Origin: Streptomyces sp. NBC_00091
Lineage (GTDB): Bacteria; Actinomycetota; Actinomycetes; Streptomycetales; Streptomycetaceae
Direction of reading: 5' to 3'
Length of the DNA stretch: 64,000 nucleotides
NCBI RefSeq assembly: GCF_026343185.1
Contig: NZ_JAPEMA010000001.1
Coordinates: 1,798,001-1,862,000 of the forward strand
In this document: positions 1 to 64,000 of the stretch, one piece after another
Layout of the letters: each line of letters begins with the position of its first letter
How positions within the stretch are numbered: the stretch's first letter is position 1
Position numbers and translations under genes: made by a program
The notes under the pieces: generated by a model
What the model was told of the DNA's origin: nothing
Databases searched by the model: none
Seen by the model: the letters and a program-made list of their open reading frames with translations, nothing else

Positions 1-581
1 TGGGCACGGCCGCGGTGTGGGAGGGCAGCACGCTCGGGCACGCCCTCCAGGTGGGGTTCGCCTGCGCACTCGCCGTCTTCGGGCTGGGTCTGGCGGTCAG
101 CTCCGTCAAGGGCCGCACCGGCTTCGGCACGGTCCTGCTGGGCCTGCTCACCGCCGGACTGCTCGCGGTGTCGGTCGCCCTGCCGCGCGAGATCGGCACC
201 GACTGGCACAACGTCCACTGGCGTCCGGCGGCAGTGGCCGACGTACGGCCCGTGTACGAGTCGGGGACGGGGCTGGCCACCTTGGACCTGAGCCGCCTGG
301 ACGTGCCGAAGGGTGCCACCGTGCCCGTCCGCGCCTCCATCGAGGCGGGCCGGCTGAAGGTGGTCCTCCCCCGGGAGGTCACCGCGAAGGCCGACGTCTC
401 GATCCACCTCGGCGACATCCAGCTGCCCGGGGACGACGGCCGCGCCGTCCGGATCAAGAGCGGCGGAGAGACCCGGCAGGAGACCCTGCCCCCCGCCGCC
501 GGCACCGAAGCCGGCGGGACGATCGAGCTGCGCCTGGACGCGGGTGTGGGACAGGTGGAGGTGGCCCGTGCGGCGTCATGA
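1..581 (+). CDS. C-terminal part of a PspC/DUF-type membrane protein (5' truncated)
   Basis: The reading frame is open at the left edge of the window, so the N-terminus is missing. The visible part has two short hydrophobic segments (ACALAVFGLGLAV and LLGLLTAGLLAVSVAL) followed by an extracytoplasmic domain of about 130 residues rich in beta strands. That domain resembles the adhesin-like C-terminal domain that follows PspC membrane segments in actinobacterial phage-shock-like proteins. The family call is an inference from layout, because the diagnostic N-terminal PspC domain lies outside the window. The gene overlaps the next small membrane gene by 14 bp, which suggests translational coupling. 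Confidence 0.6.
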   Translation, partial: GTAAVWEGSTLGHALQVGFACALAVFGLGLAVSSVKGRTGFGTVLLGLLTAGLLAVSVALPREIGTDWHNVHWRPAAVADVRPVYESGTGLATLDLSRLDVPKGATVPVRASIEAGRLKVVLPREVTAKADVSIHLGDIQLPGDDGRAVRIKSGGETRQETLPPAAGTEAGGTIELRLDAGVGQVEVARAAS

Positions 582-792
582 GTTCCAGCCGGGACGGCTG
601 CTGGCCGGTCTGGTCCTGACCGCGGCGGGCGTGCTCTACCTGCTCGACGCGGCCGGCGAGACGGACCTGCCGTGGTTCCTGGTGGTCCCCGTCGCGATGG
701 GCGGGCTGTCGCTGGCCGCCCTGGTCGGGATGGTCACGTACGCCGTGCGCCGGGATCAGCGCGACCGGATCATCGAGTCGAAGGACCAGTAG
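568..792 (+). CDS. small membrane protein, 74 aa, function unknown
   Basis: I chose the GTG at 568 (VRRHEFQPGR) over an earlier in-frame GTG at 544, because the short overlap with the upstream stop is typical of coupled genes. The protein has two predicted membrane helices (LLAGLVLTAAGVLYLLDAA and FLVVPVAMGGLSLAALVGMVTYAV) and a charged tail ending in RDRIIESKDQ. I do not recognise a characterised family. Its coupling to the PspC-like gene suggests a shared membrane-related role. The 3' end overlaps the convergent DoxX gene by about 37 bp. Confidence 0.6.
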   Translation: MRRHEFQPGRLLAGLVLTAAGVLYLLDAAGETDLPWFLVVPVAMGGLSLAALVGMVTYAVRRDQRDRIIESKDQ

Positions 793-1244
793 GGCGCCCC
801 CGCGAGGACGAGCGGGGTCCAGGCCATCAGGTAGGCCAGGTCGTTGCCGTAGTAGTACGGGGTCACGGCCCAGGACACCGTGAGCCACAGGCTGAGCGAG
901 ATCAGCAGTCCGCCGGCGGCCGCGAGCCGGGTCAGCACCCCGGCGAGCACGCCCAGCCCGACGAGGAGTTCCCCGATGGCGATGGCGACGCCGAAGCCGA
1001 CGGGGGCCTTGAGGGCCAGGTCCACCAGGGCGGGGATCGCGGAGGTGTCGCGCACCCCGCGCATCAGCTCGCCGATCGAGCCGCTGCCGGTCTCGGCCAG
1101 GAAGCCGGCGGCCGTCAGTTTGTCGACGCCTGCGTAGACGAAGGTCACGCCGAGGAAGATCCGCAGCGGAAGGAGCGCGTAGCGGGTGGCCTGCTCTTTG
1201 AGCGGGGTGGTCCGCTGCCCGGATGGGGCGTCAGTTCGGGTCAC
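756..1244 (-). CDS. DoxX family membrane protein
   Basis: The 162-residue protein has four predicted membrane helices. It begins with the DoxX-type pattern LLPLRIFLGVTFVYAGVDKL, and a second conserved region GVAIAIGELLVGLGVLAGV follows. DoxX proteins are small integral membrane proteins, some acting with thiol-redox partners at the membrane. No redox cysteine is evident here, so a specific activity cannot be assigned. The start is a GTG preceded by a G-rich stretch. It ends tail-to-tail with the small membrane gene on the other strand. Confidence 0.8.
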   Translation of the reverse strand: MTRTDAPSGQRTTPLKEQATRYALLPLRIFLGVTFVYAGVDKLTAAGFLAETGSGSIGELMRGVRDTSAIPALVDLALKAPVGFGVAIAIGELLVGLGVLAGVLTRLAAAGGLLISLSLWLTVSWAVTPYYYGNDLAYLMAWTPLVLAGAPYWSFDSMIRSR

Positions 1245-1263
1245 GCCCCCATGTCTACCCCGT

Positions 1264-2520
1264 TCACTCGGCCACGTCGATGATGCAGCGGTTGGATTCC
1301 ACCCCCGCCGCCGTGACGACCTGGATGTCGATGCGGCCCGGTTCCACCTCCGCCGGCACCGGGACGGTGAGCACCGTGTCCGCGGGGTTGGTGAACCCGC
1401 CGGGCACCGGGACCAGCGGCACGTGCACGTGGACCGCCCCGATCCGCACCACCAGCCGGGCGAGCATCTCCGGCGTCTGCGCCCCGGGCGGCACGAAGCC
1501 GAGGCCCCGGATCTCGATGTCGTCCCCGGGCCGGACGGCCGCGTCCAGGTCCCCGGGTTCGCGCCGGCGGACCACGGACAGCACCAGCGGGCGGCTCCCC
1601 TCGGCGTACTTCGCCGCGAGGTACACCGCGGCCGACAGCGCCACCAGCATGGCCAGCGCCCACGGCAGCCCCGGCAGCCGGTCGGGGAAGCGGGCCAGCG
1701 ACACCGCCGCGTAGCCCAGCACCACGGTGGAGACGAGCACGTACTGCGCGTCGGGGAAACTGCCGCGGCCGTCGTCGTCCGTGAGCAGGTCCACCCCGCG
1801 CGGCCGGTCCGCCGGCAGCTTCTGCAGCCGCTGCCCCATGATCCGTACGGAGACCACCCGGCGCACCAGCACCGCCACCCCCGAGGTCAGCGCGACCACC
1901 GACAGCAGCGGCAGCGCCCGCCCCAGCGCGAACCCCTGGTACAGGGCCTCGCGCTCCGGTCCGGGCGAGGAGGCGGCCAGCCGCAGCGCGGGCAGCAGCG
2001 CCGCGAACGCGGTCAGCACCAGCCAGGCGCTCGGCACCGCCTTCGAGGTGGACAGCCGGTTGTCCTCCCCGACGACCGGGGCCAGCAGCCCGCCGCGCAG
2101 CGACTGCGCCCGGGCGGCGACGGTGAGCAGCCCGGCCAGCACCAGCGCGGCCAGCAGCCCGGCGGTGCGGGCGGTGGACCAGCCGGTGCCGAGCGCGGTG
2201 CCCACCTGCACCACCAGCAGCACCCCGGCGGCGATCCACAGGGCGAGCACGGCCCGCCGCGAAAACAGGTACAGCCAGGAGTGGCCGGCCTCCCGCCCCC
2301 GGTCGGCGACCGTACGGGCGGACAGGGTCAGCTCGTCGGAGACCCACTGCCGCGAGGCGCCGAGGGAGTGGGCCACGGCGGCCGGTACCCCCTGCCCCGC
2401 GGCGAACTCTTCCCGTTTCTCCAGGAACGCGGCGACGGCTCTGCGGTGCCCCTCCCGTGCGCACTCGTCGCAGGCGCAGACGGCGGTATGGGTACTCCGG
2501 GACATCTCTTGGACAGCCAC
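1264..2520 (-). CDS. conserved multi-pass membrane protein with C-terminal beta domain
   Basis: The 418-residue product starts with a soluble head containing a CACDEC cysteine cluster (residues about 14-20). It continues with several hydrophobic segments (about 85-300, for example AVLALWIAAGVLLVVQVGTA) and ends in a roughly 85-residue beta-rich domain that includes PGDDIEIRGLGFVPPG. The layout suggests a membrane-anchored protein whose tail has an IPT-like or carbohydrate-binding-like fold. I do not recognise the family, and the fold is an inference. The start is a GTG with GAGGCGG upstream. It lies downstream of the aldolase-like gene on the same strand, separated by 94 bp. Confidence 0.65.
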   Translation of the reverse strand: MAVQEMSRSTHTAVCACDECAREGHRRAVAAFLEKREEFAAGQGVPAAVAHSLGASRQWVSDELTLSARTVADRGREAGHSWLYLFSRRAVLALWIAAGVLLVVQVGTALGTGWSTARTAGLLAALVLAGLLTVAARAQSLRGGLLAPVVGEDNRLSTSKAVPSAWLVLTAFAALLPALRLAASSPGPEREALYQGFALGRALPLLSVVALTSGVAVLVRRVVSVRIMGQRLQKLPADRPRGVDLLTDDDGRGSFPDAQYVLVSTVVLGYAAVSLARFPDRLPGLPWALAMLVALSAAVYLAAKYAEGSRPLVLSVVRRREPGDLDAAVRPGDDIEIRGLGFVPPGAQTPEMLARLVVRIGAVHVHVPLVPVPGGFTNPADTVLTVPVPAEVEPGRIDIQVVTAAGVESNRCIIDVAE

Positions 2521-2614
2521 GCGCGTGCCGCCTCTCTGAACTACGGTGCAATGCCAGCGAATTGTGCACCACTGCGAGAGCGCTCCGGATTGCGCACGAT
2601 GTCAGAGCAGGTGA

Positions 2615-3400
2615 TTAACGGTTCATGATGTTGACGCCACCGTCCGAGACGGTCTGCCACAGCGGCTGGTAGCTCACCCAGGCGGCGAGATCTCCGCCGA
2701 ACCGCTCGCGCGTGGCCACGGCCGCGCGGTGGTCGACGGGCACCGGTTTCCCGGCCGCCCGCGCGATCAGCTGCACCTGCGCCGCCCGCTCCGCCGCGAT
2801 GAACCACCAGGCCGCCGCGTCCACCGAGCCGCCGACCGTCAGCAGCCCCTGGTTGCGCAGGATCAGCGCCTTGTACGGGCCGAGCGCGCGGCCGATCCGT
2901 ACGGGGTCGGCGGCTCCGTCCGCCGGGTACTCGTCGAGCAGCGCGTGGTCCTCGTAGAAGGCGCAGGCCTCCTGGGTGACGGGCGCCAGCAGCTCGCCGA
3001 GGCAGGCCAGGGCCCTGCCGTACGGGCCCTGCGTGCGGACCACCGCCACCACCTCGGGCCGGGCCCGGTGCACGGCCGCGTGCACGGCGAAGGCCAGCTG
3101 GTTGACCCGCCGCCCGCCCCGGACCACCCGCCCCTCCCCGTCGACCAGCAGCAGGTCCTCGGGGCCCAGGCCCGCGAAGGCCCGGCCGAAGGGGTTCACC
3201 CAGTAGCAGTCCTCGAACTCCGGGTCCCGCGCGGTGACGTGCCCCGAGACCCCGTCCTCGTACCCGAGCCGCCCCAGCAGCCGCAGTGCCCCGGCGAGCC
3301 GCTCCTTGCGGTACGCGCGCTCCTCGGCCGGGCCGGTGTGCGCGGGCGGCATCTCGAAGGCCAGCCGGTCCACCGGCACGGGTACGGGCTGATCCGGCAT
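2615..3400 (-). CDS. class II aldolase/adducin family protein lacking the metal ligands
   Basis: The 261-residue protein matches the adducin-like branch of class II aldolases throughout (GHVTARDPEF, WVNPFG, VHAAVHRARPEVVAVV). Active members bind zinc through an H-x-H pair and a later NHG histidine. Here these positions read RTQ (residues 122-124) and NQG (Gln184), so all three ligands are gone. The protein therefore probably has no aldolase chemistry and may bind a sugar or a partner. The ATG at 3400 is chosen because GGAGGGG lies six bases upstream; an in-frame start 27 bp earlier is less likely. Downstream it is followed by the membrane protein gene on the same strand. Confidence 0.8.
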   Translation of the reverse strand: MPDQPVPVPVDRLAFEMPPAHTGPAEERAYRKERLAGALRLLGRLGYEDGVSGHVTARDPEFEDCYWVNPFGRAFAGLGPEDLLLVDGEGRVVRGGRRVNQLAFAVHAAVHRARPEVVAVVRTQGPYGRALACLGELLAPVTQEACAFYEDHALLDEYPADGAADPVRIGRALGPYKALILRNQGLLTVGGSVDAAAWWFIAAERAAQVQLIARAAGKPVPVDHRAAVATRERFGGDLAAWVSYQPLWQTVSDGGVNIMNR

Positions 3401-3476
3401 GCGCCCCTCCTTCGGGTCGCGGCGCAAGGTACCGGCATGGCCGTGAAGTGGCCATAGGGAAGGGGCCGGGGGAAGG

Positions 3477-3513
3477 CGAAAGCCGCCACTCCCGGAAGGG
3501 GGCGGCGGCTTCG
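3477..3513 (-). terminator. hairpin downstream of guaA
   Basis: A stem of about 10 bp (GCCGCC core with flanking GAA/TTC, one bulged A) closes on a loop of about 16 bases, starting 18 bp after the guaA stop codon. It is well placed to separate guaA from the aldolase-like gene. It lacks a long T tract, as is usual in high-GC genomes. Confidence 0.55.
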
Positions 3514-3530
3514 TCAGGCCGTGCGGGGTG

Positions 3531-5123
3531 TCACTCCCACTCGATGGTGCCCGGGGGCTTGCTCGTGCAGTCCAGGACCACGCGGTTCACGTCCGGCACC
3601 TCGTTGGTGATCCGGGTGGAGATCCGCGCGAGCACCTCGTACGGCATGCGCGTCCAGTCCGCGGTCATCGCGTCCTCGGAGGAGACGGGGCGCAGCACGA
3701 TCGGGTGGCCGTAGGTGCGGCCGTCGCCCTGCACGCCCACGCTGCGGACGTCCGCGAGCAGGACGACCGGGCACTGCCAGATCTCCCGGTCCAGGCCGGC
3801 GGCGGTCAGCTCGTGGCGGGCGATGGCGTCGGCCTCGCGCAGCAGGTCCAGGCGCTCCTTGGTGACCTCGCCGACGATGCGGATGCCCAGGCCCGGGCCC
3901 GGGAAGGGCTGGCGCTGGACGATCTCGTCCGGCAGGCCGAGCTCCTGGCCGACCATCCGGACCTCGTCCTTGAACAGCTGGCGCAGCGGCTCGACGAGCT
4001 CGAACTCGATGTCGTCGGGCAGGCCGCCCACGTTGTGGTGGGACTTGATGTTGGCGGTGCCGGTGCCGCCGCCGGACTCGACCACGTCCGGGTACAGGGT
4101 GCCCTGGACGAGGAAGGCGACCGCGGGGCCGTCCTCCTGGAGGATCTCCAGCTGGGCCTGCTCGAAGACGCGGATGAACTCGCGGCCGATGATCTTGCGC
4201 TTGGTCTCCGGGTCGGAGACGCCGGCCAGCGCGGTCAGGAAGCGCTCCTGGGCGTCGACGACCTTCAGCTGGACGCCGGTGGCCGCGACGAAGTCCTTCT
4301 CGACCTGCTCGGTCTCGCCCTTGCGCATCAGGCCGTGGTCGACGTAGACGCAGGTCAGCTGCGAGCCGATGGCCTTCTGCACGAGTGCCGCGGCGACCGC
4401 GGAGTCCACGCCGCCGGACAGGCCGCAGATGGCGCGCTTGTCGCCGACCTGCTCGCGGATGGCCGCGATCTGCTCCTCGACGATGTTGCCGGTGGTCCAG
4501 GTGGGCTTCAGGCCCGCGCCCCGGTAGAGGAAGTGCTCCAGCACCTGCTGGCCGTGCGTGGAGTGCATCACCTCGGGGTGGTACTGCACGCCGTACAGGT
4601 TCTTCTCGTCGTTCTCGAAGGCCGCGACCGGGACGACGTTCGTCGACGCGGTGACGGTGAAGCCCTCGGGGGCGGCGGAGCAGGCGTCGCCGTGGGACAT
4701 CCACACCGACTGGTGCTCCGGGGTGCCCTCGAAGAGGGTGGAGCCGGGCTTGGAGACGGCCAGCTGGGTACGGCCGTACTCGCGCGCGCCGGTGTTGTCG
4801 ACGGTGCCGCCGAGGGTGGTCGCCATCAGCTGGAAGCCGTAGCACATGCCGAATACGGGGACACCCGACTGGAAGAGGCCCAGGGCGTCGTCCAGGCGCG
4901 GGGCACCCTCCTCGTACACGGAGGACGGACCGCCGGAGAGGATGATCGCCTTGGGGTTCTTGGCGAGCATCTCGGCCACGGGCATCGTGCTGGGCACGAT
5001 CTCGCTGTAGACGCGGGCCTCACGGACGCGACGGGCGATGAGCTGGGCGTACTGGGCGCCGAAGTCGACGACGAGAACCGTGTCCGGGGCGCTGTCGTGG
5101 GCGGCGGAGGGTGCTTCTGGCAC
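3531..5123 (-). CDS. guaA: GMP synthase (glutamine-hydrolysing)
   Basis: The enzyme makes GMP from XMP, using glutamine nitrogen and ATP, as the last step of guanine nucleotide synthesis. It has an N-terminal class I amidotransferase domain (nucleophile region FGMCYGFQ; later VQYHPEV). This is followed by the ATP pyrophosphatase loop SGGVDSAV and the C-terminal dimerisation domain ending [12 protein letters not shown]. The length of 530 aa is normal. The start is a GTG with GGAAGG upstream. The other guanine-branch genes, guaB and guaB3, lie about 20 kb away. The upstream region is shared with the divergent chorismate mutase leader. Confidence 0.97.
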
Positions 5124-5211
5124 GGGGCAGGCCTTCCGGCGGAAGAGGTGGCTGTTTTGTCGATTCTAACGGGGGACGCCACTCCCCCTTCGTCTCACCA
5201 TCCGAACCCGC

Positions 5212-5248
5212 TTGGCCCGGAGCGGGACGGAAGGTAATAATCCCTTTC
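5212..5248 (+). promoter_or_regulatory. candidate promoter of the chorismate mutase leader transcript
   Basis: TTGGCC (5212-5217) and TAATAA (5235-5240) are separated by 17 bp and resemble a housekeeping sigma promoter. Transcription would then start about 5247-5249, at or next to the ATG of the leader ORF, giving a leaderless message. This is an inference from spacing only. If the transcript starts further upstream, GGAAGG at 5229-5234 could be a ribosome-binding site with a long spacer. Confidence 0.45.
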
Positions 5249-5317
5249 ATGCGCAAGCAGCTGAGCTTCCTCTTTACCTATGGCACCGGCCGGTCCGGTC
5301 GCCATGGGTCATCGTGA
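5249..5317 (+). CDS. putative aromatic-codon leader peptide, 22 aa
   Basis: A 22-codon ORF begins MRKQLSFLFTYG and stops at TGA 5315-5317, which is 23 bp before a strong hairpin and 103 bp before the chorismate mutase start. It contains Phe-Leu-Phe-Thr-Tyr, that is, three codons for the products of the chorismate mutase branch within five codons. This matches the logic of pheA-type leader peptides, in which scarce charged tRNA stalls the ribosome. It is too short to be called confidently as a protein gene, and its role would be regulatory. Confidence 0.5.
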   Translation: MRKQLSFLFTYGTGRSGRHGSS

Positions 5318-5340
5318 TGCTCGCTTGAGCCACTGACTTC

Positions 5341-5378
5341 CCAGAGCGCCCCGGTCCGACAGGACCGGGGCGCTCTGG
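5341..5378 (+). terminator. perfect 17-bp hairpin, candidate attenuator of the chorismate mutase gene
   Basis: Bases 5341-5357 pair perfectly with 5362-5378 around the loop GACA, followed by CGTTT. The 3' arm contains GGACCGG (5362-5368). This could instead pair with CCGGTCC (5290-5296) inside the leader ORF, so mutually exclusive terminator and antiterminator structures can be drawn. The hairpin lies between leader peptide and structural gene, as expected for transcription attenuation. Confidence 0.6.
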
Positions 5379-5420
5379 CGTTTCCGCTCCTGCCGGCCAC
5401 CAACCCACAGGAGAGACGTC

Positions 5421-5684
5421 ATGACCACGATCACCACCACCCCCGAGCAGCTGATCGCCGGCTCCCGCGAGCGCATCGACTCCCTCGACGACCGGATCAT
5501 CGGGCTGATCCAGGAGCGGATGGCCGTCTCGGCCGTCATCCAGGAGGCCCGGATCGGGGCGGGCGGGCGGCGGGTGCACCTCTCGCGCGAGATGGAGGTG
5601 CTCTCGCACTGGAGCGATGCCCTCGGCAAGCCCGGCACCGCGCTCGCGATGACCCTGCTGGAGCTGTGCCGGGGCCGCGTCTGA
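5421..5684 (+). CDS. chorismate mutase (AroQ class)
   Basis: The 87-residue protein is a monofunctional AroQ-type chorismate mutase, which converts chorismate to prephenate on the way to phenylalanine and tyrosine. The family pattern is clear: a helical protein with RERIDSLDDRIIGLIQERMAVSAVIQEAR near the N-terminus (arginine and lysine-type active-site positions in the first helix) and a short second half, as in actinobacterial intracellular chorismate mutases. The ATG follows GGAGAG with good spacing. No prephenate dehydratase is fused or adjacent. Expression is probably controlled by the leader and hairpin upstream. Confidence 0.9.
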   Translation: MTTITTTPEQLIAGSRERIDSLDDRIIGLIQERMAVSAVIQEARIGAGGRRVHLSREMEVLSHWSDALGKPGTALAMTLLELCRGRV

Positions 5685-5990
5685 GCGGCGCGGGCGCCTG
5701 TTCGTCACCCGTCCGGGCCGTGACCGGCCCCGGGGGCCTTCGTTGGTGAGGTTGTCCGTGCCAGCCAGGCGCGCGACGCAGCACCACGCGTGGCTCCACG
5801 GGAGCGATGAGACGTGCCGCCCGACGGCGCGCGTCGTGGGACCTCGCTCCCTTCGTGTGACCGGACGGCAGGGGACAGCAGCCCGGTCACCCATGAGAAC
5901 GGCCGGCCCGGGGGACGCCCCGGGCCGGCCGTTCGTCTGTGCGCCGTCGTGTTCCGTGCGCCGTCGTCTTATGCGCGCCGTCGTGTGCCG
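5685..5990. other. intergenic region without a supported gene
   Basis: This 306-bp gap separates the chorismate mutase gene from the convergent LAxTG protein gene. No reading frame here has a convincing start and coding bias. Its only clear structure is the terminator hairpin at its right end. Confidence 0.6.
5898..5933. terminator. bidirectional terminator, 16-bp perfect stem
   Basis: AACGGCCGGCCCGGGG (5898-5913) pairs exactly with 5918-5933 around a four-base loop. It lies between the converging chorismate mutase and LAxTG genes and can serve both directions. The flanking AAC/GTT continues into short A/T stretches. Confidence 0.7.
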
Positions 5991-7673
5991 TTACGCGTGC
6001 GCGGAGCCGCCGCGGCGTCGGAAGCCCAGGTAGAGCGCCGCGCCGACGGCCAGCAGCCCGGCTCCGGCGAGGCCGACCAGGCCCGCCGTGCTGCCGGTGG
6101 AGGCCAGCGGGCCGCCGCTGCGGCCGGCGGCCGGGGAGGCGCCGGAGCCCGTGGTGGCTCCCGGGGTGGCCGAGGCGCTCGCGGAGGCGCTCGCCGAGGC
6201 GCTCGGCGAGGGGGTGCCGGTGGAGGGGCGCGGCGACGGGGTGGTGGTGCCCGTCGCGTTCACCGTGAAGGCGGCGATGTTGTTGGTCAGCACCGGGTCG
6301 AAGGCGTGCCGCTGGGGCTCGCCCTGCGGGCCGGGCTTGCCGACGGTGATGGCGCCCCTGGCGTCCTTGACCGTCTTCTCGATCCGCAGCTCGAAGGGGA
6401 ACTCGGCCTTCTCGGATTCCAGCACGGACGTGCCGGTGGCGCAGCGGTAGTGCGCGCTCCGCACCTGGCGGCAGACCGCGGGGGCCGTGAGGACCTTCAC
6501 GCCCTGCGGGAGCACCACGTCGACCACGGCCGCGGGGGCGGTGGAGCGGTGGTCGGCGACCCAGGCCGGGCCGTGGTTGCGTACGGTGACGGCCGTCTTG
6601 ACCGTGGTGCCGGCGGTGCCCTTGAGGTTCAGGGGCTCGGCCGCGAAGTCGGCGGTGTTCGGCACGGCGAGGTCGAACACGCGCTTGTTGTCGGCCGGGT
6701 TCAGGTCGGCGCCGCGCAGGGGGGCGGCGGGCTCCGGGGCCCGCTTGCGTGCGGTCAGCTTCCGGCCGGTGGTGGTACCGGTGGCCGTGCCGGGCGTCTT
6801 GGCGTCCGTGCCCGTGGCCTGCTGGTGCGGGGCCGCCGGGTAGATGCCGTAGCCGAACAGCTCGGTGCGGGCGTGCGCGGTGGCCTTCAGGTGCAGCGGG
6901 CTGTCGCCGGCCAGCTCGTAGCTCGCCTTGGCCTCGAAGTCCCCGTCGACGGTGCAGACGGCGGTGGTGGAGGTGCGGGTGGTGCGGTAGGAGCAGTTGT
7001 CGTAGCGCTCCGGGAGCTCCATGCCGTGGGTGGCCTCCAGTTCCAGGACCACTCCCTTCGCCGGCTGGGTGCCCTCGTTGCTGAACGCGAGGGGCAGGGG
7101 CTGGCTCTCGCCCGGCTTCGGGTCCTTCTTGAGCCGCATCTCCCGCATCACCAGGTCGGGGCCGCCGACCGTGAGGGTGGTGGCGGCGGGGGTGACGGTG
7201 GCTCCGGTGGCCGTGCCGGTCACCGTGAGCACGCCGGAGGCGCCGTTCGCGCTGCCCTTCACGGCGGTGGCCTCCAGGTCCACGCCGGGGCGCGGGCCCT
7301 TGTCCTTGCAGACGAGCGTGGTGCCGCTGACCTGGCACTTCTTCACAGCCGCGGCGGGGTTCTCCCGTACGTCCGCGAACGCCGCGACCTTCGCAAGGTC
7401 GACGGTGAAGGTGAACTCGCCGCCGAAGGTGCCGACGTCGTCCAGGCGGAAGGGCAGCGCCACGGGCTGCGGGGAGGCGGTCCCTCCCGGGTGGAGCGGG
7501 AGGGCGAGGGCGGCCGGGGCGGCCAGGCGGAAGACGGGGGCGGCGGACTCGGCGGGTCCGGCGGGTCCGGCGGGTCCGGCCGGTCCGGCGGGCTCGGCGG
7601 CCATCGCGGAAGGGGCGGCCAGCCCCACGGCCACCAGGCCGCACGCGGCCAGCAGGGAGATGCGCTGTCTCAT
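5991..7673 (-). CDS. cell-wall-anchored LAxTG protein with DUF11/CARDB-like repeats
   Basis: The 560-residue protein begins with a signal peptide (MRQRISLLAACGLVAVGLAA, cleaved near AMA-AE). It ends with the sorting signal LASTG, a hydrophobic helix and RRRGG. LAxTG is the motif used by class E sortases in Streptomyces, so the protein should be anchored to peptidoglycan. The body contains beta-sandwich repeats of the DUF11/CARDB type (for example PGESQPLPLAFSNEGTQPAK and TVKTAVTVRNHGPAWVAD), suggesting a surface spacer or adhesive role. Low-complexity linkers include repeated AGP near the N-terminus and a Ser-Ala run before LASTG. No sortase gene is nearby. Confidence 0.85.
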   Translation of the reverse strand: MRQRISLLAACGLVAVGLAAPSAMAAEPAGPAGPAGPAGPAESAAPVFRLAAPAALALPLHPGGTASPQPVALPFRLDDVGTFGGEFTFTVDLAKVAAFADVRENPAAAVKKCQVSGTTLVCKDKGPRPGVDLEATAVKGSANGASGVLTVTGTATGATVTPAATTLTVGGPDLVMREMRLKKDPKPGESQPLPLAFSNEGTQPAKGVVLELEATHGMELPERYDNCSYRTTRTSTTAVCTVDGDFEAKASYELAGDSPLHLKATAHARTELFGYGIYPAAPHQQATGTDAKTPGTATGTTTGRKLTARKRAPEPAAPLRGADLNPADNKRVFDLAVPNTADFAAEPLNLKGTAGTTVKTAVTVRNHGPAWVADHRSTAPAAVVDVVLPQGVKVLTAPAVCRQVRSAHYRCATGTSVLESEKAEFPFELRIEKTVKDARGAITVGKPGPQGEPQRHAFDPVLTNNIAAFTVNATGTTTPSPRPSTGTPSPSASASASASASATPGATTGSGASPAAGRSGGPLASTGSTAGLVGLAGAGLLAVGAALYLGFRRRGGSAHA

Positions 7674-7796
7674 GCCCCCCTTGACCCCCGGACCGCCGTC
7701 GCGGTTGCACGGTTCCCCATGTGACCGACACCACAGCTCAGCGCGAAGGATTCCGGTACAACCTTTTTCGGCAACCGCCTGTCCACTCATGTACTG

Positions 7797-7837
7797 CGGT
7801 GAGTACCGCGCTCGGAGGGGGAGCGCGGTGCTCACCG
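7797..7837 (-). terminator. terminator of the aldehyde dehydrogenase/GMC oxidoreductase pair
   Basis: A 17-bp stem (CGGTGAGTACCGCGCTC with GAGCGCGGTGCTCACCG, one G-T pair) begins four bases past the GMC oxidoreductase stop codon on the minus strand. Confidence 0.7.
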
Positions 7838-7840
7838 TCG

Positions 7841-9688
7841 TCAGTGCTCCGGTTCCGGTTGCCTCGGCGGAACTTCGGGAACCGCGAGGAACGGCAGCCG
7901 CAGCGCGCCGAACGCCTCCTTGGGGACGGCCGGGAGGTTCGGCTCCACCGCCTCGAGACGCTCGTACGACCGGCCCTGCGCGGGCCGCCGGTCCGCCTCG
8001 CCCTTGTTCGGCCAGTACGACATCGCCCGCTCGGCCTGTGCCGTGATGGTCAGGGACGGGTTGACCCCGAGGTTGGCGGAGACCGCCGAACCGTCGACCA
8101 CCGAGATGCCCGGGTGTCCGTACAGCCGGTGGTACGGGTCCACCACGCCCTCCTCGGCGGTGGCGCCGATCGGGCAGCCGCCGAGGAAGTGGGCGGTCAG
8201 CGGGGTGCCCATCAGCTCCCCGATGTTGCTGCCGGGGAAGCCGTTGATCTCCTCGGCCAGCAGGGTCGCGGCCCGGGTGGCCTCCTCGATCTGCACCGGA
8301 TTGGGGGCGCCGTGGCCCTGACGGGCGGTCAGCAGGCCCTTGCCGACGCCGCCGGGCCTGCGGTAGGTGGTCAGGGAGTTGTCCAGGGACTGCATGACCA
8401 GCCCGATGATGGTCCGCTCCGACCAGCGCCGGTTCGACAGGGAGCGCAGCAGCTGCACCGGGTGCCTGGCGGTGCGGGCGAACCAGGCCCGTACCCGGTG
8501 CCCGCTGTAGGGCACCTGGAGGACGGTCATGAACCCCATGGCGTTGGAGCCCTTGCCGTAGCGGACGGGCTCGATGTGGGTGTCGGCGTCGGGGTGCACG
8601 GACGAGGTGATGGCCACGCCCCGGGTGAAGTCCGCCCGGGCGCCGCCGCCGTGCCGCTTGCGGTAGCGGCGGTCGTCGGTCTGGGCGCCGACCAGGCCCT
8701 CGGAGTTGGTCCGGGTCAGGTCGCCGAGCCGGTCCGAGATCCGGGGCAGTTCGCCGAGGTCCTTCATGGTGTGCAGCAGGGTCTGGGTGCCGTACGTACC
8801 CGCCGCGACCACCACGTGGCGGGCGCGCAGCACCCTGGCGCGGCCCTTGCGGCGGTGGTCGGTGGGGACGGTGCGGACCCGGTGGCCGCCGTCGGGGTGC
8901 TCGGAGAGCGCGGTGACGGTGGTCATGGGGTGGATGACGGCGCCGGCCCGTTCGGCCAGGTGCAGGTAGTTCTCGTTGAGGGTGTTCTTCGCGCCGTGCC
9001 GGCAGCCCGTCATGCACTCGCCGCACTCGGTGCAGGCCCTGCGGGAGGGCCCGGCGCCGCCGAAGTACGGGTCGGCGACCTCCTGGCCGGGGCGGACCCG
9101 GGGCTGTCCCGCGGCGTCCTGGCCGTCGCCGAAGAAGACGCCGACCGGCGCCATGTGGAATGTGTCGCCGACGCCCATCTTCTCGGCGGCGGCCTTGAGG
9201 TGGACGTCGGAGGGGGTGAGCGTCGGGTTGAGCCGTACGCCGAGCATCCGCTTCGCCTGGTCGTAGTACGGGGCGAGTTCCGCCTGCCAGTCGGTGATGG
9301 AAGCCCACTGCCGGTCCTCGAAGAAGGCGGTGGGCGGCACGTACAGGGTGTTGGCGTAGTTGAGCGAGCCGCCGCCGACCCCGGCGCCGGCGAGCACCAT
9401 CACGTTGCCGAGCAGGTGGATGCGCTGGATGCCGTACAGCCCGAGGGCGGGCGCCCACAGGTAGTTGCGCAGGTCCCAGCTGTTACGGGGCAGGCTCTCG
9501 CGGGTGAAGCGGCGTCCTGCCTCCAGGACGCCGACCCGGTAGCCCTTCTCGGTGAGGCGCAGTGCCGAGACAGACCCCCCGAATCCGGATCCGATGACGA
9601 TGACGTCGTAGTCGTAGTCGTGGTCACGATCGTGCTCGTGGTCACGATCGTGGTCGTGCTCGTGGTCGTGGTCGTGGTCGTTCGGCAC
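7841..9688 (-). CDS. GMC family FAD oxidoreductase (cholesterol-oxidase-like) with His/Asp-rich N-terminus
   Basis: The 615-residue protein is a GMC flavoprotein. The FAD-binding loop DVIVIGSGFGGSVSALRL appears at about residue 28, GAGVGGGSLNYAN further in, and the C-terminal signature includes NLGVNPSLTITAQAERAM. The closest recognisable relatives are bacterial cholesterol oxidases and glucose-methanol-choline enzymes; the substrate is not known. A CxxCxxCxxxC-like cluster (CTECGECMTGCRHG) lies near residue 215. The N-terminus before the Rossmann loop is an alternating His/Asp/Glu/Arg tract, absent from typical members. The GTG at 9688 is preferred because AAGGGG sits six bases upstream. It follows the aldehyde dehydrogenase gene by 9 bp, so the two are probably co-transcribed. 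Confidence 0.85.
   Translation of the reverse strand: MPNDHDHDHEHDHDRDHEHDRDHDYDYDVIVIGSGFGGSVSALRLTEKGYRVGVLEAGRRFTRESLPRNSWDLRNYLWAPALGLYGIQRIHLLGNVMVLAGAGVGGGSLNYANTLYVPPTAFFEDRQWASITDWQAELAPYYDQAKRMLGVRLNPTLTPSDVHLKAAAEKMGVGDTFHMAPVGVFFGDGQDAAGQPRVRPGQEVADPYFGGAGPSRRACTECGECMTGCRHGAKNTLNENYLHLAERAGAVIHPMTTVTALSEHPDGGHRVRTVPTDHRRKGRARVLRARHVVVAAGTYGTQTLLHTMKDLGELPRISDRLGDLTRTNSEGLVGAQTDDRRYRKRHGGGARADFTRGVAITSSVHPDADTHIEPVRYGKGSNAMGFMTVLQVPYSGHRVRAWFARTARHPVQLLRSLSNRRWSERTIIGLVMQSLDNSLTTYRRPGGVGKGLLTARQGHGAPNPVQIEEATRAATLLAEEINGFPGSNIGELMGTPLTAHFLGGCPIGATAEEGVVDPYHRLYGHPGISVVDGSAVSANLGVNPSLTITAQAERAMSYWPNKGEADRRPAQGRSYERLEAVEPNLPAVPKEAFGALRLPFLAVPEVPPRQPEPEH
9606..9681 (-). repeat. hexanucleotide repeat encoding His-Asp repeats
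   Basis: GTGGTC-like six-base units (with GTGCTC and CACGATC variants) are repeated about twelve times at the 5' end of the GMC oxidoreductase gene. In-frame gain or loss of a unit would change the length of the His/Asp tract without a frameshift. Confidence 0.75.
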
Positions 9689-9697
9689 GAACACCCC

Positions 9698-11329
9698 TTA
9701 GCGCAGTCGGAGAGCCTTGAGGACCTTGAGGCTGCTGGTCATGAAGCGGGCGTACTGCTCGTCGTCCATGCCCAGCGAGGGCGCCATCGGGATCAGCCGC
9801 TGGTGGGCGACGGTCTGCGCCTCGGTGTACTTGAGGATGCCCTCGGAGCCGTGCCGGCGGCCGAGGCCGGATTCCTTCATGCCGCCCATGGGGGCCTGGG
9901 CGCTGCCGTAGGCGGGGGCGTAGCCGTCGTTGATGTTGACGGTGCCGGTGCGCAGCCGGGCGGCGACGGCGTGCCCGCGACGGGCGTCCTTGGTCCAGAC
10001 GCTGGAGTTGAGGCCGTAGGGGGTGGCGTTGGCCTGGGCGACGGCCTCGTCCTCGTCGGTGAACCGGTAGACGGAGACGACCGGGCCGAAGGTCTCCTCG
10101 GCGCAGACCGACATGGGGGCCTCGACCCCGTCGAGGATGGTGGGTTCGTAGAAGAGCGGGCCGATGTCGGGGCGGGCCACGCCGCCGGCGACGAGGGTGG
10201 CGCCCTTGGCGACGGCCTCGTCCACGTGCCGCTGTACGGTCTCCAGCTGCCGTTCGCCGACGAGCGAGCCCATGTCGGCGCCGTAGGCGAGGGAGTTGCC
10301 GAGGCGCATGGCCTTGGTGCGGGCGGCGAAGCGCTCGACGAAGGCATCGGCGATGGAGGCGTGGACGTAGAGCCGCTCGATGGAGATGCAGAGCTGGCCG
10401 GCGGAGGAGAAGCAGGCTCGGACGGCGCCGGCGGCGGCCTTCTCCACGTCGGCGTCGTGCAGCACGAGCATGGCGTTCTTGCCGCCGAGTTCGAGGGAGA
10501 CCCCGACCAGGCGGGCGGCCGCGCCCTGGGCGACCTCGCGGCCGGTGCGGGTGGAGCCGGTGAAGGAGACGTAGTCGGCGTGCCGGACCACTTCGGGGCC
10601 GACGACCGGGCCCTCGCCGAGGACGACCTGGAAGACCTCGGCGGGCAGTCCGGCCTCGATGAGCAGGTCGCGGGCCCACAGGGCGGTGAGCGCGGTCTCC
10701 GTGTCGGGCTTCATGACGACGGCGTTGCCCGAGACGAAGGCGGGCAGGGCGTCGCCGACGGAGAGTTCGAGGGGGTAGTTCCAGGGGGCGATCTGGCCGA
10801 CGACCCCGCGGGGCTGGCGCAGTTCGGTGACCTTGGTGAGGGTGGGCATGGCGCCCGTGTGGCCCTTGGGGCGCAGGTACGAGGGTGCCTTGCGGCCGTA
10901 GTGACGGGCGGCGACCGCGACGGCCTGGACCTCCTCGTGGGCGTGCAGGCGGGCCTTGCCGGTCTCCAGCTGGATGAGGTCGAGGACCTCGGCCTGGCGG
11001 GCGAGGACCAGGTCGTGGAAGCGCAGCAGCACGGCGGCGCGCCTGCGTACGGGGACCCGCGCCCAGGCGGGCTGGGCGGCGCGGGCCTTCGCGAAGGCGG
11101 TGGCCACGTCCTCGGGGGTGGCCTCGGGCAGGTCCGCCAGCTTCGCCCCGGTGAAGGGGGTGTGGTTGGCGGTCCGGCCGGAACCGATCACTCCGCGGGT
11201 GAGCCGGGTGACCAGGGCGGGGGTCACCACGTCGGCGGCGGTGCGGGCACCTGCCGGGGCCGGGGCGACCGGGTTGGTGGGCTGCGGTGCGGAGCGGAGA
11301 GGGGCGGCGGGGGCCTGCGAGTCCGTCAT
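9698..11329 (-). CDS. NAD(P)-dependent aldehyde dehydrogenase, succinate-semialdehyde type
   Basis: The 543-residue protein has all main aldehyde dehydrogenase motifs: the cofactor region FTGSTRTGREVA, the general-base region LELGGKNAML, and the catalytic cysteine in SSAGQLC (the family usually has NAGQxC). The C-terminal region includes EETFGPVVSVYRF. It resembles the gabD2 type of succinate-semialdehyde dehydrogenase, with an N-terminal extension of about 40 residues. The substrate is inferred. Its ATG lies about 64 bp downstream of a 20-bp perfect palindrome, and the GMC oxidoreductase gene follows immediately. Confidence 0.85.
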   Translation of the reverse strand: MTDSQAPAAPLRSAPQPTNPVAPAPAGARTAADVVTPALVTRLTRGVIGSGRTANHTPFTGAKLADLPEATPEDVATAFAKARAAQPAWARVPVRRRAAVLLRFHDLVLARQAEVLDLIQLETGKARLHAHEEVQAVAVAARHYGRKAPSYLRPKGHTGAMPTLTKVTELRQPRGVVGQIAPWNYPLELSVGDALPAFVSGNAVVMKPDTETALTALWARDLLIEAGLPAEVFQVVLGEGPVVGPEVVRHADYVSFTGSTRTGREVAQGAAARLVGVSLELGGKNAMLVLHDADVEKAAAGAVRACFSSAGQLCISIERLYVHASIADAFVERFAARTKAMRLGNSLAYGADMGSLVGERQLETVQRHVDEAVAKGATLVAGGVARPDIGPLFYEPTILDGVEAPMSVCAEETFGPVVSVYRFTDEDEAVAQANATPYGLNSSVWTKDARRGHAVAARLRTGTVNINDGYAPAYGSAQAPMGGMKESGLGRRHGSEGILKYTEAQTVAHQRLIPMAPSLGMDDEQYARFMTSSLKVLKALRLR

Positions 11330-11360
11330 GGCGGTGAGCGTATTCCGCCCGGAAGCCTTT

Positions 11361-11412
11361 GGGTACCCGTGGGTAACCGGATTTTGCCAAATCTGCCAGT
11401 GATCACTGGCAG
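11361..11412 (-). promoter_or_regulatory. palindromic operator region upstream of the aldehyde dehydrogenase operon
   Basis: Bases 11393-11412 form the perfect 20-bp palindrome CTGCCAGTGATCACTGGCAG. Nearer the gene, 11361-11378 is a second inverted repeat (GGGTACCC-GT-GGGTAACC, one mismatch). Both lie 32-84 bp upstream of the dehydrogenase start and look like repressor sites. No cognate regulator gene is adjacent. Confidence 0.55.
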
Positions 11413-11441
11413 GATGGCCGGGGAGGGCCGGCCGGGCGGGC

Positions 11442-13043
11442 TCAGCTCCCCTTCACGGCCGGCGCCCAGCCGCTGAGCACGATGTCGAACTGCTGGCGGG
11501 TCGTGTCCCAGTCGGCGACGGGGCCCGTCATGTAGATCGCGTACTCGGTGTTGTTCGGGGCGATGTACATCTGCTCGATGGCCCGGCGCGGTCCGGCGTG
11601 CACCCCCTTCTCGGTCCACGTGAAGTCCCACAGCGCGGCCTGGGTGCTGTCGCGGAAGGTGTTCGGGTTGAGCTTCAACCGTTTGTAGTCCGTCCGCTTC
11701 TGCACCTGCTTCTCCAGGTCGAGCACGTGCGTGTACGGGTTCACGTAGTCCGGGGTGGGGTCGGCGGCGATCCGGATGTAGTGCTTGCCGTTGTCCGAGG
11801 TGTAGTCGATCTGGTTGCCGTCCATCTGGCGCGTCCAGCCCTGCGGGACGAACAGCGTGAAGCCCGCCGGGTCCGTGACCTTGTTCCACCCGGCCGGCGG
11901 GCCGCCGGCGCTCGCGTTCTTGTCGGAGCCGCCGCCCTTGCCCGTATCCCCGCCCCCGTCCCCCTCGCCGCCCCCGGTGAACTTCAGCAGCCCGAAGACG
12001 GCCCCGCCGCCCAGCAGCGCCGCCACCAGGGCCACCGCGGCGGCCCGCCTGAGCCGCCCGCGCGGGCGCCCCGCGGGGGCGGGTGCCTGGGCGGGCGGGG
12101 CGGTGGCCGGGGCGGGAGCGGGGGCCGGCTCCGGCGCCGGAGCCCCCTGGGAGGCGGCCCGCTCCTCGGCACTCACCGCGCGCGTGGGCACGTACGCCTG
12201 AGCCGCCTTCGGCTCTCGGCCCTCCATCGCCTCCAGCAGCATCCGCTCGGCCTCCGCCGCCGAGGGGCGCTCGGCCGGGTCCTTGCGCAGCAGCGCGGTG
12301 ATGACCGGGCCCAGGGGGCCCGACTGGCGCGGCGCGGGCGGCTCGTCGTTGACCACCGCCTGGAGGCTGGAGATGGGCGAGGTCCGCCGGAAGGGCGAAC
12401 GGGCCTCGACGGCCGTGTAGAGGGTGGCGCCCAGCGACCACAGGTCGGAGGACGGATCGGGGGCGCCGCCGGTGACCCGCTCCGGGGCCAGGTAGTCGAT
12501 GGAGCCCACGAGTTCACCCGTACGCGTGATCGACGAGTCGCCCTCGATCGCGGCGATCCCGAAGTCGGTGAGCAGCACCCGGCCGTCCTTGGCGAGCAGC
12601 ACGTTGCCCGGCTTCACGTCCCGGTGCAGTACGCCGACCGCGTGCGCGGCGCGCAGCGCGCCCAGCACGTGCAGGCCGATCCGGGCCGCCTCGCGGGGCT
12701 CGATCCGGCCGGCGGCCTTGGCGGCCTCCGCGAGGGAGGGGCCGTCGACGTACTCCATGACGATCCACGGCCGGTCGTCGTGCTCCAGCACGTCGTGGAC
12801 GGTGACGACCGCCGGGTGCTGGATCCGGGCCGCGGCCCGCGCCTCCTTCTGCGTACGGGCGTGCAGGACCTCCCGGTCGGCCTGGGCCACGTACAACCCC
12901 GCCGTCAGTTCCTTGACCGCGACCGTCCTGTGCAGCAGCTCGTCATGCGCGCGCCACACCTTGCCCATGCCGCCGCTGCCGATGGGCTCCACGAGCCGGT
13001 ACCGGCCCGCGAGCACCGCACCCACGCCTGTCTGCTGTTCCAC
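11442..13043 (-). CDS. membrane Ser/Thr protein kinase (PknB-like, no PASTA domains)
   Basis: The 533-residue protein has an intact kinase domain (about residues 10-270): glycine loop IGSGGMGKVW, catalytic lysine VAVKEL, HRDVKPGNVLL, DFG in LTDFGIA, and YLAPERV. A Pro/Ala-rich linker, one membrane helix (AAAVALVAALLGGGAVFGLL) and an extracytoplasmic domain of about 150 residues follow. That domain (GWNKVTDPAGFTLFVPQGW) resembles those of the next two genes. It is the last of three consecutive kinase homologues. The GTG at 13043 (VEQQTGVGAVL) is chosen; a TTG nine codons upstream is possible. Confidence 0.9.
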   Translation of the reverse strand: MEQQTGVGAVLAGRYRLVEPIGSGGMGKVWRAHDELLHRTVAVKELTAGLYVAQADREVLHARTQKEARAAARIQHPAVVTVHDVLEHDDRPWIVMEYVDGPSLAEAAKAAGRIEPREAARIGLHVLGALRAAHAVGVLHRDVKPGNVLLAKDGRVLLTDFGIAAIEGDSSITRTGELVGSIDYLAPERVTGGAPDPSSDLWSLGATLYTAVEARSPFRRTSPISSLQAVVNDEPPAPRQSGPLGPVITALLRKDPAERPSAAEAERMLLEAMEGREPKAAQAYVPTRAVSAEERAASQGAPAPEPAPAPAPATAPPAQAPAPAGRPRGRLRRAAAVALVAALLGGGAVFGLLKFTGGGEGDGGGDTGKGGGSDKNASAGGPPAGWNKVTDPAGFTLFVPQGWTRQMDGNQIDYTSDNGKHYIRIAADPTPDYVNPYTHVLDLEKQVQKRTDYKRLKLNPNTFRDSTQAALWDFTWTEKGVHAGPRRAIEQMYIAPNNTEYAIYMTGPVADWDTTRQQFDIVLSGWAPAVKGS

Positions 13044-13157
13044 GAAATCCCGCCGCTCTGTGCACTCCAAGCCAGATTACGGAGCCTGCGGGTGCTGCCG
13101 GAACCGAGCGGGGCCCGGAAGGCGGCACTGTGACGCAATCGCCGTACTGATCGTCCG

Positions 13158-15707
13158 TCAGCCGCCGGCTTTGTAACTCGCCGTTGCCTTCTCGAAGACG
13201 TCGGTGACCTTGTCCTGGTTGTCCTCCGGACCTGTGACCATGACAACGTGGTAACTGCCGCCGAGCGCCACGACGAAGTTGCGCGCGAACAGCGACCGGC
13301 CCGCCGCGTCGATCCAGGTGTAGCGGCCCGTGACCCGCAACTGCTGCCCCACCTTCGTGGACTTGACGTCCCCGCCGGAGGCCCAGGTGGAGTTGCGGTA
13401 CGGGGCCAGCTCCGGCTCCTTGTCCTTCTGGTACCCCAGCGGATCCGGACTGCCCCCCTCGACCCGGTCCCGGCCCGGTACGACGATCAGGGTGAACTGG
13501 CCCTGGGTGTAGCGCACCTGACCGGCCTCGTTGATCGACTGCCGCTCCCAGCCGTTGGGGACGGCGATGGCGAAGTGCGCGGGATCCTGCTGGACGGTGT
13601 AACCCTCCGGCGCGGGCGCGTCGGTCTGCGGGGCAGGCTTGGACTCCGGGGTTCCGCTCGGAGTCCGGCCGGGCGTCGGGGGCTTCGGCTGGGGGCTGGG
13701 CGGCCCGGAGGAGGCGGCGGCCGGGCTCTGGGCGGCCGTGGGCTGCTGTTCGTCGGAGTCGGCCGCGCGCGGCATGAAGACCATCGCGTACGCCACCGCG
13801 CCCGCGAGCAGGGCCAGGACGCCGACCAGCAGGACCTTGCCGAGGGAGCGCGGCTTGCGGGGGGCGGCGGGGTTGCGGTGGCGCCCGTGGAGATCGCCGC
13901 GGCGGCGTACGACGGGCAGCCGCGCGGGATCCGCCTCCGGCATCGGGAGCCCGGCGAAGTCCCCGTCGGGCTCCGGGGCGGAGCGGATCAGCGAGCGCAG
14001 CCAGCCGCGCAGCTCCTCGAACTCGGGCCGCTCGGTGGGGTCCTGGCGCAGCAGGGACTCCACGACGGGACGCAGCGGGCCGCACTCCTCGGCGAAGGCG
14101 GGGGGCTCGGCGCAGACCATCTCGACGAGTTCCGCCACGCTGTCCTCGGGGTACGGGGCGTGGCCCTGGACGGAGCGGTACAGCAGGGCGCCGAGGGCCC
14201 AGAGGTCGGTGGCGGGGCCGACGGGCGCGGCCAGCTGCCAGTGGCCGTGGACGGGGCCGGCCTGTTCGGGCGCCCAGCGCTCGGTGAGGGCGCCGACGAC
14301 GGCCATCCGGGTCTGGCGGGCGCGCTCGGCGTCGAGGCCGGTGCGGGGGCCGCCCCAGGCTCCGCCGGTTTCGTGGACGCGGGCTTCGGGGGCTCGGGGA
14401 TCGGGGGCTCGGGGCGCGCTCGCCGGTCCCGGCGCCGGCGGGCGCAGCGCCGCCGCCGGTCCCGTGACGGCCTGCCGGGCCGGCGGGTGGCCCGCGCCGG
14501 GCCGGGCCGCGGCCGGGGGGCGCGGCGGCGCCGCGGGCTCGGCCTGGCGGTAGCCCTGCGGGAGGGCGAGCTGCGCGGGCAGCGCGGGGCGGGCCGGCTC
14601 GGCGGCGGGCTGCGGCTCTACGGCCTGCGGCTGCGGTGCCTGCTCCGGCTCGCGCTCCGGCTCTCGTTCCGGCTCCCGTTCCGGCTCCCGTTCCGGCTGC
14701 GCCGGGCGGCGTGGGGTCGCCCCGTGCCAGGGCGTGGCGGCGGCGGTGTCCGGCCCCCCGTACGGGTACGCGTACTCCTGCGGCAGGTTGGCCCCGGTCG
14801 GGGGCAGCACCGGCACGACCACGGGGCCGCGCTCGCCGCGCTGCCGCGCCACCTCGGCGGCGGCCGCGCGGCTGCCGGCCCGGTACGCGGCGATGGTCCC
14901 GGCGCGGGCGACGGCCTCGGCGTCGGACCGGCCCTGCACGGGCCGGGCGGGCTGCGCGGGCTCCTGCGGCTGCGGCGGCTCCGGGGTGATGTGGTCCGTG
15001 TAGCGCGGCCCGGTGTCGTACCCGGGCGCCACCAGCGGGGCGTACCGGGGCCCGTCGTCCCGGGGCTCCGGGGCCACCGGGGGCGGCGGTGTGCCCCAGG
15101 CGGCCTCCACGGCCTCGTCCCCGCCCGGTTCCCCGGTGTCCGGCGGCGGGACCGGGTCGTACCCGCACAGGGCCTCCTCGGCGGCGCCCGCCGCCAGGCC
15201 CGTCAGGACGACCCGCCCGTCATCGCATATCAACACCGTCCGGGCGGTGATGTTCCGGTGCGTCCAGCCGTGCGCGTGCAGCACGCGCAGCGCGGTCAGG
15301 ACGTCGGAGGCCACCTCCGCCGCCCGGTAGGGGCTCAGCGGCTCGTCGGCGATCAGCGCGGCCAGCGGCCTGGCGGGGACGAGTTCGCTCACTATCCACA
15401 GCGAGCCGCCCTCGGCGAACACGTCGAAGACCTGGTCGAGCCGCGGATGGTCCGGTACGGAGGCGGCCGCCTGGGCGGCGGCGATCGCCCGTCGGACGGC
15501 CGGGAGTTCCCCGGTGGCTCCGGCCTGCGCGCGGGTGCCGTCGAGCAGCTCCGCGTCCACGACCTCAGGTAACGGCACCTGCCGTACCAGGACTTCCTGT
15601 CCGCTGCGCGTGTCGAAGGCGCGGGTCTCTATCAGCTCGTACTCGTCGGACGGCGGAAGCGGCAGCCGGTAGCGGTCGGCCAGGATCCGGCCGGCGTAGT
15701 CCTCCAC
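13158..15707 (-). CDS. membrane pseudokinase with a large insertion in the activation segment
   Basis: The 849-residue protein keeps the kinase outline but not its chemistry. There is no glycine-rich loop, the VAVK lysine is Arg42 (VLVRQV), HRD-x-K-x-x-N reads HRNITART at 150-157, and DFG reads GLA at 170-172. The C-lobe resumes at RWAPEQ (about 478-482) and DLWALGALLY (501-510). In between lies an insertion of about 300 residues rich in Pro, Ala, Glu and Arg, including four EPER units. A membrane helix (about 624-645) and an outer domain (EGYTVQQDPAHFAIAVPNGW) close the protein. The GTG start has GGGGAGG five bases upstream. It sits between two apparently active kinases on the same strand. 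Confidence 0.85.
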   Translation of the reverse strand: MEDYAGRILADRYRLPLPPSDEYELIETRAFDTRSGQEVLVRQVPLPEVVDAELLDGTRAQAGATGELPAVRRAIAAAQAAASVPDHPRLDQVFDVFAEGGSLWIVSELVPARPLAALIADEPLSPYRAAEVASDVLTALRVLHAHGWTHRNITARTVLICDDGRVVLTGLAAGAAEEALCGYDPVPPPDTGEPGGDEAVEAAWGTPPPPVAPEPRDDGPRYAPLVAPGYDTGPRYTDHITPEPPQPQEPAQPARPVQGRSDAEAVARAGTIAAYRAGSRAAAAEVARQRGERGPVVVPVLPPTGANLPQEYAYPYGGPDTAAATPWHGATPRRPAQPEREPEREPEREPEREPEQAPQPQAVEPQPAAEPARPALPAQLALPQGYRQAEPAAPPRPPAAARPGAGHPPARQAVTGPAAALRPPAPGPASAPRAPDPRAPEARVHETGGAWGGPRTGLDAERARQTRMAVVGALTERWAPEQAGPVHGHWQLAAPVGPATDLWALGALLYRSVQGHAPYPEDSVAELVEMVCAEPPAFAEECGPLRPVVESLLRQDPTERPEFEELRGWLRSLIRSAPEPDGDFAGLPMPEADPARLPVVRRRGDLHGRHRNPAAPRKPRSLGKVLLVGVLALLAGAVAYAMVFMPRAADSDEQQPTAAQSPAAASSGPPSPQPKPPTPGRTPSGTPESKPAPQTDAPAPEGYTVQQDPAHFAIAVPNGWERQSINEAGQVRYTQGQFTLIVVPGRDRVEGGSPDPLGYQKDKEPELAPYRNSTWASGGDVKSTKVGQQLRVTGRYTWIDAAGRSLFARNFVVALGGSYHVVMVTGPEDNQDKVTDVFEKATASYKAGG

Positions 15708-15795
15708 ATCGCCTCCCCCGAGTGCGGTCCCCCATGTCCCCCGCTGGACACGATACGTCGCCGGGGCCGCCCGCGTCCCGGGCTTACGAGGCCTG

Positions 15796-18111
15796 TCAGC
15801 CCAACTGCTGGAAGGTCTGGAACGCCGTGTTGCGCAGCTGCGTGCATTCGGGGCCGTCCCACTGGTCGGCGGCGCAGCTGATCATGATGGCGTAACCGTG
15901 CGTGGGATCGGTCTTGAAGCCCCGGTCGAGCACCCGGACCCTGATGCCCTGCTGCTCGCGCTCGAACTCCCAGTCCGCGACGGTCGGGTAGCCCCGGTAG
16001 TCCACCGTGTCGAGGCGGATCTGGCGGTAGCCCTTGCTGCTGCCGGCCACGGCCGGGGCGAGCTGGGCCCAGGCGAGGCGGGCGTCGTTGCCCGGGCTGT
16101 TGGTGTAGTCGACCTGGATCCGCGGGAAGCCGCCGTCGCGGCTGTATATCGCACCGGAGTTGCTGCCCGCGGTGTCGGTCTGGCGGAAGCCCTCGGGCAT
16201 CGCCATCGCGAAGTGGAACCGCAGGTCGGTCACCGTGCCGAACCCGGCCGGGAGCCCGCCGCCGGGGCTCGCCCCCTGGCCCTGGCCCTGCCCCTGGCTC
16301 TGGCCGGGGTCGGCGCCGCCCGGGGTGCCGCTGGGCACGGGCGTGCCGGGGGCGGCGGGCGTGCCGCTCGGGGTCGCGCTCGGCGAGGAACCGGCCGACG
16401 CGGCCGGGCTGTTGCCGGAGGAGGCGCCGGGCGAGGGGCTGCCGGACGCGACCGGACCGGCGCCGCCCTTGCCCTCGTTCTTGCGGCCGCCGGGCTTGTC
16501 GTCGCCGCTGACCATGTACGCGATGAGCGAGCCGACCAACGCCAGGACCACGACCACACCGGCTATCGCGAGCGCGATGGTGCGGCGCGGCACCACGTCG
16601 GTGAGCGAGGCCGCGGCCGGCCCGGGACGGGACGGCGCGGCCTCGGCGGCGGAGGCCGCGGCCGCGTCGGCGGCGGCCGCCTTGCGGGCCGCCTTCAGCG
16701 CGGCGCGGGTCCGCTCGCGCTGCTCGCGCTCACGGCGCTCGCGCTCCTTCTTCGCCGCCTTCTCGGCCGCGGCGTCGGCCTTGCTGAGCGATATCGGCCG
16801 GGTCTCCTCGACCGGCGGGACCGGCTCGGGCTCCGGCTCGGGAGCGGCGACGGGCTCGGGGGCGTTGACCACGGCGGTGAGCATCAACCGCGCGTGGTCG
16901 TCGTCGAGACGCCGGGCCGGGTCCTTGACGAGCAGTCCGTAGATGACCTCGGTCAGCGGGCCGGCGTTCTTCGGCGGGTCCACGGGCTCGGTCATCACCG
17001 CGGTGAGGGTGGCGAGCGCGTTGCCCTTGTCGTACGGGGGCACGCCCTCGACGGCCGCGTACAGCAGCCCGCCCAGGGACCACATGTCGGCGGGCGGACC
17101 GGGCTTCTGGCCGCGGGCGCGCTCGGGGGAGATGTACGAGGGGGCGCCGACGAGCATGCCGGTGGAGGTGATGGAGGGGTCGCCCTCCACCTGCGCGATG
17201 CCGAAGTCGGTCAGGACGACGCGGCCGGAGGCGGCGATGAGCACGTTGGACGGCTTCACGTCGCGGTGCAGGATCCCCTGGCGGTGCGCGGCGCGGAGCA
17301 CGTCGAGCACGGCGAGCCCGACCTCGGCCGCGCGGTGCGGGGTCAGCGGCCCGTTCTCCCGGACGAACTCGGCGAGCGAGGGGCCCTCGATGAGCTCCAT
17401 GACGATCCAGGGCCGGGCGTCCTCGTCTACGACGTCGAAGACGGTGACGGCGCCCTCGCTGCGGATGCGCGCGATGGCCTTGGCCTCGCGGAGGGTCCGG
17501 GTGATGAGGCGGCGCTTCTCGTCCTCGTCGACGCCGCTGCTGAAGCGGAGTTCCTTGACGGCGACCGTCCGCCCGAGGACCTCGTCCTCGGCACGCCAGA
17601 CGGTGCCCATGCCGCCCTTGCCGAGCACCGCTCCCAGCCGGTACCGCCCGGCCAGCAGCCGCCCCTTGTCCTTCGCGGGCGCGTCAGCGCTCGCCGCCCC
17701 GGCCTTGCCGCCGGACGGCTTGGCGGACGCGGCGTCAGCCTCCGGCACCACGGCCGGCTTCACGCCACCGGAACCCGACTTCGCCGCAGGCTCCGCGTCC
17801 TCAGGCTCCGGCTTCGCCATCGCCACGGGCTTCGCGTCCTCGGGCTCCGCTTCGGCCGCCGCAGCCTTCCCGGCGTCAGGACCGGGCTCCGCCACGGGCG
17901 CGGCCCCGTCCGCCTCGTCCGGGCCCGCTTCGGACGGCCCGGGCTCGCCGGACCGCGCCCGGGGCACGGCCGCAGCCACGGGCTTCGCGTCCTCGGGCTC
18001 CGCCTTGGGCGATACCGCCGGAGACGCAGCCTCGCCCTCACCGTCCAGCTTCGCCGCAGGCGGCCCGGCAGGCGCCTCGGCGGGCGACTCGGTGTGCTCC
18101 GGCTTCGACAT
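15796..18111 (-). CDS. membrane Ser/Thr protein kinase with long acidic N-terminal extension
   Basis: The 771-residue protein has an intact kinase domain at about residues 153-415 (LGKGGMGTVWRAEDE, VAVKEL, HRDVKPSNVLI, LTDFGIA, YISPERA). It is preceded by about 150 residues rich in Ala, Glu and Pro with repeats of the type PEDAKPVA. After the kinase comes a charged coiled-coil-like stretch (AEKAAKKERERREREQRERT), a membrane helix (IALAIAGVVVVLALVGSLIAYMV) and an outer domain starting GFGTVTDLRFHFAMAMPEGF. It is probably the first gene of the kinase cluster, with 88 bp to the pseudokinase gene. The N-terminal extension is unusual for PknB-like kinases. Confidence 0.9.
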   Translation of the reverse strand: MSKPEHTESPAEAPAGPPAAKLDGEGEAASPAVSPKAEPEDAKPVAAAVPRARSGEPGPSEAGPDEADGAAPVAEPGPDAGKAAAAEAEPEDAKPVAMAKPEPEDAEPAAKSGSGGVKPAVVPEADAASAKPSGGKAGAASADAPAKDKGRLLAGRYRLGAVLGKGGMGTVWRAEDEVLGRTVAVKELRFSSGVDEDEKRRLITRTLREAKAIARIRSEGAVTVFDVVDEDARPWIVMELIEGPSLAEFVRENGPLTPHRAAEVGLAVLDVLRAAHRQGILHRDVKPSNVLIAASGRVVLTDFGIAQVEGDPSITSTGMLVGAPSYISPERARGQKPGPPADMWSLGGLLYAAVEGVPPYDKGNALATLTAVMTEPVDPPKNAGPLTEVIYGLLVKDPARRLDDDHARLMLTAVVNAPEPVAAPEPEPEPVPPVEETRPISLSKADAAAEKAAKKERERREREQRERTRAALKAARKAAAADAAAASAAEAAPSRPGPAAASLTDVVPRRTIALAIAGVVVVLALVGSLIAYMVSGDDKPGGRKNEGKGGAGPVASGSPSPGASSGNSPAASAGSSPSATPSGTPAAPGTPVPSGTPGGADPGQSQGQGQGQGASPGGGLPAGFGTVTDLRFHFAMAMPEGFRQTDTAGSNSGAIYSRDGGFPRIQVDYTNSPGNDARLAWAQLAPAVAGSSKGYRQIRLDTVDYRGYPTVADWEFEREQQGIRVRVLDRGFKTDPTHGYAIMISCAADQWDGPECTQLRNTAFQTFQQLG

Positions 18112-18440
18112 GCGTCCCCTCTGCGATCGTGCAGCCTGCCCGGCTGCCTCGGCAGCCGCCGGGGGGCACGTTAACCCACCCCGACAGAAACCTCATTGTT
18201 GCTCACTCCGCATCGGACGGGAGCCCCGGGTCCAGCGGTTCCCTCCCTCACTGGGCAACCCCAGGCTGCCCAGCCCTCAGGCCAGAAAAGCGGCTGCCAC
18301 AGAAGTGGTGGGGGTGACCTCTGCCAGGTGCAGGGAGCTTGAGGTTGGGGAGTGCCAGTCAGTACGGCTGTCGGTCACTCGTTCGCGCTAGTTGTCCGAG
18401 TTTCGGGGCGAAGCAGGGCCCAGGCTCCTAGGTTGACTCC
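18112..18440. other. intergenic region between kinase cluster and tnpB
   Basis: This 329-bp region carries the presumed promoter of the kinase cluster on its left. Its right part probably includes the left end of the tnpB element. I could not fix that left end from the sequence alone. No gene is supported. Confidence 0.5.
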
Positions 18441-19643
18441 ATGACGGCATTGGCGGTACTCAGGGAGGCTGGGCACGCCCGGTACACCTTCCGGCTGCGC
18501 GTATCGTCTGCCGCCCGGTCGGCTCTGCTCTCCGAGTGGGACCGGTGTCGGTGGGTGTGGAATCAGTGCGTTGCCGAGTCCAAGGTGGCGTACAAGGCTG
18601 GGGAAAAGTGTGGTCCGGCCGTGCTGTGCAAGAAGCTGACCGACTGGCGTGCAGGGCGTGAGTGGCTGCGCATGGGCGGGAGTGTGCCGCAGCAGCAGGT
18701 CATCCGTGACTTCGCCGCATCGCGGGCCAAGGCGTTAAAGGACATCAAGGCCCGGCTGCCGGTGCGGCGGCGTGCGGGAATGCCCCGGTTCAAGAGGAAG
18801 GAGCTGACGGATCCGACGCTGAACTACACAAAGTGCGGGTTCCGGTTGAGGGATGGCCGTCTCTACCTGGCGGGCGGAATTTCGCTGACGGTGGTGTGGT
18901 CGCGGGAGCTGCCGTGCGCCCCCTCCAGTGTGCGCGTCTACCGTGACAACCTTGGCCACTGGTACGCGTCCTTTGTCGTCCAGGCGCACGTGCAGCCGCT
19001 ACCAGCGACCGGTGCGGCGATCGGTGTCGACTGGGGTGTCAAGGAGACCGCGACCACCACGAGCGACGCTCACGACCTCCCACATCCCGAACATGGGAAG
19101 CAATCGGCCGGGAAACTGGCCGGCTACCAGCGGATGATGGCCCGCCGGAAGCCCAAGCGCGGCCAAGCCTCCTCGACGGGTTACCGGAAGGCGAAACGGC
19201 AGGCCGCCAAGGCCCACAAGAAGACCGCCCGGCAGCGTCAGGACACCGCACGCAAGTGGGCCAAGCAGGTCGTGAGGGACTTCGACCTGCTTGCTGTGGA
19301 GGACTTCCGCCCCAAGTTCCTCGCAAAGTCGACCATGGCGCGCAAGGCGGCCGACGCTGCGATCTCAACTGTCAAACATGAGCTGCTCAACATGGCGCGC
19401 AAACACGGACGCGACCTGCGCCTCGTGGATCCCGCGTACACCACCATGGACTGCGGAAACTGCGGAGCGAGAACCAAGCACGCACTACCGCTGTCGGAAC
19501 GTACCTACACGTGCACCGCATGCGGAGCCGTCTCCCCTAGGGACAAGAACTCCGCGCGCGTGATGCTGGTCCGGGCAGGTCTCAACCCGGCTACCGTTGA
19601 TCGTGGAAGACCTGACGGACCGCCGGTCCACCAGGCAGTGTGA
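18441..19643 (+). CDS. tnpB: TnpB-type RNA-guided nuclease (IS200/IS605 family, OrfB)
   Basis: The 400-residue protein has the full RuvC-like set: Asp in GVDWGVKET, Glu in LLAVEDF, and Asp in SPRDKNSARVM. A zinc finger CGNCG...CTACG lies near residues 334-358. TnpB is the RNA-guided DNA endonuclease ancestral to Cas12 and is encoded by IS605-like elements. Its guide is specified by the element right end. No tnpA transposase is nearby, so the element is either an IS1341-type single-gene element or a remnant. The gene looks intact and is oriented against glpD, whose stop codon it almost touches. Confidence 0.92.
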   Translation: MTALAVLREAGHARYTFRLRVSSAARSALLSEWDRCRWVWNQCVAESKVAYKAGEKCGPAVLCKKLTDWRAGREWLRMGGSVPQQQVIRDFAASRAKALKDIKARLPVRRRAGMPRFKRKELTDPTLNYTKCGFRLRDGRLYLAGGISLTVVWSRELPCAPSSVRVYRDNLGHWYASFVVQAHVQPLPATGAAIGVDWGVKETATTTSDAHDLPHPEHGKQSAGKLAGYQRMMARRKPKRGQASSTGYRKAKRQAAKAHKKTARQRQDTARKWAKQVVRDFDLLAVEDFRPKFLAKSTMARKAADAAISTVKHELLNMARKHGRDLRLVDPAYTTMDCGNCGARTKHALPLSERTYTCTACGAVSPRDKNSARVMLVRAGLNPATVDRGRPDGPPVHQAV

Positions 19644-19679
19644 GGTAGGAATCCCCGCTCACCAAGGGGAGGATGTCAA
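19560..19679 (+). ncRNA. predicted omega RNA (reRNA) scaffold at the tnpB 3' end
   Basis: In known TnpB systems the guide RNA scaffold overlaps the end of tnpB and runs to the element right end, and the guide is the next 15-20 bases of flanking DNA. The hairpin at 19652-19670 fits the scaffold end. The guide would then be AACGGAACGATGTCGG, which is the 3' end of glpD. The 5' limit given is approximate. Confidence 0.4.
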
Positions 19680-21382
19680 AACGGAACGATGTCGGGCGCC
19701 CCCAGCCGGGCCGCGTCCGCCGTCTGGTCGTCCGGCTGGCGTTGCGATTCCCGCTCCGCCTGCACCCGCTTCTCGTAGTGCTCCACTTCCTTCTCGATGT
19801 GCTGCTTGTCCCAGCCCAGTACCGGAGCCATCAGTTCCGCGCACTCGCGCGCCGATCTGGTCCCCCGGTCGAAGGTCTCGATCGAGATCCGGGTCCGCCG
19901 CGTCAGCACGTCGTCCAGGTGCCGGGCCCCCTCGTGGGAGGCCGCGTAGACGATCTCCGCGCGCAGGTAGTCGTCCGCCCCGGACAGCGGTTCCCCCAGT
20001 CCAGGGTCGGCCGCGATCAGGTCGAGCAGTTCCTCCGTCAGCGATCCGTACCGGTTCAACAGGTGTTCCACCCGCACCACATGGAGTCCCGTCCGCGCGG
20101 CGATGCGGGCCCGGCCGTTCCACAGGGCGCGGTAGCCCTCGGCCCCCACCAGCGGCACGTCCTCCGTCACGCACGCCGCGACCCGCTGGTCCAGCCCGTG
20201 CACCGCCTCGTCGACCGCGTCCTTCGCCATGACCCGGTACGTCGTGTACTTGCCGCCCGCCACCACCACCAGACCCGGCACCGGATGGGCCACCGTGTGC
20301 TCGCGCGAGAGCTTGCTCGTCGCGTCCGACTCCCCGGCCAGCAGCGGCCGCAGGCCCGCGTAGACGCCCTGGACGTCGTCCCGCGTCAGCGGTACCGCCA
20401 GTACCGAGTTCACGTGCTCCAGCAGGTAGTCGATGTCCGCGCTCGACGCCGCCGGGTGCGCCTTGTCCAGGTCCCAGTCGGTGTCCGTGGTCCCCACGAT
20501 CCAGTGCCGCCCCCACGGGATCACGAACAGCACCGACTTCTCGGTCCGCAGGATCAGCCCCGTGCTGGAGTGGATCCGGTCCTTCGGGACGACCAGGTGG
20601 ATCCCCTTCGAGGCCCGTACGTGGAACTGCCCGCGCTCCCCGATCAGCGCCTGGGTGTCGTCCGTCCACACCCCGGTGGCGTTCACGACCTGCTTGGCGC
20701 GGATCTCGTACTCTCCCCCGCCCTCCACATCGCGCACCTTCGCCCCGACCACCCGCTCGCCCTCGCGCAGGAAGCCGACCACCCTCGCCCGGTTGGCGCA
20801 GTGCGCCCCGTACACCGCGGCCGTCCGCACCAGCGTGGCGACGTAGCGCGCGTCGTCCATCTGGGCGTCGTAGTACTGCAGGGCGCCCACCAGCGCGTCC
20901 TTGCGCAGCGCCGGCGCGATGCGCAGCGCCCTTCTGCGCGAGAGGTGCCGGTGGGTGGGCAGTCCGCGCCCGTGGCCGCTGGAGACCGACATCGCGTCGT
21001 ACAGGGCCACGCCCGAGCCGGCGTAGAACCGCTCCCAGCCCTTGTGCTGGAGCGGGTACAGGAAGGGCACCGGCTTCACCAGGTGCGGGGCGAGCCGCTC
21101 CAGCAGCAGCCCGCGCTCCTTCAGCGCCTCCCGTACGAGGGCGAAGTCGAGCATCTCCAGGTACCGCAGCCCGCCGTGGATGAGTTTGCTCGAGCGGCTG
21201 GACGTCCCCGACGCCCAGTCACGCGCCTCCACCAGCCCGGTCGAGAGGCCTCTGGTCACCGCGTCGAGCGCGGTGCCCGCGCCGACCACGCCCGCGCCTA
21301 CGACCAGCACGTCCAGTTCCCGCTCGGCCATCCGGGCGAGCGCCTCCGCGCGCTGCGCCGGTCCCAGTGTCGCTGTCCTCAC
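19676..21382 (-). CDS. glpD: glycerol-3-phosphate dehydrogenase (FAD-dependent, aerobic)
   Basis: The 568-residue enzyme oxidises glycerol-3-phosphate to dihydroxyacetone phosphate at the membrane, passing electrons to quinone. It shows the FAD loop VVGAGVVGAGTALDA, the family signature SSRSSKLIHGGLRYLE, GGKYTTYRVMA, and the C-terminal GlpD domain to about residue 530. The start is a GTG. The stop codon TGA (19676-19678) falls at the boundary with the tnpB element, so the last residues (APDIVPF) may differ from the original allele. No glpF or glpK is adjacent. Confidence 0.95.
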   Translation of the reverse strand: MRTATLGPAQRAEALARMAERELDVLVVGAGVVGAGTALDAVTRGLSTGLVEARDWASGTSSRSSKLIHGGLRYLEMLDFALVREALKERGLLLERLAPHLVKPVPFLYPLQHKGWERFYAGSGVALYDAMSVSSGHGRGLPTHRHLSRRRALRIAPALRKDALVGALQYYDAQMDDARYVATLVRTAAVYGAHCANRARVVGFLREGERVVGAKVRDVEGGGEYEIRAKQVVNATGVWTDDTQALIGERGQFHVRASKGIHLVVPKDRIHSSTGLILRTEKSVLFVIPWGRHWIVGTTDTDWDLDKAHPAASSADIDYLLEHVNSVLAVPLTRDDVQGVYAGLRPLLAGESDATSKLSREHTVAHPVPGLVVVAGGKYTTYRVMAKDAVDEAVHGLDQRVAACVTEDVPLVGAEGYRALWNGRARIAARTGLHVVRVEHLLNRYGSLTEELLDLIAADPGLGEPLSGADDYLRAEIVYAASHEGARHLDDVLTRRTRISIETFDRGTRSARECAELMAPVLGWDKQHIEKEVEHYEKRVQAERESQRQPDDQTADAARLGAPDIVPF

Positions 21383-21635
21383 GGCTGCCTCCCGTTGGCG
21401 CGGGCCGTACCCGCTCGATGCGGGTGATCCCGCTCACATCTCCCACTTCAGATTCTGACCGGCCGCACCGACATCAGCCACCGCCTGTGGACAACACAAG
21501 CGCGACCACCACCTCACAATGCGACATATCTGTCATATATACGCCTAGTCTGACATTGCGCCAGCTCCAGTCGTCCACAGGACTTGCGCGCACCGCCCCC
21601 TCATGCATGCCAGGGAAGGGAAGGGACGGCCCCCC
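21383..21635. promoter_or_regulatory. divergent promoter region of glpD and the sugar dehydrogenase homologue
   Basis: This 253-bp gap contains the most AT-rich stretch nearby (21519-21560, CATATCTGTCATATATACG and neighbours). Inside it is an imperfect inverted repeat GACA-TATC-TGTC. It probably holds back-to-back promoters. I could not assign exact -35/-10 elements. Confidence 0.35.
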
Positions 21636-22865
21636 ATGCCCGCAGATCTCGCCGTCATCGGACTCGGCCACCTAGGCCTCCCCCTCGCCCAGGCGGCCGT
21701 CGCCGCCGGAATCGAGACCGTCGGCTACGACAGCGGCCCCGCGACGGACAGCACCCTCACCGCCGCCGAGATCCGCCGGATGTCGGCGGCCGGCTTCCGG
21801 GTCACCACCAACCCCGTCGAGCTCGGCCGGGTCCGCACCGCCGTCATCTGCGCCCCCACCCAGCTCGGCGCCGACCGCGCGCTCGACCTCGACGCCGTCG
21901 GCGAGGCGGGCCGCACCCTCGCGGCCCGGCTGCGCCCGCACACCACCGTGATCCTCGAGTCCGCCGCCCACCCGGGCGTCACCGAGGACTACCTGCGGCC
22001 CATCCTGGAGGAGGGGTCCGGGCTGCGCGCCGGGCGCGACTTCCACCTGGCCTACTCCCCCAGCCGCCTCGACCCCGGCAACCGCACCCACACCATCGCC
22101 AACACCCCCAAGGTGATCGGCGGCCTCACCCCCGCCTGCACCGAGTCGGCGCACGCCTTCTACGCCCGGCTCACCGAGAAGGTCGTCCGCGCCCGCGGCC
22201 TGCGAGAGGCCGAGACGGTCCAGCTCCTCGAGACCAACTACCGGCACGTCAACATCGCCCTGATGAACGAGATGGCCGTCCTCTGCCACGACCTCGGCGT
22301 CGACCTGTGGGACGTCATCCGCTGCGCCGAGACCAAGCCGTACGGGTTCCAGGCCTTCCGCCCCGGCCCCGGCGTCGGCGGCCACGGCGTCCCCCTCGAC
22401 CCCAACTACCTCCCCCACACCACCCGCACCCCCGGCCACCCCCTGCGCATGGTCGGCCTGGCGCAGGAGATCAACAACCGGATGCCGCAGTACGTCATCC
22501 AGCGCTGCGCCACCCTGCTGAACGAGCACGGCAAGTCCGCGCGCGGCGCCCGCGTCCTCCTCCTGGGCGTCACCTACAAGCCCGACCTCGCCGACCAGGA
22601 GGGCTCACCGGCCCGCGAGATCGCCAGCCGGCTCCTCGACCTCGGGGCCCTGATCAGCTACCACGACCCGTACATCGCGGGCTGGCGGGTCCGCGACCAG
22701 CCCGTGCCGCGTGCCGATTCGCTGTACGAGGCCGCCGCGAACGCCGATCTGACGATCCTGCTCCAGCACCACCGCACGTACGACCTCCAGGGCCTGGCGG
22801 TGAAGGCCCAGCTGCTGCTGGACACCCGCGGCGCCAGCCCGGCCGGCGCGGCCCACCGCCTCTGA
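21636..22865 (+). CDS. nucleotide-sugar dehydrogenase homologue lacking catalytic residues
   Basis: The 409-residue protein has the full UDP-glucose/UDP-ManNAc dehydrogenase layout: an N-terminal Rossmann domain (AVIGLGHLGLPLAQA), the helical middle domain and the C-terminal UDP-binding domain (LGVTYKPDLADQEGSPA). The active site is altered. The invariant cysteine of GGHC is Gly251 (GGHGVPLDP), the SPE glutamate is Ser (SPSR), and the lysine and asparagine of the AxxxKxxxN helix read Gln and Thr (AETVQLLET). NAD binding is probably kept and four-electron oxidation is not. The ATG at 21636 follows AAGGGA; an in-frame ATG at 21603 is possible. Confidence 0.85.
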   Translation: MPADLAVIGLGHLGLPLAQAAVAAGIETVGYDSGPATDSTLTAAEIRRMSAAGFRVTTNPVELGRVRTAVICAPTQLGADRALDLDAVGEAGRTLAARLRPHTTVILESAAHPGVTEDYLRPILEEGSGLRAGRDFHLAYSPSRLDPGNRTHTIANTPKVIGGLTPACTESAHAFYARLTEKVVRARGLREAETVQLLETNYRHVNIALMNEMAVLCHDLGVDLWDVIRCAETKPYGFQAFRPGPGVGGHGVPLDPNYLPHTTRTPGHPLRMVGLAQEINNRMPQYVIQRCATLLNEHGKSARGARVLLLGVTYKPDLADQEGSPAREIASRLLDLGALISYHDPYIAGWRVRDQPVPRADSLYEAAANADLTILLQHHRTYDLQGLAVKAQLLLDTRGASPAGAAHRL

Positions 22866-23030
22866 CGCCCCACGGGCCGCCACCCCAGGTCACGACGCGA
22901 TCCCGGTCCGATCACCCGATCGAAATCCCCTCTCGGACGGCGCCGCACCCTGCTAGCCTGCGGCGTCACTTATCTCGCACTTACGCCCCACGGGCACCCG
23001 TGCGCCCGAATCCCTGGGGGGGATTTCCCA

Positions 23031-23504
23031 ATGAGCCAGAACTTCCAGCCGCCCGCGCCCTCGCCGTACACCGAGGCCCCCGCCCCGGCCCCGGCCCGCA
23101 GGGGCAATGTCGGCCTCGGCATCGTGGCCGCCGTCGTGGCGGCCCTGATCGCGGCGGCGGCGTACGGCGGCATCATGAACGCCATCGACCGCGAGGTCGG
23201 CTACGCCGCGGTCGGCGTCGGCCTGCTCGTGGGCCTGGCCGCCGGAAAGATCGGCGGCCGCAACCCGGTCCTGCCCGTGGTCGCCGCCGTGCTCGCGCTC
23301 GGCGCCGTCTACCTCGGGCAGATGTTCTACATCGCGCTCATGACGGCCGAGATCGCCAACGTCGGTGTGGTCGATGTGCTCGACAAGGTCGGCGTCGCGG
23401 GCCTGAACGACGTCTGGAAGAAGGCCACGGACTTCATGTCCTTCGTCTTCTTCGGCATCGGCGCCTTCGTCGCCTTCGGCGCGGCCAAGAAGGCCAGCGA
23501 CTGA
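23031..23504 (+). CDS. small multi-pass membrane protein, function unknown
   Basis: The 157-residue protein has a Pro/Ala-rich cytoplasmic head and four predicted helices (GIVAAVVAALIAAAAYGGIM, AAVGVGLLVGLAAGKIG, VLPVVAAVLALGAVYLGQMF, FMSFVFFGIGAFVAFGAA). I do not recognise a characterised family; similar proteins are common in Streptomyces. The ATG lies about 10 bases after a G-rich ribosome-binding stretch. It ends at a very strong terminator shared with guaB3. Confidence 0.75.
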   Translation: MSQNFQPPAPSPYTEAPAPAPARRGNVGLGIVAAVVAALIAAAAYGGIMNAIDREVGYAAVGVGLLVGLAAGKIGGRNPVLPVVAAVLALGAVYLGQMFYIALMTAEIANVGVVDVLDKVGVAGLNDVWKKATDFMSFVFFGIGAFVAFGAAKKASD

Positions 23505-23514
23505 GCGGGCGCCC

Positions 23515-23568
23515 GCGTACGCCGGAGGGCCGGCACCCCGAGTGGGGTGCCGGCCCTCCGGCGTACGC
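23515..23568. terminator. bidirectional terminator, perfect 25-bp stem
   Basis: Bases 23515-23539 pair exactly with 23544-23568 around the loop GAGT. On the plus strand AATGAAAAAAC follows, so the run of A reads as T on the guaB3 side of the convergent gap. It is one of the strongest hairpins in the window. Confidence 0.85.
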
Positions 23569-23579
23569 AATGAAAAAAC

Positions 23580-24704
23580 TCAGCGGCGGTGCTGCGAGTC
23601 CGCGATCGTGACCTCGACCCGCTGGAACTCCTTGAGCTCGCTGTAGCCGGTGGTGGCCATCGAACGGCGCAGCGCGCCGAAGATGTTCATCGAGCCGTCC
23701 GGGGTGTGCGACGGGCCGGTGAGGATCTCCTCGGTGGTGCCGACCGTGCCGAGGTTCACCTTCTTGCCGCGCGGCACGTCCTCGTGGACGGCCTCCATGC
23801 CCCAGTGGTTGCCCTTGCCCGGCGCGTCGGTGGCGCGGGCCAGCGGGGAGCCCATCATCACGGCGTCCGCGCCGCAGGCCACGGCCTTCGGGATGTCGCC
23901 GGACCAGCCCACGCCGCCGTCGGCGATGACGTGCACGTACCGGCCGCCGGACTCGTCCATGTAGTCGCGGCGGGCCGCGGCCACGTCGGCGACGGCGGTG
24001 GCCATCGGGACCTGGATGCCGAGCACGTTGCGCGTGGTGTGCGCGGCGCCGCCGCCGAAGCCGACCAGGACGCCCGCGGCGCCGGTGCGCATCAGGTGCA
24101 GGGCCGCGGTGTAGGTGGCACAGCCGCCGACGATGACCGGCACGTCGAGCTCGTAGATGAACTGCTTGAGGTTCAGCGGCTCCGCGGCGCCGGAGACGTG
24201 CTCCGCCGACACGGTGGTGCCGCGGATCACGAAGATGTCCACGCCCGCCTCGACGACGGCCTTGGAGAACTCGGCGGTGCGCTGCGGGGACAGCGCGGCG
24301 GCGGTGACGACGCCCGAGTCGCGCACCTCCTTGATGCGCTGCCGGATCAGGTCCGCCTGGATGGGCGCGGAGTAGATCTCCTGGAGACGGCGGGTGGCGG
24401 ACTCCTCGTCCAGCTCCGCGATCTCGTCGAGCAGCGGCTGCGGGTCCTCGTAGCGGGTCCACAGGCCTTCGAGGTTCAGCACGCCGAGGCCGCCGAGCTC
24501 GCCGATGCGGATCGCGGTCTGCGGGGAGACGACCGAGTCCATGGGGGCGGCCAGGAAGGGGAGCTCGAAGCGGTACGCGTCGATCTGCCAGGCGATCGAG
24601 ACCTCCTTCGGGTCCCGGGTACGCCGGCTCGGGACGATGGCGATGTCGTCGAACGCGTACGCCCTGCGGCCGCGCTTGCCGCGCCCGATCTCGATCTCAG
24701 TCAC
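23580..24704 (-). CDS. guaB3: GuaB3-type IMP dehydrogenase-related protein
   Basis: The 374-residue protein is an IMPDH/GMPR-fold barrel without CBS domains, of the GuaB3 class found in actinobacteria and cyanobacteria. It keeps the phosphate-binding region but the catalytic loop SICTT of IMPDH reads AAHTT (GFGGGAAHTTRNVLG), so His occupies the nucleophile position. A cyanobacterial GuaB3 has been reported to reduce XMP to IMP; whether this one does is unknown. The GTG start follows AGGAAAGG. Its position next to guaB, on the same strand, is conserved in actinobacteria and supports a guanine-salvage role. Confidence 0.85.
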   Translation of the reverse strand: MTEIEIGRGKRGRRAYAFDDIAIVPSRRTRDPKEVSIAWQIDAYRFELPFLAAPMDSVVSPQTAIRIGELGGLGVLNLEGLWTRYEDPQPLLDEIAELDEESATRRLQEIYSAPIQADLIRQRIKEVRDSGVVTAAALSPQRTAEFSKAVVEAGVDIFVIRGTTVSAEHVSGAAEPLNLKQFIYELDVPVIVGGCATYTAALHLMRTGAAGVLVGFGGGAAHTTRNVLGIQVPMATAVADVAAARRDYMDESGGRYVHVIADGGVGWSGDIPKAVACGADAVMMGSPLARATDAPGKGNHWGMEAVHEDVPRGKKVNLGTVGTTEEILTGPSHTPDGSMNIFGALRRSMATTGYSELKEFQRVEVTIADSQHRR

Positions 24705-24817
24705 GTGTGGTGGCCTTTCCTCTGGGTCTGCCCGTCCAGTATCCCCGAACCCCGGGCGCCCGCGTTCCGGTGACCGCTGTACGGACGAGCGCGGGCCTTC
24801 ACGGGGGCGGGCACGGC

Positions 24818-24849
24818 GAAGGGGCGGGCCCACCCGGGCCCGCCCCTTC
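24818..24849 (-). terminator. terminator downstream of guaB
   Basis: GAAGGGGCGGGCCC (24818-24831) pairs perfectly with 24836-24849 across a four-base loop. It lies 13 bp past the guaB stop, so guaB and guaB3 may be separate or partly coupled units. Confidence 0.65.
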
Positions 24850-24862
24850 AGCCTTGCGCCAC

Positions 24863-26440
<1,578 letters not shown>

Positions 26441-26511
26441 TCAACCAGAAGTTTCGTCGTTTCCTACGACAGAAAATGGTGCGAAAGGGGACGCGCCGCC
26501 GACGGCGGTGG

Positions 26512-27234
26512 TCACTGCTCGGCGAGGGCGCGCAGCCGGCTGAGCGCCCGGTGCTGGGCGACCCGTACGGCGCCCGGGGACATGCCGAGCATCTGGCCGG
26601 TCTCCTCCGCGGTCAGCCCGACGGCCACCCGCAGGACGAGCAGCTCGCGCTGGTTCTCCGGCAGGTTCGCGAGGAGCTTCTTGGCCCAGGCGGCGTCACT
26701 GCTGAGCAGGGCGCGCTCCTCCGGGCCCAGCGAGTCGTCCGGCCGCTCCGGCATCTCGTCCGAGGGGACGGCCGTGCTCCCCGGATGCCGCATGGCGGCC
26801 CGCTGGAGGTCCGCGACCTTGTGCGCGGCGATGGCGAAGACGAAGGCCTCGAAGGGGCGGCCGGTGTCCCGGTAGCGGGGCAGCGCCATCAGGACGGCGA
26901 CGCAGACCTCCTGCGCGAGGTCTTCCACGAAGTGACGAGCATCACCCGGGAGCCGCGACAGTCTGGTGCGGCAGTAGCGGATGGCGAGGGGGTGCACGAA
27001 GGCCAGGAGATCGTGCGTGGCCTGCTCGTCCCCCTCGACGGCACGGCGTACGAGCGCGCCGACAGCCCCGGCGTTGCCGCTTTTTGCGGCGCCGGTGGGG
27101 GCTGTGGCCGCTGGTGACCCCAGGGCCTCGTCGTCGCGCATCAATCCATGGTGCCTTGGCGCCGGAGCGTTCGCGGCACCGTGGTCCGTGTTGTGCATCG
27201 AAGCGTTATGAGCGGGTGCGCCGGAACTCATCAT
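26512..27234 (-). CDS. shbA: ECF-type RNA polymerase sigma factor, ShbA/SigD-like
   Basis: The 240-residue protein has sigma region 2 (about 85-150, with [20 protein letters not shown]) and region 4 (about 180-235, [45 protein letters not shown]). It also has a poorly conserved N-terminus. The type and its position between guaB and bldM match the sigma factor called ShbA in Streptomyces griseus, which drives transcription of the principal sigma gene hrdB, and SigD of mycobacteria. That identity rests on memory of synteny, not on a search. The ATG at 27234 has GGAGGGGAGG six bases upstream. No anti-sigma gene is adjacent. Confidence 0.8.
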
Positions 27235-27482
27235 TTGCGCCCTCCCCTCCGCTCGGCCCGAATCGTCGTCCGGAGGACTCGACCTCTCCAAGAATGCGGC
27301 ACACCATCAAGGATGCGGCATCGCGCCCGAAGCGACACGTCCCCCGGATTGTGCCCCGCCAATCCCCGGCGGAACACCGGGTGCGGCGGGACGGACGTAC
27401 CGGCGCCGCCGGCGGGCGCCTGCCGCCCCGCCCGCCGGTGGCGGACGGGACCGCTCCGGCGCGCCGGCCGCCCCTCTCGCGG

Positions 27483-28094
27483 TCAGCGGACGAGGCCCCA
27501 GCGGAAGCCGAGCGCCACGGCGTGCGCCCGGTCGGAGGCACCGAGCTTCTTGAAGAGCCTGCGGGCGTGGGTCTTGACCGTGTCCTCGGAGAGGAAGAGC
27601 TCGCGCCCGATCTCCGCGTTGGACCGGCCGTGGCTCATGCCCTCCAGTACCTGGATCTCGCGCGCGGTCAGGGTGGGGGCGGCCCCCATCTCGGCCGAGC
27701 GGAGCCGGCGGGGGGCCAGCCTCCAGGTGGGGTCGGCGAGGGCCTGGGTGACCGTGGCCCGCAGTTCGGCGCGCGAGGCGTCCTTGTGCAGGTAGCCACG
27801 GGCGCCGGCGGCGACCGCGAGGGCCACGCCGTCCAGGTCCTCGGCGACCGTCAGCATGATGATGCGGGCACCCGGGTCGGCGGACAGGAGCCGGCGGACC
27901 GTCTCGACACCGCCCAGCCCCGGCATGCGTACATCCATCAGAATCAGGTCGGAGCGGTCGGCACCCCAGCGGCGGAGGACTTCCTCGCCGTTGGCAGCCG
28001 TCGTCACACGCTCGACGCCGGGCACGGTGGCAACCGCGCGACGGAGCGCCTCTCGGGCAAGCGGGGAGTCGTCGCAGACGAGGACGGAAGTCAT
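27483..28094 (-). CDS. bldM: BldM developmental response regulator
   Basis: BldM is an orphan NarL-type response regulator needed for aerial mycelium and sporulation in Streptomyces. The 203 residues are a receiver domain (VLVCDD, LILMDVRMPG with the Asp, LTVAED, YLHKDAS) and a LuxR-type helix-turn-helix (LTAREIQVLEGMSHGRSNAEIGRELFLSEDTVKTHARRLFKKL). All phosphorylation-pocket residues are present. Published genetics on S. coelicolor BldM found the aspartate dispensable. The ATG at 28094 has GGAGGGCGG upstream. It is divergent from whiD, and a BldN-type promoter lies 127 bp upstream. Confidence 0.97.
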   Translation of the reverse strand: MTSVLVCDDSPLAREALRRAVATVPGVERVTTAANGEEVLRRWGADRSDLILMDVRMPGLGGVETVRRLLSADPGARIIMLTVAEDLDGVALAVAAGARGYLHKDASRAELRATVTQALADPTWRLAPRRLRSAEMGAAPTLTAREIQVLEGMSHGRSNAEIGRELFLSEDTVKTHARRLFKKLGASDRAHAVALGFRWGLVR

Positions 28095-28474
28095 GACCGC
28101 CCTCCGCAGCTGCTGATGCGCGTCACCTTGAGCCTCCAGGCTGGTACGTATCGTCACCTGTGCGGTCGATGCTCTCGGACACCTGTCCGGGAACTTCTCG
28201 TTTCAACCGCACTCGCTCTCTCAACGATGGTCACTCGAAAGAGTTACGGGTCGGACGGACACCTTCGGCACTCTACGTGAGGAAGCGATCACCGCGCTGG
28301 AGCCACGAGCCATCTGTCCTCCATCTGGAGCTATGCCCTATTTGGCGGCTTTCCTTCCGTTTGCCATGTGTCTGAGGCTAGATTCCCAATGAGTCATATT
28401 TACATCTACTACGACAGTAGGTGTGGAGACATGGACCGTATCCGCCTCAGTACCGGCACCAAGAGGGACTACCA
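28095..28474. promoter_or_regulatory. divergent bldM-whiD control region
   Basis: This 380-bp gap carries the bldM promoter on the left and the whiD promoter region on the right. The whiD side contains an AT-rich stretch (28380-28420, AATGAGTCATATTTACATC). No clear WhiG-type promoter is visible to me. Confidence 0.6.
28221..28248 (-). promoter_or_regulatory. BldN-dependent-type promoter of bldM
   Basis: On the minus strand CGTAAC (28243-28248) and CGTTGA (28221-28226) are spaced 16 bp apart. They match the consensus of the ECF sigma factor BldN, the known activator of bldM transcription. It lies about 127 bp upstream of the bldM start. Confidence 0.85.
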
Positions 28475-28801
28475 ATGGCAGATTTCTCCCGCCTCCCCGG
28501 ACCGAACGCCGACCTCTGGGACTGGCAGCTGCTGGCCGCCTGCCGCGGAGTCGACAGCTCCCTCTTCTTCCACCCGGAAGGCGAGCGGGGCGCGGCCAGG
28601 AGTGCGCGCGAGGCCTCGGCTAAAGAGGTCTGCATGCGCTGCCCGGTGCGCTCGGAATGCGCCGCGCACGCACTCGCCGTCCGCGAGCCCTACGGGGTGT
28701 GGGGAGGCCTCACCGAGGACGAACGCGAGGAACTGATGGGCCGCGCAAGGCATCGGCTGATCCCGGCCTCCAGCACGATCGGCCCCATCGCTCCGCACTG
28801 A
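28475..28801 (+). CDS. whiD: WhiD, WhiB-family iron-sulphur regulator
   Basis: WhiD is a WhiB-like protein needed for spore maturation. The 108-residue product has the four cluster cysteines (AACRG, VCMRCP, ECAAH in the usual C-C-x2-C-x5-C spacing), the GVWGG turn and a basic C-terminal segment (RARHRL). Such proteins bind a 4Fe-4S cluster and contact the principal sigma factor. The N-terminus MADFSRLPGPNADLWDWQL matches what I remember of S. coelicolor WhiD. The ATG at 28475 is preferred over an upstream in-frame ATG at 28421, which has no family support. Its position next to bldM is conserved. Confidence 0.95.
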   Translation: MADFSRLPGPNADLWDWQLLAACRGVDSSLFFHPEGERGAARSAREASAKEVCMRCPVRSECAAHALAVREPYGVWGGLTEDEREELMGRARHRLIPASSTIGPIAPH

Positions 28802-28936
28802 CGGCCGGCCGGACCCCACCGAACCAACCGAACGAGCATCCGAAGGAACGTTTCCTCCGATTCGCGCGCGCTCCCGGGCGTGTCGCCACGACTCAGGTCC
28901 GGGCCGTCACCCGTCCGGCCGTACGCCCCCGTACGG

Positions 28937-29845
28937 TCAGCGCGTGGCGGCCCGCACCAGCTCGCCCAGGGTCGCCGCCACCGCCGGTACGCGCGCCAGG
29001 TCCGGCAGGGTCAGCGCCACGACCTCCCGCTCCACGGCCGGCTCCACGGCCAGGGTGCTCACGCCCTTCGCCCGTACGGACTCCACCGCCAGCTCCGGCA
29101 GCACCGCGACCCCCAGCCCCGCCCCGACCAGCCCGACCACGGCCGGGTAGTCGTCGGTGGCGAAGTCGATCCGCGGGGTGAAGCCCGCCCCCTCGCACAC
29201 CTCCACCAGGTGGCGGCGGCAGCGCGGACAGCCCGCGATCCAGGGCTCGTCGGCCAGCTCGGCCATGCCCACCCGCTCGGCGCCCGCCAGCCGGTGCCCC
29301 TCGGGAACCAGCCCGACGAGCCGGTCGGTCAGCAGCGGGGTGACGACCAGGTCCTCCCACTCGGCCGCGCTCCCGGCCGCGGGGCCGTCACCGCCGTAGC
29401 GGAAGGCCAGCGCCACATCGCAGTCGCCCTCGCGCAGCATCTCCACCGACCGCGGCGGCTCCGCCTCGACGAGCGAGATCCGCGTACCCGGGTGCTCGGC
29501 CCGCATCGCCGCGAGCGCGGTCGGCACCAGGGTGGAGCTGCCGCTCGGGAAGGAGACGAGCCGGACCCGGCCGGCGCGCAGCCCGGCGATGGCCGCGACC
29601 TCCTCCTCGGCGGCCGTCAGCCCGGCCAGGATCCCGGCGGCGTGCCGCACCAGGGCCTCACCCGCCTGGGTCAGCCGCATCTCGCGGCCGGCGCGCACCA
29701 GCAGCGGGGTGCCGGCCGACTGCTCGAGGGCCTTCATCTGCTGGGATACGGCGGGCTGGGTGCAGCCGAGCTCGCGGGCGGCGGCGGAGAAGGAACCGGT
29801 CCCGGCGACAGCGCGCAGGATCCGGAGGTGGCGTGCCTCAATCAC
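28937..29845 (-). CDS. LysR family transcriptional regulator
   Basis: The 302-residue protein has an N-terminal winged helix (LRILRAVAGTGSFSAAARELGCTQPAVSQQMKALE) and a type 2 periplasmic-binding-like effector domain. The chosen GTG at 29845 (VIEARHL) aligns with the family N-terminus. It sits five bases after the -10-like TATGCT, which suggests a leaderless message. Earlier in-frame codons would add an unrelated 32 residues. It is divergent from the short-chain dehydrogenase gene, the usual arrangement for a LysR target. The effector is unknown. Confidence 0.9.
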   Translation of the reverse strand: MIEARHLRILRAVAGTGSFSAAARELGCTQPAVSQQMKALEQSAGTPLLVRAGREMRLTQAGEALVRHAAGILAGLTAAEEEVAAIAGLRAGRVRLVSFPSGSSTLVPTALAAMRAEHPGTRISLVEAEPPRSVEMLREGDCDVALAFRYGGDGPAAGSAAEWEDLVVTPLLTDRLVGLVPEGHRLAGAERVGMAELADEPWIAGCPRCRRHLVEVCEGAGFTPRIDFATDDYPAVVGLVGAGLGVAVLPELAVESVRAKGVSTLAVEPAVEREVVALTLPDLARVPAVAATLGELVRAATR

Positions 29846-30018
29846 CCTTCGAGCATAAGACCGGCTTTGACTGGAGCGCCAATATCCCGCCGCCGCTTTG
29901 GGAAACGGCCCGGCCCGCACCCGGGCCGCCGGTGACGCCACGGAGCCGGCGGCTCACGGGATCGTACGCGCGTACCTGCGGACGTACGGGAGCTGACGCG
30001 GGCGGCTATTTTGCGCAC

Positions 30019-30792
30019 ATGACGACTGCGCTGATCACTGGATCCACGGCGGGCATCGGCGCCGCCTTCGCCCGGCGGCTCGCCTCCCAGGGCCACAACC
30101 TCGTACTGGTGGCCCGCAACACCGAGCGGCTGGCCGAGCAGGCCACCGAACTCCACGACCGGCACGGCATCGAGGCCGAGGTGCTGGCCGCCGACCTGTC
30201 CACGGAGGAGGGCATCAAGGCCGTCGAGACCCGCCTCGGGGACCGCAGGCACCCGGTGGACCTGCTGGTCAACAACGCGGGCTTCGGCAACAAGGGCCGC
30301 TACCTCGAGGTCTCCCTGGCCGACGAGCTGACCATGCTGAAGGTGCACATCGAGGCGGTGCTGCGGCTGACCTCGGCGGCGACGGAGTCGATGCGGTCGC
30401 GCGGCCGCGGCGGGGTCATCAACGTGGCCTCGGTGGCGGCGTTCGTCCCGCGCGGCACCTACGGCGCCAGCAAGGCCTGGGTCGTGCAGTTCACCCAGGG
30501 CGCGGCGCGGGACCTCGGCGGGTCCGGGGTGCGCCTGATGGCCCTGTGCCCCGGCTTCGTGCGGACCGAGTTCCACGAGCGGGCCGGCATGGGCACCGAC
30601 AACATCCCCGGCTGGCTGTGGCTCGACGCGGACAAGCTGGTGTCCGCGGCGCTGGCCGACCTGGCGCGCGGCAAGACGGTGTCGATCCCGGACCCCCGCT
30701 ACAAGGCGCTGATGGGCGTGGTGAAGCTGACCCCGCGCGGGCTGCTCGGCGGCGTGTCCTCCCGTACGGGGCGCAAGTACGGGCCCCAATGA
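30019..30792 (+). CDS. short-chain dehydrogenase/reductase (SDR)
   Basis: The 257-residue protein is a classical SDR: the cofactor motif TGSTAGIGAAFA (residues 7-18), NNAG at about 90, and the catalytic Ser with YGASK at about 150-155. The TGxxxGIG loop followed by ARNTERL suggests preference for NADP. The ATG is six bases after TATTTT (30007-30012), so the message may be leaderless. It is divergent from, and possibly controlled by, the LysR regulator. The substrate cannot be deduced. Confidence 0.9.
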   Translation: MTTALITGSTAGIGAAFARRLASQGHNLVLVARNTERLAEQATELHDRHGIEAEVLAADLSTEEGIKAVETRLGDRRHPVDLLVNNAGFGNKGRYLEVSLADELTMLKVHIEAVLRLTSAATESMRSRGRGGVINVASVAAFVPRGTYGASKAWVVQFTQGAARDLGGSGVRLMALCPGFVRTEFHERAGMGTDNIPGWLWLDADKLVSAALADLARGKTVSIPDPRYKALMGVVKLTPRGLLGGVSSRTGRKYGPQ

Positions 30793-30857
30793 CAAACCGG
30801 GCTGAATGGGTGGTTTCTCCCTAGACTGGATGTGCCCCATCCAGCCCGGGAGACACC

Positions 30858-31547
30858 ATGACATTCGTACAGATAGTCGATTACGAGACCAAGCAACCCG
30901 AGGCCCTGAACGCGCTCCTCGACAAGTACGTCGCGCAGAGCCAGGGGAAGCGCACGGTGACCCACAGCATGGTGGGCAGGGACCGCGAGTCCGAGAACCA
31001 CTACGTGGACGTGGTCGAGTTCCCCTCGTACGAGGAGGCCATGAAGAACTCGAGCCTCCCGGAGACGGACCGAATGTTCAAGGAGATGATGGCGCTCTGC
31101 GACGGGATGCCGACCTTCACCAACCTCGACGTCGTCCGCGACGAGCACCTCAACACCCTGATGGTGAACCGGATGTACGACGAGATCGCGATGAAGGGCG
31201 ACATGTCCGTCATCGAGGAGATCTTCGCGGCGGACTACCAGGACCACGACATCAGCAACCCGGTGGACAAGACCGGTTACGCGGCCATCCGCGAGGACAC
31301 GGAGATGTGGCGGAGCGCCTTCGACTTCAGCTTCACGAAGGACGCCCAGATGGCACAGGACGACCACGTCACCACCCTGTGGACCTGGACCGGCAAGCAC
31401 AAGGGCGAGTTCATGGGCATCGCCCCGACCGGCAAGACCTGCACGATGACCGGCACCACGGTCTTCCGATGTCAGGACGGAATGATCAAGGAAGGCTGGT
31501 GGCACTACGACGCCATGGGCCTGATGCGGCAACTGGGCGCCATGTAG
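30858..31547 (+). CDS. two-domain protein: ABM-like domain fused to SnoaL-like ester cyclase
   Basis: The 229-residue protein appears to join two ferredoxin-like-fold modules. Residues about 1-95 resemble an antibiotic-biosynthesis-monooxygenase (ABM) domain (FVQIVDYETKQPEALNALLD, VVEFPSYEEAM). Residues about 100-229 resemble a SnoaL-like polyketide cyclase/ester cyclase domain (NRMYDEIAMKGDMSVIEEIF, FRCQDGMIKEGWWHYD). The family calls are from pattern recognition. No polyketide genes are nearby, so a general small-molecule or stress role is more likely than antibiotic synthesis. It has GGGAGA before the ATG. Confidence 0.7.
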   Translation: MTFVQIVDYETKQPEALNALLDKYVAQSQGKRTVTHSMVGRDRESENHYVDVVEFPSYEEAMKNSSLPETDRMFKEMMALCDGMPTFTNLDVVRDEHLNTLMVNRMYDEIAMKGDMSVIEEIFAADYQDHDISNPVDKTGYAAIREDTEMWRSAFDFSFTKDAQMAQDDHVTTLWTWTGKHKGEFMGIAPTGKTCTMTGTTVFRCQDGMIKEGWWHYDAMGLMRQLGAM

Positions 31548-31571
31548 CCACCGGGTAGCCCCCACACGCGC

Positions 31572-31611
31572 GGGAAGGCCCCGCTCCGCAGGTGCGGAAC
31601 GGGGCCTTCCC
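31572..31611. terminator. terminator between the cyclase-like gene and groEL
   Basis: GGGAAGGCCCCGCTCCGCA pairs with TGCGGAACGGGGCCTTCCC (one mismatch) across a tight turn. It lies between two convergent genes and can stop both transcripts. Confidence 0.75.
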
Positions 31612-31625
31612 CATGCGTGGCGCGA

Positions 31626-33263
<1,638 letters not shown>

Positions 33264-33386
33264 TCAGCCCTCTCGTTGCGATCCCCGGCCGCTCACCGCG
33301 ACCGCCTAGAACGAACTACGCCCCTCGCCGCCCGGCATCAGCAGGGGTGACCAGGGGCGTAGCTCAAAGCAAAACTGGAGAAGTGA

Positions 33387-33695
33387 TTACTTCTCGACGA
33401 TCGCGAGCACGTCGCGAGCCGAGAGGACGAGGTACTCCTCGCCGCTGTACTTCACTTCGGTGCCGCCGTACTTGCTGTACAGCACGATGTCGCCGACGCT
33501 GACGTCCAGCGGGAGACGCTGGCCGTCCTCGAAGCGGCCCGGGCCGACCGCGAGGACGACGCCCTCCTGGGGCTTCTCCTTCGCGGTGTCCGGGATGACC
33601 AGGCCAGAGGCCGTGGTCTGCTCGGCGTCGAGCGGCTGGACCACAATGCGGTCCTCAAGCGGCTTGATGGCAACCTTGGAGCTGGTGGTCGTCAC
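33387..33695 (-). CDS. groES: co-chaperonin GroES
   Basis: The 102-residue co-chaperonin has the expected sequence ([27 protein letters not shown], mobile loop, and [25 protein letters not shown]). It caps the GroEL ring. The gene is the first of the groES-groEL1 operon, with two CIRCE operators 100-170 bp upstream. Confidence 0.98.
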
Positions 33696-33791
33696 GATCC
33701 GACCTCCCCCTTCGGAGATCCGGGGTTAACTGTCTGAGGTGGCGACCAGGTCGATCCGTCGTCGCGGGTGCCGGATCTGCCTGTCGCTGTG

Positions 33792-33818
33792 TTGGCACTC
33801 ACCAGGGGCGAGTGCCAG
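33792..33818 (-). promoter_or_regulatory. CIRCE operator 1 (HrcA site)
   Basis: TTGGCACTC-N9-GAGTGCCAG is an 8-of-9 inverted repeat matching the CIRCE consensus TTAGCACTC-N9-GAGTGCTAA. It lies between the promoter and groES. Confidence 0.9.
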
Positions 33819-33838
33819 ATGCGAGACTATTCCGGCGA

Positions 33839-33865
33839 TTAGCACTCGGTCAAGCGGAGTGCCAA
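33839..33865 (-). promoter_or_regulatory. CIRCE operator 2 overlapping the groES promoter
   Basis: TTAGCACTC-N9-GAGTGCCAA matches CIRCE more closely than the first copy. On the minus strand TTGACC within it, then TAGTCT 18 bp further on, form a plausible -35/-10 pair, so HrcA binding would block the polymerase directly. Confidence 0.88.
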
Positions 33866-33869
33866 CACG

Positions 33870-34773
33870 CGCCGCTGGTTCCACGCATTCCAGCCGCGGA
33901 ACCCCCCTTTCGGCCGACACCCACCCCCCGAAACCCACCCCCGCCCACCCCACGGCCGGGGTGATGGGGCGCAACCCCGAGCGGGTCGGGCCGCAGGCCG
34001 GGAAACGGCCCGGCCCCGGGCGGGGAACGGGACGCAGCCCCAGCAATCCGGCCGCGCCCCGGGAGCGAGTCCGGGCGAAGCCCGGGGAACCGGCCCCGGG
34101 CCGGGAACGGAGCACAGCCCCCAGCGATCCGGCCGCAGGCCGGGAACGAGCCCGGGCGAAGCTCGGGGAACAGGCCCCGGCCTCGGGTGGGGAACGGGGC
34201 GCAGCCCCCAGCGGTCCGGCCGCAGGCCGGGAATGGGCCCGGGCCGGGTAACCGGGCGCAGCCGGTCACAGGCCGGCCACAGGCCGGGAACGAGTCCGGG
34301 CGGAGCCCGGGGAACAGGCCCCGGCCCCGGGCCGGGAACGGGGCGCAGCCCCCAGCAGGCCGGGAACGGGCCGGGCTGGGTAACCGGCCGCAGGCCGGGG
34401 ATGGGCCCGGGCGAAGCTCGGGGAACAGGCCCCGGCCTCGGGTGGGGAACGGGGCGCAGCCCCCAGCGGTCCGGCCGCAGGCCGGGAATGGGCCCGGGCC
34501 GGGTAACCGGGCGCAGCCCGCAGCAGGCCGGCCGCAGGCCGGGGAACGGGTCCGGGCGGAGCCCGGGGAACGGTGGAAGGGCGGGGAGGGGCCGGCTCCG
34601 CGCAGCGGCCCACCACCCGCAGACGCCCCCGCCCGGGCCCGGCCCCGCCCAGCAGGCCGACGGACGGAGTCCGGCGCAGCGGCACGAAGCCCGGGCAGCG
34701 CGCCAGCGCTGAGGCGCGTCAGGAACTGCCCCGCGTCGGGGACCGACTCCGCCCGGTATGTGACGCTTGAGCC
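33870..34773. repeat. 900-bp GC-rich intergenic repeat array
   Basis: The gap between groES and the two-component genes consists of imperfect units such as GGCCGCAGGCCGGGAA, CCCGGGCGAAGC(T/C)CGGGGAAC and GGGGCGCAGCCCCCAGC. Many units are palindromic. One block of about 113 bp occurs twice without a difference, at 34150-34263 and 34405-34518, a spacing of 255 bp. Open frames across it are repetitive and lack normal composition, so I do not call a gene. The right end (34549-34600) resembles the repeat at 52391-52490. Confidence 0.75.
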
Positions 34774-35454
34774 GTGCGCATCCTCGTGGTCGAAGACGAA
34801 CAGAGCCTGGCCGAATCCCTCCGGCAGGGCCTATCCGCCGAGGGCCACCACGTCGAGCTCGCCCGCGACGGCCACCGCGGCCTCGAACTGGCCCTCACCG
34901 GCGGCCCGTACGACGTCGTACTCCTCGACCTCATGCTCCCCGGCCCCGGCGGCGCCGCGATCTGCACCCGGATGCGTGCCCTCGCCGACCCCACCCCCGT
35001 CCTGATGCTGACCGCCAAGGACGGCGAGCACGACGAGGCCGACGGCCTCGACGCCGGCGCCGACGACTACCTCACCAAGCCGTTCTCCTTCGTCGTGCTG
35101 AACGCCCGCCTGCGCGCCCTCGCCCGCCGCGCCGCCGCCCCCGAGCCCACCGTGCTCCAGGCCGGGGACCTCGTCCTCGACCCGCAGGACCGCCGCTGCC
35201 GCCGCGGCCCGCACGACATCGAGCTCACCGCCCGCGAGCTCGGCGTACTCGCCTGCCTGATGGAGCGCCCCGGCCGGGCCGTCGCCAAGCAGGACATCCT
35301 CGACGAGGTCTGGGACGCCCCGCACGGCATCGACCCGAACATCGTCGAGGTGTACGTCTCCTCCCTGCGCAAGAAGATCGACGCCCCTTTCGGCCGCCGC
35401 TCGATCCTCACCGTCCACGGCACCGGCTACCGCATGGCCCCCGACGGTGGCTAA
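34774..35454 (+). CDS. OmpR/PhoB-family response regulator
   Basis: The 226-residue regulator has a receiver domain (ILVVEDEQ, the phospho-Asp in VVLLDLMLPG, LTAKD, YLTKPF) and a winged-helix output domain (ELTARELGVLACLMERPGRAVAKQDILDEVWD, VEVYVSSLRKKID, GTGYRM). The start is a GTG. It overlaps the histidine kinase gene by 8 bp, so the pair is translationally coupled. The LCP and SEDS genes just downstream suggest it controls cell-envelope functions, which is an inference. Confidence 0.93.
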   Translation: MRILVVEDEQSLAESLRQGLSAEGHHVELARDGHRGLELALTGGPYDVVLLDLMLPGPGGAAICTRMRALADPTPVLMLTAKDGEHDEADGLDAGADDYLTKPFSFVVLNARLRALARRAAAPEPTVLQAGDLVLDPQDRRCRRGPHDIELTARELGVLACLMERPGRAVAKQDILDEVWDAPHGIDPNIVEVYVSSLRKKIDAPFGRRSILTVHGTGYRMAPDGG

Positions 35455-36838
35455 AAGTCCCCGCGGCCCCCACACCCCCCGCGGCCTCCGCGCGCGGACC
35501 GCCCTCGCCGCCGCCCTCGCGATGGCCGCGGTCCTCGCCGCCGGCGGGCTGTGGCTGTACACCCTCATGCGCACCAACCTCCTCGAGAACACCACCGGCC
35601 GCACCGAGCTCGCCGCCCGCAAGGTCGCCGCCCAGCTCGACACCCGGACCCTCCCGGGCGGCGGACGGCTGCCCGCGCCCGACGGCGGGGTCGACCTGGT
35701 CCTCGTACGGGACGCGCGCGGCAAGGACGTCGCGAGCACCGCCGCCGACGCCCCCGAGGACCCCCCGCCCCTCGACGGGCTGCGCCCCGGACCCGGCCGG
35801 GACTCCCGCTCGGCGGTACTGCCGCCCGCGCACCCCGGCGCACAGCGGCACGTGGTGGTCGCGGTCGAGGCCCCCGGCCCGCCGGGCGCGCGCGATCCGC
35901 ACACGGTGTACGCGATGACCGTGCTCGGCGACGTCGACGACGCCACCCGCGCCATCGCCACCGGCCTGCTCACCGGCGCGCCCCCGCTGATCGCCTTCGC
36001 GGCGGCCCTGGCCTGGTGGGCCACCGGGCGCGCGCTGCGCCCCGTCACCGCGATCCGCACCGGACTGGCCGCGGTCACCGCGAACGAGCTGGACCGCCGC
36101 GTCCCCGACCCGGGCGGCGCCGACGAGATCGCCCGGCTGGCCCGGACCGTCAACGACACCCTCGACCGGCTGGAACGCTCCGACGCCCGGCAGCGCCAGT
36201 TCACCGCCGACGCCTCGCACGAGCTGCGCAACCCCTTGGCCGCCGTCCGCTCCCGGCTGGAGGTGGCCCTCGCCATGGACCGGCCCGACCGGGAGTCGGT
36301 GGCCGCGGCGCTGGCCGACACCGAGCGGCTCCAGCGGATCGCCGCCGACCTGCTCCTGCTGGCCCGCCTCGACGGCGGACCCGCGCCCCGCCCCGAGCCG
36401 GTGGACCTGGCGCTGCTGGCGGCGGAGGACGCGGCCCGGCGGCCCGCGCCCCGGGTACGGCTACGGCTGGACGCGCCGGCGCCCGTACCGGCGTACGGGG
36501 ATCCGGCGCGGCTGGAGCGGGCCCTGGCCAACCTGGTGGACAACGCCCTGCGCTACGCCCGCACGGAGGTGGTGGTGCGGGCCGCCGCGCGGGACGGCTG
36601 GGCGGTGCTGGAGGTGGTGGACGACGGCCCGGGGATCCCGGAGGCGGACCGCGGCCGGGTGTTCGAGCGGTTCGTACGGCTCGACGCGGACCGGGGCCGG
36701 GCCAGTGGCGGCACCGGGCTGGGCCTGGCCATCGCCCGGGAGATCGCGCGGGCGCACGGGGGCGGCGTACGCGCGCCGGGGGCGCGGGACGGGGGCGCGC
36801 GGCTGGAGCTGCGCATCCCGTCGGGCCCCCGCCGCTGA
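35447..36838 (+). CDS. sensor histidine kinase
   Basis: The 463-residue kinase has two membrane helices (about 17-42 and 172-195) flanking an extracytoplasmic sensor of about 130 residues. A HAMP linker (WWATGRALRPVTAIRTGLAAV), the phospho-acceptor helix (FTADASHELRNPLAAVRSRLE) and the ATPase domain (NLVDNALRYA, VVDDGPGIPE, GGTGLGLAIARE) follow. It is the partner of the response regulator it overlaps. The signal sensed is unknown. Confidence 0.93.
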   Translation: MAKSPRGPHTPRGLRARTALAAALAMAAVLAAGGLWLYTLMRTNLLENTTGRTELAARKVAAQLDTRTLPGGGRLPAPDGGVDLVLVRDARGKDVASTAADAPEDPPPLDGLRPGPGRDSRSAVLPPAHPGAQRHVVVAVEAPGPPGARDPHTVYAMTVLGDVDDATRAIATGLLTGAPPLIAFAAALAWWATGRALRPVTAIRTGLAAVTANELDRRVPDPGGADEIARLARTVNDTLDRLERSDARQRQFTADASHELRNPLAAVRSRLEVALAMDRPDRESVAAALADTERLQRIAADLLLLARLDGGPAPRPEPVDLALLAAEDAARRPAPRVRLRLDAPAPVPAYGDPARLERALANLVDNALRYARTEVVVRAAARDGWAVLEVVDDGPGIPEADRGRVFERFVRLDADRGRASGGTGLGLAIAREIARAHGGGVRAPGARDGGARLELRIPSGPRR

Positions 36839-36845
36839 GGGCGCT

Positions 36846-36863
36846 TCCTCAGGATTCCTTCAG
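36846..36863 (+). promoter_or_regulatory. candidate direct-repeat operator upstream of the LCP gene
   Basis: TCCTCAG (36846-36852) and TCCTTCAG (36856-36863) place two TCAG cores 11 bp apart, one helical turn, just upstream of the LCP gene. Direct repeats at this spacing are typical of OmpR-family binding sites, so this is a candidate target of the adjacent response regulator. Confidence 0.4.
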
Positions 36864-36888
36864 CCCCGCTGCGCCAGCATCGAGCGGT

Positions 36889-38124
36889 ATGAGCGCGCAC
36901 CGGAGGAAGACCGAGCACCACAGGCCCTCACGCCGCCACCGCCTCGCCCGCACCCTGCTGATCGCGGCCTGCGCGCTGACGCTGATGGCGGGCGGCTGCG
37001 CCTGGTACGCCTACGACGACCTCGCCTCCAGCATCGGCAGCTCCACGGCCCTGGACGGCGCCGAGAAGTCGGCGCACGGCGATGTGAACATCCTGCTCAT
37101 GGGCCTGGACAGCCGCCGCGACCAGAACGGCGACCCGCTGCCCGAGGAGATCCTCGACAAACTGCACGCCGGCAGCTCGGACATCGGCGGCTACAACGCG
37201 AACACCCTGATCCTGCTCCACGTGCCCGGCGGGGGCGGGGGCGGGGACGGCGGCGGGGCGCAGGCCTTCTCCATACCGCGCGACGACTTCGTGCAGATAG
37301 CCGGGCTCGGCCACAAGGACAAGATCAAGAAGGCGTACGGGCTGGCGAAGGCGGCCAAGGAGGAGCAGCTGTCGGAGCAGGGGGTGAAGGACCGGCGCCG
37401 ACTGGAGCGGGAGGGGCGCGAGGCGGGGCGCAAGGCGCAGATCGAGACGGTGCGCGGCTTCCTGGGCGTCCCGGTCGATCACTTCGCCGAGCTGAACCTG
37501 GCCGGCTTCCACCACCTGGCGGACGCGCTGGGCGGCGTACCGGTGTGCCTGAGGAAGCCGGTCAAGGACAGGTACTCGGGCGCCGACTTCCCGGCGGGCC
37601 GGCAGACCCTGAACGGCAGCCAGTCCCTGGCCTTCGTACGGCAGCGGCACGGCCTGGACATGGGCGACCTGGACCGGACGAAGCGGCAGCAGGCCTTCCT
37701 GGCCGGCGCGACGCAGAAGCTGAACTCGGCCGGGACCTTCACGGACCCGGTGAAGCTGCTCAAGCTGATCGACACGGCCAAACAGGACGTCGTGACGGAC
37801 TCGGGCTGGGATCTGCTGTCGTTCGTGAAGCAGGCGAAGAACCTGTCCGGCGGCAAAGTGCAATTCACGACACTCCCCATCGAGGGGTTCGGAAGGAACC
37901 ATGGGGAGGACATCAACGTCGTAGATGATATGAAGATAAAGCGCCTCATTGCCGAGCAGATCGGTCCCCGGTCGACCACTGCGACGACCCCGGGTGCTCC
38001 GGGCGCCGCGTCCTCATCCCCCGCTTCTTCTTCCTCCTCCTCGTCTCCCTCCGCCCCGCCGCCGCCCCCTCCGCAGCCGGAGAAGGACGTCATCGACGGC
38101 GGCGGCATCCCGTGCGTGGACTGA
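36889..38124 (+). CDS. LytR-CpsA-Psr (LCP) family protein
   Basis: LCP enzymes attach polyprenyl-linked glycopolymers such as teichoic acids or arabinogalactan to peptidoglycan. The 411-residue protein has a cytoplasmic head, one membrane helix (TLLIAACALTLMAGGCAWYAY) and the LCP domain. The domain includes NILLMGLDSRRD, NTLILLHV, SIPRDDFVQI, the GFHHLADALGGVPVCL region and LAFVRQRHGLDMGDLDR. A charged helical insertion (about 160-190) and a Ser- then Pro-rich tail are unusual. It is next to the two-component pair and overlaps the SEDS gene by 13 bp. Confidence 0.92.
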   Translation: MSAHRRKTEHHRPSRRHRLARTLLIAACALTLMAGGCAWYAYDDLASSIGSSTALDGAEKSAHGDVNILLMGLDSRRDQNGDPLPEEILDKLHAGSSDIGGYNANTLILLHVPGGGGGGDGGGAQAFSIPRDDFVQIAGLGHKDKIKKAYGLAKAAKEEQLSEQGVKDRRRLEREGREAGRKAQIETVRGFLGVPVDHFAELNLAGFHHLADALGGVPVCLRKPVKDRYSGADFPAGRQTLNGSQSLAFVRQRHGLDMGDLDRTKRQQAFLAGATQKLNSAGTFTDPVKLLKLIDTAKQDVVTDSGWDLLSFVKQAKNLSGGKVQFTTLPIEGFGRNHGEDINVVDDMKIKRLIAEQIGPRSTTATTPGAPGAASSSPASSSSSSSPSAPPPPPPQPEKDVIDGGGIPCVD

Positions 38125-39512
38125 GGCCCCTGACGGTGGCGGGCGCCCGCCGCCGCACCGAAGCACTGCTGCTGCTCCTGGTCATCGGCATCGCCGTCTT
38201 CGGCCACGTGAGCGCGGGCCTGGCCATGAACGGCGAGCTGCCGCAGCAGCTCACCAGCTTCGTCATCAGCATGACGCTGCTGTCGCTGGTGGGACACCTG
38301 GGCATCCGCCGGTTCGCGCCGTACGCGGATCCGCTGATCTTCCCGCTCGCCATGCTGCTGACCGGGCTCGGGCTGGTGCTGATCCACCGGCTCGACCAGG
38401 GGTACATCGAGCGGTACGACTCGCCGGCGAACGCGCCCGACCAGCTGATGTGGACGGTGGTCGGGGTCGCCGCCTGCCTCCTGGTCGTGGCGCTGCTGCG
38501 CGACCACCGGCTGCTCCAGCGCTTCATCTACATCACGATGGTCGTCGCGCTGGTGCTGCTGATCGCGCCGGCGTTCTTCGGCGCGGACACGTACGGCGCG
38601 AAGCGCTGGATCATCCTCTTCGGCTTCTCGCTCCAGCCCGGCGAGTTCGTGAAGATCATGATCGCGATCTTCTTCGCCGGCTACCTGGTCATCCACCGCG
38701 ACTCCCTGGCCCTGACCGGCCGCAAGTTCCTCGGCATGCGGCTGCCCCCGATGCGCCAGCTCGGACCCATCATCACGGTGTGGATCCTCTCGCTGCTGGT
38801 CCTGGTCTTCGAGCGCGACCTCGGCACCTCGCTGATCTTCTTCGGCGTCTTCGTGGTGATGCTCTACGTGGCCACCGAGCGCACCAGCTGGATCGTGTGC
38901 GGCCTGCTCATGGCGGCGGTGGGCGCCTTCGCGGTGGGCGCGACGGAACCCCACGTCAAGGCGCGTGTCGCCGCCTGGCTGGACCCGCTGGCGATCTACG
39001 CCCCGAACCCTCCGACCGGGCTCAACTCCGAGCAGTCGGCGCAGGCGCTGTTCAGCTTCGGCACCGGCGGCATCTCGGGCACCGGCCTGGGGATGGGCCA
39101 CCCCGAGCTGATCAAGTTCGCGGGGCGCAGCGACTTCATCCTGACGACGGTGGGCGAGGAACTCGGCCTGGCCGGGGTCATGGCCGTCCTCATCGTCTAC
39201 GCCCTCCTCGTGCAGCGGGGGCTGCGCATGGCCCTGGCCGCGCGGGACCCGTTCGGCAAGCTGCTGGCGGTGGGCCTGGCCGCGGCGCTGGCGCTCCAGG
39301 TCTTCGTGGTCGCCGGCGGCGTCACGGGCCTGATCCCCCTGACCGGCAAGGCCCTGCCCTTCCTGGCGAAGGGCGGCTCCTCCCTCCTGGCCAACTGGAT
39401 CATGATCGCCCTCCTGCTCCGCATCAGCGACAGCGCGGAACGCCAACGCGAAGCCGACGCCCACGGCCCGGCGGAAACCACGATCACCCCGGTGATGGCG
39501 GGGGTGCGGTGA
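38112..39512 (+). CDS. SEDS family protein (FtsW/RodA/SpoVE-like)
   Basis: SEDS proteins are peptidoglycan glycosyltransferases working with a class B penicillin-binding protein. The 466-residue protein has about ten membrane helices and the family landmarks GAKRWI, QPGEFVKI, the Arg-Asp pair in FERDLGTS, GGISGTGLG and LPFLAKGGSSLLANW. The size fits RodA-type members. It begins with a GTG inside the LCP gene, so translation is coupled. No penicillin-binding protein is adjacent, so its partner must be elsewhere. Confidence 0.93.
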   Translation: MRGLRPLTVAGARRRTEALLLLLVIGIAVFGHVSAGLAMNGELPQQLTSFVISMTLLSLVGHLGIRRFAPYADPLIFPLAMLLTGLGLVLIHRLDQGYIERYDSPANAPDQLMWTVVGVAACLLVVALLRDHRLLQRFIYITMVVALVLLIAPAFFGADTYGAKRWIILFGFSLQPGEFVKIMIAIFFAGYLVIHRDSLALTGRKFLGMRLPPMRQLGPIITVWILSLLVLVFERDLGTSLIFFGVFVVMLYVATERTSWIVCGLLMAAVGAFAVGATEPHVKARVAAWLDPLAIYAPNPPTGLNSEQSAQALFSFGTGGISGTGLGMGHPELIKFAGRSDFILTTVGEELGLAGVMAVLIVYALLVQRGLRMALAARDPFGKLLAVGLAAALALQVFVVAGGVTGLIPLTGKALPFLAKGGSSLLANWIMIALLLRISDSAERQREADAHGPAETTITPVMAGVR

Positions 39513-40097
39513 GGGGCTGCGGCTCGGGCGCGCCATCTCCCCCTCGGAGGGTGGGGGCGGGGTCTGGGCTGGGCGGTGTCAGGGCTGGTTTGGGGGTTTC
39601 CCGTCAGTCCCATCGTCCTTCCGTGTCGGGCCGGTCCGTCAAGGGCGCTCCTTCGTCGCGTCGCTTCGCGATGGCCTTCGGCCACCCTTGACCGACCGCC
39701 CCGCCCCGGAAAGCCGAAAGACTGCCGGGAAGCCCCCAAAGGAACGGTCACGGGGCAAGAGCAGGAGGAGCGGGTCCCTCAGCGATGAGGCGAGGGGCTT
39801 CCCCTTGCCACGCCGGGCATCCGGGCCCGTTCAAGAAGGGCCCAGGGCCGGGGGCTCGGGGACGCATCAGATCGCTACGCGCTTCTCAGATCTCAGCGTC
39901 CGGCGACCGTCTTGGGCTGATACCCGCACCAAATGACGACCAGAGCGGCGCGGGGAGCAGGTCATGTCCCCTGGTGACGTGTGGCCGCCGACGACCATGA
40001 CTTGAACGCGTTCAAACTCTGTGCCAGGGTACGGCATGCGTTCTTGAGCTCACCGGTCGCGGACGCGGCCTGCGGAACCCGCTAGGGGTGGAGTCTG
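39513..40097. repeat. 585-bp intergenic region with inverted-repeat element
   Basis: No supported gene. A 13-bp inverted repeat (39633-39645 with 39685-39697, one mismatch) encloses smaller palindromes (GCGTCGCTTCGCGATGGC, GGCCTTCGGCC). Sequence of this type is, to my memory, a common dispersed element in Streptomyces genomes. The right part holds the palindrome at 40002 and the lipoprotein promoter region. Confidence 0.6.
40002..40015. promoter_or_regulatory. perfect 14-bp palindrome, candidate operator
   Basis: TTGAACGCGTTCAA is fully self-complementary and lies about 85 bp upstream of the lipoprotein start. Its form is typical of TetR-family operators, but no such regulator is encoded in this window. 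Confidence 0.45.
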
Positions 40098-40538
40098 TTG
40101 CGTTACCGTCGCGCTTCGCTGATCTTGGCCGCCATGGCCCTTGCCCTCACGGGCTGCGGCAGGATCTACGAACTGCCGCCGCCCGAGGGCAAACCGGTCG
40201 TGCTGGAGCCAGCCGAACTTGCGACCACGTGGACCGATATCCACGACGGCACCCTCACGCTGAAGCAGGACGGGACGTTCATCGCCGATAACGTCTGCAT
40301 CGCCTTCAGCTGGGACGAGGGTTTGACCCAGTCCGGAACAGGCACCTGGAGGCTGGGCTCCAACACGGAGCAAAGCATCGTCGTTGTGTCCTTCGACGCC
40401 GCTCACCCCGAAACGGGTGAGCGACGCCCCGACTCCTGGGCCGCCTTGAAGAACGGCAAGGTCCTGAAGCTCTGGACCCGCGTCGGCGATCCGGACCACG
40501 ATGAGCCACACTGCACCCTGACCAGCCGGGCAAGCTGA
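40098..40538 (+). CDS. small secreted lipoprotein, function unknown
   Basis: The 146-residue protein has a lipoprotein signal peptide (SLILAAMALALTGCG, with Cys at about residue 20) and a soluble domain rich in beta strands containing three more cysteines. Similar short Streptomyces lipoproteins carry the motif W-x-D-x-x-x-G-T-L-x-L-x-x-D-G-T-F seen here (TWTDIHDGTLTLKQDGTF). The start codon appears to be TTG. It is flanked by a repeat-rich gap, and its base composition is somewhat less GC-rich than its neighbours, so recent gain is possible. Confidence 0.75.
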   Translation: MRYRRASLILAAMALALTGCGRIYELPPPEGKPVVLEPAELATTWTDIHDGTLTLKQDGTFIADNVCIAFSWDEGLTQSGTGTWRLGSNTEQSIVVVSFDAAHPETGERRPDSWAALKNGKVLKLWTRVGDPDHDEPHCTLTSRAS

Positions 40539-40574
40539 CCCGTGTCGCCCGTACGAGGGTGCCGGGCCTCGGGG

Positions 40575-40605
40575 TTGACTTGGAGTGGGCTCTAACTTCT
40601 AGGGT
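40575..40605 (+). promoter_or_regulatory. MerR-type promoter with 19-bp spacer
   Basis: TTGACT (40575-40580) and TAGGGT (40600-40605) are 19 bp apart, the over-long spacing that MerR-family activators correct by bending DNA. The spacer contains the inverted repeat TTGGAG-N4-CTCTAA. The ATG of the reductase follows the -10 by 8 bp. Confidence 0.75.
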
Positions 40606-40613
40606 GCGCCGGT

Positions 40614-41669
40614 ATGAGCATGCGATACCGAAATTTGGGTGGGACCGGCATCGAGGTGAGTGCCTACTGCCTCGGCACGATGATGTTCGGCGCGGTGGGC
40701 AACCCCGACCACGACGACTGTGTGCGGATCATCCACACCGCCCTCGACCAGGGCATCAACTTCGTGGACACCGCCGACATGTACTCCGCCGGCGAGTCCG
40801 AGACGATCGTCGGCAAGGCCCTCAAGGGGCGGCGCGACGACGTCGTGCTCTCCACCAAGGTGCACTTCCAGATGGGTGAGGGCCGCAACCGCAGCGGCAA
40901 CTCGCGCCGCTGGATCACCCGGGCCGTGGAGGAGAGCCTGAGGCGGCTCGGCACCGACTGGATCGACCTCTACCAGGTGCACCGGCCCGACCCCTCGACC
41001 GACATCGAGGAGACCCTGTCGGTCCTCGGCGACCTGGTCCGGGCGGGCAAGATACGGGCCTTCGGCTGCTCCACCTTCCCCGCCGAGGAGATCGCCGAGG
41101 CGCACCACGTCGCGGAGCGGCGCGGGCTGCCGCGCCTGCGCACCGAGCAGCCGCCGTACTCGATCCTCGCGCGCGGCGTGGAGCGGGACGTGCTGCCCGT
41201 GGCCCGGCGATACGGGATGGGGGTGCTGACCTGGAGCCCGCTGGCCTCCGGGTTCCTGAGCGGCAAGTACCGGCTGGGCCGGGACATCGACCTCACCACC
41301 GGCCGGGCCGCGCTGACGCCCGCGCGCTTCGACCCGGCGATCCCGGGGAACGTCGCCAAGCTGGAGGCCGTCGAGCGGCTCGCGGAGGTGGCGGACGGGA
41401 TCGGCCGCACGGTGCCGGAGCTGGCCCTCGCCTTCCCGCTCGCGCACCCGGCCGTCACCTCGGTGATCATCGGTCCGCGGACGGGCGAGCAGCTGGAGGC
41501 CTCGCTCAAGGGGGCGGATCTCGTCCTGGATGACGAAGTGCTGGACCGGATCGACGAGATCGTGCCGCCCGGCACCAACCTCTACCACCCGGACGGGGCC
41601 TGGCAGCCGCTGTCCCTGACCGACCCGGCCCAGCGCCGTCGGCCGGTCACCGACCGTTCCGCGGGATAG
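40614..41669 (+). CDS. aldo/keto reductase
   Basis: The 351-residue barrel enzyme has the family residues: Asp and Tyr of NFVDTADMYSAGESE, Lys of STKVHF and the DWIDLYQVHRPDP region. The NADP-binding end of the barrel has IIGPRTGEQLEASL. The substrate is unknown; the closest broad group is the YghZ/Kv-beta-like reductases. The promoter is of MerR type, suggesting induction by a small electrophile, metal or redox signal. The ATG lies about one or two bases from the predicted transcription start. Confidence 0.92.
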   Translation: MSMRYRNLGGTGIEVSAYCLGTMMFGAVGNPDHDDCVRIIHTALDQGINFVDTADMYSAGESETIVGKALKGRRDDVVLSTKVHFQMGEGRNRSGNSRRWITRAVEESLRRLGTDWIDLYQVHRPDPSTDIEETLSVLGDLVRAGKIRAFGCSTFPAEEIAEAHHVAERRGLPRLRTEQPPYSILARGVERDVLPVARRYGMGVLTWSPLASGFLSGKYRLGRDIDLTTGRAALTPARFDPAIPGNVAKLEAVERLAEVADGIGRTVPELALAFPLAHPAVTSVIIGPRTGEQLEASLKGADLVLDDEVLDRIDEIVPPGTNLYHPDGAWQPLSLTDPAQRRRPVTDRSAG

Positions 41670-41685
41670 TTCTGGGGGGGGCGGG

Positions 41686-42576
41686 CTACAGGTAGTCCTC
41701 CAGGCGGGCGATCTTGTAGCCCTGGTCCTGTATGCGCTGGAGCATGCGGGTGGTCATCTGGGTCTCGGTCGCGCCCTTGAGTTCCGAGGGGCCGCGGAAG
41801 TGGGCCAGGAGGATGTCACCCGGTTTGAGGGCGGAGCCCTCGGCGTACTGGAAGTCGTTGATCTGCATCGACGCGCGCCACAGGACGACCGTCGGGGCCC
41901 CGCACTCGGCGGCGGCCCTGAGGGTGTCGTCGTTGTAGTTCCCGAACGGCGGCCGGAAGAGGGGCGGGCGCTTGCCGAAGCGCTTCTCCAGGCGTTCCTG
42001 CTGGCCGCATATCTCCTTCTTCTGCGCCGCGAAGGGCAGGGTGCGGAGGTTCGGGTGCGTCAGGGTGTGGTTGTTTATCGTGCTGCCGGAGCCGTTGTCG
42101 CGGAGCTTCTCGAAGTGTCCGTAGTCCGCGGAAGCCACGTTGTCCGTCAGGAACATGCTGATGGGCAGCTTCAGGTCGGCCGCCATCTTCAGGAACTCGG
42201 GGTCCTTCTCCGCGCCGTCGTCGAAGGTGAGGAAGACGACCTTCTCCGTCGGCGCGACGGGTATTCGGTCCAGTACGGCCGCCTTGCCCGGGGCGGCCTT
42301 GGGAAGTTGGGGCTTCTGCGCCGGCTTGGGGGCGTACTGGACGGGGGCCGTCAGGCCCCACTTGCGGTACGCCTCGTCGCCCGCCGTACCGGCCGTCGCG
42401 GAGCTGCTCGCCGCGGGGGCCGGTACGGACGGGGAGGCCGACGGGGAAGCGGTGTCCTGCGCGGTCTTGCGGCCCAGCCGTTCGATGGGATCCACGCTGT
42501 TCCCGCATCCCGTCAGGGACAGCGCGAGCGCGCCGGCCGTCAGCGTCCCGGCTACGAACCGGCGCGCGTACCTCAC
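41686..42576 (-). CDS. NodB-type polysaccharide deacetylase lipoprotein
   Basis: The 296-residue protein has a lipoprotein signal (LALSLTGCG, Cys near residue 24) and a NodB domain. It keeps the metal and catalytic motifs: TFDDG (about 118-122), HTLTH and RPPFGNYND. It should deacetylate an N-acetylated glycan such as peptidoglycan or chitin at the outer membrane face. It overlaps the upstream paralogue by 4 bp (ATGA), so the two are translationally coupled and probably arose by tandem duplication. Both end in ARLEDYL. Confidence 0.9.
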   Translation of the reverse strand: MRYARRFVAGTLTAGALALSLTGCGNSVDPIERLGRKTAQDTASPSASPSVPAPAASSSATAGTAGDEAYRKWGLTAPVQYAPKPAQKPQLPKAAPGKAAVLDRIPVAPTEKVVFLTFDDGAEKDPEFLKMAADLKLPISMFLTDNVASADYGHFEKLRDNGSGSTINNHTLTHPNLRTLPFAAQKKEICGQQERLEKRFGKRPPLFRPPFGNYNDDTLRAAAECGAPTVVLWRASMQINDFQYAEGSALKPGDILLAHFRGPSELKGATETQMTTRMLQRIQDQGYKIARLEDYL

Positions 42577-43520
42577 AAGTAGTCCTCCAGGCGGGCCACG
42601 GCATATCCCTTGTCCGTGACGGTCTTCATGACATGACGGATCATGTCAGGCATCGTGCCCTTCCAGTCCTCCCGGCCCCGGAAGTGCGTGAGGATGATGT
42701 CGCCCGGGTGGAGATCGCGGTCCCATTCGCGGTAGTCCATCCGGTTTACGAACGCCTCGGCGTTCCACAGCGGAACCGCCTTGATGCCGCAGGACTTGGC
42801 GGCGCGCAGCGTGTCCTGGTTGTAGTTGCCGTACGGCGGGCGGAAGAGCGCGGGCCGCTTGCCGAACTGCTTCTGGATGGTGTCCTGCTGGCCGCAGATC
42901 TCCTCGCGCTGCTGCTCGTAGGAGAGTCCGGGCATGTAGCGGTGGTTGAGGGTGTGGTTGTTCAGGGTGACGCCCGCGGCCTGCATCTGCTTGAAGTAGG
43001 GGTAGTTCTCGCGTACGAGGTAGTCGCTGAGGAACGCCGTGTACGGGATCTTCAGCTCCTGCATCATCCTGATGAACTCGGGGTCCTTCTCGGCACCGTC
43101 GTCCACGGTCAGGAAGACGACCTTCTCCTCGGTCGGGACGGTGGTGAAGACCGGGGGCAGTTCGTCCTGGTCCTCGACCTCGAAGCCGTCGCGGGTGGTG
43201 ATCTCGGGCTTCACCTTCGGTGCGGCCGGGGCCAGGAGCGGCGTCTTGCGCAGCCCCCACTTCTTCGCCGCGGCGATCCGGGCCTGCTGGGCGGCCTTGA
43301 GCCGCTCGGCGGAGTTGGCGAGGGCGCCGGCCGCGCCGCCCGCCTCCGCGGCCTGCCCCGGCTTGCCCTTGGCCGGCTTCGCCGGCTCCGCGGAGCCGCA
43401 TCCCGTACCCAGGGCGGCGACCAGCAGTGCGGCCAGGGCCACCCCGTACCGGCCGCGCGGACGTACCGCGGGCCGGCGACCAAACTGCGCAGTATTTCCG
43501 TTTTGTCGTACAAGCTGCAT
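42573..43520 (-). CDS. NodB-type polysaccharide deacetylase lipoprotein (paralogue)
   Basis: The 315-residue protein has a lipoprotein signal (VALAALLVAALGTGCGSA) and a NodB domain with TVDDGAEKDPEF, HTLNH and RPPYGNYNQ, so the catalytic set is present (Val for Phe before DDG). It is the first gene of the pair. The ATG at 43520 follows GAAGGAT by about 8 bases. An alanine-rich, weakly structured linker precedes the domain. The presence of two similar enzymes may allow different glycan substrates. Confidence 0.88.
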   Translation of the reverse strand: MQLVRQNGNTAQFGRRPAVRPRGRYGVALAALLVAALGTGCGSAEPAKPAKGKPGQAAEAGGAAGALANSAERLKAAQQARIAAAKKWGLRKTPLLAPAAPKVKPEITTRDGFEVEDQDELPPVFTTVPTEEKVVFLTVDDGAEKDPEFIRMMQELKIPYTAFLSDYLVRENYPYFKQMQAAGVTLNNHTLNHRYMPGLSYEQQREEICGQQDTIQKQFGKRPALFRPPYGNYNQDTLRAAKSCGIKAVPLWNAEAFVNRMDYREWDRDLHPGDIILTHFRGREDWKGTMPDMIRHVMKTVTDKGYAVARLEDYL

Positions 43521-43610
43521 AGCTGCGGATCCTTCCACCGCGCAGCTGCGCGCCCCGGACGACACCACGGCCGGACTCCCGCCTTCCACCGGCTGGCCCA
43601 CAATGGACCG

Positions 43611-44783
43611 GTGACCCCCGAAGACTTCGCCGCGCTCCTCACCCCCGAGGGCAGCGCGCTCCTCGACTCGCTCCGCGACTACGACCCCGCCCAGGAACTG
43701 GCCGTGGCCACCCGGCTGCGCCGCGAGCACCCCGCCGGGCTGGTGTCGGCCGCGCTGGGGCAGGCCCGGCTGAGGCAGCGGGCGGTGGCGAAGTTCGGGG
43801 CCGAGGACGCGTTCCGGATGTACTTCACGCCCGGCGGCGGGGAGATGGCCACCCGCGCGCCGGTGGCCTCGTACCGCGCCGAGCGGCTCGCGGACCTGGG
43901 CGTACGGAGCGTCGCGGACCTGTGCTGCGGAATCGGCGGGGACGCCCTGGCGCTGGCCCGGCGCGGGATCCGGGTGCTGGCGGTGGACCTCGACCCGCTG
44001 ACGGTGGCCGTCGCGCGGGCCAACGCCGAGGCGCTGGGGCTGGCGGACCTGATCGAGGTCCGGGAGGCCGATGTGACGGGGGTGGACGTGTCCTCGTACG
44101 ACGCCGTCTTCATCGACCCCGCGCGGCGCGGCGGGCGCGGCCGCGTCTTCGACCCGGAGTCCTACTCACCGCCGCTGTCCTGGGCCGTGGAGACGGCCCG
44201 TGCGGCCAAGTACGCCGCCATCAAGATCGCGCCGGGGATCCCGCACGAGGCGGTGCCGGCGGAGGCCGAGGCCGAGTGGATCTCCGACCACGGGGACGTG
44301 AAGGAGGCCGTGCTGTGGTTCGGCACCGCCCCCGGCACGGTACGGGCCACCCTGCTGCCGGGGCCGCGCGGGCTGGTCACCGCCGAACCGCTGCCGGACC
44401 CGGAGGCGGGACCGGTCGGGCGCTGGCTGTACGAGCCCGACGGGGCCGTGATCCGCGCGCACCTCGTCGCCGAGGTGGCCGCGCAGCTGGACGGCCGGCT
44501 CATCGACCCGACCATCGCCTACATCACCGCCGACGAGCTGCGCGCGACGCCGTACGCGACCGCGTACGAGATCACGGACGTGCTGCCCTTCGGGCTGAAG
44601 AAGCTGAAGGCGCTGCTGCGCGAGCGGGAGGTCGGGATCCTGACGGTGAAGAAGCGGGGCTCGGCGATCGAGCCGGAGGAGCTGCGCAGGAAGGTCAAGC
44701 CGCAGGGGCCGAACTCCGCGACGGTCTTCCTGACGCGGGTGGCGGGGGCGCCGTCGATGCTGATCGGGTCCCCCGCGGGCTGA
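43611..44783 (+). CDS. SAM-dependent methyltransferase with THUMP-like C-terminal domain
   Basis: The 390-residue protein has a class I methyltransferase fold with the SAM loop DLCCGIGGDALALARRG and the acidic VDLDPL. IDPARRGGRGRVFDPESYSPP sits in the motif IV position, followed by a C-terminal THUMP-like domain. Actinobacterial homologues are annotated as THUMP-like methyltransferases, probably acting on RNA; I cannot name the substrate. The GTG start (VTPEDF) is divergent from the deacetylases. Confidence 0.8.
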   Translation: MTPEDFAALLTPEGSALLDSLRDYDPAQELAVATRLRREHPAGLVSAALGQARLRQRAVAKFGAEDAFRMYFTPGGGEMATRAPVASYRAERLADLGVRSVADLCCGIGGDALALARRGIRVLAVDLDPLTVAVARANAEALGLADLIEVREADVTGVDVSSYDAVFIDPARRGGRGRVFDPESYSPPLSWAVETARAAKYAAIKIAPGIPHEAVPAEAEAEWISDHGDVKEAVLWFGTAPGTVRATLLPGPRGLVTAEPLPDPEAGPVGRWLYEPDGAVIRAHLVAEVAAQLDGRLIDPTIAYITADELRATPYATAYEITDVLPFGLKKLKALLREREVGILTVKKRGSAIEPEELRRKVKPQGPNSATVFLTRVAGAPSMLIGSPAG

Positions 44784-44850
44784 CGGGTACCGGGGCCGTT
44801 GCCCTGGCCGGGCGGTTGGGGGCCGGCCGGTGCGGGACCGCTGCGCTGGC

Positions 44851-44922
44851 GGCCCCGGGCTGCGCCCGGGCTTTCCGGGGCTCCGCCCCGGACCCCGCGC
44901 CTCAAACGCCGGCGAGGCTGGA
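44851..44922. repeat. dispersed intergenic repeat, copy 1
   Basis: It contains CCCGCGCCTCAAACGCCGGC followed by GAGGCTGGA, a 29-bp block whose exact reverse complement occurs at 52391-52419. Short GC palindromes (CCCGGGC-TGC-GCCCGGG and CCGGGGC-TCC-GCCCCGG) flank it. Its TCA supplies the stop codon of the membrane protein gene at 44902. Confidence 0.75.
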
Positions 44923-45612
44923 TTTCCGCCGGACGGGGCCGGATTGCGCGGCGGCGCCTGATGGGGTCGGCCGGGGCGCGTCGGGCGGGCCGGGGTGGGT
45001 GGTGCGCAGGGCCCAGCGGTAGTGGGTGGCGGTCTTGGCCAGGCCCAGGAGGGCGGTGATCCACAGGATCATGCCGAATCCCATGAAGTACGCCACCTCC
45101 CCGTACGTGTCCGTGCCCGGGCGGGCTCCGGCCGCCGACGCGAAGGCCATCCAGAGCCCGGACGCGCCCAGCACCAGCGAGGCCACCAGCCACACCAGGC
45201 TCCGCGCCGGAGCGCGCAGGCGGGCGTCGGTCTCGGGGTCCCGGCCCGCCACGACCCAGGCGCACAGCAGCTGCCGCACCTGGCGCTCCCGCCGGGCGCC
45301 CCGCGCGAAGCAGAGCCCGGCGGGCACCAGGACGCCCAGCGCGATCACAGAGTGGACGGCGCCGACGAGGTACTCGAGCGGGCCTCCAGACGCGAAGGAC
45401 ATCACGGCCAGCCCGACGAAGGTCCAGCCGAGCGCGAAGGCCGCCGCAACGCCCCACAGCGACAGCAGCCGCCCCGGGCCCAGGCTGCGCCGGCTCAGGT
45501 CCGCGAGGAAACGCGCGCGGTCGGCCCGTACGACGCCCTCGTCCAGCCACTCGCGCAGATGCGCGGGCGGCGGCGGGGGCGGGAGCTCACGGCTAGGCAT
45601 GCGCATGACCAT
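44902..45612 (-). CDS. membrane protein, function unknown, C-terminus ending in a repeat
   Basis: The 236-residue protein has a charged head and four predicted helices (LLSLWGVAAAFALGWTFVGL, YLVGAVHSVIALGVLVPAGL, LVWLVASLVLGASGLWMAFA, GFGMILWITALLGLA). No family is recognised. The last residues (SSLAGV) and the stop codon are read from the dispersed repeat at 44851-44922. The original C-terminus was probably different. The start may be any of three nearby ATGs (45612, 45606, 45600). Confidence 0.65.
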   Translation of the reverse strand: MVMRMPSRELPPPPPPAHLREWLDEGVVRADRARFLADLSRRSLGPGRLLSLWGVAAAFALGWTFVGLAVMSFASGGPLEYLVGAVHSVIALGVLVPAGLCFARGARRERQVRQLLCAWVVAGRDPETDARLRAPARSLVWLVASLVLGASGLWMAFASAAGARPGTDTYGEVAYFMGFGMILWITALLGLAKTATHYRWALRTTHPGPPDAPRPTPSGAAAQSGPVRRKSSLAGV

Positions 45613-45722
45613 AGCCCCGGCCCTTCGAGCTTCGCCTCAGCGCTCCTCGACCGGCCCTCCGACCTGCGCTTCGGCCTGCGCTTCGGCCTGAACCTCAGCG
45701 CCTGAACCTCAGCGCCCGGGGC

Positions 45723-45998
45723 TCAGCCCGTGCCCGTGGTCTCCACCGACTCGAAGCGCCAGCGGTGCACCGCCCGGGTGATCAGGTCCGCGGCCGGCTC
45801 GGGCAGTTCCGGCAGCTCCGCCGCCACCCCCTCCGGGGCCTCCCACCAGGTGATCACGAGCACCCGGTCCTGCGCGGCGCGCAGCACCTCGCGGCGCACC
45901 GGCTCCCGGGCCAGGACCTGCGCCCGGGCCCACTCCAGCAGTTCGTTGCCCCGGCCGTCGGCGGCCCGGGCCTCCCACATCAGCGCGACGGTGCTCAC
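45723..45998 (-). CDS. small conserved protein following tsaD, function unknown
   Basis: The 91-residue protein ([23 protein letters not shown]...) looks like a ferredoxin-fold, ABM-like small protein, judging from length and the pattern [17 protein letters not shown]. Its GTG overlaps the tsaD stop by 4 bp (GTGA), so it is translationally coupled as the last gene of the tsaB-rimI-tsaD unit. The function is unknown. Confidence 0.7.
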
Positions 45999-47110
45999 GA
46001 GTAGAGGTTGTCCTTGCTGAGCTCGTGCACGTGGTCGTGGTCATGGGCATGACCGTGGTCGTGGCCGTGGCCCGGCACGTGCGGGTCCGTCACCGGCAGC
46101 GAGGAGTCGGCCGACAGGTCCCAGTCCGAGGCCGGCCGGTTCCGCCGGACCATCTCCGCGCCGAGCGCCGCGACCATCGCGCCGTTGTCGGTACACAGCT
46201 TCGGCCGCGGCACCCGCAGGATGATCCCCGCGTCGTCGCAGCGCTCCTGCGCGAGCGAGCGCAGCCGGGAGTTGGCCGCCACCCCGCCGCCGATCATCAG
46301 GTGGTCCACGCCCTCGTCCTTGCACGCGCGGATCGCCTTGCGCGTCAGCACGTCCACCACGGCCTCCTGGAAGGACGCCGCCACATCGCGCACCGGCACC
46401 TCCTCGCCCGCGTTGCGCTTGGCCTCGATCCAGCGGGCCACCGCCGTCTTGAGGCCGGAGAAGGAGAAGTCGTACGCCGCGTCGCGCGGCCCCGTCAGAC
46501 CGCGCGGGAAGTGGATCGCCTTCGGGTCGCCCTCGCGCGCGAGCCGGTCGATGACCGGACCGCCGGGGAAGCCCAGGTGGAGCACCCGGGCGATCTTGTC
46601 GAAGGCCTCGCCCGCCGCGTCGTCGATGGTCGCGCCCAGCGGCCGTACGTCGCTGGTGATGTCGGGGGCCAGCAGCAGCGAGGAGTGCCCGCCGGACACC
46701 AGCAGCGCCATGGTCGGCTCGGGCAGCGGCCCGTGCTCCAGCTGGTCGACGCAGATGTGGGAGGCCAGGTGGTTCACCCCGTACAGCGGCTTGCCGAGCG
46801 CGTACGCGTACGCCTTCGCCGCCGAGACGCCCACCAGCAGCGCTCCCGCGAGGCCCGGGCCGGCCGTGACCGCGATGCCGTCGAGGTCGCGGGCGCTGAC
46901 ACCGGCCTCCTTCAGGGCGCGCTCGATGGTCGGGACCATCGCCTCCAGGTGGGCGCGGGAGGCCACTTCGGGCACGACCCCGCCGAAGCGGGCGTGCTCG
47001 TCGACGCTCGACGCGACCGCGTCCGCGAGGAGGGTGGTTCCGCGGACGACGCCGACGCCGGTCTCGTCGCAGGAGGTCTCGATGCCGAGGACGAGCGGTT
47101 CGTCAGCCAT
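45995..47110 (-). CDS. tsaD: TsaD, tRNA t6A37 threonylcarbamoyltransferase subunit
   Basis: TsaD transfers the threonylcarbamoyl group to A37 of ANN-decoding tRNAs, with TsaB and TsaE. The 371-residue protein has the ASKHA-fold motifs [15 protein letters not shown], the metal site [19 protein letters not shown] and the [10 protein letters not shown] loop. The C-terminal tail is rich in histidine ([17 protein letters not shown]), which is not usual for the family. The start ATG at 47110 overlaps rimI by 8 bp. Confidence 0.96.
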
Positions 47111-47666
47111 TGCTCTCACTGCTCTCAGTGTGCTCAGAGTTCTCAGGGTGCTCAGTTTTCGTATGTGCCGGGTCGGTCAGGCGCATCACGAGCGCGTCGA
47201 CGTTGCCCGGCTGGTAGTAGCCGCGCCGGAAGCCGATCGGCTCGAAGCCGAAGCGCTCGTAGAGCCGCTGGGCGCGGGTGTTGTCCACCCGTACCTCCAG
47301 CAGCACCTCGGCGCACTCGAAGGCGGTCGCGGCGCGCAGCAGCTCGGTGAGCAGCCGGGCGCCGAGTCCGGTGCCCCACTGGTCCTTGGCTGCCGCGATG
47401 GTCTGTACGTCGCCCAGGTCGCCCGCGGCCGCCAGTCCGGCGTAGCCGACGATGCGGCCGGTCCCGCCCGCGGCGGAGCCGCTATCGGAAGGAAGCTCGG
47501 CGACGACGTAGCGGCGGGTGGCCTGCGGGCCGCGCGCGTGGGCGAGTTCGGACCAGAACATCCCGGCCGACCAGGCGTCGTCGGGGAACAGCTCGTGTTC
47601 CAGCGCCAGCACCGGTTCGATGTCCCACCAGCGCATCTCGCGGAGCACTGCGGTCGGGGCCGTCAC
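47103..47666 (-). CDS. rimI: ribosomal protein bS18 alanine N-acetyltransferase RimI
   Basis: The 187-residue GNAT-fold enzyme acetylates the N-terminus of ribosomal protein S18 in the standard family description. The acetyl-CoA loop is [15 protein letters not shown], and [23 protein letters not shown] is the characteristic C-terminal half. The tail carries repeats of the type [13 protein letters not shown]. The GTG start at 47666 overlaps the tsaB stop by 4 bp. It lies between tsaB and tsaD, a very common actinobacterial order. Confidence 0.92.
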
Positions 47667-48340
47667 TGCGGGGTGACCACCTTGTAGTTCTTGGGCACCT
47701 GCGCGTCGGGCCGGCGCAGGTAGAGGGGGGTCGGGGCAAGGCCCTCCGCATTTTCGAAGGCCCCCCCCGCCGCCAGCTTTTCCGCGGCCAGGGCCGCCAG
47801 CGCCGCGGCCGACTGGTGCACGGGGCCGCGGGCGTCCGGGAAGACCTCCGGGTACAGCGCGGCGCCCTGGCCCACCGCCGGGAGGCCGGCGACCCGCTCG
47901 GCGATGTCGGCCGGGCGGTCGACGGCGGGCTCGCCGACCCGGGTGCGCGGGTCCTCGTAGCGCGCCCAGTAGACCTCCTTGCGCCGCGCGTCGGTGGCGA
48001 CGGTGAAGGGGCCCTCGATCCCGGCGGCCCCGGCGGCGTACGCGAGCCCGTCGAGGGTGCACAGGCCGTGCACGGGGACACCGAGGACGGCGGCGAAGGT
48101 GGAGGCGGTGACGAGGCCGACGCGCAGCCCGGTGTAGGGGCCGGGGCCGACGCCGACGACGATGCCGGTGACGGATTCGAGTTTCACCCCGGCCTCGGCG
48201 AGGACCTTGTCCACGGAGGGCAGCAGGAGCTCCCCGTGGCGGCGGGCGTCGACCTGGTTCGATTCGGCGAGGACGGACTCCCCGTCGTACAGGGCGACGG
48301 TGACGGCGGGCGTGGCGGTATCTACGGCGAGCAAGAGCAC
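47663..48340 (-). CDS. tsaB: TsaB, tRNA t6A37 synthesis dimer subunit
   Basis: TsaB stabilises TsaD in the t6A complex. The 225-residue ASKHA-fold protein has LLAVDTATPAVTVALYDG at its start and VGVGPGPYTGLRVGLVTASTFA. It lacks the metal site of TsaD, as expected. It is the first gene of the tsaB-rimI-tsaD unit. Confidence 0.94.
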   Translation of the reverse strand: MLLLAVDTATPAVTVALYDGESVLAESNQVDARRHGELLLPSVDKVLAEAGVKLESVTGIVVGVGPGPYTGLRVGLVTASTFAAVLGVPVHGLCTLDGLAYAAGAAGIEGPFTVATDARRKEVYWARYEDPRTRVGEPAVDRPADIAERVAGLPAVGQGAALYPEVFPDARGPVHQSAAALAALAAEKLAAGGAFENAEGLAPTPLYLRRPDAQVPKNYKVVTPQ

Positions 48341-48474
48341 GCGAACAGCCTACGACTCCCCGGCCCCAGGGCCTTGCGGCCGGTGGTGGCGGGGCCCGGC
48401 TGCTACCTTTCGACCGGGTACACACCCAGGTCGGCGGAGAGTTCGACGAGTCAGGCGCGGAGAGGTGGAGCAAG

Positions 48475-49032
48475 GTGGCAAGCAGCAGCTCGGGAATCGT
48501 GGCCGGGCTCACGGCGGCGGCGATCGCCGCCATCGGCTTCCTCGGCTACCAGGCCTCCGCGACCGCGCCCGCGCATCCGGTGAAGCCGGCCGCGCAGGCC
48601 CCCGCCGCGCCCCAGGGGCAGGCCCCTGCCAAGCAGGACCCGGCGAAGCCGGCGGCGGTGCCCGCCGACTCCGGGACCGGGCCGCGGGTCGTGTACTCGG
48701 TGTCCCAGAAGCGGGTGTGGCTGGTCGCGGAGGACGGGCGGGACCCGAGGACGTTCACGGTGATGCCGAGCACGGTCCACCCGGCGCCGGGCAGCTACGT
48801 GGTCGGCTCGCGCGCGGGGGCGGTCACCGGCACCGACGGGGTGCCGATCGAGCACGTCGTACGGTTCGCCAGCACGGACGGGATCGCGATCGGCTTCAGC
48901 GCCCGCGTGGACGGTTCGATGCCGGAGCCGGACCTCGCGAAGAAGACCGGCGGCATCCGCATGGCGCGTGCGGACGGGGACGCGATGTGGGCCTTCGCGA
49001 CGATCAGCGCGAAGGTCGTCGTCGTTCCCTGA
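48475..49032 (+). CDS. secreted L,D-transpeptidase-like protein lacking the catalytic cysteine
   Basis: The 185-residue protein has an N-terminal membrane or signal helix (GIVAGLTAAAIAAIGFLGY), a Pro/Ala/Gln-rich linker to about residue 65, and a domain resembling the YkuD fold (RVVYSVSQKRVWLV, PAPGSYVVGSRAG, GIAIGFSARV, GGIRMARADGDAMW). In active enzymes the last region is SHGCIRM, with a catalytic Cys and His. Here it reads KTGGIRM (residues 157-163), and the upstream histidine is also missing (AIGFS). It is probably a non-catalytic binding module. The GTG start has GGTGGAG upstream. Confidence 0.7.
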   Translation: MASSSSGIVAGLTAAAIAAIGFLGYQASATAPAHPVKPAAQAPAAPQGQAPAKQDPAKPAAVPADSGTGPRVVYSVSQKRVWLVAEDGRDPRTFTVMPSTVHPAPGSYVVGSRAGAVTGTDGVPIEHVVRFASTDGIAIGFSARVDGSMPEPDLAKKTGGIRMARADGDAMWAFATISAKVVVVP

Positions 49033-49067
49033 TCCTTCAGGGAAGGTGATTCACCCGTACGTGGGCG

Positions 49068-49244
49068 TCAGGCCGCTTCCGGCTCCGGGGCGGCCTGTTC
49101 CGCGTCCTCGGCGAGCCCGGGCCCGGCGTGCGGTTCGGCTTCCGCGCGCGCGGGCGGTGTGGACACCGCCGTGGCGGCCACGCCCGCCGCGAGCAGGGCC
49201 CGCATGGACACGACGGGCGCTCGCTCTGCTCCTGCTGCCGACAT
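49068..49244 (-). CDS. 58-residue secreted-type small protein, function unknown
   Basis: This short ORF has a perfect ribosome-binding site (GGAGG, six bases before ATG). It encodes MSAAGAERAPVVSMRALLAA then a hydrophobic AGVAATAVS and an Ala/Glu/Pro-rich tail ending EPEAA. It resembles a small exported or membrane-attached peptide. The upstream region carries an iron-box-like inverted repeat (49276-49289). I do not recognise a family. It is convergent with the transpeptidase-like gene. Confidence 0.55.
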   Translation of the reverse strand: MSAAGAERAPVVSMRALLAAGVAATAVSTPPARAEAEPHAGPGLAEDAEQAAPEPEAA

Positions 49245-49275
49245 GGCTGCCTCCTGAGACCCCGGGACGCCGTAC

Positions 49276-49289
49276 TTAGGTAGACCTAA
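49276..49289 (-). promoter_or_regulatory. iron-box-like inverted repeat upstream of the 58-residue ORF
   Basis: TTAGGT-AG-ACCTAA has perfect six-base arms. The DmdR/IdeR iron box uses the same arms (TTAGGT...ACCTAA) but normally spaced about seven bases apart, so the spacing is shorter than usual. It lies 32-45 bp upstream of the small ORF, in the promoter position. Confidence 0.45.
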
Positions 49290-49347
49290 CCAGCGCTCGG
49301 TACCATGTCATCACGCGAGCCTGCGCCAACGCAATATTTTCCCGACG

Positions 49348-49391
49348 AGTTGTCGGCACGTTGTCGGCACCTCATCGGTACGTCGTCGGTA
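49348..49391. repeat. four tandem 11-bp repeats
   Basis: GTTGTCGGCAC occurs twice, then CTCATCGGTAC and GTCGTCGGTAC follow, in perfect 11-bp phase. The period matches one helical turn. The array lies 104-147 bp upstream of the 58-residue ORF and downstream of tsaE, next to AT-rich CAATATTTTCC. Confidence 0.7.
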
Positions 49392-49451
49392 CGCGGGTAC
49401 GCCGACGGGCGGGCCCGGAGCCACCGCCCCGCCCCGCCCGCACCGCCGTGG

Positions 49452-50006
49452 CTACCGCGCCGACAGCCTCGCCAGCTCCGCGCCGGCCCACCGGGCCCCG
49501 ACGCCGCGCAGCGCGACCTCGCGTACGTCGTCCAGGACCTCCTCGTGGCCGACCGCGCGCCCGATCACCACGTGCAGCCGGTCGTCGGAGAGCTCCTCGA
49601 CCTTGCCGTCGCCCCACTCCACGACGACCACGGACTCGGGCAGCGAGACGTCGAGGTCCAGGTCCTCCATCTCGTCCAGCCCGCCGCCGAGCCGGTACGC
49701 GTCCACGTGCACCAGCGGCGGACCGTCGCCCAGGGACGGGTGCACCCGGGCGATCACGAAGGTCGGCGAGGTCACGGCCCCGCGCACGCCCAGCCCCTCC
49801 CCCAGCCCCCGGGTCAGGGTGGTCTTGCCCGCGCCGAGTTCGCCGGTCAGCAGGACGAGGTCGCCGGGGCGCAGCAGGCCGGCGATCCTGCGGCCCAGTT
49901 CCTGCATGGAGGCGGGCGAGTCGACGGTGATCAGGGTTTCGGCGGCGGCCTCGGCCAGGGCCTCAGCCGCCGGGCTGCGCGGCGCTTCCCGCGGTACGTC
50001 TTCCAT
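49452..50006 (-). CDS. tsaE: TsaE, tRNA t6A37 ATPase
   Basis: TsaE is the ATPase of the t6A complex. The 184-residue protein has the Walker A GELGAGKTTLTRGL, the TSPTFVIARVHPS region, VHVDAYRL and the Walker-B-like VVVEWGDG. A roughly 25-residue N-terminal extension is present. The ATG at 50006 lies inside the end of the upstream hydrolase gene (44 bp overlap). It is about 1.7 kb from tsaB, separated by two short genes. Confidence 0.93.
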   Translation of the reverse strand: MEDVPREAPRSPAAEALAEAAAETLITVDSPASMQELGRRIAGLLRPGDLVLLTGELGAGKTTLTRGLGEGLGVRGAVTSPTFVIARVHPSLGDGPPLVHVDAYRLGGGLDEMEDLDLDVSLPESVVVVEWGDGKVEELSDDRLHVVIGRAVGHEEVLDDVREVALRGVGARWAGAELARLSAR

Positions 50007-51135
50007 GTCCCCCAACGTTAGCCGTTGCGGGGACGGCTCCGGTGCGCGCCAGGAGGCCGGTGAGCAGCCCGGTCACGGTGTCGGGGCGCTCCAGCATCAT
50101 CAGGTGCCCGGTGTCCTCCAGCACCACCAGCTCGGCGGCCGGCAGCGCCTCCTTGATCGTCACGCTGTGCCCGGGCGGGGTGATCATGTCCTTGTCCCCG
50201 GCGACGACGGTGACGGGGATGTCCGCGAACCGCTGGAGGGCGGCGCTCTTGTCGTGGGTCTGGAAGGCCGGGTAGAACTCGGCGACCACGTCGATCGGGG
50301 TCGCCTCGATCAGCCGCTCGGCGAAGCGCGCCACGCCCGGGTCCACGTCCCGGGAGCCGAACGAGTACAGCTTGATCATGCCGGCGAAGAGGTCGGCGGT
50401 GGCCCGGCGGCCCTTCTCCACCAGCTCGGCCTGGGAGCCGAGCACCTTGAGCACGCCGGGCAGCAGGCGGCGCACCGCGCCCAGTCCGACGGAGGGCAGC
50501 CCGTACGTCACCTCGTCCAGCCGGCCGCTGGAGGTGCCGACGAGGGCCACCCCGAGCACGCGGTCGCGTACCAGCTCGGGGAACTGTTCGGCGAGGGCCA
50601 TGACGGTCATGCCGCCCATGGAGTGGCCGACGAGGACGAGCGGGCCCTCGGGTGCGGCGGCGTCGATGACGGCCTTCAGGTCGCGGCCGAGCTGGTCGAT
50701 GGTCACCGGTTCACCGTCGGCCTGGGCCAGGCCCCGCGCGCTGCGGCCGTGGCTGCGCTGGTCCCAGTACACGGAGCGGACGACTCCGCGCAGGGCGGCG
50801 CGCTGGAAGTGCCAGGAGTCCTGGGCGAGGCAGTAGCCGTGGCAGAAGACGACGGTGGCGGCGGCCGGGGGCCTGCGCCGCAGCCGGCGCTTCGTGCCGC
50901 TGTCGGGCAGCTCGTCGACCTCGTAGTACAGCTCGGTGCCGTCCTCGGCGCGACAGCCGCCCTCGGTCCCGCGCAGGGAGCCGTAGTCCCCGGCGGCGTC
51001 GAGCGCGAGGCGTGCCTTCATCCGGATGCCGCGCCCCACGGTGATCCGTTCGACCGCGACACCGGCCGCGGCGCCCGCCGCTATGACACCGATGGCGGCA
51101 CCGGCCCAGCCGGCCTTGCGCCAGTTATCGCTCAC
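49963..51135 (-). CDS. alpha/beta hydrolase with N-terminal membrane helix
   Basis: The 390-residue protein has an N-terminal helix (AGWAGAAIGVIAAGAAAGVAV) and an alpha/beta-hydrolase domain. The oxyanion region is FCHGYCLAQDSW, the nucleophile GHSMGG, the acid in AGDKDMITP and the base in EDTGHLMML. The substrate is unknown. It sits between alr and tsaE on one strand and overlaps tsaE by 44 bp. This order is conserved in Streptomyces. Confidence 0.88.
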   Translation of the reverse strand: MSDNWRKAGWAGAAIGVIAAGAAAGVAVERITVGRGIRMKARLALDAAGDYGSLRGTEGGCRAEDGTELYYEVDELPDSGTKRRLRRRPPAAATVVFCHGYCLAQDSWHFQRAALRGVVRSVYWDQRSHGRSARGLAQADGEPVTIDQLGRDLKAVIDAAAPEGPLVLVGHSMGGMTVMALAEQFPELVRDRVLGVALVGTSSGRLDEVTYGLPSVGLGAVRRLLPGVLKVLGSQAELVEKGRRATADLFAGMIKLYSFGSRDVDPGVARFAERLIEATPIDVVAEFYPAFQTHDKSAALQRFADIPVTVVAGDKDMITPPGHSVTIKEALPAAELVVLEDTGHLMMLERPDTVTGLLTGLLARTGAVPATANVGGHGRRTAGSAAQPGG

Positions 51136-51152
51136 GCCGTCGCCGTCCTCAC

Positions 51153-52289
51153 TCAGCCGCCCAGGTACACCCGGGGTACTCGACCTCCGATACGGGTGAC
51201 GATCTCATACGCGATCGTGTGCGCCGCTTGAGCCCAGTCCTCGGCGGTCGGTTCGCCGCGTTCGGCGTCCCCGAAGAGGACGGCCTCGTCGCCGGCGCGG
51301 GCGAGGTCCTCGCCGAGGTCCACGACGAACTGGTCCATGGCGATCCGCCCGGCCACCTGCCGGATCCTGCCGCCGACGAGCACGGGCCCGCGGCCGGAGG
51401 CGTTGCGCGGCAGGCCGTCGGCGTAGCCGGCGGGGACGAGGGCGAGGTGGGCCTCGGACCCGGTGACGTAGTGGTGGCCGTAGCTGACGCCGTGCCCGGC
51501 GGGGACGGTCTTGACCAGCGCGAGGGAGGCCTTGAGCGTCATGGCGGGGCGCAGGCCGAGCTGGGCGGGGGTGCCGAGTTCGGGCGAGGGGGAGACGCCG
51601 TAGACGGCGAGTCCGGTGCGCACCAGGTCGAAGTGGCTCTCGGGGAGGGTGAGCGTCGCGGGCGAGTTGGCGATGTGCCGGACCTCGGGGTCGACGCCCT
51701 CCTTCTCCGCGTAGGCCAGCATGTCGCGGAAGGCGTCGAGCTGGAGCTGGATGGAGGGGTGGCCGGGCTCGTCGGCGCAGGCGAAGTGCGACCAGAGGCC
51801 GGTGACCTGGACGGTGCCCTCGGCCTGGGCGGCGACGGCCGCGGTGACGAGCTCCTCCCAGTCGGCGGGCTGGCAGCCGTTGCGGCCGAGGCCGGTGTCG
51901 GCCTTGAGCTGGATACGGGCGGTACGGCCGGCCGCGCGGGCGGCGGCCCGGACCTCGTCCAGGGCCCACATCCCGCTGACGGACACGTCGATGTCGGCCT
52001 CGACGGCCTCCCGCCAGGGCCCGCCGGGGGTCCAGAGCCAGCACATGACCCGCCCCTCGATCCCGGCGGCGCGCAGCGCGAGCGCCTCCTCGGGCGTGGC
52101 GGTGCCCAGCCAGGTGGCACCGGCCTCCTGGGCGGCCCGGGCACACTGGACGCCGCCGTGCCCGTAGGCGTTCGCCTTGACGACGGCCATCAGCTCGGCC
52201 CGGGGTGCCCGCGCGCGCAGGGCGCGTACGTTCTCCCGTACTGCGTCAAGATCGATCTCGGCGTACACGCGCATCGGTGTCTCGTTCAT
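51153..52289 (-). CDS. alr: alanine racemase
   Basis: The pyridoxal-phosphate enzyme supplies D-alanine for peptidoglycan. The 378-residue protein has the PLP lysine in AVVKANAYGHG (Lys near residue 38), the barrel and the C-terminal domain with the catalytic tyrosine region GVSYGHHYVTG. The C-terminus contains IAYEIVTRIGGRVPRVYLGG. The ATG at 52289 starts MNETPMRVYAEIDLDAV. It is followed by the hydrolase gene 18 bp downstream. Confidence 0.96.
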   Translation of the reverse strand: MNETPMRVYAEIDLDAVRENVRALRARAPRAELMAVVKANAYGHGGVQCARAAQEAGATWLGTATPEEALALRAAGIEGRVMCWLWTPGGPWREAVEADIDVSVSGMWALDEVRAAARAAGRTARIQLKADTGLGRNGCQPADWEELVTAAVAAQAEGTVQVTGLWSHFACADEPGHPSIQLQLDAFRDMLAYAEKEGVDPEVRHIANSPATLTLPESHFDLVRTGLAVYGVSPSPELGTPAQLGLRPAMTLKASLALVKTVPAGHGVSYGHHYVTGSEAHLALVPAGYADGLPRNASGRGPVLVGGRIRQVAGRIAMDQFVVDLGEDLARAGDEAVLFGDAERGEPTAEDWAQAAHTIAYEIVTRIGGRVPRVYLGG

Positions 52290-52390
52290 CGCCCACAGTC
52301 TCTCAGAGCCCCCACCCCACCCCTCGCGCCCACCTACGAATTCCGCACGCGCCGCCCCTCCGCTACCACTCCACCGGCCCCGCCGCACCA

Positions 52391-52490
52391 TCCAGCCTCG
52401 CCGGCGTTTGAGGCGCGGGTCCGGGCAGCGCCCGGGGAACGGGGGAAGGGCGGGGCGGGGAGCGGCTCCGCGCAGCCGGCCGGCCGCCGC
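52391..52490. repeat. dispersed intergenic repeat, copy 2
   Basis: The left part (52391-52419) is the exact inverse of the block at 44894-44922. The right part (CCGGGCAGCGCCCGGGGAAC, then GGGGGAAGGGCGGGGCGGGG and CGGCTCCGCGCAGC) resembles 34549-34610. It fills most of the alr-nnrD gap. Confidence 0.75.
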
Positions 52491-52506
52491 GGCACCCCCG
52501 CCGGGG

Positions 52507-53916
52507 TCAGGCCACCACGCCCCGCCACGCGTCCGGCAGCGCGGCGGCCACCTCCTGGGCCAGGACCGGCCCACCACGGGCGGCCAGCCTCCCGGCGAGC
52601 CCGTGCAGGTACGCGGCCACGGACCCGGCGTCCGCCCCGCCCAGGCCCGCGGCCAGAAGGGACCCCGCCAGCCCGGACAGCACGTCCCCGCTCCCGGCGG
52701 TCGCCAGCCACGGCGTCCCGGTCGGATTCACCCGCACCACGGAGCCGTCGCCGGCGGCCACCAGCGTCGTGGAGCCCTTCAGCAGCACCGCCGCCCGGTA
52801 GCGCCCGGCCAACTCCCGTACGGCAGCCAGCCGCCCGGCCTCCACCGACTCCCTCGGGACCCCCAGCAGCGCCGCCGCCTCCCCCGCGTGCGGGGTCAGC
52901 AGGGTCGCCGCCCGGCGTCCCCGCACCACCGCCGGGTCCAGCCCGCGCAGCCCGTCCGCGTCCACCAGCACCGGCACGTCCCGGTCCGCCAGCGCCCGCT
53001 CCACCTCGGCGCCCCGCCCGGACCCCAGCCCCGGGCCGACCACCCAGGCCTGCACCCGCCCCCGCCCGACCAGCACCTCCGGGTAGCGCGCCAGCACGGC
53101 CTCCGCCGCCGGGCCCACGTACCGCACCGCGCCCGCGCCGCCCCGCAGCGCCCCCGCCACGGCGAGCACGGCCGCGCCCGGGTACTCCTGCGACCCGGCG
53201 ACGACCCCGACCACGCCCCGCCGGTACTTGTCGCTCGACGCCGTCGGCGCGGGGAGCAGCCCCGCCACATCGGTGTGCTGGAGGGCCTCCACCCCGGGGG
53301 CACCGAGGGCCAGTCCGATGTCCACCAGCCGCACCGCGCCCGCCCGCGAGGCCCCGGGGTCGATCAGCAGCCCCGGCTTGTACGCCCCGAAGGTCACCGT
53401 CACATCGGCCGCCACCGCCGGGCCCGCCACCTCCCCGGTGTCGGCGTCCACCCCGCTCGGCAGGTCCACGGCGACCACGAGCGCCGCCGCCGGGATCCGC
53501 TCCACCAGCGCGGCCGCCGCCGGGCGCAGCCCGCCCCGGCCGCCGATGCCGACCAGCCCGTCCAGTACGAGGTCCGCCCGCGCGGGAACCGACTCCGCGA
53601 CCCGTCCCCCGGCGGCCCGCAGCGCGGCCAGTCCGCCCGGGTGCATCCGCTCCGGGTCCATCGCCACCGCCGTCACCCCGGCCCCGCGCCGCGCCAGCCG
53701 CGCGCCCGCGTACAGCGCGTCGCCGCCGTTGTCCCCGGGACCCACCAGCAGCACGACCCGGGACCCGTAGACCCGGCCCCGGCGCCTCGCCAGCAACCGG
53801 CCGCACACGGCGGCCAGTCCGGCCGCCGCCCGTGCCATCAGGGCGCCCTCCGGCAGCCGTGCCATCAGCTCGCGCTCGGCGGCCCGTACGGTCTCCACGC
53901 TGTAAGCAGTACGCAT
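52507..53916 (-). CDS. nnrDE: bifunctional NAD(P)H-hydrate repair enzyme (epimerase/dehydratase)
   Basis: The 469-residue protein repairs hydrated NADH and NADPH. The N-terminal domain (1-220) is the YjeF/NnrE epimerase (VGPGDNGGDALYAGARLARRG, VDLPSGVDADTG). The C-terminal domain is the ADP- or ATP-dependent dehydratase NnrD (GVVGVVAGSQEYPGAAVLA, LLTPHAGEAAALLG, VLLKGSTTLVA, TAGSGDVLSGLAGSLLAAG). The ATG at 53916 starts MRTAYSVETVRAAE. It lies 26 bp downstream of acpS on the same strand. Confidence 0.93.
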   Translation of the reverse strand: MRTAYSVETVRAAERELMARLPEGALMARAAAGLAAVCGRLLARRRGRVYGSRVVLLVGPGDNGGDALYAGARLARRGAGVTAVAMDPERMHPGGLAALRAAGGRVAESVPARADLVLDGLVGIGGRGGLRPAAAALVERIPAAALVVAVDLPSGVDADTGEVAGPAVAADVTVTFGAYKPGLLIDPGASRAGAVRLVDIGLALGAPGVEALQHTDVAGLLPAPTASSDKYRRGVVGVVAGSQEYPGAAVLAVAGALRGGAGAVRYVGPAAEAVLARYPEVLVGRGRVQAWVVGPGLGSGRGAEVERALADRDVPVLVDADGLRGLDPAVVRGRRAATLLTPHAGEAAALLGVPRESVEAGRLAAVRELAGRYRAAVLLKGSTTLVAAGDGSVVRVNPTGTPWLATAGSGDVLSGLAGSLLAAGLGGADAGSVAAYLHGLAGRLAARGGPVLAQEVAAALPDAWRGVVA

Positions 53917-53942
53917 GCCCACAGCGTGCCCCACGGCGGGCG

Positions 53943-54311
53943 TCAGCCCTCGGCGATCACCACCGCCGACGCGATGCCGGCGTCGTGGCTCAGCGAGATG
54001 TGCCAGGACGTGACCCCGAGCGCCCGGGCCCGGGCCTCGACCGTCCCGGACACCCGCAGCCGGGGCTGCCCGGAGTCCTCCACGTAGACCTCGGCGTCGG
54101 TCCACAGCAGCCCGCCGGGCGCGCCGAGCGCCTTGGCCAGGGCCTCCTTGGCCGCGAACCGGGCGGCGAGCGAGGCGGTTCCGCGCCGCTCGCCGCTCGG
54201 CAGCGTCAACTCGGAGTCGAGGAAGAGACGCTGCGCCATCTGCGGCGTCCGCTCCAGCGCCGCGCCGAACCGCTCGATCTCGGCAACGTCAATCCCCACA
54301 CCGACAATCAC
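53943..54311 (-). CDS. acpS: holo-acyl-carrier-protein synthase
   Basis: AcpS transfers phosphopantetheine to acyl carrier protein. The 122-residue protein has the family signature [13 protein letters not shown] and [13 protein letters not shown], followed by WHISLSHD. The GTG at 54311 gives the usual length; a TTG four codons upstream is less likely. It lies 12 bp downstream of glmS, forming the run glmS-acpS-nnrD. Confidence 0.95.
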
Positions 54312-54323
54312 AACGAACCCCAA

Positions 54324-56189
54324 CTACTCCACAGTCACTGACTTTGCGAGATTACGCGGCTGGTCCACCTCGTTCCCCCGCGCCGTCGCCAGCTCGCACG
54401 CGAACACCTGGAGCGGCACCGTCGCCACCAGCGGCTGGAGCAGCGTCGGCGTCGCCGGGATCCGGATCAGGTGGTCGGCGTACGGGACCACGGCCTCGTC
54501 GCCCTCCTCCGCGATCACGATGGTCCGCGCCCCGCGCGCCCGGATCTCCTGGATGTTCGAGACGATCTTGTCGTGCAGGACCGAGCGCCCGCGCGGCGAC
54601 GGCACGACGACCACCACCGGCAGGTCCTTCTCGATCAGCGCGATCGGCCCGTGCTTGAGCTCGCCCGCCGCGAAGCCCTCGGCGTGCATGTACGCCAGCT
54701 CCTTGAGCTTGAGCGCACCCTCGAGCGCCACCGGGTACCCGACGTGCCGGCCGAGGAACAGCACGGTGTCCTTGTCGGCGAGCGAGCGCGCCAGGGCCCG
54801 TACCGGCTCCATCGTCTCCAGTACGGTGTCCACCGCCGCGGCGATGTCCGACAGCTCCCGGATCACCGCCTGGATCTCGTCGCCCCACTTCGTACCCCGT
54901 ACCTGCCCGAGGTACAGGGCGACCAGGTAGCAGGCCACCAGCTGCGTCAGGAACGCCTTGGTGGAGGCGACGGCCACCTCCGGACCGGCGTGCGTGTACA
55001 GCACGGCGTCCGACTCGCGCGGGATGGTCGAGCCGTTCGTATTGCAGACGGCCAGCACCCGGGCACCCTGCTCGCGGGCGTGGCGCAGCGCCATCAGGGT
55101 GTCCATGGTCTCGCCGGACTGCGAGATCGCGATCACCAGCGTCCGCTGGTCCAGGATCGGGTCGCGGTAGCGGAACTCGCTGGCCAGCTCCGTCTCGCAC
55201 GGGATGCGGGTCCAGTGCTCGATGGCCAGCTTCGCGATCATGCCCGCGTGGTACGCCGTACCGCAGGCCACGATCACGACCTTGTCGACCTCCCGGAGCA
55301 CCGAGGCGGGGATGCGCACCTCGTCCAGGGTCAGCAGGCCGCTCGCGTCGATCCTGCCCAGGAGGGTGTCGGCGACAGCCTTCGGCTGCTCGGCGATCTC
55401 CTTGAGCATGAAGTAGTCATAACCCCCCTTCTCGGCCGCCGAGGCGTCCCAGTCCACGTGGTACGCCCGCACGGACGCGACCGAACCGTCGAAGTTGGTC
55501 ACCGTGACCCCGTCGCGCCGGAGTTCGACGACCTGGTCCTGCCCCAGCTCGATCGCGGACCGGGTGTGGGCGATGAACGCGGCCACGTCCGAGGCGAGGA
55601 AGTTCTCACCCTCCCCAACGCCCACCACCAGAGGGGAGTTCCGGCGGGCGCCGACCACCACGTCCGGCTCGTCGGCGTGCACCGCGACCAGGGTGAAGGC
55701 CCCCTCCAGCCGCCGGCACACCTGCCGCATCGCCTCCGCGAGCCTCCCGTCGACCGCACCGCCCCCGGCCGCCGTGAACTGCTCGGCCAGCAGGTGCGCC
55801 ACGACCTCGGTGTCCGTCTCGGACTCCAGCCGGTGCCCCCGTTCGGCCAGTTCGGCGCGCAGCGCGGCGAAGTTCTCGATGATGCCGTTGTGCACGACCG
55901 CCACCCGGCCGGAGTTGTCCAGGTGGGGATGGGCGTTGACGTCGGTGGGCCCGCCGTGGGTCGCCCACCGGGTGTGCCCGAGGCCCGTGGAGCCGGCCGG
56001 CAGCGGCCGCCCGACCAGTTCCTTCTCCAGGTTGACCAGTTTTCCGGCCTTCTTGACGTTGGTGAGCGCCCCGTCGGCGAGCACGGCGACCCCGGCCGAG
56101 TCGTAGCCGCGGTACTCCAGCCGCTTCAGTCCGGCGATGACCACATCGAGCGCCGACTGCGCCCCTACGTAACCCACAATTCCGCACAT
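54324..56189 (-). CDS. glmS: glutamine-fructose-6-phosphate aminotransferase (isomerising)
   Basis: GlmS makes glucosamine-6-phosphate, the first step to UDP-GlcNAc. The 621-residue protein has the N-terminal amidotransferase with Cys after the initiator (MCGIVGYVG) and two SIS domains (VACGTAYHAG, ISQSGETMDTLMALR, LFLGRHVGYPVALEGALKLKEL). It ends PRNLAKSVTVE. It works with GlmM, encoded about 4 kb away. The ATG at 56189 is fixed by the required N-terminal Cys. Confidence 0.97.
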   Translation of the reverse strand: MCGIVGYVGAQSALDVVIAGLKRLEYRGYDSAGVAVLADGALTNVKKAGKLVNLEKELVGRPLPAGSTGLGHTRWATHGGPTDVNAHPHLDNSGRVAVVHNGIIENFAALRAELAERGHRLESETDTEVVAHLLAEQFTAAGGGAVDGRLAEAMRQVCRRLEGAFTLVAVHADEPDVVVGARRNSPLVVGVGEGENFLASDVAAFIAHTRSAIELGQDQVVELRRDGVTVTNFDGSVASVRAYHVDWDASAAEKGGYDYFMLKEIAEQPKAVADTLLGRIDASGLLTLDEVRIPASVLREVDKVVIVACGTAYHAGMIAKLAIEHWTRIPCETELASEFRYRDPILDQRTLVIAISQSGETMDTLMALRHAREQGARVLAVCNTNGSTIPRESDAVLYTHAGPEVAVASTKAFLTQLVACYLVALYLGQVRGTKWGDEIQAVIRELSDIAAAVDTVLETMEPVRALARSLADKDTVLFLGRHVGYPVALEGALKLKELAYMHAEGFAAGELKHGPIALIEKDLPVVVVVPSPRGRSVLHDKIVSNIQEIRARGARTIVIAEEGDEAVVPYADHLIRIPATPTLLQPLVATVPLQVFACELATARGNEVDQPRNLAKSVTVE

Positions 56190-56243
56190 AGGCCGCAGCG
56201 TACGCCGTGGCCGCCCGTCTGCCCCGTACCCGAACAAGACGAA

Positions 56244-56277
56244 AACCCCGCCCCGGTGAATCCACCGGAGCGGGGTT
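56244..56277 (-). terminator. terminator of the lipoprotein pair
   Basis: On the minus strand AACCCCGCTCCGGTG pairs with CACCGGGGCGGGGTT (one mismatch) around GATT and is followed by TTTTC. It lies 59-92 bp past the stop codon of the last lipoprotein gene. The gap between holds three 13-14 bp GGCTTTCGAACC-like repeats. Confidence 0.7.
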
Positions 56278-56335
56278 GACGCAGCTTTCGAACCAGGCTT
56301 TCGGTCCGGGCTTTCGAACCGGTCTGCGAACCGCC

Positions 56336-57106
56336 TCAGCCGAGCTTGCGCAGCTGCGCCTCGACCACGGGAGCCGCGAGCCGCGCCTCCCCGGACGCCC
56401 GGTCGGCGACGAAGCCGGCGAGAGTACCGCCCTTGCGCACCACCAGCACCTCGGCCGTGTGCCGCTCACCGTCGCGCTCGGCCTCCACGGTGTACGCGAG
56501 TGCCTCGTCACCGCCGTGGGCGGAGTGCGGGACGACCCGGGTCACCTTCACGGTCTCCCCGTTCGCCGTCGCCGAGTAGCCCCCGCCGCACGCCTCACCG
56601 GCGGCCCTCAGCTCGGCGAAGTGCCCGCCGGCGGTGTTCCCGGCGTACGCGCCGAGGGTCACCACCGTCACCGTCGAGCTGGCGTCGTCCAGGGCGGCCG
56701 CCCGCTTCTGCCGTTCCGTGGCGTCCCGTCCCAGCGGTGCCGGCACGGCGACCGCCGATGCCCTGGCCCAGCCGGTCCTGCCGGTCGGCAGCAGACCGGT
56801 GGCGGCGTAGGCCAGCTCCCTGCACTCGGGCTTGTCCACGCTCGGCAGGGCGCTGTCGGAGGTCTCCTGGCCGACCCGGTGGTCCGGCAGGTCCCCCTGC
56901 GCCACGATCAGCCGGGACGGCGGCTCCTGCCCCCTCCCCTTCGACAGGTGGCCGGCCGCCCCGGCGGACGAATCCGCCGCGGGCACGATCTCCAGCACCA
57001 TGCCGGACCTGGTCGTCCCGCAGCCGGTGACCAGGAAGGCCAGGGTCAGCCCCGAAACGGCCGAGGCGCCCAGCACGGCCGCGCGCCGCGCGCGCAGCCC
57101 GCTCAT
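56336..57106 (-). CDS. secreted lipoprotein, function unknown (paralogue 2)
   Basis: The 256-residue protein has a lipoprotein signal (LTLAFLVTGCGTT, Cys near residue 29). Its soluble domain contains cysteines (PECRELAY, AGEACGGGYS) and ends [14 protein letters not shown]...VVEAQLRKLG. It is similar throughout to the gene upstream (for example [13 protein letters not shown]...[10 protein letters not shown]). The two overlap by 4 bp. The family is unknown; sensor-domain-like lipoproteins of this form are common in Streptomyces. Confidence 0.8.
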   Translation of the reverse strand: MSGLRARRAAVLGASAVSGLTLAFLVTGCGTTRSGMVLEIVPAADSSAGAAGHLSKGRGQEPPSRLIVAQGDLPDHRVGQETSDSALPSVDKPECRELAYAATGLLPTGRTGWARASAVAVPAPLGRDATERQKRAAALDDASSTVTVVTLGAYAGNTAGGHFAELRAAGEACGGGYSATANGETVKVTRVVPHSAHGGDEALAYTVEAERDGERHTAEVLVVRKGGTLAGFVADRASGEARLAAPVVEAQLRKLG

Positions 57107-57891
57107 CCGAGCTTCTTGGACTGGGCCTCCACGACCGCCTTGGGCGGCTGGGCGGCCTCGCCGATCACACTCAGGCCCTCGAAGGTGGCCAGAGTGCCGC
57201 CCTTGCGTACGACCACGAACTGCATGCTGCCCTTCGCGCCGCCCGCCAGCTCCAGCACCAGCTGGAACGCCAGGGACTCGTCCCCGGCGGTGATCTGGGC
57301 GGAGGGCAGGACCTTCTGGACCTTGGTGGTCTTGGCGCCGTCGACGGACGTGTACCCGCCGGCGCAGGCCGTGCTGGCGTCCTTCAGCGACGCGAAGGCC
57401 TCCTGGGCGCCCTTGGCGTCGTAGGAGTCGAGGACGACCGAGGTCCCGGACACGCCGGCGGTGTCCTTGAGCGCGTCGAGCTGCTCCTCCAGGGTCGCCC
57501 CCTCACCCACCGGCTTGCGCTTCTCCGAGACCGAGGCCACCACGGTGCCGGACGGCGTACCGGACGGGGTCGAGATCGGCACCAGGCCCTGGAGCTGGAC
57601 CAGCGGCTTGCAGGCGGGCTTGTCGGATTCGACCTTCCGCGCCGGGTCGCCCTTCGGCGAGTCCGCCTCGACCTTGTACTGCGGCAGGTCCGCCTGGTTC
57701 ACCAGCAGTGGGGCCAGCTCGGCCGCCGACTTCCCCGTACGGGCCGGCGCGGACGGCTTGGCCGCCGTCTTCGCGTCCGCCCCGGAGCCGTCCTTCGAGC
57801 CGGTGTCACCGGATCCGCAGGCGGTCGCCAGCAGGCTCAGCGACACCGCGGACGCCGTTAGGACAGCACGATGGACATGCCTGGTACCCAC
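57103..57891 (-). CDS. secreted lipoprotein, function unknown (paralogue 1)
   Basis: The 262-residue protein has a lipoprotein signal ([17 protein letters not shown]) and a domain with [13 protein letters not shown] and [11 protein letters not shown], the same cysteine pattern as its neighbour. It is the first gene of the pair. The GTG at 57891 has GGGGGAGA six bases upstream. No function can be assigned. Confidence 0.8.
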
Positions 57892-57970
57892 GAAAGATCT
57901 CCCCCTGGAAAAACAGAACACGCGCGGGACGCTGGTCGGCGCCACGGTGACATTCAATGTACGACTCAAT

Positions 57971-57984
57971 CGATCAGCTGATCG
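57971..57984. promoter_or_regulatory. perfect 14-bp palindrome upstream of the lipoprotein pair
   Basis: CGATCAGCTGATCG is fully self-complementary and lies 80-93 bp upstream of the lipoprotein start, in the divergent gap before coaA. A nearby ACATT-C-AATGT is a smaller inverted repeat. It could be an operator. Confidence 0.35.
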
Positions 57985-58159
57985 GAGTTACCGGCACACG
58001 CACGGAATCGTGATCCGCACGAGACCGGGCAGGCCTCCGATCGATACGTACTCGCGTACAACCCGCCACATGCCCGCCACCTGGGCTTCCTGCGCCGGTC
58101 ATCCCCCACGTGACCGACCCCACCATCCACAAGCGCCCCCGAGCCCCGACAATGGCGGT

Positions 58160-59179
58160 GTGATCACCTCGCCGACGCGTTGTACGCCGGACCGCGCAAC
58201 GGAGCGCCCCGGCCCCCGCCGGGCGCACGACGCCTCCCCGTACGTCGACCTCACCCGGGCCGAGTGGAGCGCCCTGCGCGAGCGGACCCCGCTGCCGCTG
58301 ACCGCCGACGAGGTGGAGCGGCTGCGCGGCCTCGGCGACGTCATCGACCTCGACGAGGTGCGGGACGTGTACCTGCCGCTGTCCCGTCTGCTCAATCTGT
58401 ACGTCGGCGCCACCAGCAACCTCCGCGGCACCCTGAACACCTTCCTCGGCGACGCCGGCAACGGCCACGGCGCCCAGCAGGGCACCCCCTTCGTCATAGG
58501 CGTCGCCGGCTCCGTCGCCGTCGGCAAGTCCACCGTGGCCCGTCTGCTCCAGGCGCTCCTGGCCCGCTGGCCCGAGCACCCCCGCGTCGAGCTGGTCACC
58601 ACGGACGGCTTCCTGTACCCGATGAAGGAGCTCCAGCGCCGCGGCCTGACCTCCCGCAAGGGCTTCCCCGAGTCCTACGACCGCCGGGCGCTCACCCGCT
58701 TCGTCGCCGACATCAAGGCGGGCAAGGACGAGGTCAGGGCCCCGGTCTACTCGCACCTGATCTACGACATCGTCCCGGGCGAGGAACTCGTCGTACGCCG
58801 CCCCGACATCCTGATCGTCGAGGGCCTGAACGTGCTCCAGCCGGCCCTCCCCGGCAAGGACGGCCGCACCCGCGTCGGGCTCGCCGACTACTTCGACTTC
58901 AGCGTGTACGTGGACGCCCGCCCCGAGGACATCGAGCGCTGGTACCTGGGCCGCTTCCGGAAGCTGCGCGAGACGGCGTTCCAGAACCCGTTCTCCTACT
59001 TCCGCAAGTACACCCAGGTCTCCGAGGAGGAGGCCCTGGAGTACGCGCAGACGATGTGGCGCACCGTCAACAAGCCCAACCTGCTGGAGAACGTGGCCCC
59101 CACCCGCGGCCGCGCCACCCTCGTCGTGCGCAAGGGCCCCGACCACAAGGTGCAGAAGCTGAGCCTGCGCAAGCTCTAA
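58160..59179 (+). CDS. coaA: pantothenate kinase, type I
   Basis: CoaA phosphorylates pantothenate, the first step of coenzyme A synthesis. The 339-residue P-loop protein has [17 protein letters not shown] (Walker A), [32 protein letters not shown] and the C-terminal [21 protein letters not shown]. The GTG at 58160 follows GGCGGT. An N-terminal extension of about 25 residues precedes the family start ([15 protein letters not shown]). Confidence 0.95.
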
Positions 59180-59195
59180 CACTTAGGGTGCGGCC

Positions 59196-60161
59196 ATGCT
59201 GCATCTACGGATGATCACCCCGCACCCGCTCACGGAGCAGGTGGTGGAGCTGATCGAGCAAACGGTCGGGACCACCCATCTGGTCGTGCTGACGGGCGCC
59301 GCCCGCGACCCCGAGGGCGATCTGGTGCTCTGCGACGTGGCGCGCGAGGCGGCCGACGAGCTGCTCCAGGAGATGCGGTCCCTCGGCATCGACAAGACCG
59401 GCTCGATCGCGGTCGAGAACATCGACCTCTCCATCTCCCAGCGCGCCGACGACGCGGAGGAGGAGGCGCCCGGCGAGGCCGCGGACGCGGTGATCTGGGA
59501 GCAGCTCTCCGAGTCGACCCACGAGGAGTCGACCCTCACGATCACCTACAGCGCGTTCATGATCGTCGCGACGATGATCGCGGCCTGCGGTGTGGTCCTG
59601 GACAACGCGATCCTGATCGTCGGCGCGATGGCCGTCGGCCCCGAGTTCGGCCCGCTCGCCGGGATCTGCACCGGCCTGGTCCAGCGCGCCCCGAAGGCGG
59701 CGTGGCGCTCGCTGGTGGCGCTGCTGGTCGGCTTCGCCGCGGCGATCGTGGCGACGACCGTGTTCAGCCTGGTCATGGACGCGCTCGGGCTGTTCGAGCC
59801 GGGGATGCTCGACAAACCGCGGCCGAACACCAGCTTCATCTGGCAGCCCGACCCGTTCTCGTTCGTCGTGGCGGTGCTCGCCGGCGTGGCCGGGATGCTG
59901 TCGCTGACGTCGGCGAAGTCGGGGGCGCTGGTGGGTGTGGCGATCTCCGTGACCACGGTCCCGGCCGCCGCGAACGCGGCCGTGGCGCTCAGCCACGGCG
60001 AGGTCGGCCAGATGTGGGGCTCGGCGGAGCAGCTGCTGCTGAACCTGCTCGGCATCATCGTCGCCGGCTCGCTGACCCTGATCGGCTGGAAACTGCTGTG
60101 GCGCACCCAGCACGCGCGGATGATCCGCCCGCCGGGTGCGCCACACAGGAACGCCGGATGA
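59196..60161 (+). CDS. DUF389 family membrane protein
   Basis: The 321-residue protein has a soluble N-terminal domain of about 100 residues followed by six predicted membrane helices. The DUF389 signature appears in SAFMIVATMIAACGVVLDNAILIVGAMAVGPEFGPLAGI. The family is widespread in bacteria and of unknown function. It follows coaA by 16 bp and may be co-transcribed. Confidence 0.85.
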   Translation: MLHLRMITPHPLTEQVVELIEQTVGTTHLVVLTGAARDPEGDLVLCDVAREAADELLQEMRSLGIDKTGSIAVENIDLSISQRADDAEEEAPGEAADAVIWEQLSESTHEESTLTITYSAFMIVATMIAACGVVLDNAILIVGAMAVGPEFGPLAGICTGLVQRAPKAAWRSLVALLVGFAAAIVATTVFSLVMDALGLFEPGMLDKPRPNTSFIWQPDPFSFVVAVLAGVAGMLSLTSAKSGALVGVAISVTTVPAAANAAVALSHGEVGQMWGSAEQLLLNLLGIIVAGSLTLIGWKLLWRTQHARMIRPPGAPHRNAG

Positions 60162-60171
60162 GGCCTGGCGT

Positions 60172-61530
60172 CTAGCCGAGCGCCGACTTCACCGCGTCGG
60201 CGAGCCGGCCGGCGATCGCGCGGGCCTGCTCGATGTCGGCGGCCTCCACCATCACGCGGACGAGCGGCTCCGTACCGGACGGACGCAGCAGCACCCGTCC
60301 GGTGGCGCCCAGCTCGCGCTCGGCGTCGGCGACGGCCGCGGCCAGCTCGCCGGAGGTGGCGACCCGGGACTTGTCCACGTCCGGGACGTTGATCAGGATC
60401 TGCGGCAGCCGCTTCATGACCCCGGCCAGGTCGCCCAGCGGGCGCCCGGTGGCCGCGACCCGTGCCGCCAGCATCAGCCCGGTCAGGGTGCCGTCGCCGG
60501 TGGTCGCGTGGTCGAGGATGATCACGTGCCCGGACTGCTCGCCGCCCAGCGCGTATCCGTGCTGCTTCATCGACTCCAGTACGTACCGGTCGCCGACGCC
60601 GGTCTGTACGACCTGGATGCCCTCGGCCTCCATGGCGAGCTTGAAGCCCAGGTTGGACATGACGGTGCCGACCACGGTGTTCTCGCGCAGCTGGCCCGCC
60701 TCGCGCATGGCCAGCGCCAGGACCGCGAGGATCTGGTCGCCGTCGACCTCCGCGCCGGTGGCGTCCACCGCCAGGCAGCGGTCGGCGTCGCCGTCGTGCG
60801 CGATGCCGAGGTCGGCCCCGTGCTCGACCACGGCCTGCTTCAGCAGGTCCAGGTGGGTGGAGCCGCAGCCGTCGTTGATGTTCAGGCCGTCGGGCTCGGC
60901 GCCGATCGTGACGATCTCCGCGCCGGCCCGGGTGAAGGCCTCCGGCGAGACGTACGCGGCCGCGCCGTGGGCCTCGTCCAGGACGACCTTGACGCCGTCG
61001 AGGCGGTTGGGCAGCACCCCGATGAGGTGGGCGACGTACTTGTCGAAGCCCTCGGTGTAGTCGGAGACGCGGCCGACGCCGGAGCCGGTGGGGCGCTCCC
61101 ACGGCGCGCCCGTGCGGTGCTCCTCGTAGACGGACTCGATCCGGTCCTCGAGATCGTCGGCGAGCTTGTGGCCGCCGCGCGCGAAGAACTTGATGCCGTT
61201 GTCGGGCATGGCGTTGTGACTCGCGGAGAGCATCACGCCGAGGTCGGCGCCCAGCGCACCGGTGAGATACGCCACCGCCGGGGTGGGCAGCACACCGACG
61301 CGCAGGACGTCCACGCCGGCGCTGGCGAGGCCCGCGACGACCGCGGCCTCGAGGAACTCGCCCGAGGCGCGGGGATCGCGGCCGACCACCGCCGTGGGGC
61401 GGTGGCCCGCGAAGGTGCCCGCCTCGGCCAGTACATGTGCGGCCGCCACGGAGAGGCCGAGCGCGAGCTCGGCCGTCAGATCCGCGTTGGCGACGCCTCG
61501 TACACCGTCCGTCCCGAAGAGTCGTCCCAC
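60172..61530 (-). CDS. glmM: phosphoglucosamine mutase
   Basis: GlmM converts glucosamine-6-phosphate to glucosamine-1-phosphate for UDP-GlcNAc. The 452-residue enzyme has the phosphoserine loop [15 protein letters not shown] (Ser near residue 103), the metal loop [11 protein letters not shown], the sugar-binding GEQSGHVI and the C-terminal [14 protein letters not shown]. It lies downstream of rplM-rpsI, separated by a terminator. Confidence 0.97.
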
Positions 61531-61600
61531 TGTTGTCCTCCCGAGTTCACGCTTCGCTTGTGACCGCTAGTGACAGGTATTTGCCGCTTATGGCGGTAAA

Positions 61601-61644
61601 CGAACCGCCCCGGCAGCACGGAGAGTGCTGCCGGGGCGGTTTCG
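61601..61644 (-). terminator. terminator of the rplM-rpsI operon
   Basis: CGAACCGCCCCGGCAGCAC pairs with GTGCTGCCGGGGCGGTTTCG (one bulged T) across a short loop, 22 bp past the rpsI stop on the minus strand. Read-through to glmM remains possible, since the genes share a strand. Confidence 0.75.
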
Positions 61645-61665
61645 TTGCAGAACAGCAGGCGCAGA

Positions 61666-62187
61666 TTAACGCTTGCTGTACTGCGGAGCCTTACGGGCCT
61701 TCTTGAGACCGGCCTTCTTGCGCTCGACCGCACGGTCGTCGCGGGAGAGGAAGCCGGCCTTCTTCAGCGCCGGGCGGTTGTTGTCCACGTCCGCCTCGTT
61801 CAGCGCACGGGCCACGCCGAGGCGCAGGGCGCCGGCCTGACCGGACACGCCGCCGCCGCCGATGCGGGCGATGACGTCGTAGCGGCCGTCAAGCTCGAGG
61901 AGCTTGAAGGGCTCGTTGACTTCCTGCTGGTGCACCTTGTTGGGGAAGTAGTCCTCAAGGGTGCGACCGTTGATCTTCCACTTGCCGGTGCCCGGAACGA
62001 TCCGGACGCGGGCAATGGCGTTCTTGCGACGGCCCAGGCCGGCGGCCGGCTGGGGGTCACCGAAGCGACCGGCAAGGGACTCGGAGGTGTAGTCGCCCTC
62101 GACGACGACCTCGGACTCGCTGGTGTACTCCTCGACGTTGCCCTCGAACTCTTCGACGGGGGTCGTCTCGGCGGTGGTCTCGGCCAC
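61666..62187 (-). CDS. rpsI: 30S ribosomal protein uS9
   Basis: The 173-residue protein has an acidic N-terminal extension of about 45 residues, usual for actinobacteria, then the S9 domain ([24 protein letters not shown]) and the basic end [12 protein letters not shown], which reaches the P-site tRNA. It follows rplM by 42 bp. Confidence 0.98.
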
Positions 62188-62229
62188 GATGCTCCTCAGA
62201 ATTTTCTACGTCTTAGGGGGTGGCCGGAA

Positions 62230-62673
62230 CTACTGCGCGACCTGGGTGATCTCGAACGGCACCGGCTGCTGGGCAGCGTGGGGGTGCGTGTCGCCCGAGT
62301 AGACCTTCAGCTTCGAGAGCATCTGACGGCCCAGGGTGTTCTTGGGGAGCATGCCCTTGACGGCCTTCTCGACGGCCTTCTCCGGGTTGTCACGGAGCAG
62401 GTCGTCGTAACGCACCGAACGCAGACCACCCGGGAAGCCGGAGTGGCGGTACGCCATCTTCTGGGACGCCTTGTTGCCGGACAGGTGAACCTTGTCGGCG
62501 TTGACGATGATGACGAAGTCGCCCATGTCCATGTGGGGGGCGTAAGTCGGCTTGTGCTTGCCCCGCAGGAGGGCAGCGGCCTGGGTCGCCAGACGGCCGA
62601 GGACAACGTCCTGGGCGTCGATGACGAGCCACTGGCGCGAGATGTCGCCGGGCTTGGGGCTGAACGTACGCAC
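62230..62673 (-). CDS. rplM: 50S ribosomal protein uL13
   Basis: The 147-residue protein is a normal L13 ([89 protein letters not shown]). It starts the rplM-rpsI operon. Its promoter must lie in 62674-62907, where I cannot fix exact elements. Confidence 0.98.
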
Positions 62674-62907
62674 GCGTATGCCTTCGCTTCTTCAGTGGTG
62701 GGTCATCCCCGGGGGGTGAGCCCGAGGGACGGGTCCTGACATGGGTCACCACGGACGATCACGACAGCCCTGGTTCACATCGGGGACGCAACCCGTGTGT
62801 ACCGCTGGTCATCGGCCCGGTGGACCGGCGTAAGGCAAATTCACGTGAGAATGAGCAAGCCAATACGCATAACGAACCAGCAGGGTACCCCTGAAGACCT
62901 GGAAGGG

Positions 62908-64000
62908 TCAAAACGCGGTCCGCGATCCCGTCGAAACGGGGGTAGCGGCGCACTCCGGTTCGGTCCTGGGTGGGGACCCCGTAGTTCGTACGAGTTCCAG
63001 AGTACCCCGGCGCCGCCGCAGCGCTCGCCGCGCCAGCAGACCGGCCAGCCCGCACAGGGTCGCCATGTCCTTGAAGGCCCGCCGCTTGGCCGCCAGCTCC
63101 GACGGCCACGGCACACCCGCCGTCTGGGGCAGCAGGGCCGCCCAGAACCAGGGCGAGCGCGGCATCGAGCCGGCCCGCACCCCCGACACCAGCAGCACCG
63201 GAACCACCACCAGCAGGTAGTGGTCGAAGGACGGCCGCGACACCAGGAACGCGGCCAGCATCACCATGCACGCCGTCTCCACGAGCCGCAGCTCGCCCCC
63301 GTCGCCCTCCGCGTCCGGCCGCCGCCACCGCGCCCAGGCCGCCCACAGCCCGCCCAGCGCCCCCGCGCCCGCCAGCACCACCGCCACCGGCTCCGGCACC
63401 CCCAGCCGCGGCAGCACCGCGATCGGCGAGGCGTCCCACGGCAGCGCGTAGGCGTCCTGGCCCTTGAACAGGAAGGGCAGGGTCTTGGTGAAGAACAGCG
63501 TCGGGCTCGGCATCAGCAGGGCCCCCAGCAGCGACATCCCCACCGGCACCAGCACCGCCACCGCCAGCCCGCGCCACTGCCGGGCCAGTACGAAGAGCAG
63601 CCCCAGCGGCACCAGCATCGGCTTGCAGGCGATCGCCAGCCCCACCACCAGCCCCGCAGCGCCCCACGACCGCCGGTGCGCGAGCAGCAGGGCCACCGGC
63701 AGCGCGGCCGCCGAGATCGCCGTCCAGTTGCCGAGCATCACGAGGTTCACGTACGGCTTGTAGGCCAGCGCGAGCAGCCCGAAGCCCCCGACCGCCATGC
63801 GCGAGCACAGCGGCACCGAGAACAGCCGCAGCGAAGCCCACCACCCGGCGCCCAGCAGCCCCGTCATCCCCACCGGCAGCAGCCAGCGCAGCACCGCCTG
63901 CGGCACCATCGCCTCCGGCACCGCCATGATCACGGCACTGGGCAGGTACAGGAACCGCTTGTCCTCGTACGGCGAGACCCCCGCCAGCAGCGCGTCGGCC
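62908..64000 (-). CDS. glycosyltransferase-87/DUF2029-type membrane protein (5' truncated)
   Basis: The frame continues past the right edge of the window, so the start is missing. The visible part of about 360 residues has at least eight hydrophobic segments and landmarks of polyprenyl-phosphate-dependent mannosyltransferases of the GT87 group (LAIACKPMLVPLGLLFVL, FSVPLCSRMAVG, SRPSFDHYLLVVVPVLL). The C-terminal end is polar and proline-rich. The protein probably adds sugar from a lipid-linked donor on the outer membrane face. The substrate is unknown. Confidence 0.75.
   Translation of the reverse strand, partial: ADALLAGVSPYEDKRFLYLPSAVIMAVPEAMVPQAVLRWLLPVGMTGLLGAGWWASLRLFSVPLCSRMAVGGFGLLALAYKPYVNLVMLGNWTAISAAALPVALLLAHRRSWGAAGLVVGLAIACKPMLVPLGLLFVLARQWRGLAVAVLVPVGMSLLGALLMPSPTLFFTKTLPFLFKGQDAYALPWDASPIAVLPRLGVPEPVAVVLAGAGALGGLWAAWARWRRPDAEGDGGELRLVETACMVMLAAFLVSRPSFDHYLLVVVPVLLVSGVRAGSMPRSPWFWAALLPQTAGVPWPSELAAKRRAFKDMATLCGLAGLLARRALRRRRGTLELVRTTGSPPRTEPECAATPVSTGSRTAF

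Follow-up and report, generated by a model that had tools for sequence, protein, structure and literature searches.

Organization of the chorismate mutase locus

The window, that is, the whole 64,000-nt stretch of Streptomyces sp. NBC_00091 DNA that was analyzed, carries a chorismate mutase (CM) gene preceded by a short open reading frame and a strong hairpin. The features of the locus, with the kind of evidence for each, are as follows.

3531..5123, minus strand: guaA (GMP synthase), divergent neighbor outside the element, GTG start at 5123 (ORF and family match)
5212..5241, plus strand: promoter-like pair TTGGCC (5212–5217), 18 nt, AATAAT (5236–5241) (shuffle-tested motif scan)
5249..5317, plus strand: leader ORF, 22 codons and TGA, peptide MRKQLSFLFTYGTGRSGRHGSS
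5267..5281, plus strand: putative regulatory codons TTC CTC TTT ACC TAT (Phe-Leu-Phe-Thr-Tyr), with TTT at 5273–5275 and TAT at 5279–5281
5276..5309, plus strand: leader hairpin H1, 5276–5289 with 5295–5309, C5300 bulged (folding, compensatory pairs)
5287..5358, plus strand: predicted antiterminator, 5287–5293 with 5351–5358 (U5355 bulged) and 5297–5298 with 5349–5350 (nascent fold with the ribosome on Phe; covariation)
Further predicted antiterminator pairs, plus strand: 5300–5302 with 5346–5348 and 5305–5308 with 5340–5343 (nascent fold)
5341..5378, plus strand: terminator-type hairpin H3, 17 bp, loop GACA (sequence, folding, covariation)
5409..5413, plus strand: Shine-Dalgarno AGGAG of chorismate mutase (sequence)
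5421..5684, plus strand: chorismate mutase, AroQ-type, 87 aa, the gene under proposed control (NF005894, PF01817)

The identity of CM, which the initial annotation had placed downstream of the hairpin, was confirmed by family matches (NF005894 at 112.9 bits, with 73 as the cut-off, and also PF01817). The 22-codon ORF with Phe-Leu-Phe-Thr-Tyr described there could likewise be located at 5249–5317, where it reads S-F-L-F-T-Y, as could the perfect 17-bp hairpin, the arms of which (5341–5357 and 5362–5378) form 17 perfect pairs at −41.4 kcal/mol. Directly 3′ of H3 lies CGTTTCCGCTCC, a weak U-tract. The folding energy of the window RNA from the leader to the CM start was 6.65 sd below that of dinucleotide shuffles. 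Of 79 further loci, 76 had guaA beside CM, in divergent orientation every time. Scanning positions 3000–8000 of the window with the curated Rfam covariance models revealed nothing relevant above threshold; a sub-threshold match to mir-3960 at 7133–7199 is most likely due to chance in GC-rich sequence.

A single promoter-like pair was found, where shuffled sequences gave a mean of 0.0 (sd 0.2). It corresponds to the −35/−10 pair of the initial annotation, with a spacer of 18 rather than 17 nt. As the pair ends 7 nt before the leader ATG, a leaderless start is plausible. In 78 of 80 leaders, a −10-like hexamer was followed after 4–7 nt by an in-frame start codon, ATG or GTG, with CATACT as the hexamer in 51 of the 80, and a leaderless transcript is predicted from this position; transcription would plausibly start at or beside the leader ATG.

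Conservation and distribution of the leader

The CM protein was searched against species-level genomes, which returned at least 135 relatives. The best 80 of these were kept, 79 of them titled Streptomyces and one Microtetraspora glauca, and all 80 carried the leader before CM, with the motif TT[TC]ACCTATGG no more than 450 nt upstream of the CM match in 79. The leader of locus L018 lay farther upstream of CM and adjoined a run of N. Around positions 1900–2500 this locus displayed an apparent frame change, the N run, and a seeming duplicate of the hairpin-to-gene stretch, oddities that probably reflect an assembly fault. The locus titled Microtetraspora glauca had a leader and CM of Streptomyces type, and is a case of a mislabelled strain or of transfer.

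A covariance model, R1, was trained on 46 sequences and gave a full-length match in 119 of 121 sampled genus genomes, a count of model matches irrespective of gene context. In the family sample, which includes genus members, 117 of 150 genomes matched, and by our own count 102 of the 117 were full-length matches of at least 40 bits. All 20 low-scoring family matches that were fetched sit upstream of a CM gene, with 52–70% identity and leaders such as MFSAFGIFTYGTGWSGCHRAAA; they probably come from other genera. No R1 match was obtained in 35 genomes (2 genus, 33 family). When 22 of these were searched with CM, 17 gave no CM match, so that failure to match R1 mostly goes together with absence of the gene. 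The others were G154, with a leader in a form overlooked by R1 and bearing FSHG; G013, in which the CM match runs into a contig edge; L170 and L171, distant CM homologues upstream of which no such leader was found; and L172, a marginal CM match. Judged by sequence, the element appears to be almost universal in the sampled genus Streptomyces. The initial annotation had staked its reading on the aromatic codons and the alternative pairings being conserved in relatives, and it withstood this comparison.

At the level of the class, R1 matched 87 of 296 sampled genomes, many by a short hairpin only. Twenty of these loci (L128–L147) were fetched, and 16 had a class I DAHP synthase gene preceded by a leaderless-looking ORF with Phe, Trp, and Tyr codons, the DAHP synthase family having been assigned on one of the 16. 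The leader of L130, VSDRRSYFYYGTGSPAAVGRA, stands before CM, and three of the 20 were chance hairpin matches. Phe/Trp/Tyr-rich leader peptides seen before class I DAHP synthase include MQRNFWRFYGYRP, MRTAWSFWYGDGP, MRTAFWFWYGDGP, and MLGALSFWYGDGP. The DAHP synthase leaders were accompanied by a GC-rich hairpin, near position 1000 of the oriented loci (near 58 in L176). A second covariance model, R2, was built from this leader group; 12 of its further matches were fetched, and 11 were located before DAHP synthase (L173–L183) with 65–92% identity to the L135 piece and leaders exemplified by MRTAFWFWYGDGP and MQQARWFFYCGRP, while the twelfth proved to be nothing. No such leader (0/30) could be found at the best loci for class II DAHP synthase, prephenate dehydratase, and prephenate dehydrogenase in ten Streptomyces genomes, using a filter that recovers 79 of the 80 CM loci with one extra F.Y requirement.

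Codons of the leader peptide

Codons were tabulated for 80 sequences, namely the window and 79 loci, with L018 left out. The first Phe was kept in 74 and the second in all 80, encoded by TTT in 79, and the Tyr was kept in all 80 and encoded by TAT every time. By comparison, guaA in 76 of the same loci used TTT for 3 of 1216 Phe codons and TAT for 4 of 915 Tyr codons. The preference for TAT can be explained by H1, the pairing of which asks for TAT rather than TAC. The key TTT (5273–5275 in the window) sits outside H1, which leaves its fixation without an explanation from that hairpin; slow wobble decoding is our guess at the reason. Phe-Thr-Tyr-Gly was nearly invariant in Streptomyces leaders. 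By sequence, codons for products of the pathway were thus clustered in a conserved, predicted short ORF.

Natural Phe-only variants occurred in distant members of the family, with FTQG (Tyr to Gln) in L152 and FSHG (Tyr to His) in L168. The loss of Tyr with Phe retained fits Phe as the main signal, and in the leaders compared from beyond Streptomyces, Phe has been retained better than Tyr.

Computed folds of the proposed switch

Nine loci (L022, L027, L030, L033, L078, L158, L162, L167, and L018) were left out of the H3-stem, fold, sequestration, and covariation statistics. Eight of them had no automatically detected perfect H3 stem and showed mismatched or bulged hairpins by eye; L018 was outside the set. 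H1 consisted of the segment around the Tyr codon paired with the GCCAUGG stretch, and its inner pair was mostly A-U, with a few G-U and with U-A, C-G, or G-C in single sequences. H1 reached a z-score below −2 in most CM leaders, namely 66 of the 75 from Streptomyces and 13 of the 18 others, whereas none of the 16 DAHP synthase leaders did so and the hairpin was not significant there.

A ribosome on Phe was modelled by masking the first 13 nt from TTT in an RNA ending at the H3 loop. The resulting nascent fold contained a long antiterminator, formed by the leader and the H3 5′ arm, in all ten representatives. Over 75 Streptomyces leaders this fold had a mean energy of −34.4 kcal/mol and a mean z of −2.66 (74 below −1, 56 below −2), and 88% of the H3 5′ arm was sequestered. 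Elsewhere the mean z was −2.26 for 18 other CM leaders and −2.46 for 16 DAHP synthase leaders, with 15 below −1 in each group.

Sequestration of the arm was then computed with the A-site codon 0, 2, 4, 6, 9, and 13 codons from Phe, giving the following fractions.

61 distinct Streptomyces leaders: 0.86, 0.67, 0.45, 0.33, 0.14, 0.21; shuffled 0.61, 0.59, 0.58, 0.56, 0.54, 0.43
18 other CM leaders: 0.78, 0.69, 0.36, 0.16, 0.21, 0.22; shuffled 0.60 to 0.36
27 DAHP synthase leaders: 0.68, 0.41, 0.20, 0.18, 0.24, 0.23; shuffled 0.54 to 0.35

In Streptomyces, by computation, the codons lie where a stalled ribosome would release the antiterminator, sequestration being 0.86 with the ribosome at Phe, 0.67 at Tyr, and as low as 0.14 farther on. 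The switch was weaker in the DAHP synthase group (0.68 at Phe versus 0.54 in shuffled leaders). Footprints of 10 and 16 nt gave a similar fall, with only 0.54 for DAHP synthase leaders at Phe for the 16-nt footprint; the shuffles refer to the 13-nt footprint only. At equilibrium with no ribosome, sequestration was 0.77 for Streptomyces CM, 0.68 for other CM, and 0.66 for DAHP synthase leaders. The antiterminator is therefore favored in the absence of a ribosome, and for untranslated RNA to be silent, H1 would have to form first as the RNA is transcribed.

H3 had a mean energy of −36.6 kcal/mol and was present in every full-length fold of the ten representatives. The U-tract after it was poor (mean of 4.1 T in 12 nt), and a terminator scan of the window DNA found none, so that intrinsic termination at H3 is not certain.

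Covariation of the alternative pairings

When leaders and H3 arms were swapped between species, native combinations were better by 2.58 kcal/mol after removal of row and column effects, with a permutation z of −7.25 over 51 distinct arms that ignores relatedness. Kinship is likewise ignored in the values for the separate groups, which were −3.8 for Streptomyces CM (17 arms), −3.8 for other CM (18), and −4.2 for DAHP synthase (16). The positive control, in which H3 arms were swapped against each other, gave a z of −16.5. The best contiguous helices of 120 sequences revealed covarying antiterminators, including CGGCCCG:CGGGCCG, CGGTCCG:CGGACCG, AACCCGG:CCGGGTT, and TGGTCCGG:CCGGATCA, and before DAHP synthase CGGACCCG:CGGGTCCG. 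The best leader-arm helix had only five pairs in 11 of the 120. The swap z from the helix table was 5.3 on 62 arms, relatedness again being ignored.

RNAalifold detected changes on both sides in 3 of 21 pairs, all within H3. Applied to the whole mafft alignment, it missed the antiterminator in the general clade but showed it in the five-sequence clade of the window. The miss is attributable to the H1 loop, which is out of register between clades, and to the dominance of H3; per-sequence folds were used in place of the whole-alignment approach. By folding and covariation, an antiterminator and a terminator-type hairpin that exclude one another were both found to be conserved. The initial annotation had proposed that 5290–5296 (CCGGTCC) pairs with the 3′ arm of the hairpin. 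The two are indeed complementary in the window, but the pairing conserved in relatives is another one, and in the sequences compared the leader segment of the conserved antiterminator pairs with the 5′ arm of H3 instead of the 3′ arm.

Proposed mechanism and alternative explanations

The element is very probably a classical ribosome-mediated transcription attenuator of CM that uses a leaderless short ORF as its sensor, and the signal would be Phe and probably Tyr. When Phe-tRNA, and probably Tyr-tRNA, is charged, a ribosome that entered at or beside the transcript start would pass F-x-F-T-Y, cover the next segment, and halt at UGA. With the ribosome past these codons, the antiterminator would be blocked and the GC-rich H3 could fold, and the transcript would then end before CM. 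Under a shortage of Phe or Tyr, the ribosome would stall on those codons and mask the H1 5′ arm, and the segment thus freed could pair with the H3 5′ arm as the arm emerges. With its 5′ arm captured, H3 could not form and CM would be transcribed, which would constitute the response to Phe and Tyr.

Stalling in the leader might instead rearrange the RNA so that H3 and a fold over the CM ribosome-binding site set translation or RNA decay. We consider this unlikely; the weak U-tract after H3 would suit such control, as would CTCCTG (5387–5392), which is complementary to the Shine-Dalgarno region in the window, yet the conserved, covarying competition concerns H3, and the fold from H3 to the CM start barely exceeded shuffled sequence in stability (mean z of −0.40 for 75 sequences). 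The Shine-Dalgarno was at least 80% paired in 43 of the 75. A hairpin at the ribosome-binding site, considered as a second switch, was not significant among the 75 sequences. In the window itself, CTCCTG is the exact complement of CAGGAG (5408–5413), the Shine-Dalgarno stretch of CM.

It is far less probable that the leader peptide itself is the effector, either as a nascent-chain arrest peptide or as a small functional protein. FTYG and the GCHGRAA tail are strongly conserved as protein in Streptomyces, as such a role would predict, but residues past FTYG vary where the pairing is kept (T, N, I, D, or S at codon +4, and mostly R-P or G-R at +5/+6), distant family members drop the tail while keeping the aromatic core and the RNA folds, and the choice of TAT over TAC is what H1 pairing requires. 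The least credible explanation is a conserved hairpin that does not switch, with the ORF as a decoy and H3 acting as a constitutive terminator or as a stability element. Such a role would agree with the great stability of H3 and its presence in all full-length folds of the representatives; against it, the leader and the 5′ arm of H3 covary, sequestration falls with ribosome position far more than in shuffled leaders, and the aromatic codons are fixed before a Phe/Tyr gene.

Relation to the DAHP synthase leaders

Common descent of the CM and DAHP synthase leaders is plausible from their sequences. Using nhmmer with the leader sequence without H3, homology between the two was not significant, the best hit to a DAHP synthase locus having an E of 1.1; the other CM loci scored in that run were mostly in the training set. 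Reciprocal covariance models gave better agreement: of the 27 genomes with a CM-leader match of at least 60 bits, 21 had that leader as the best R2 match, and in the other 6 the best R2 match lay elsewhere or was absent (own count). H3 alone scores approximately 30 bits, so that reciprocal models do not settle the ancestry. DAHP synthase and chorismate mutase form an allosteric complex in actinobacteria. Tentatively, and with somewhat more doubt than confidence, the actinomycetes may possess one ancestral family of leaderless aromatic attenuators that has moved between the two genes. The common core of such a family might be the leader CGG(A)CCC with the H3 arm GGG(U)CCG, and it would perhaps be found on DAHP synthase in many lineages and on CM in Streptomyces and relatives.

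Comparison with known systems

The aroR leader of Corynebacterium glutamicum is leaderless, and the aroR/aroF leader system is reportedly that of Neshat et al. 2014. By description, aroR/aroF is the nearest precedent. According to the available part of PMC11802643, transcription of aroF, which encodes DAHP synthase, goes up when Phe is limiting, and Phe matters while Tyr does not. The likeness, as far as that part describes it, lies in an actinobacterial Phe-Tyr-Phe leader peptide before a gene of the shikimate pathway, and the Phe-only leaders of L152 and L168 agree with Phe as the main aroR signal (PMC11802643, in part). The difference is that aroR, known here by description only, precedes the DAHP synthase gene aroF, whereas the Streptomyces leader precedes CM. 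The initial annotation regarded such leaders as established for pheA and trp operons and knew of none for a stand-alone actinobacterial CM; no description was indeed found, but aroR/aroF comes close. That search covered titles and abstract openings in the open-licence literature on attenuation in Streptomyces and Actinobacteria, and the CM leader element was not described there.

The polycysteine leaderless short ORFs of mycobacteria, said to have been described by Canestrari et al. 2020, resemble the CM leader in having a leaderless sensor ORF and stalling on scarce codons; their output is reportedly translational, via the ribosome-binding site, whereas the output of the CM leader most likely consists in ending the transcript at H3. 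In Escherichia coli, pheA encodes a fused CM-prephenate dehydratase. The pheL-pheA attenuator of that species (PMC11802643, available part) is similar in that chorismate mutase activity is placed under the control of Phe codons in a leader peptide, and differs in that the enzyme is fused rather than stand-alone and that the CM leader ORF appears leaderless. The trpL, leuL, and ilvL leaders of Streptomyces, as presented in the available parts of PMC8079986 and PMC1262725, also combine a short leaderless ORF, end-product codons, and subsequent hairpins, but concern another amino acid and another gene.

Structures for Trp, Cys, Leu/Ilv, and an Ile T-box were reported by Seliverstov et al. 2005, with none conserved in other pathways according to the available part of that paper (PMC1262725). 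The same part recounts that the results for similar-looking leaders, those of ilvB and leuA in S. coelicolor, did not fit classical attenuation, and these results count against a classical attenuation reading of the CM leader. Chorismate was unmentioned in the available main text of the S. clavuligerus 3′-end study (PMC8269248) and in the available parts of PMC4833913 and PMC2965389, as were both chorismate and phenylalanine in that of the Mycobacterium attenuation paper PMC13236596. Of the eight leader peptides in Table 4 of the S. lividans TK24 reannotation (PMC8079986, available part), two are for Trp, whereas Phe/Tyr and chorismate mutase are not represented. S. lividans is expected to carry the CM leader. 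An RNA-seq leader list such as this one (2021; PMC8079986, available part), which lacks a Phe/Tyr leader, suggests that this route can miss such elements.

Biological significance

The aromatic pathway of Streptomyces feeds many antibiotics, and control of Phe/Tyr synthesis there came without an RNA switch in the open-licence literature searched. The CM leader offers a single defined element with a codon-level prediction that is amenable to a reporter. Through a common sensor design, CM of Streptomyces is also linked to the DAHP synthase of other lineages in the class, and the DAHP synthase group points to a wider family of aromatic attenuators. If the ancestral family is real, it would represent one sensor that has moved between two enzymes of one pathway.
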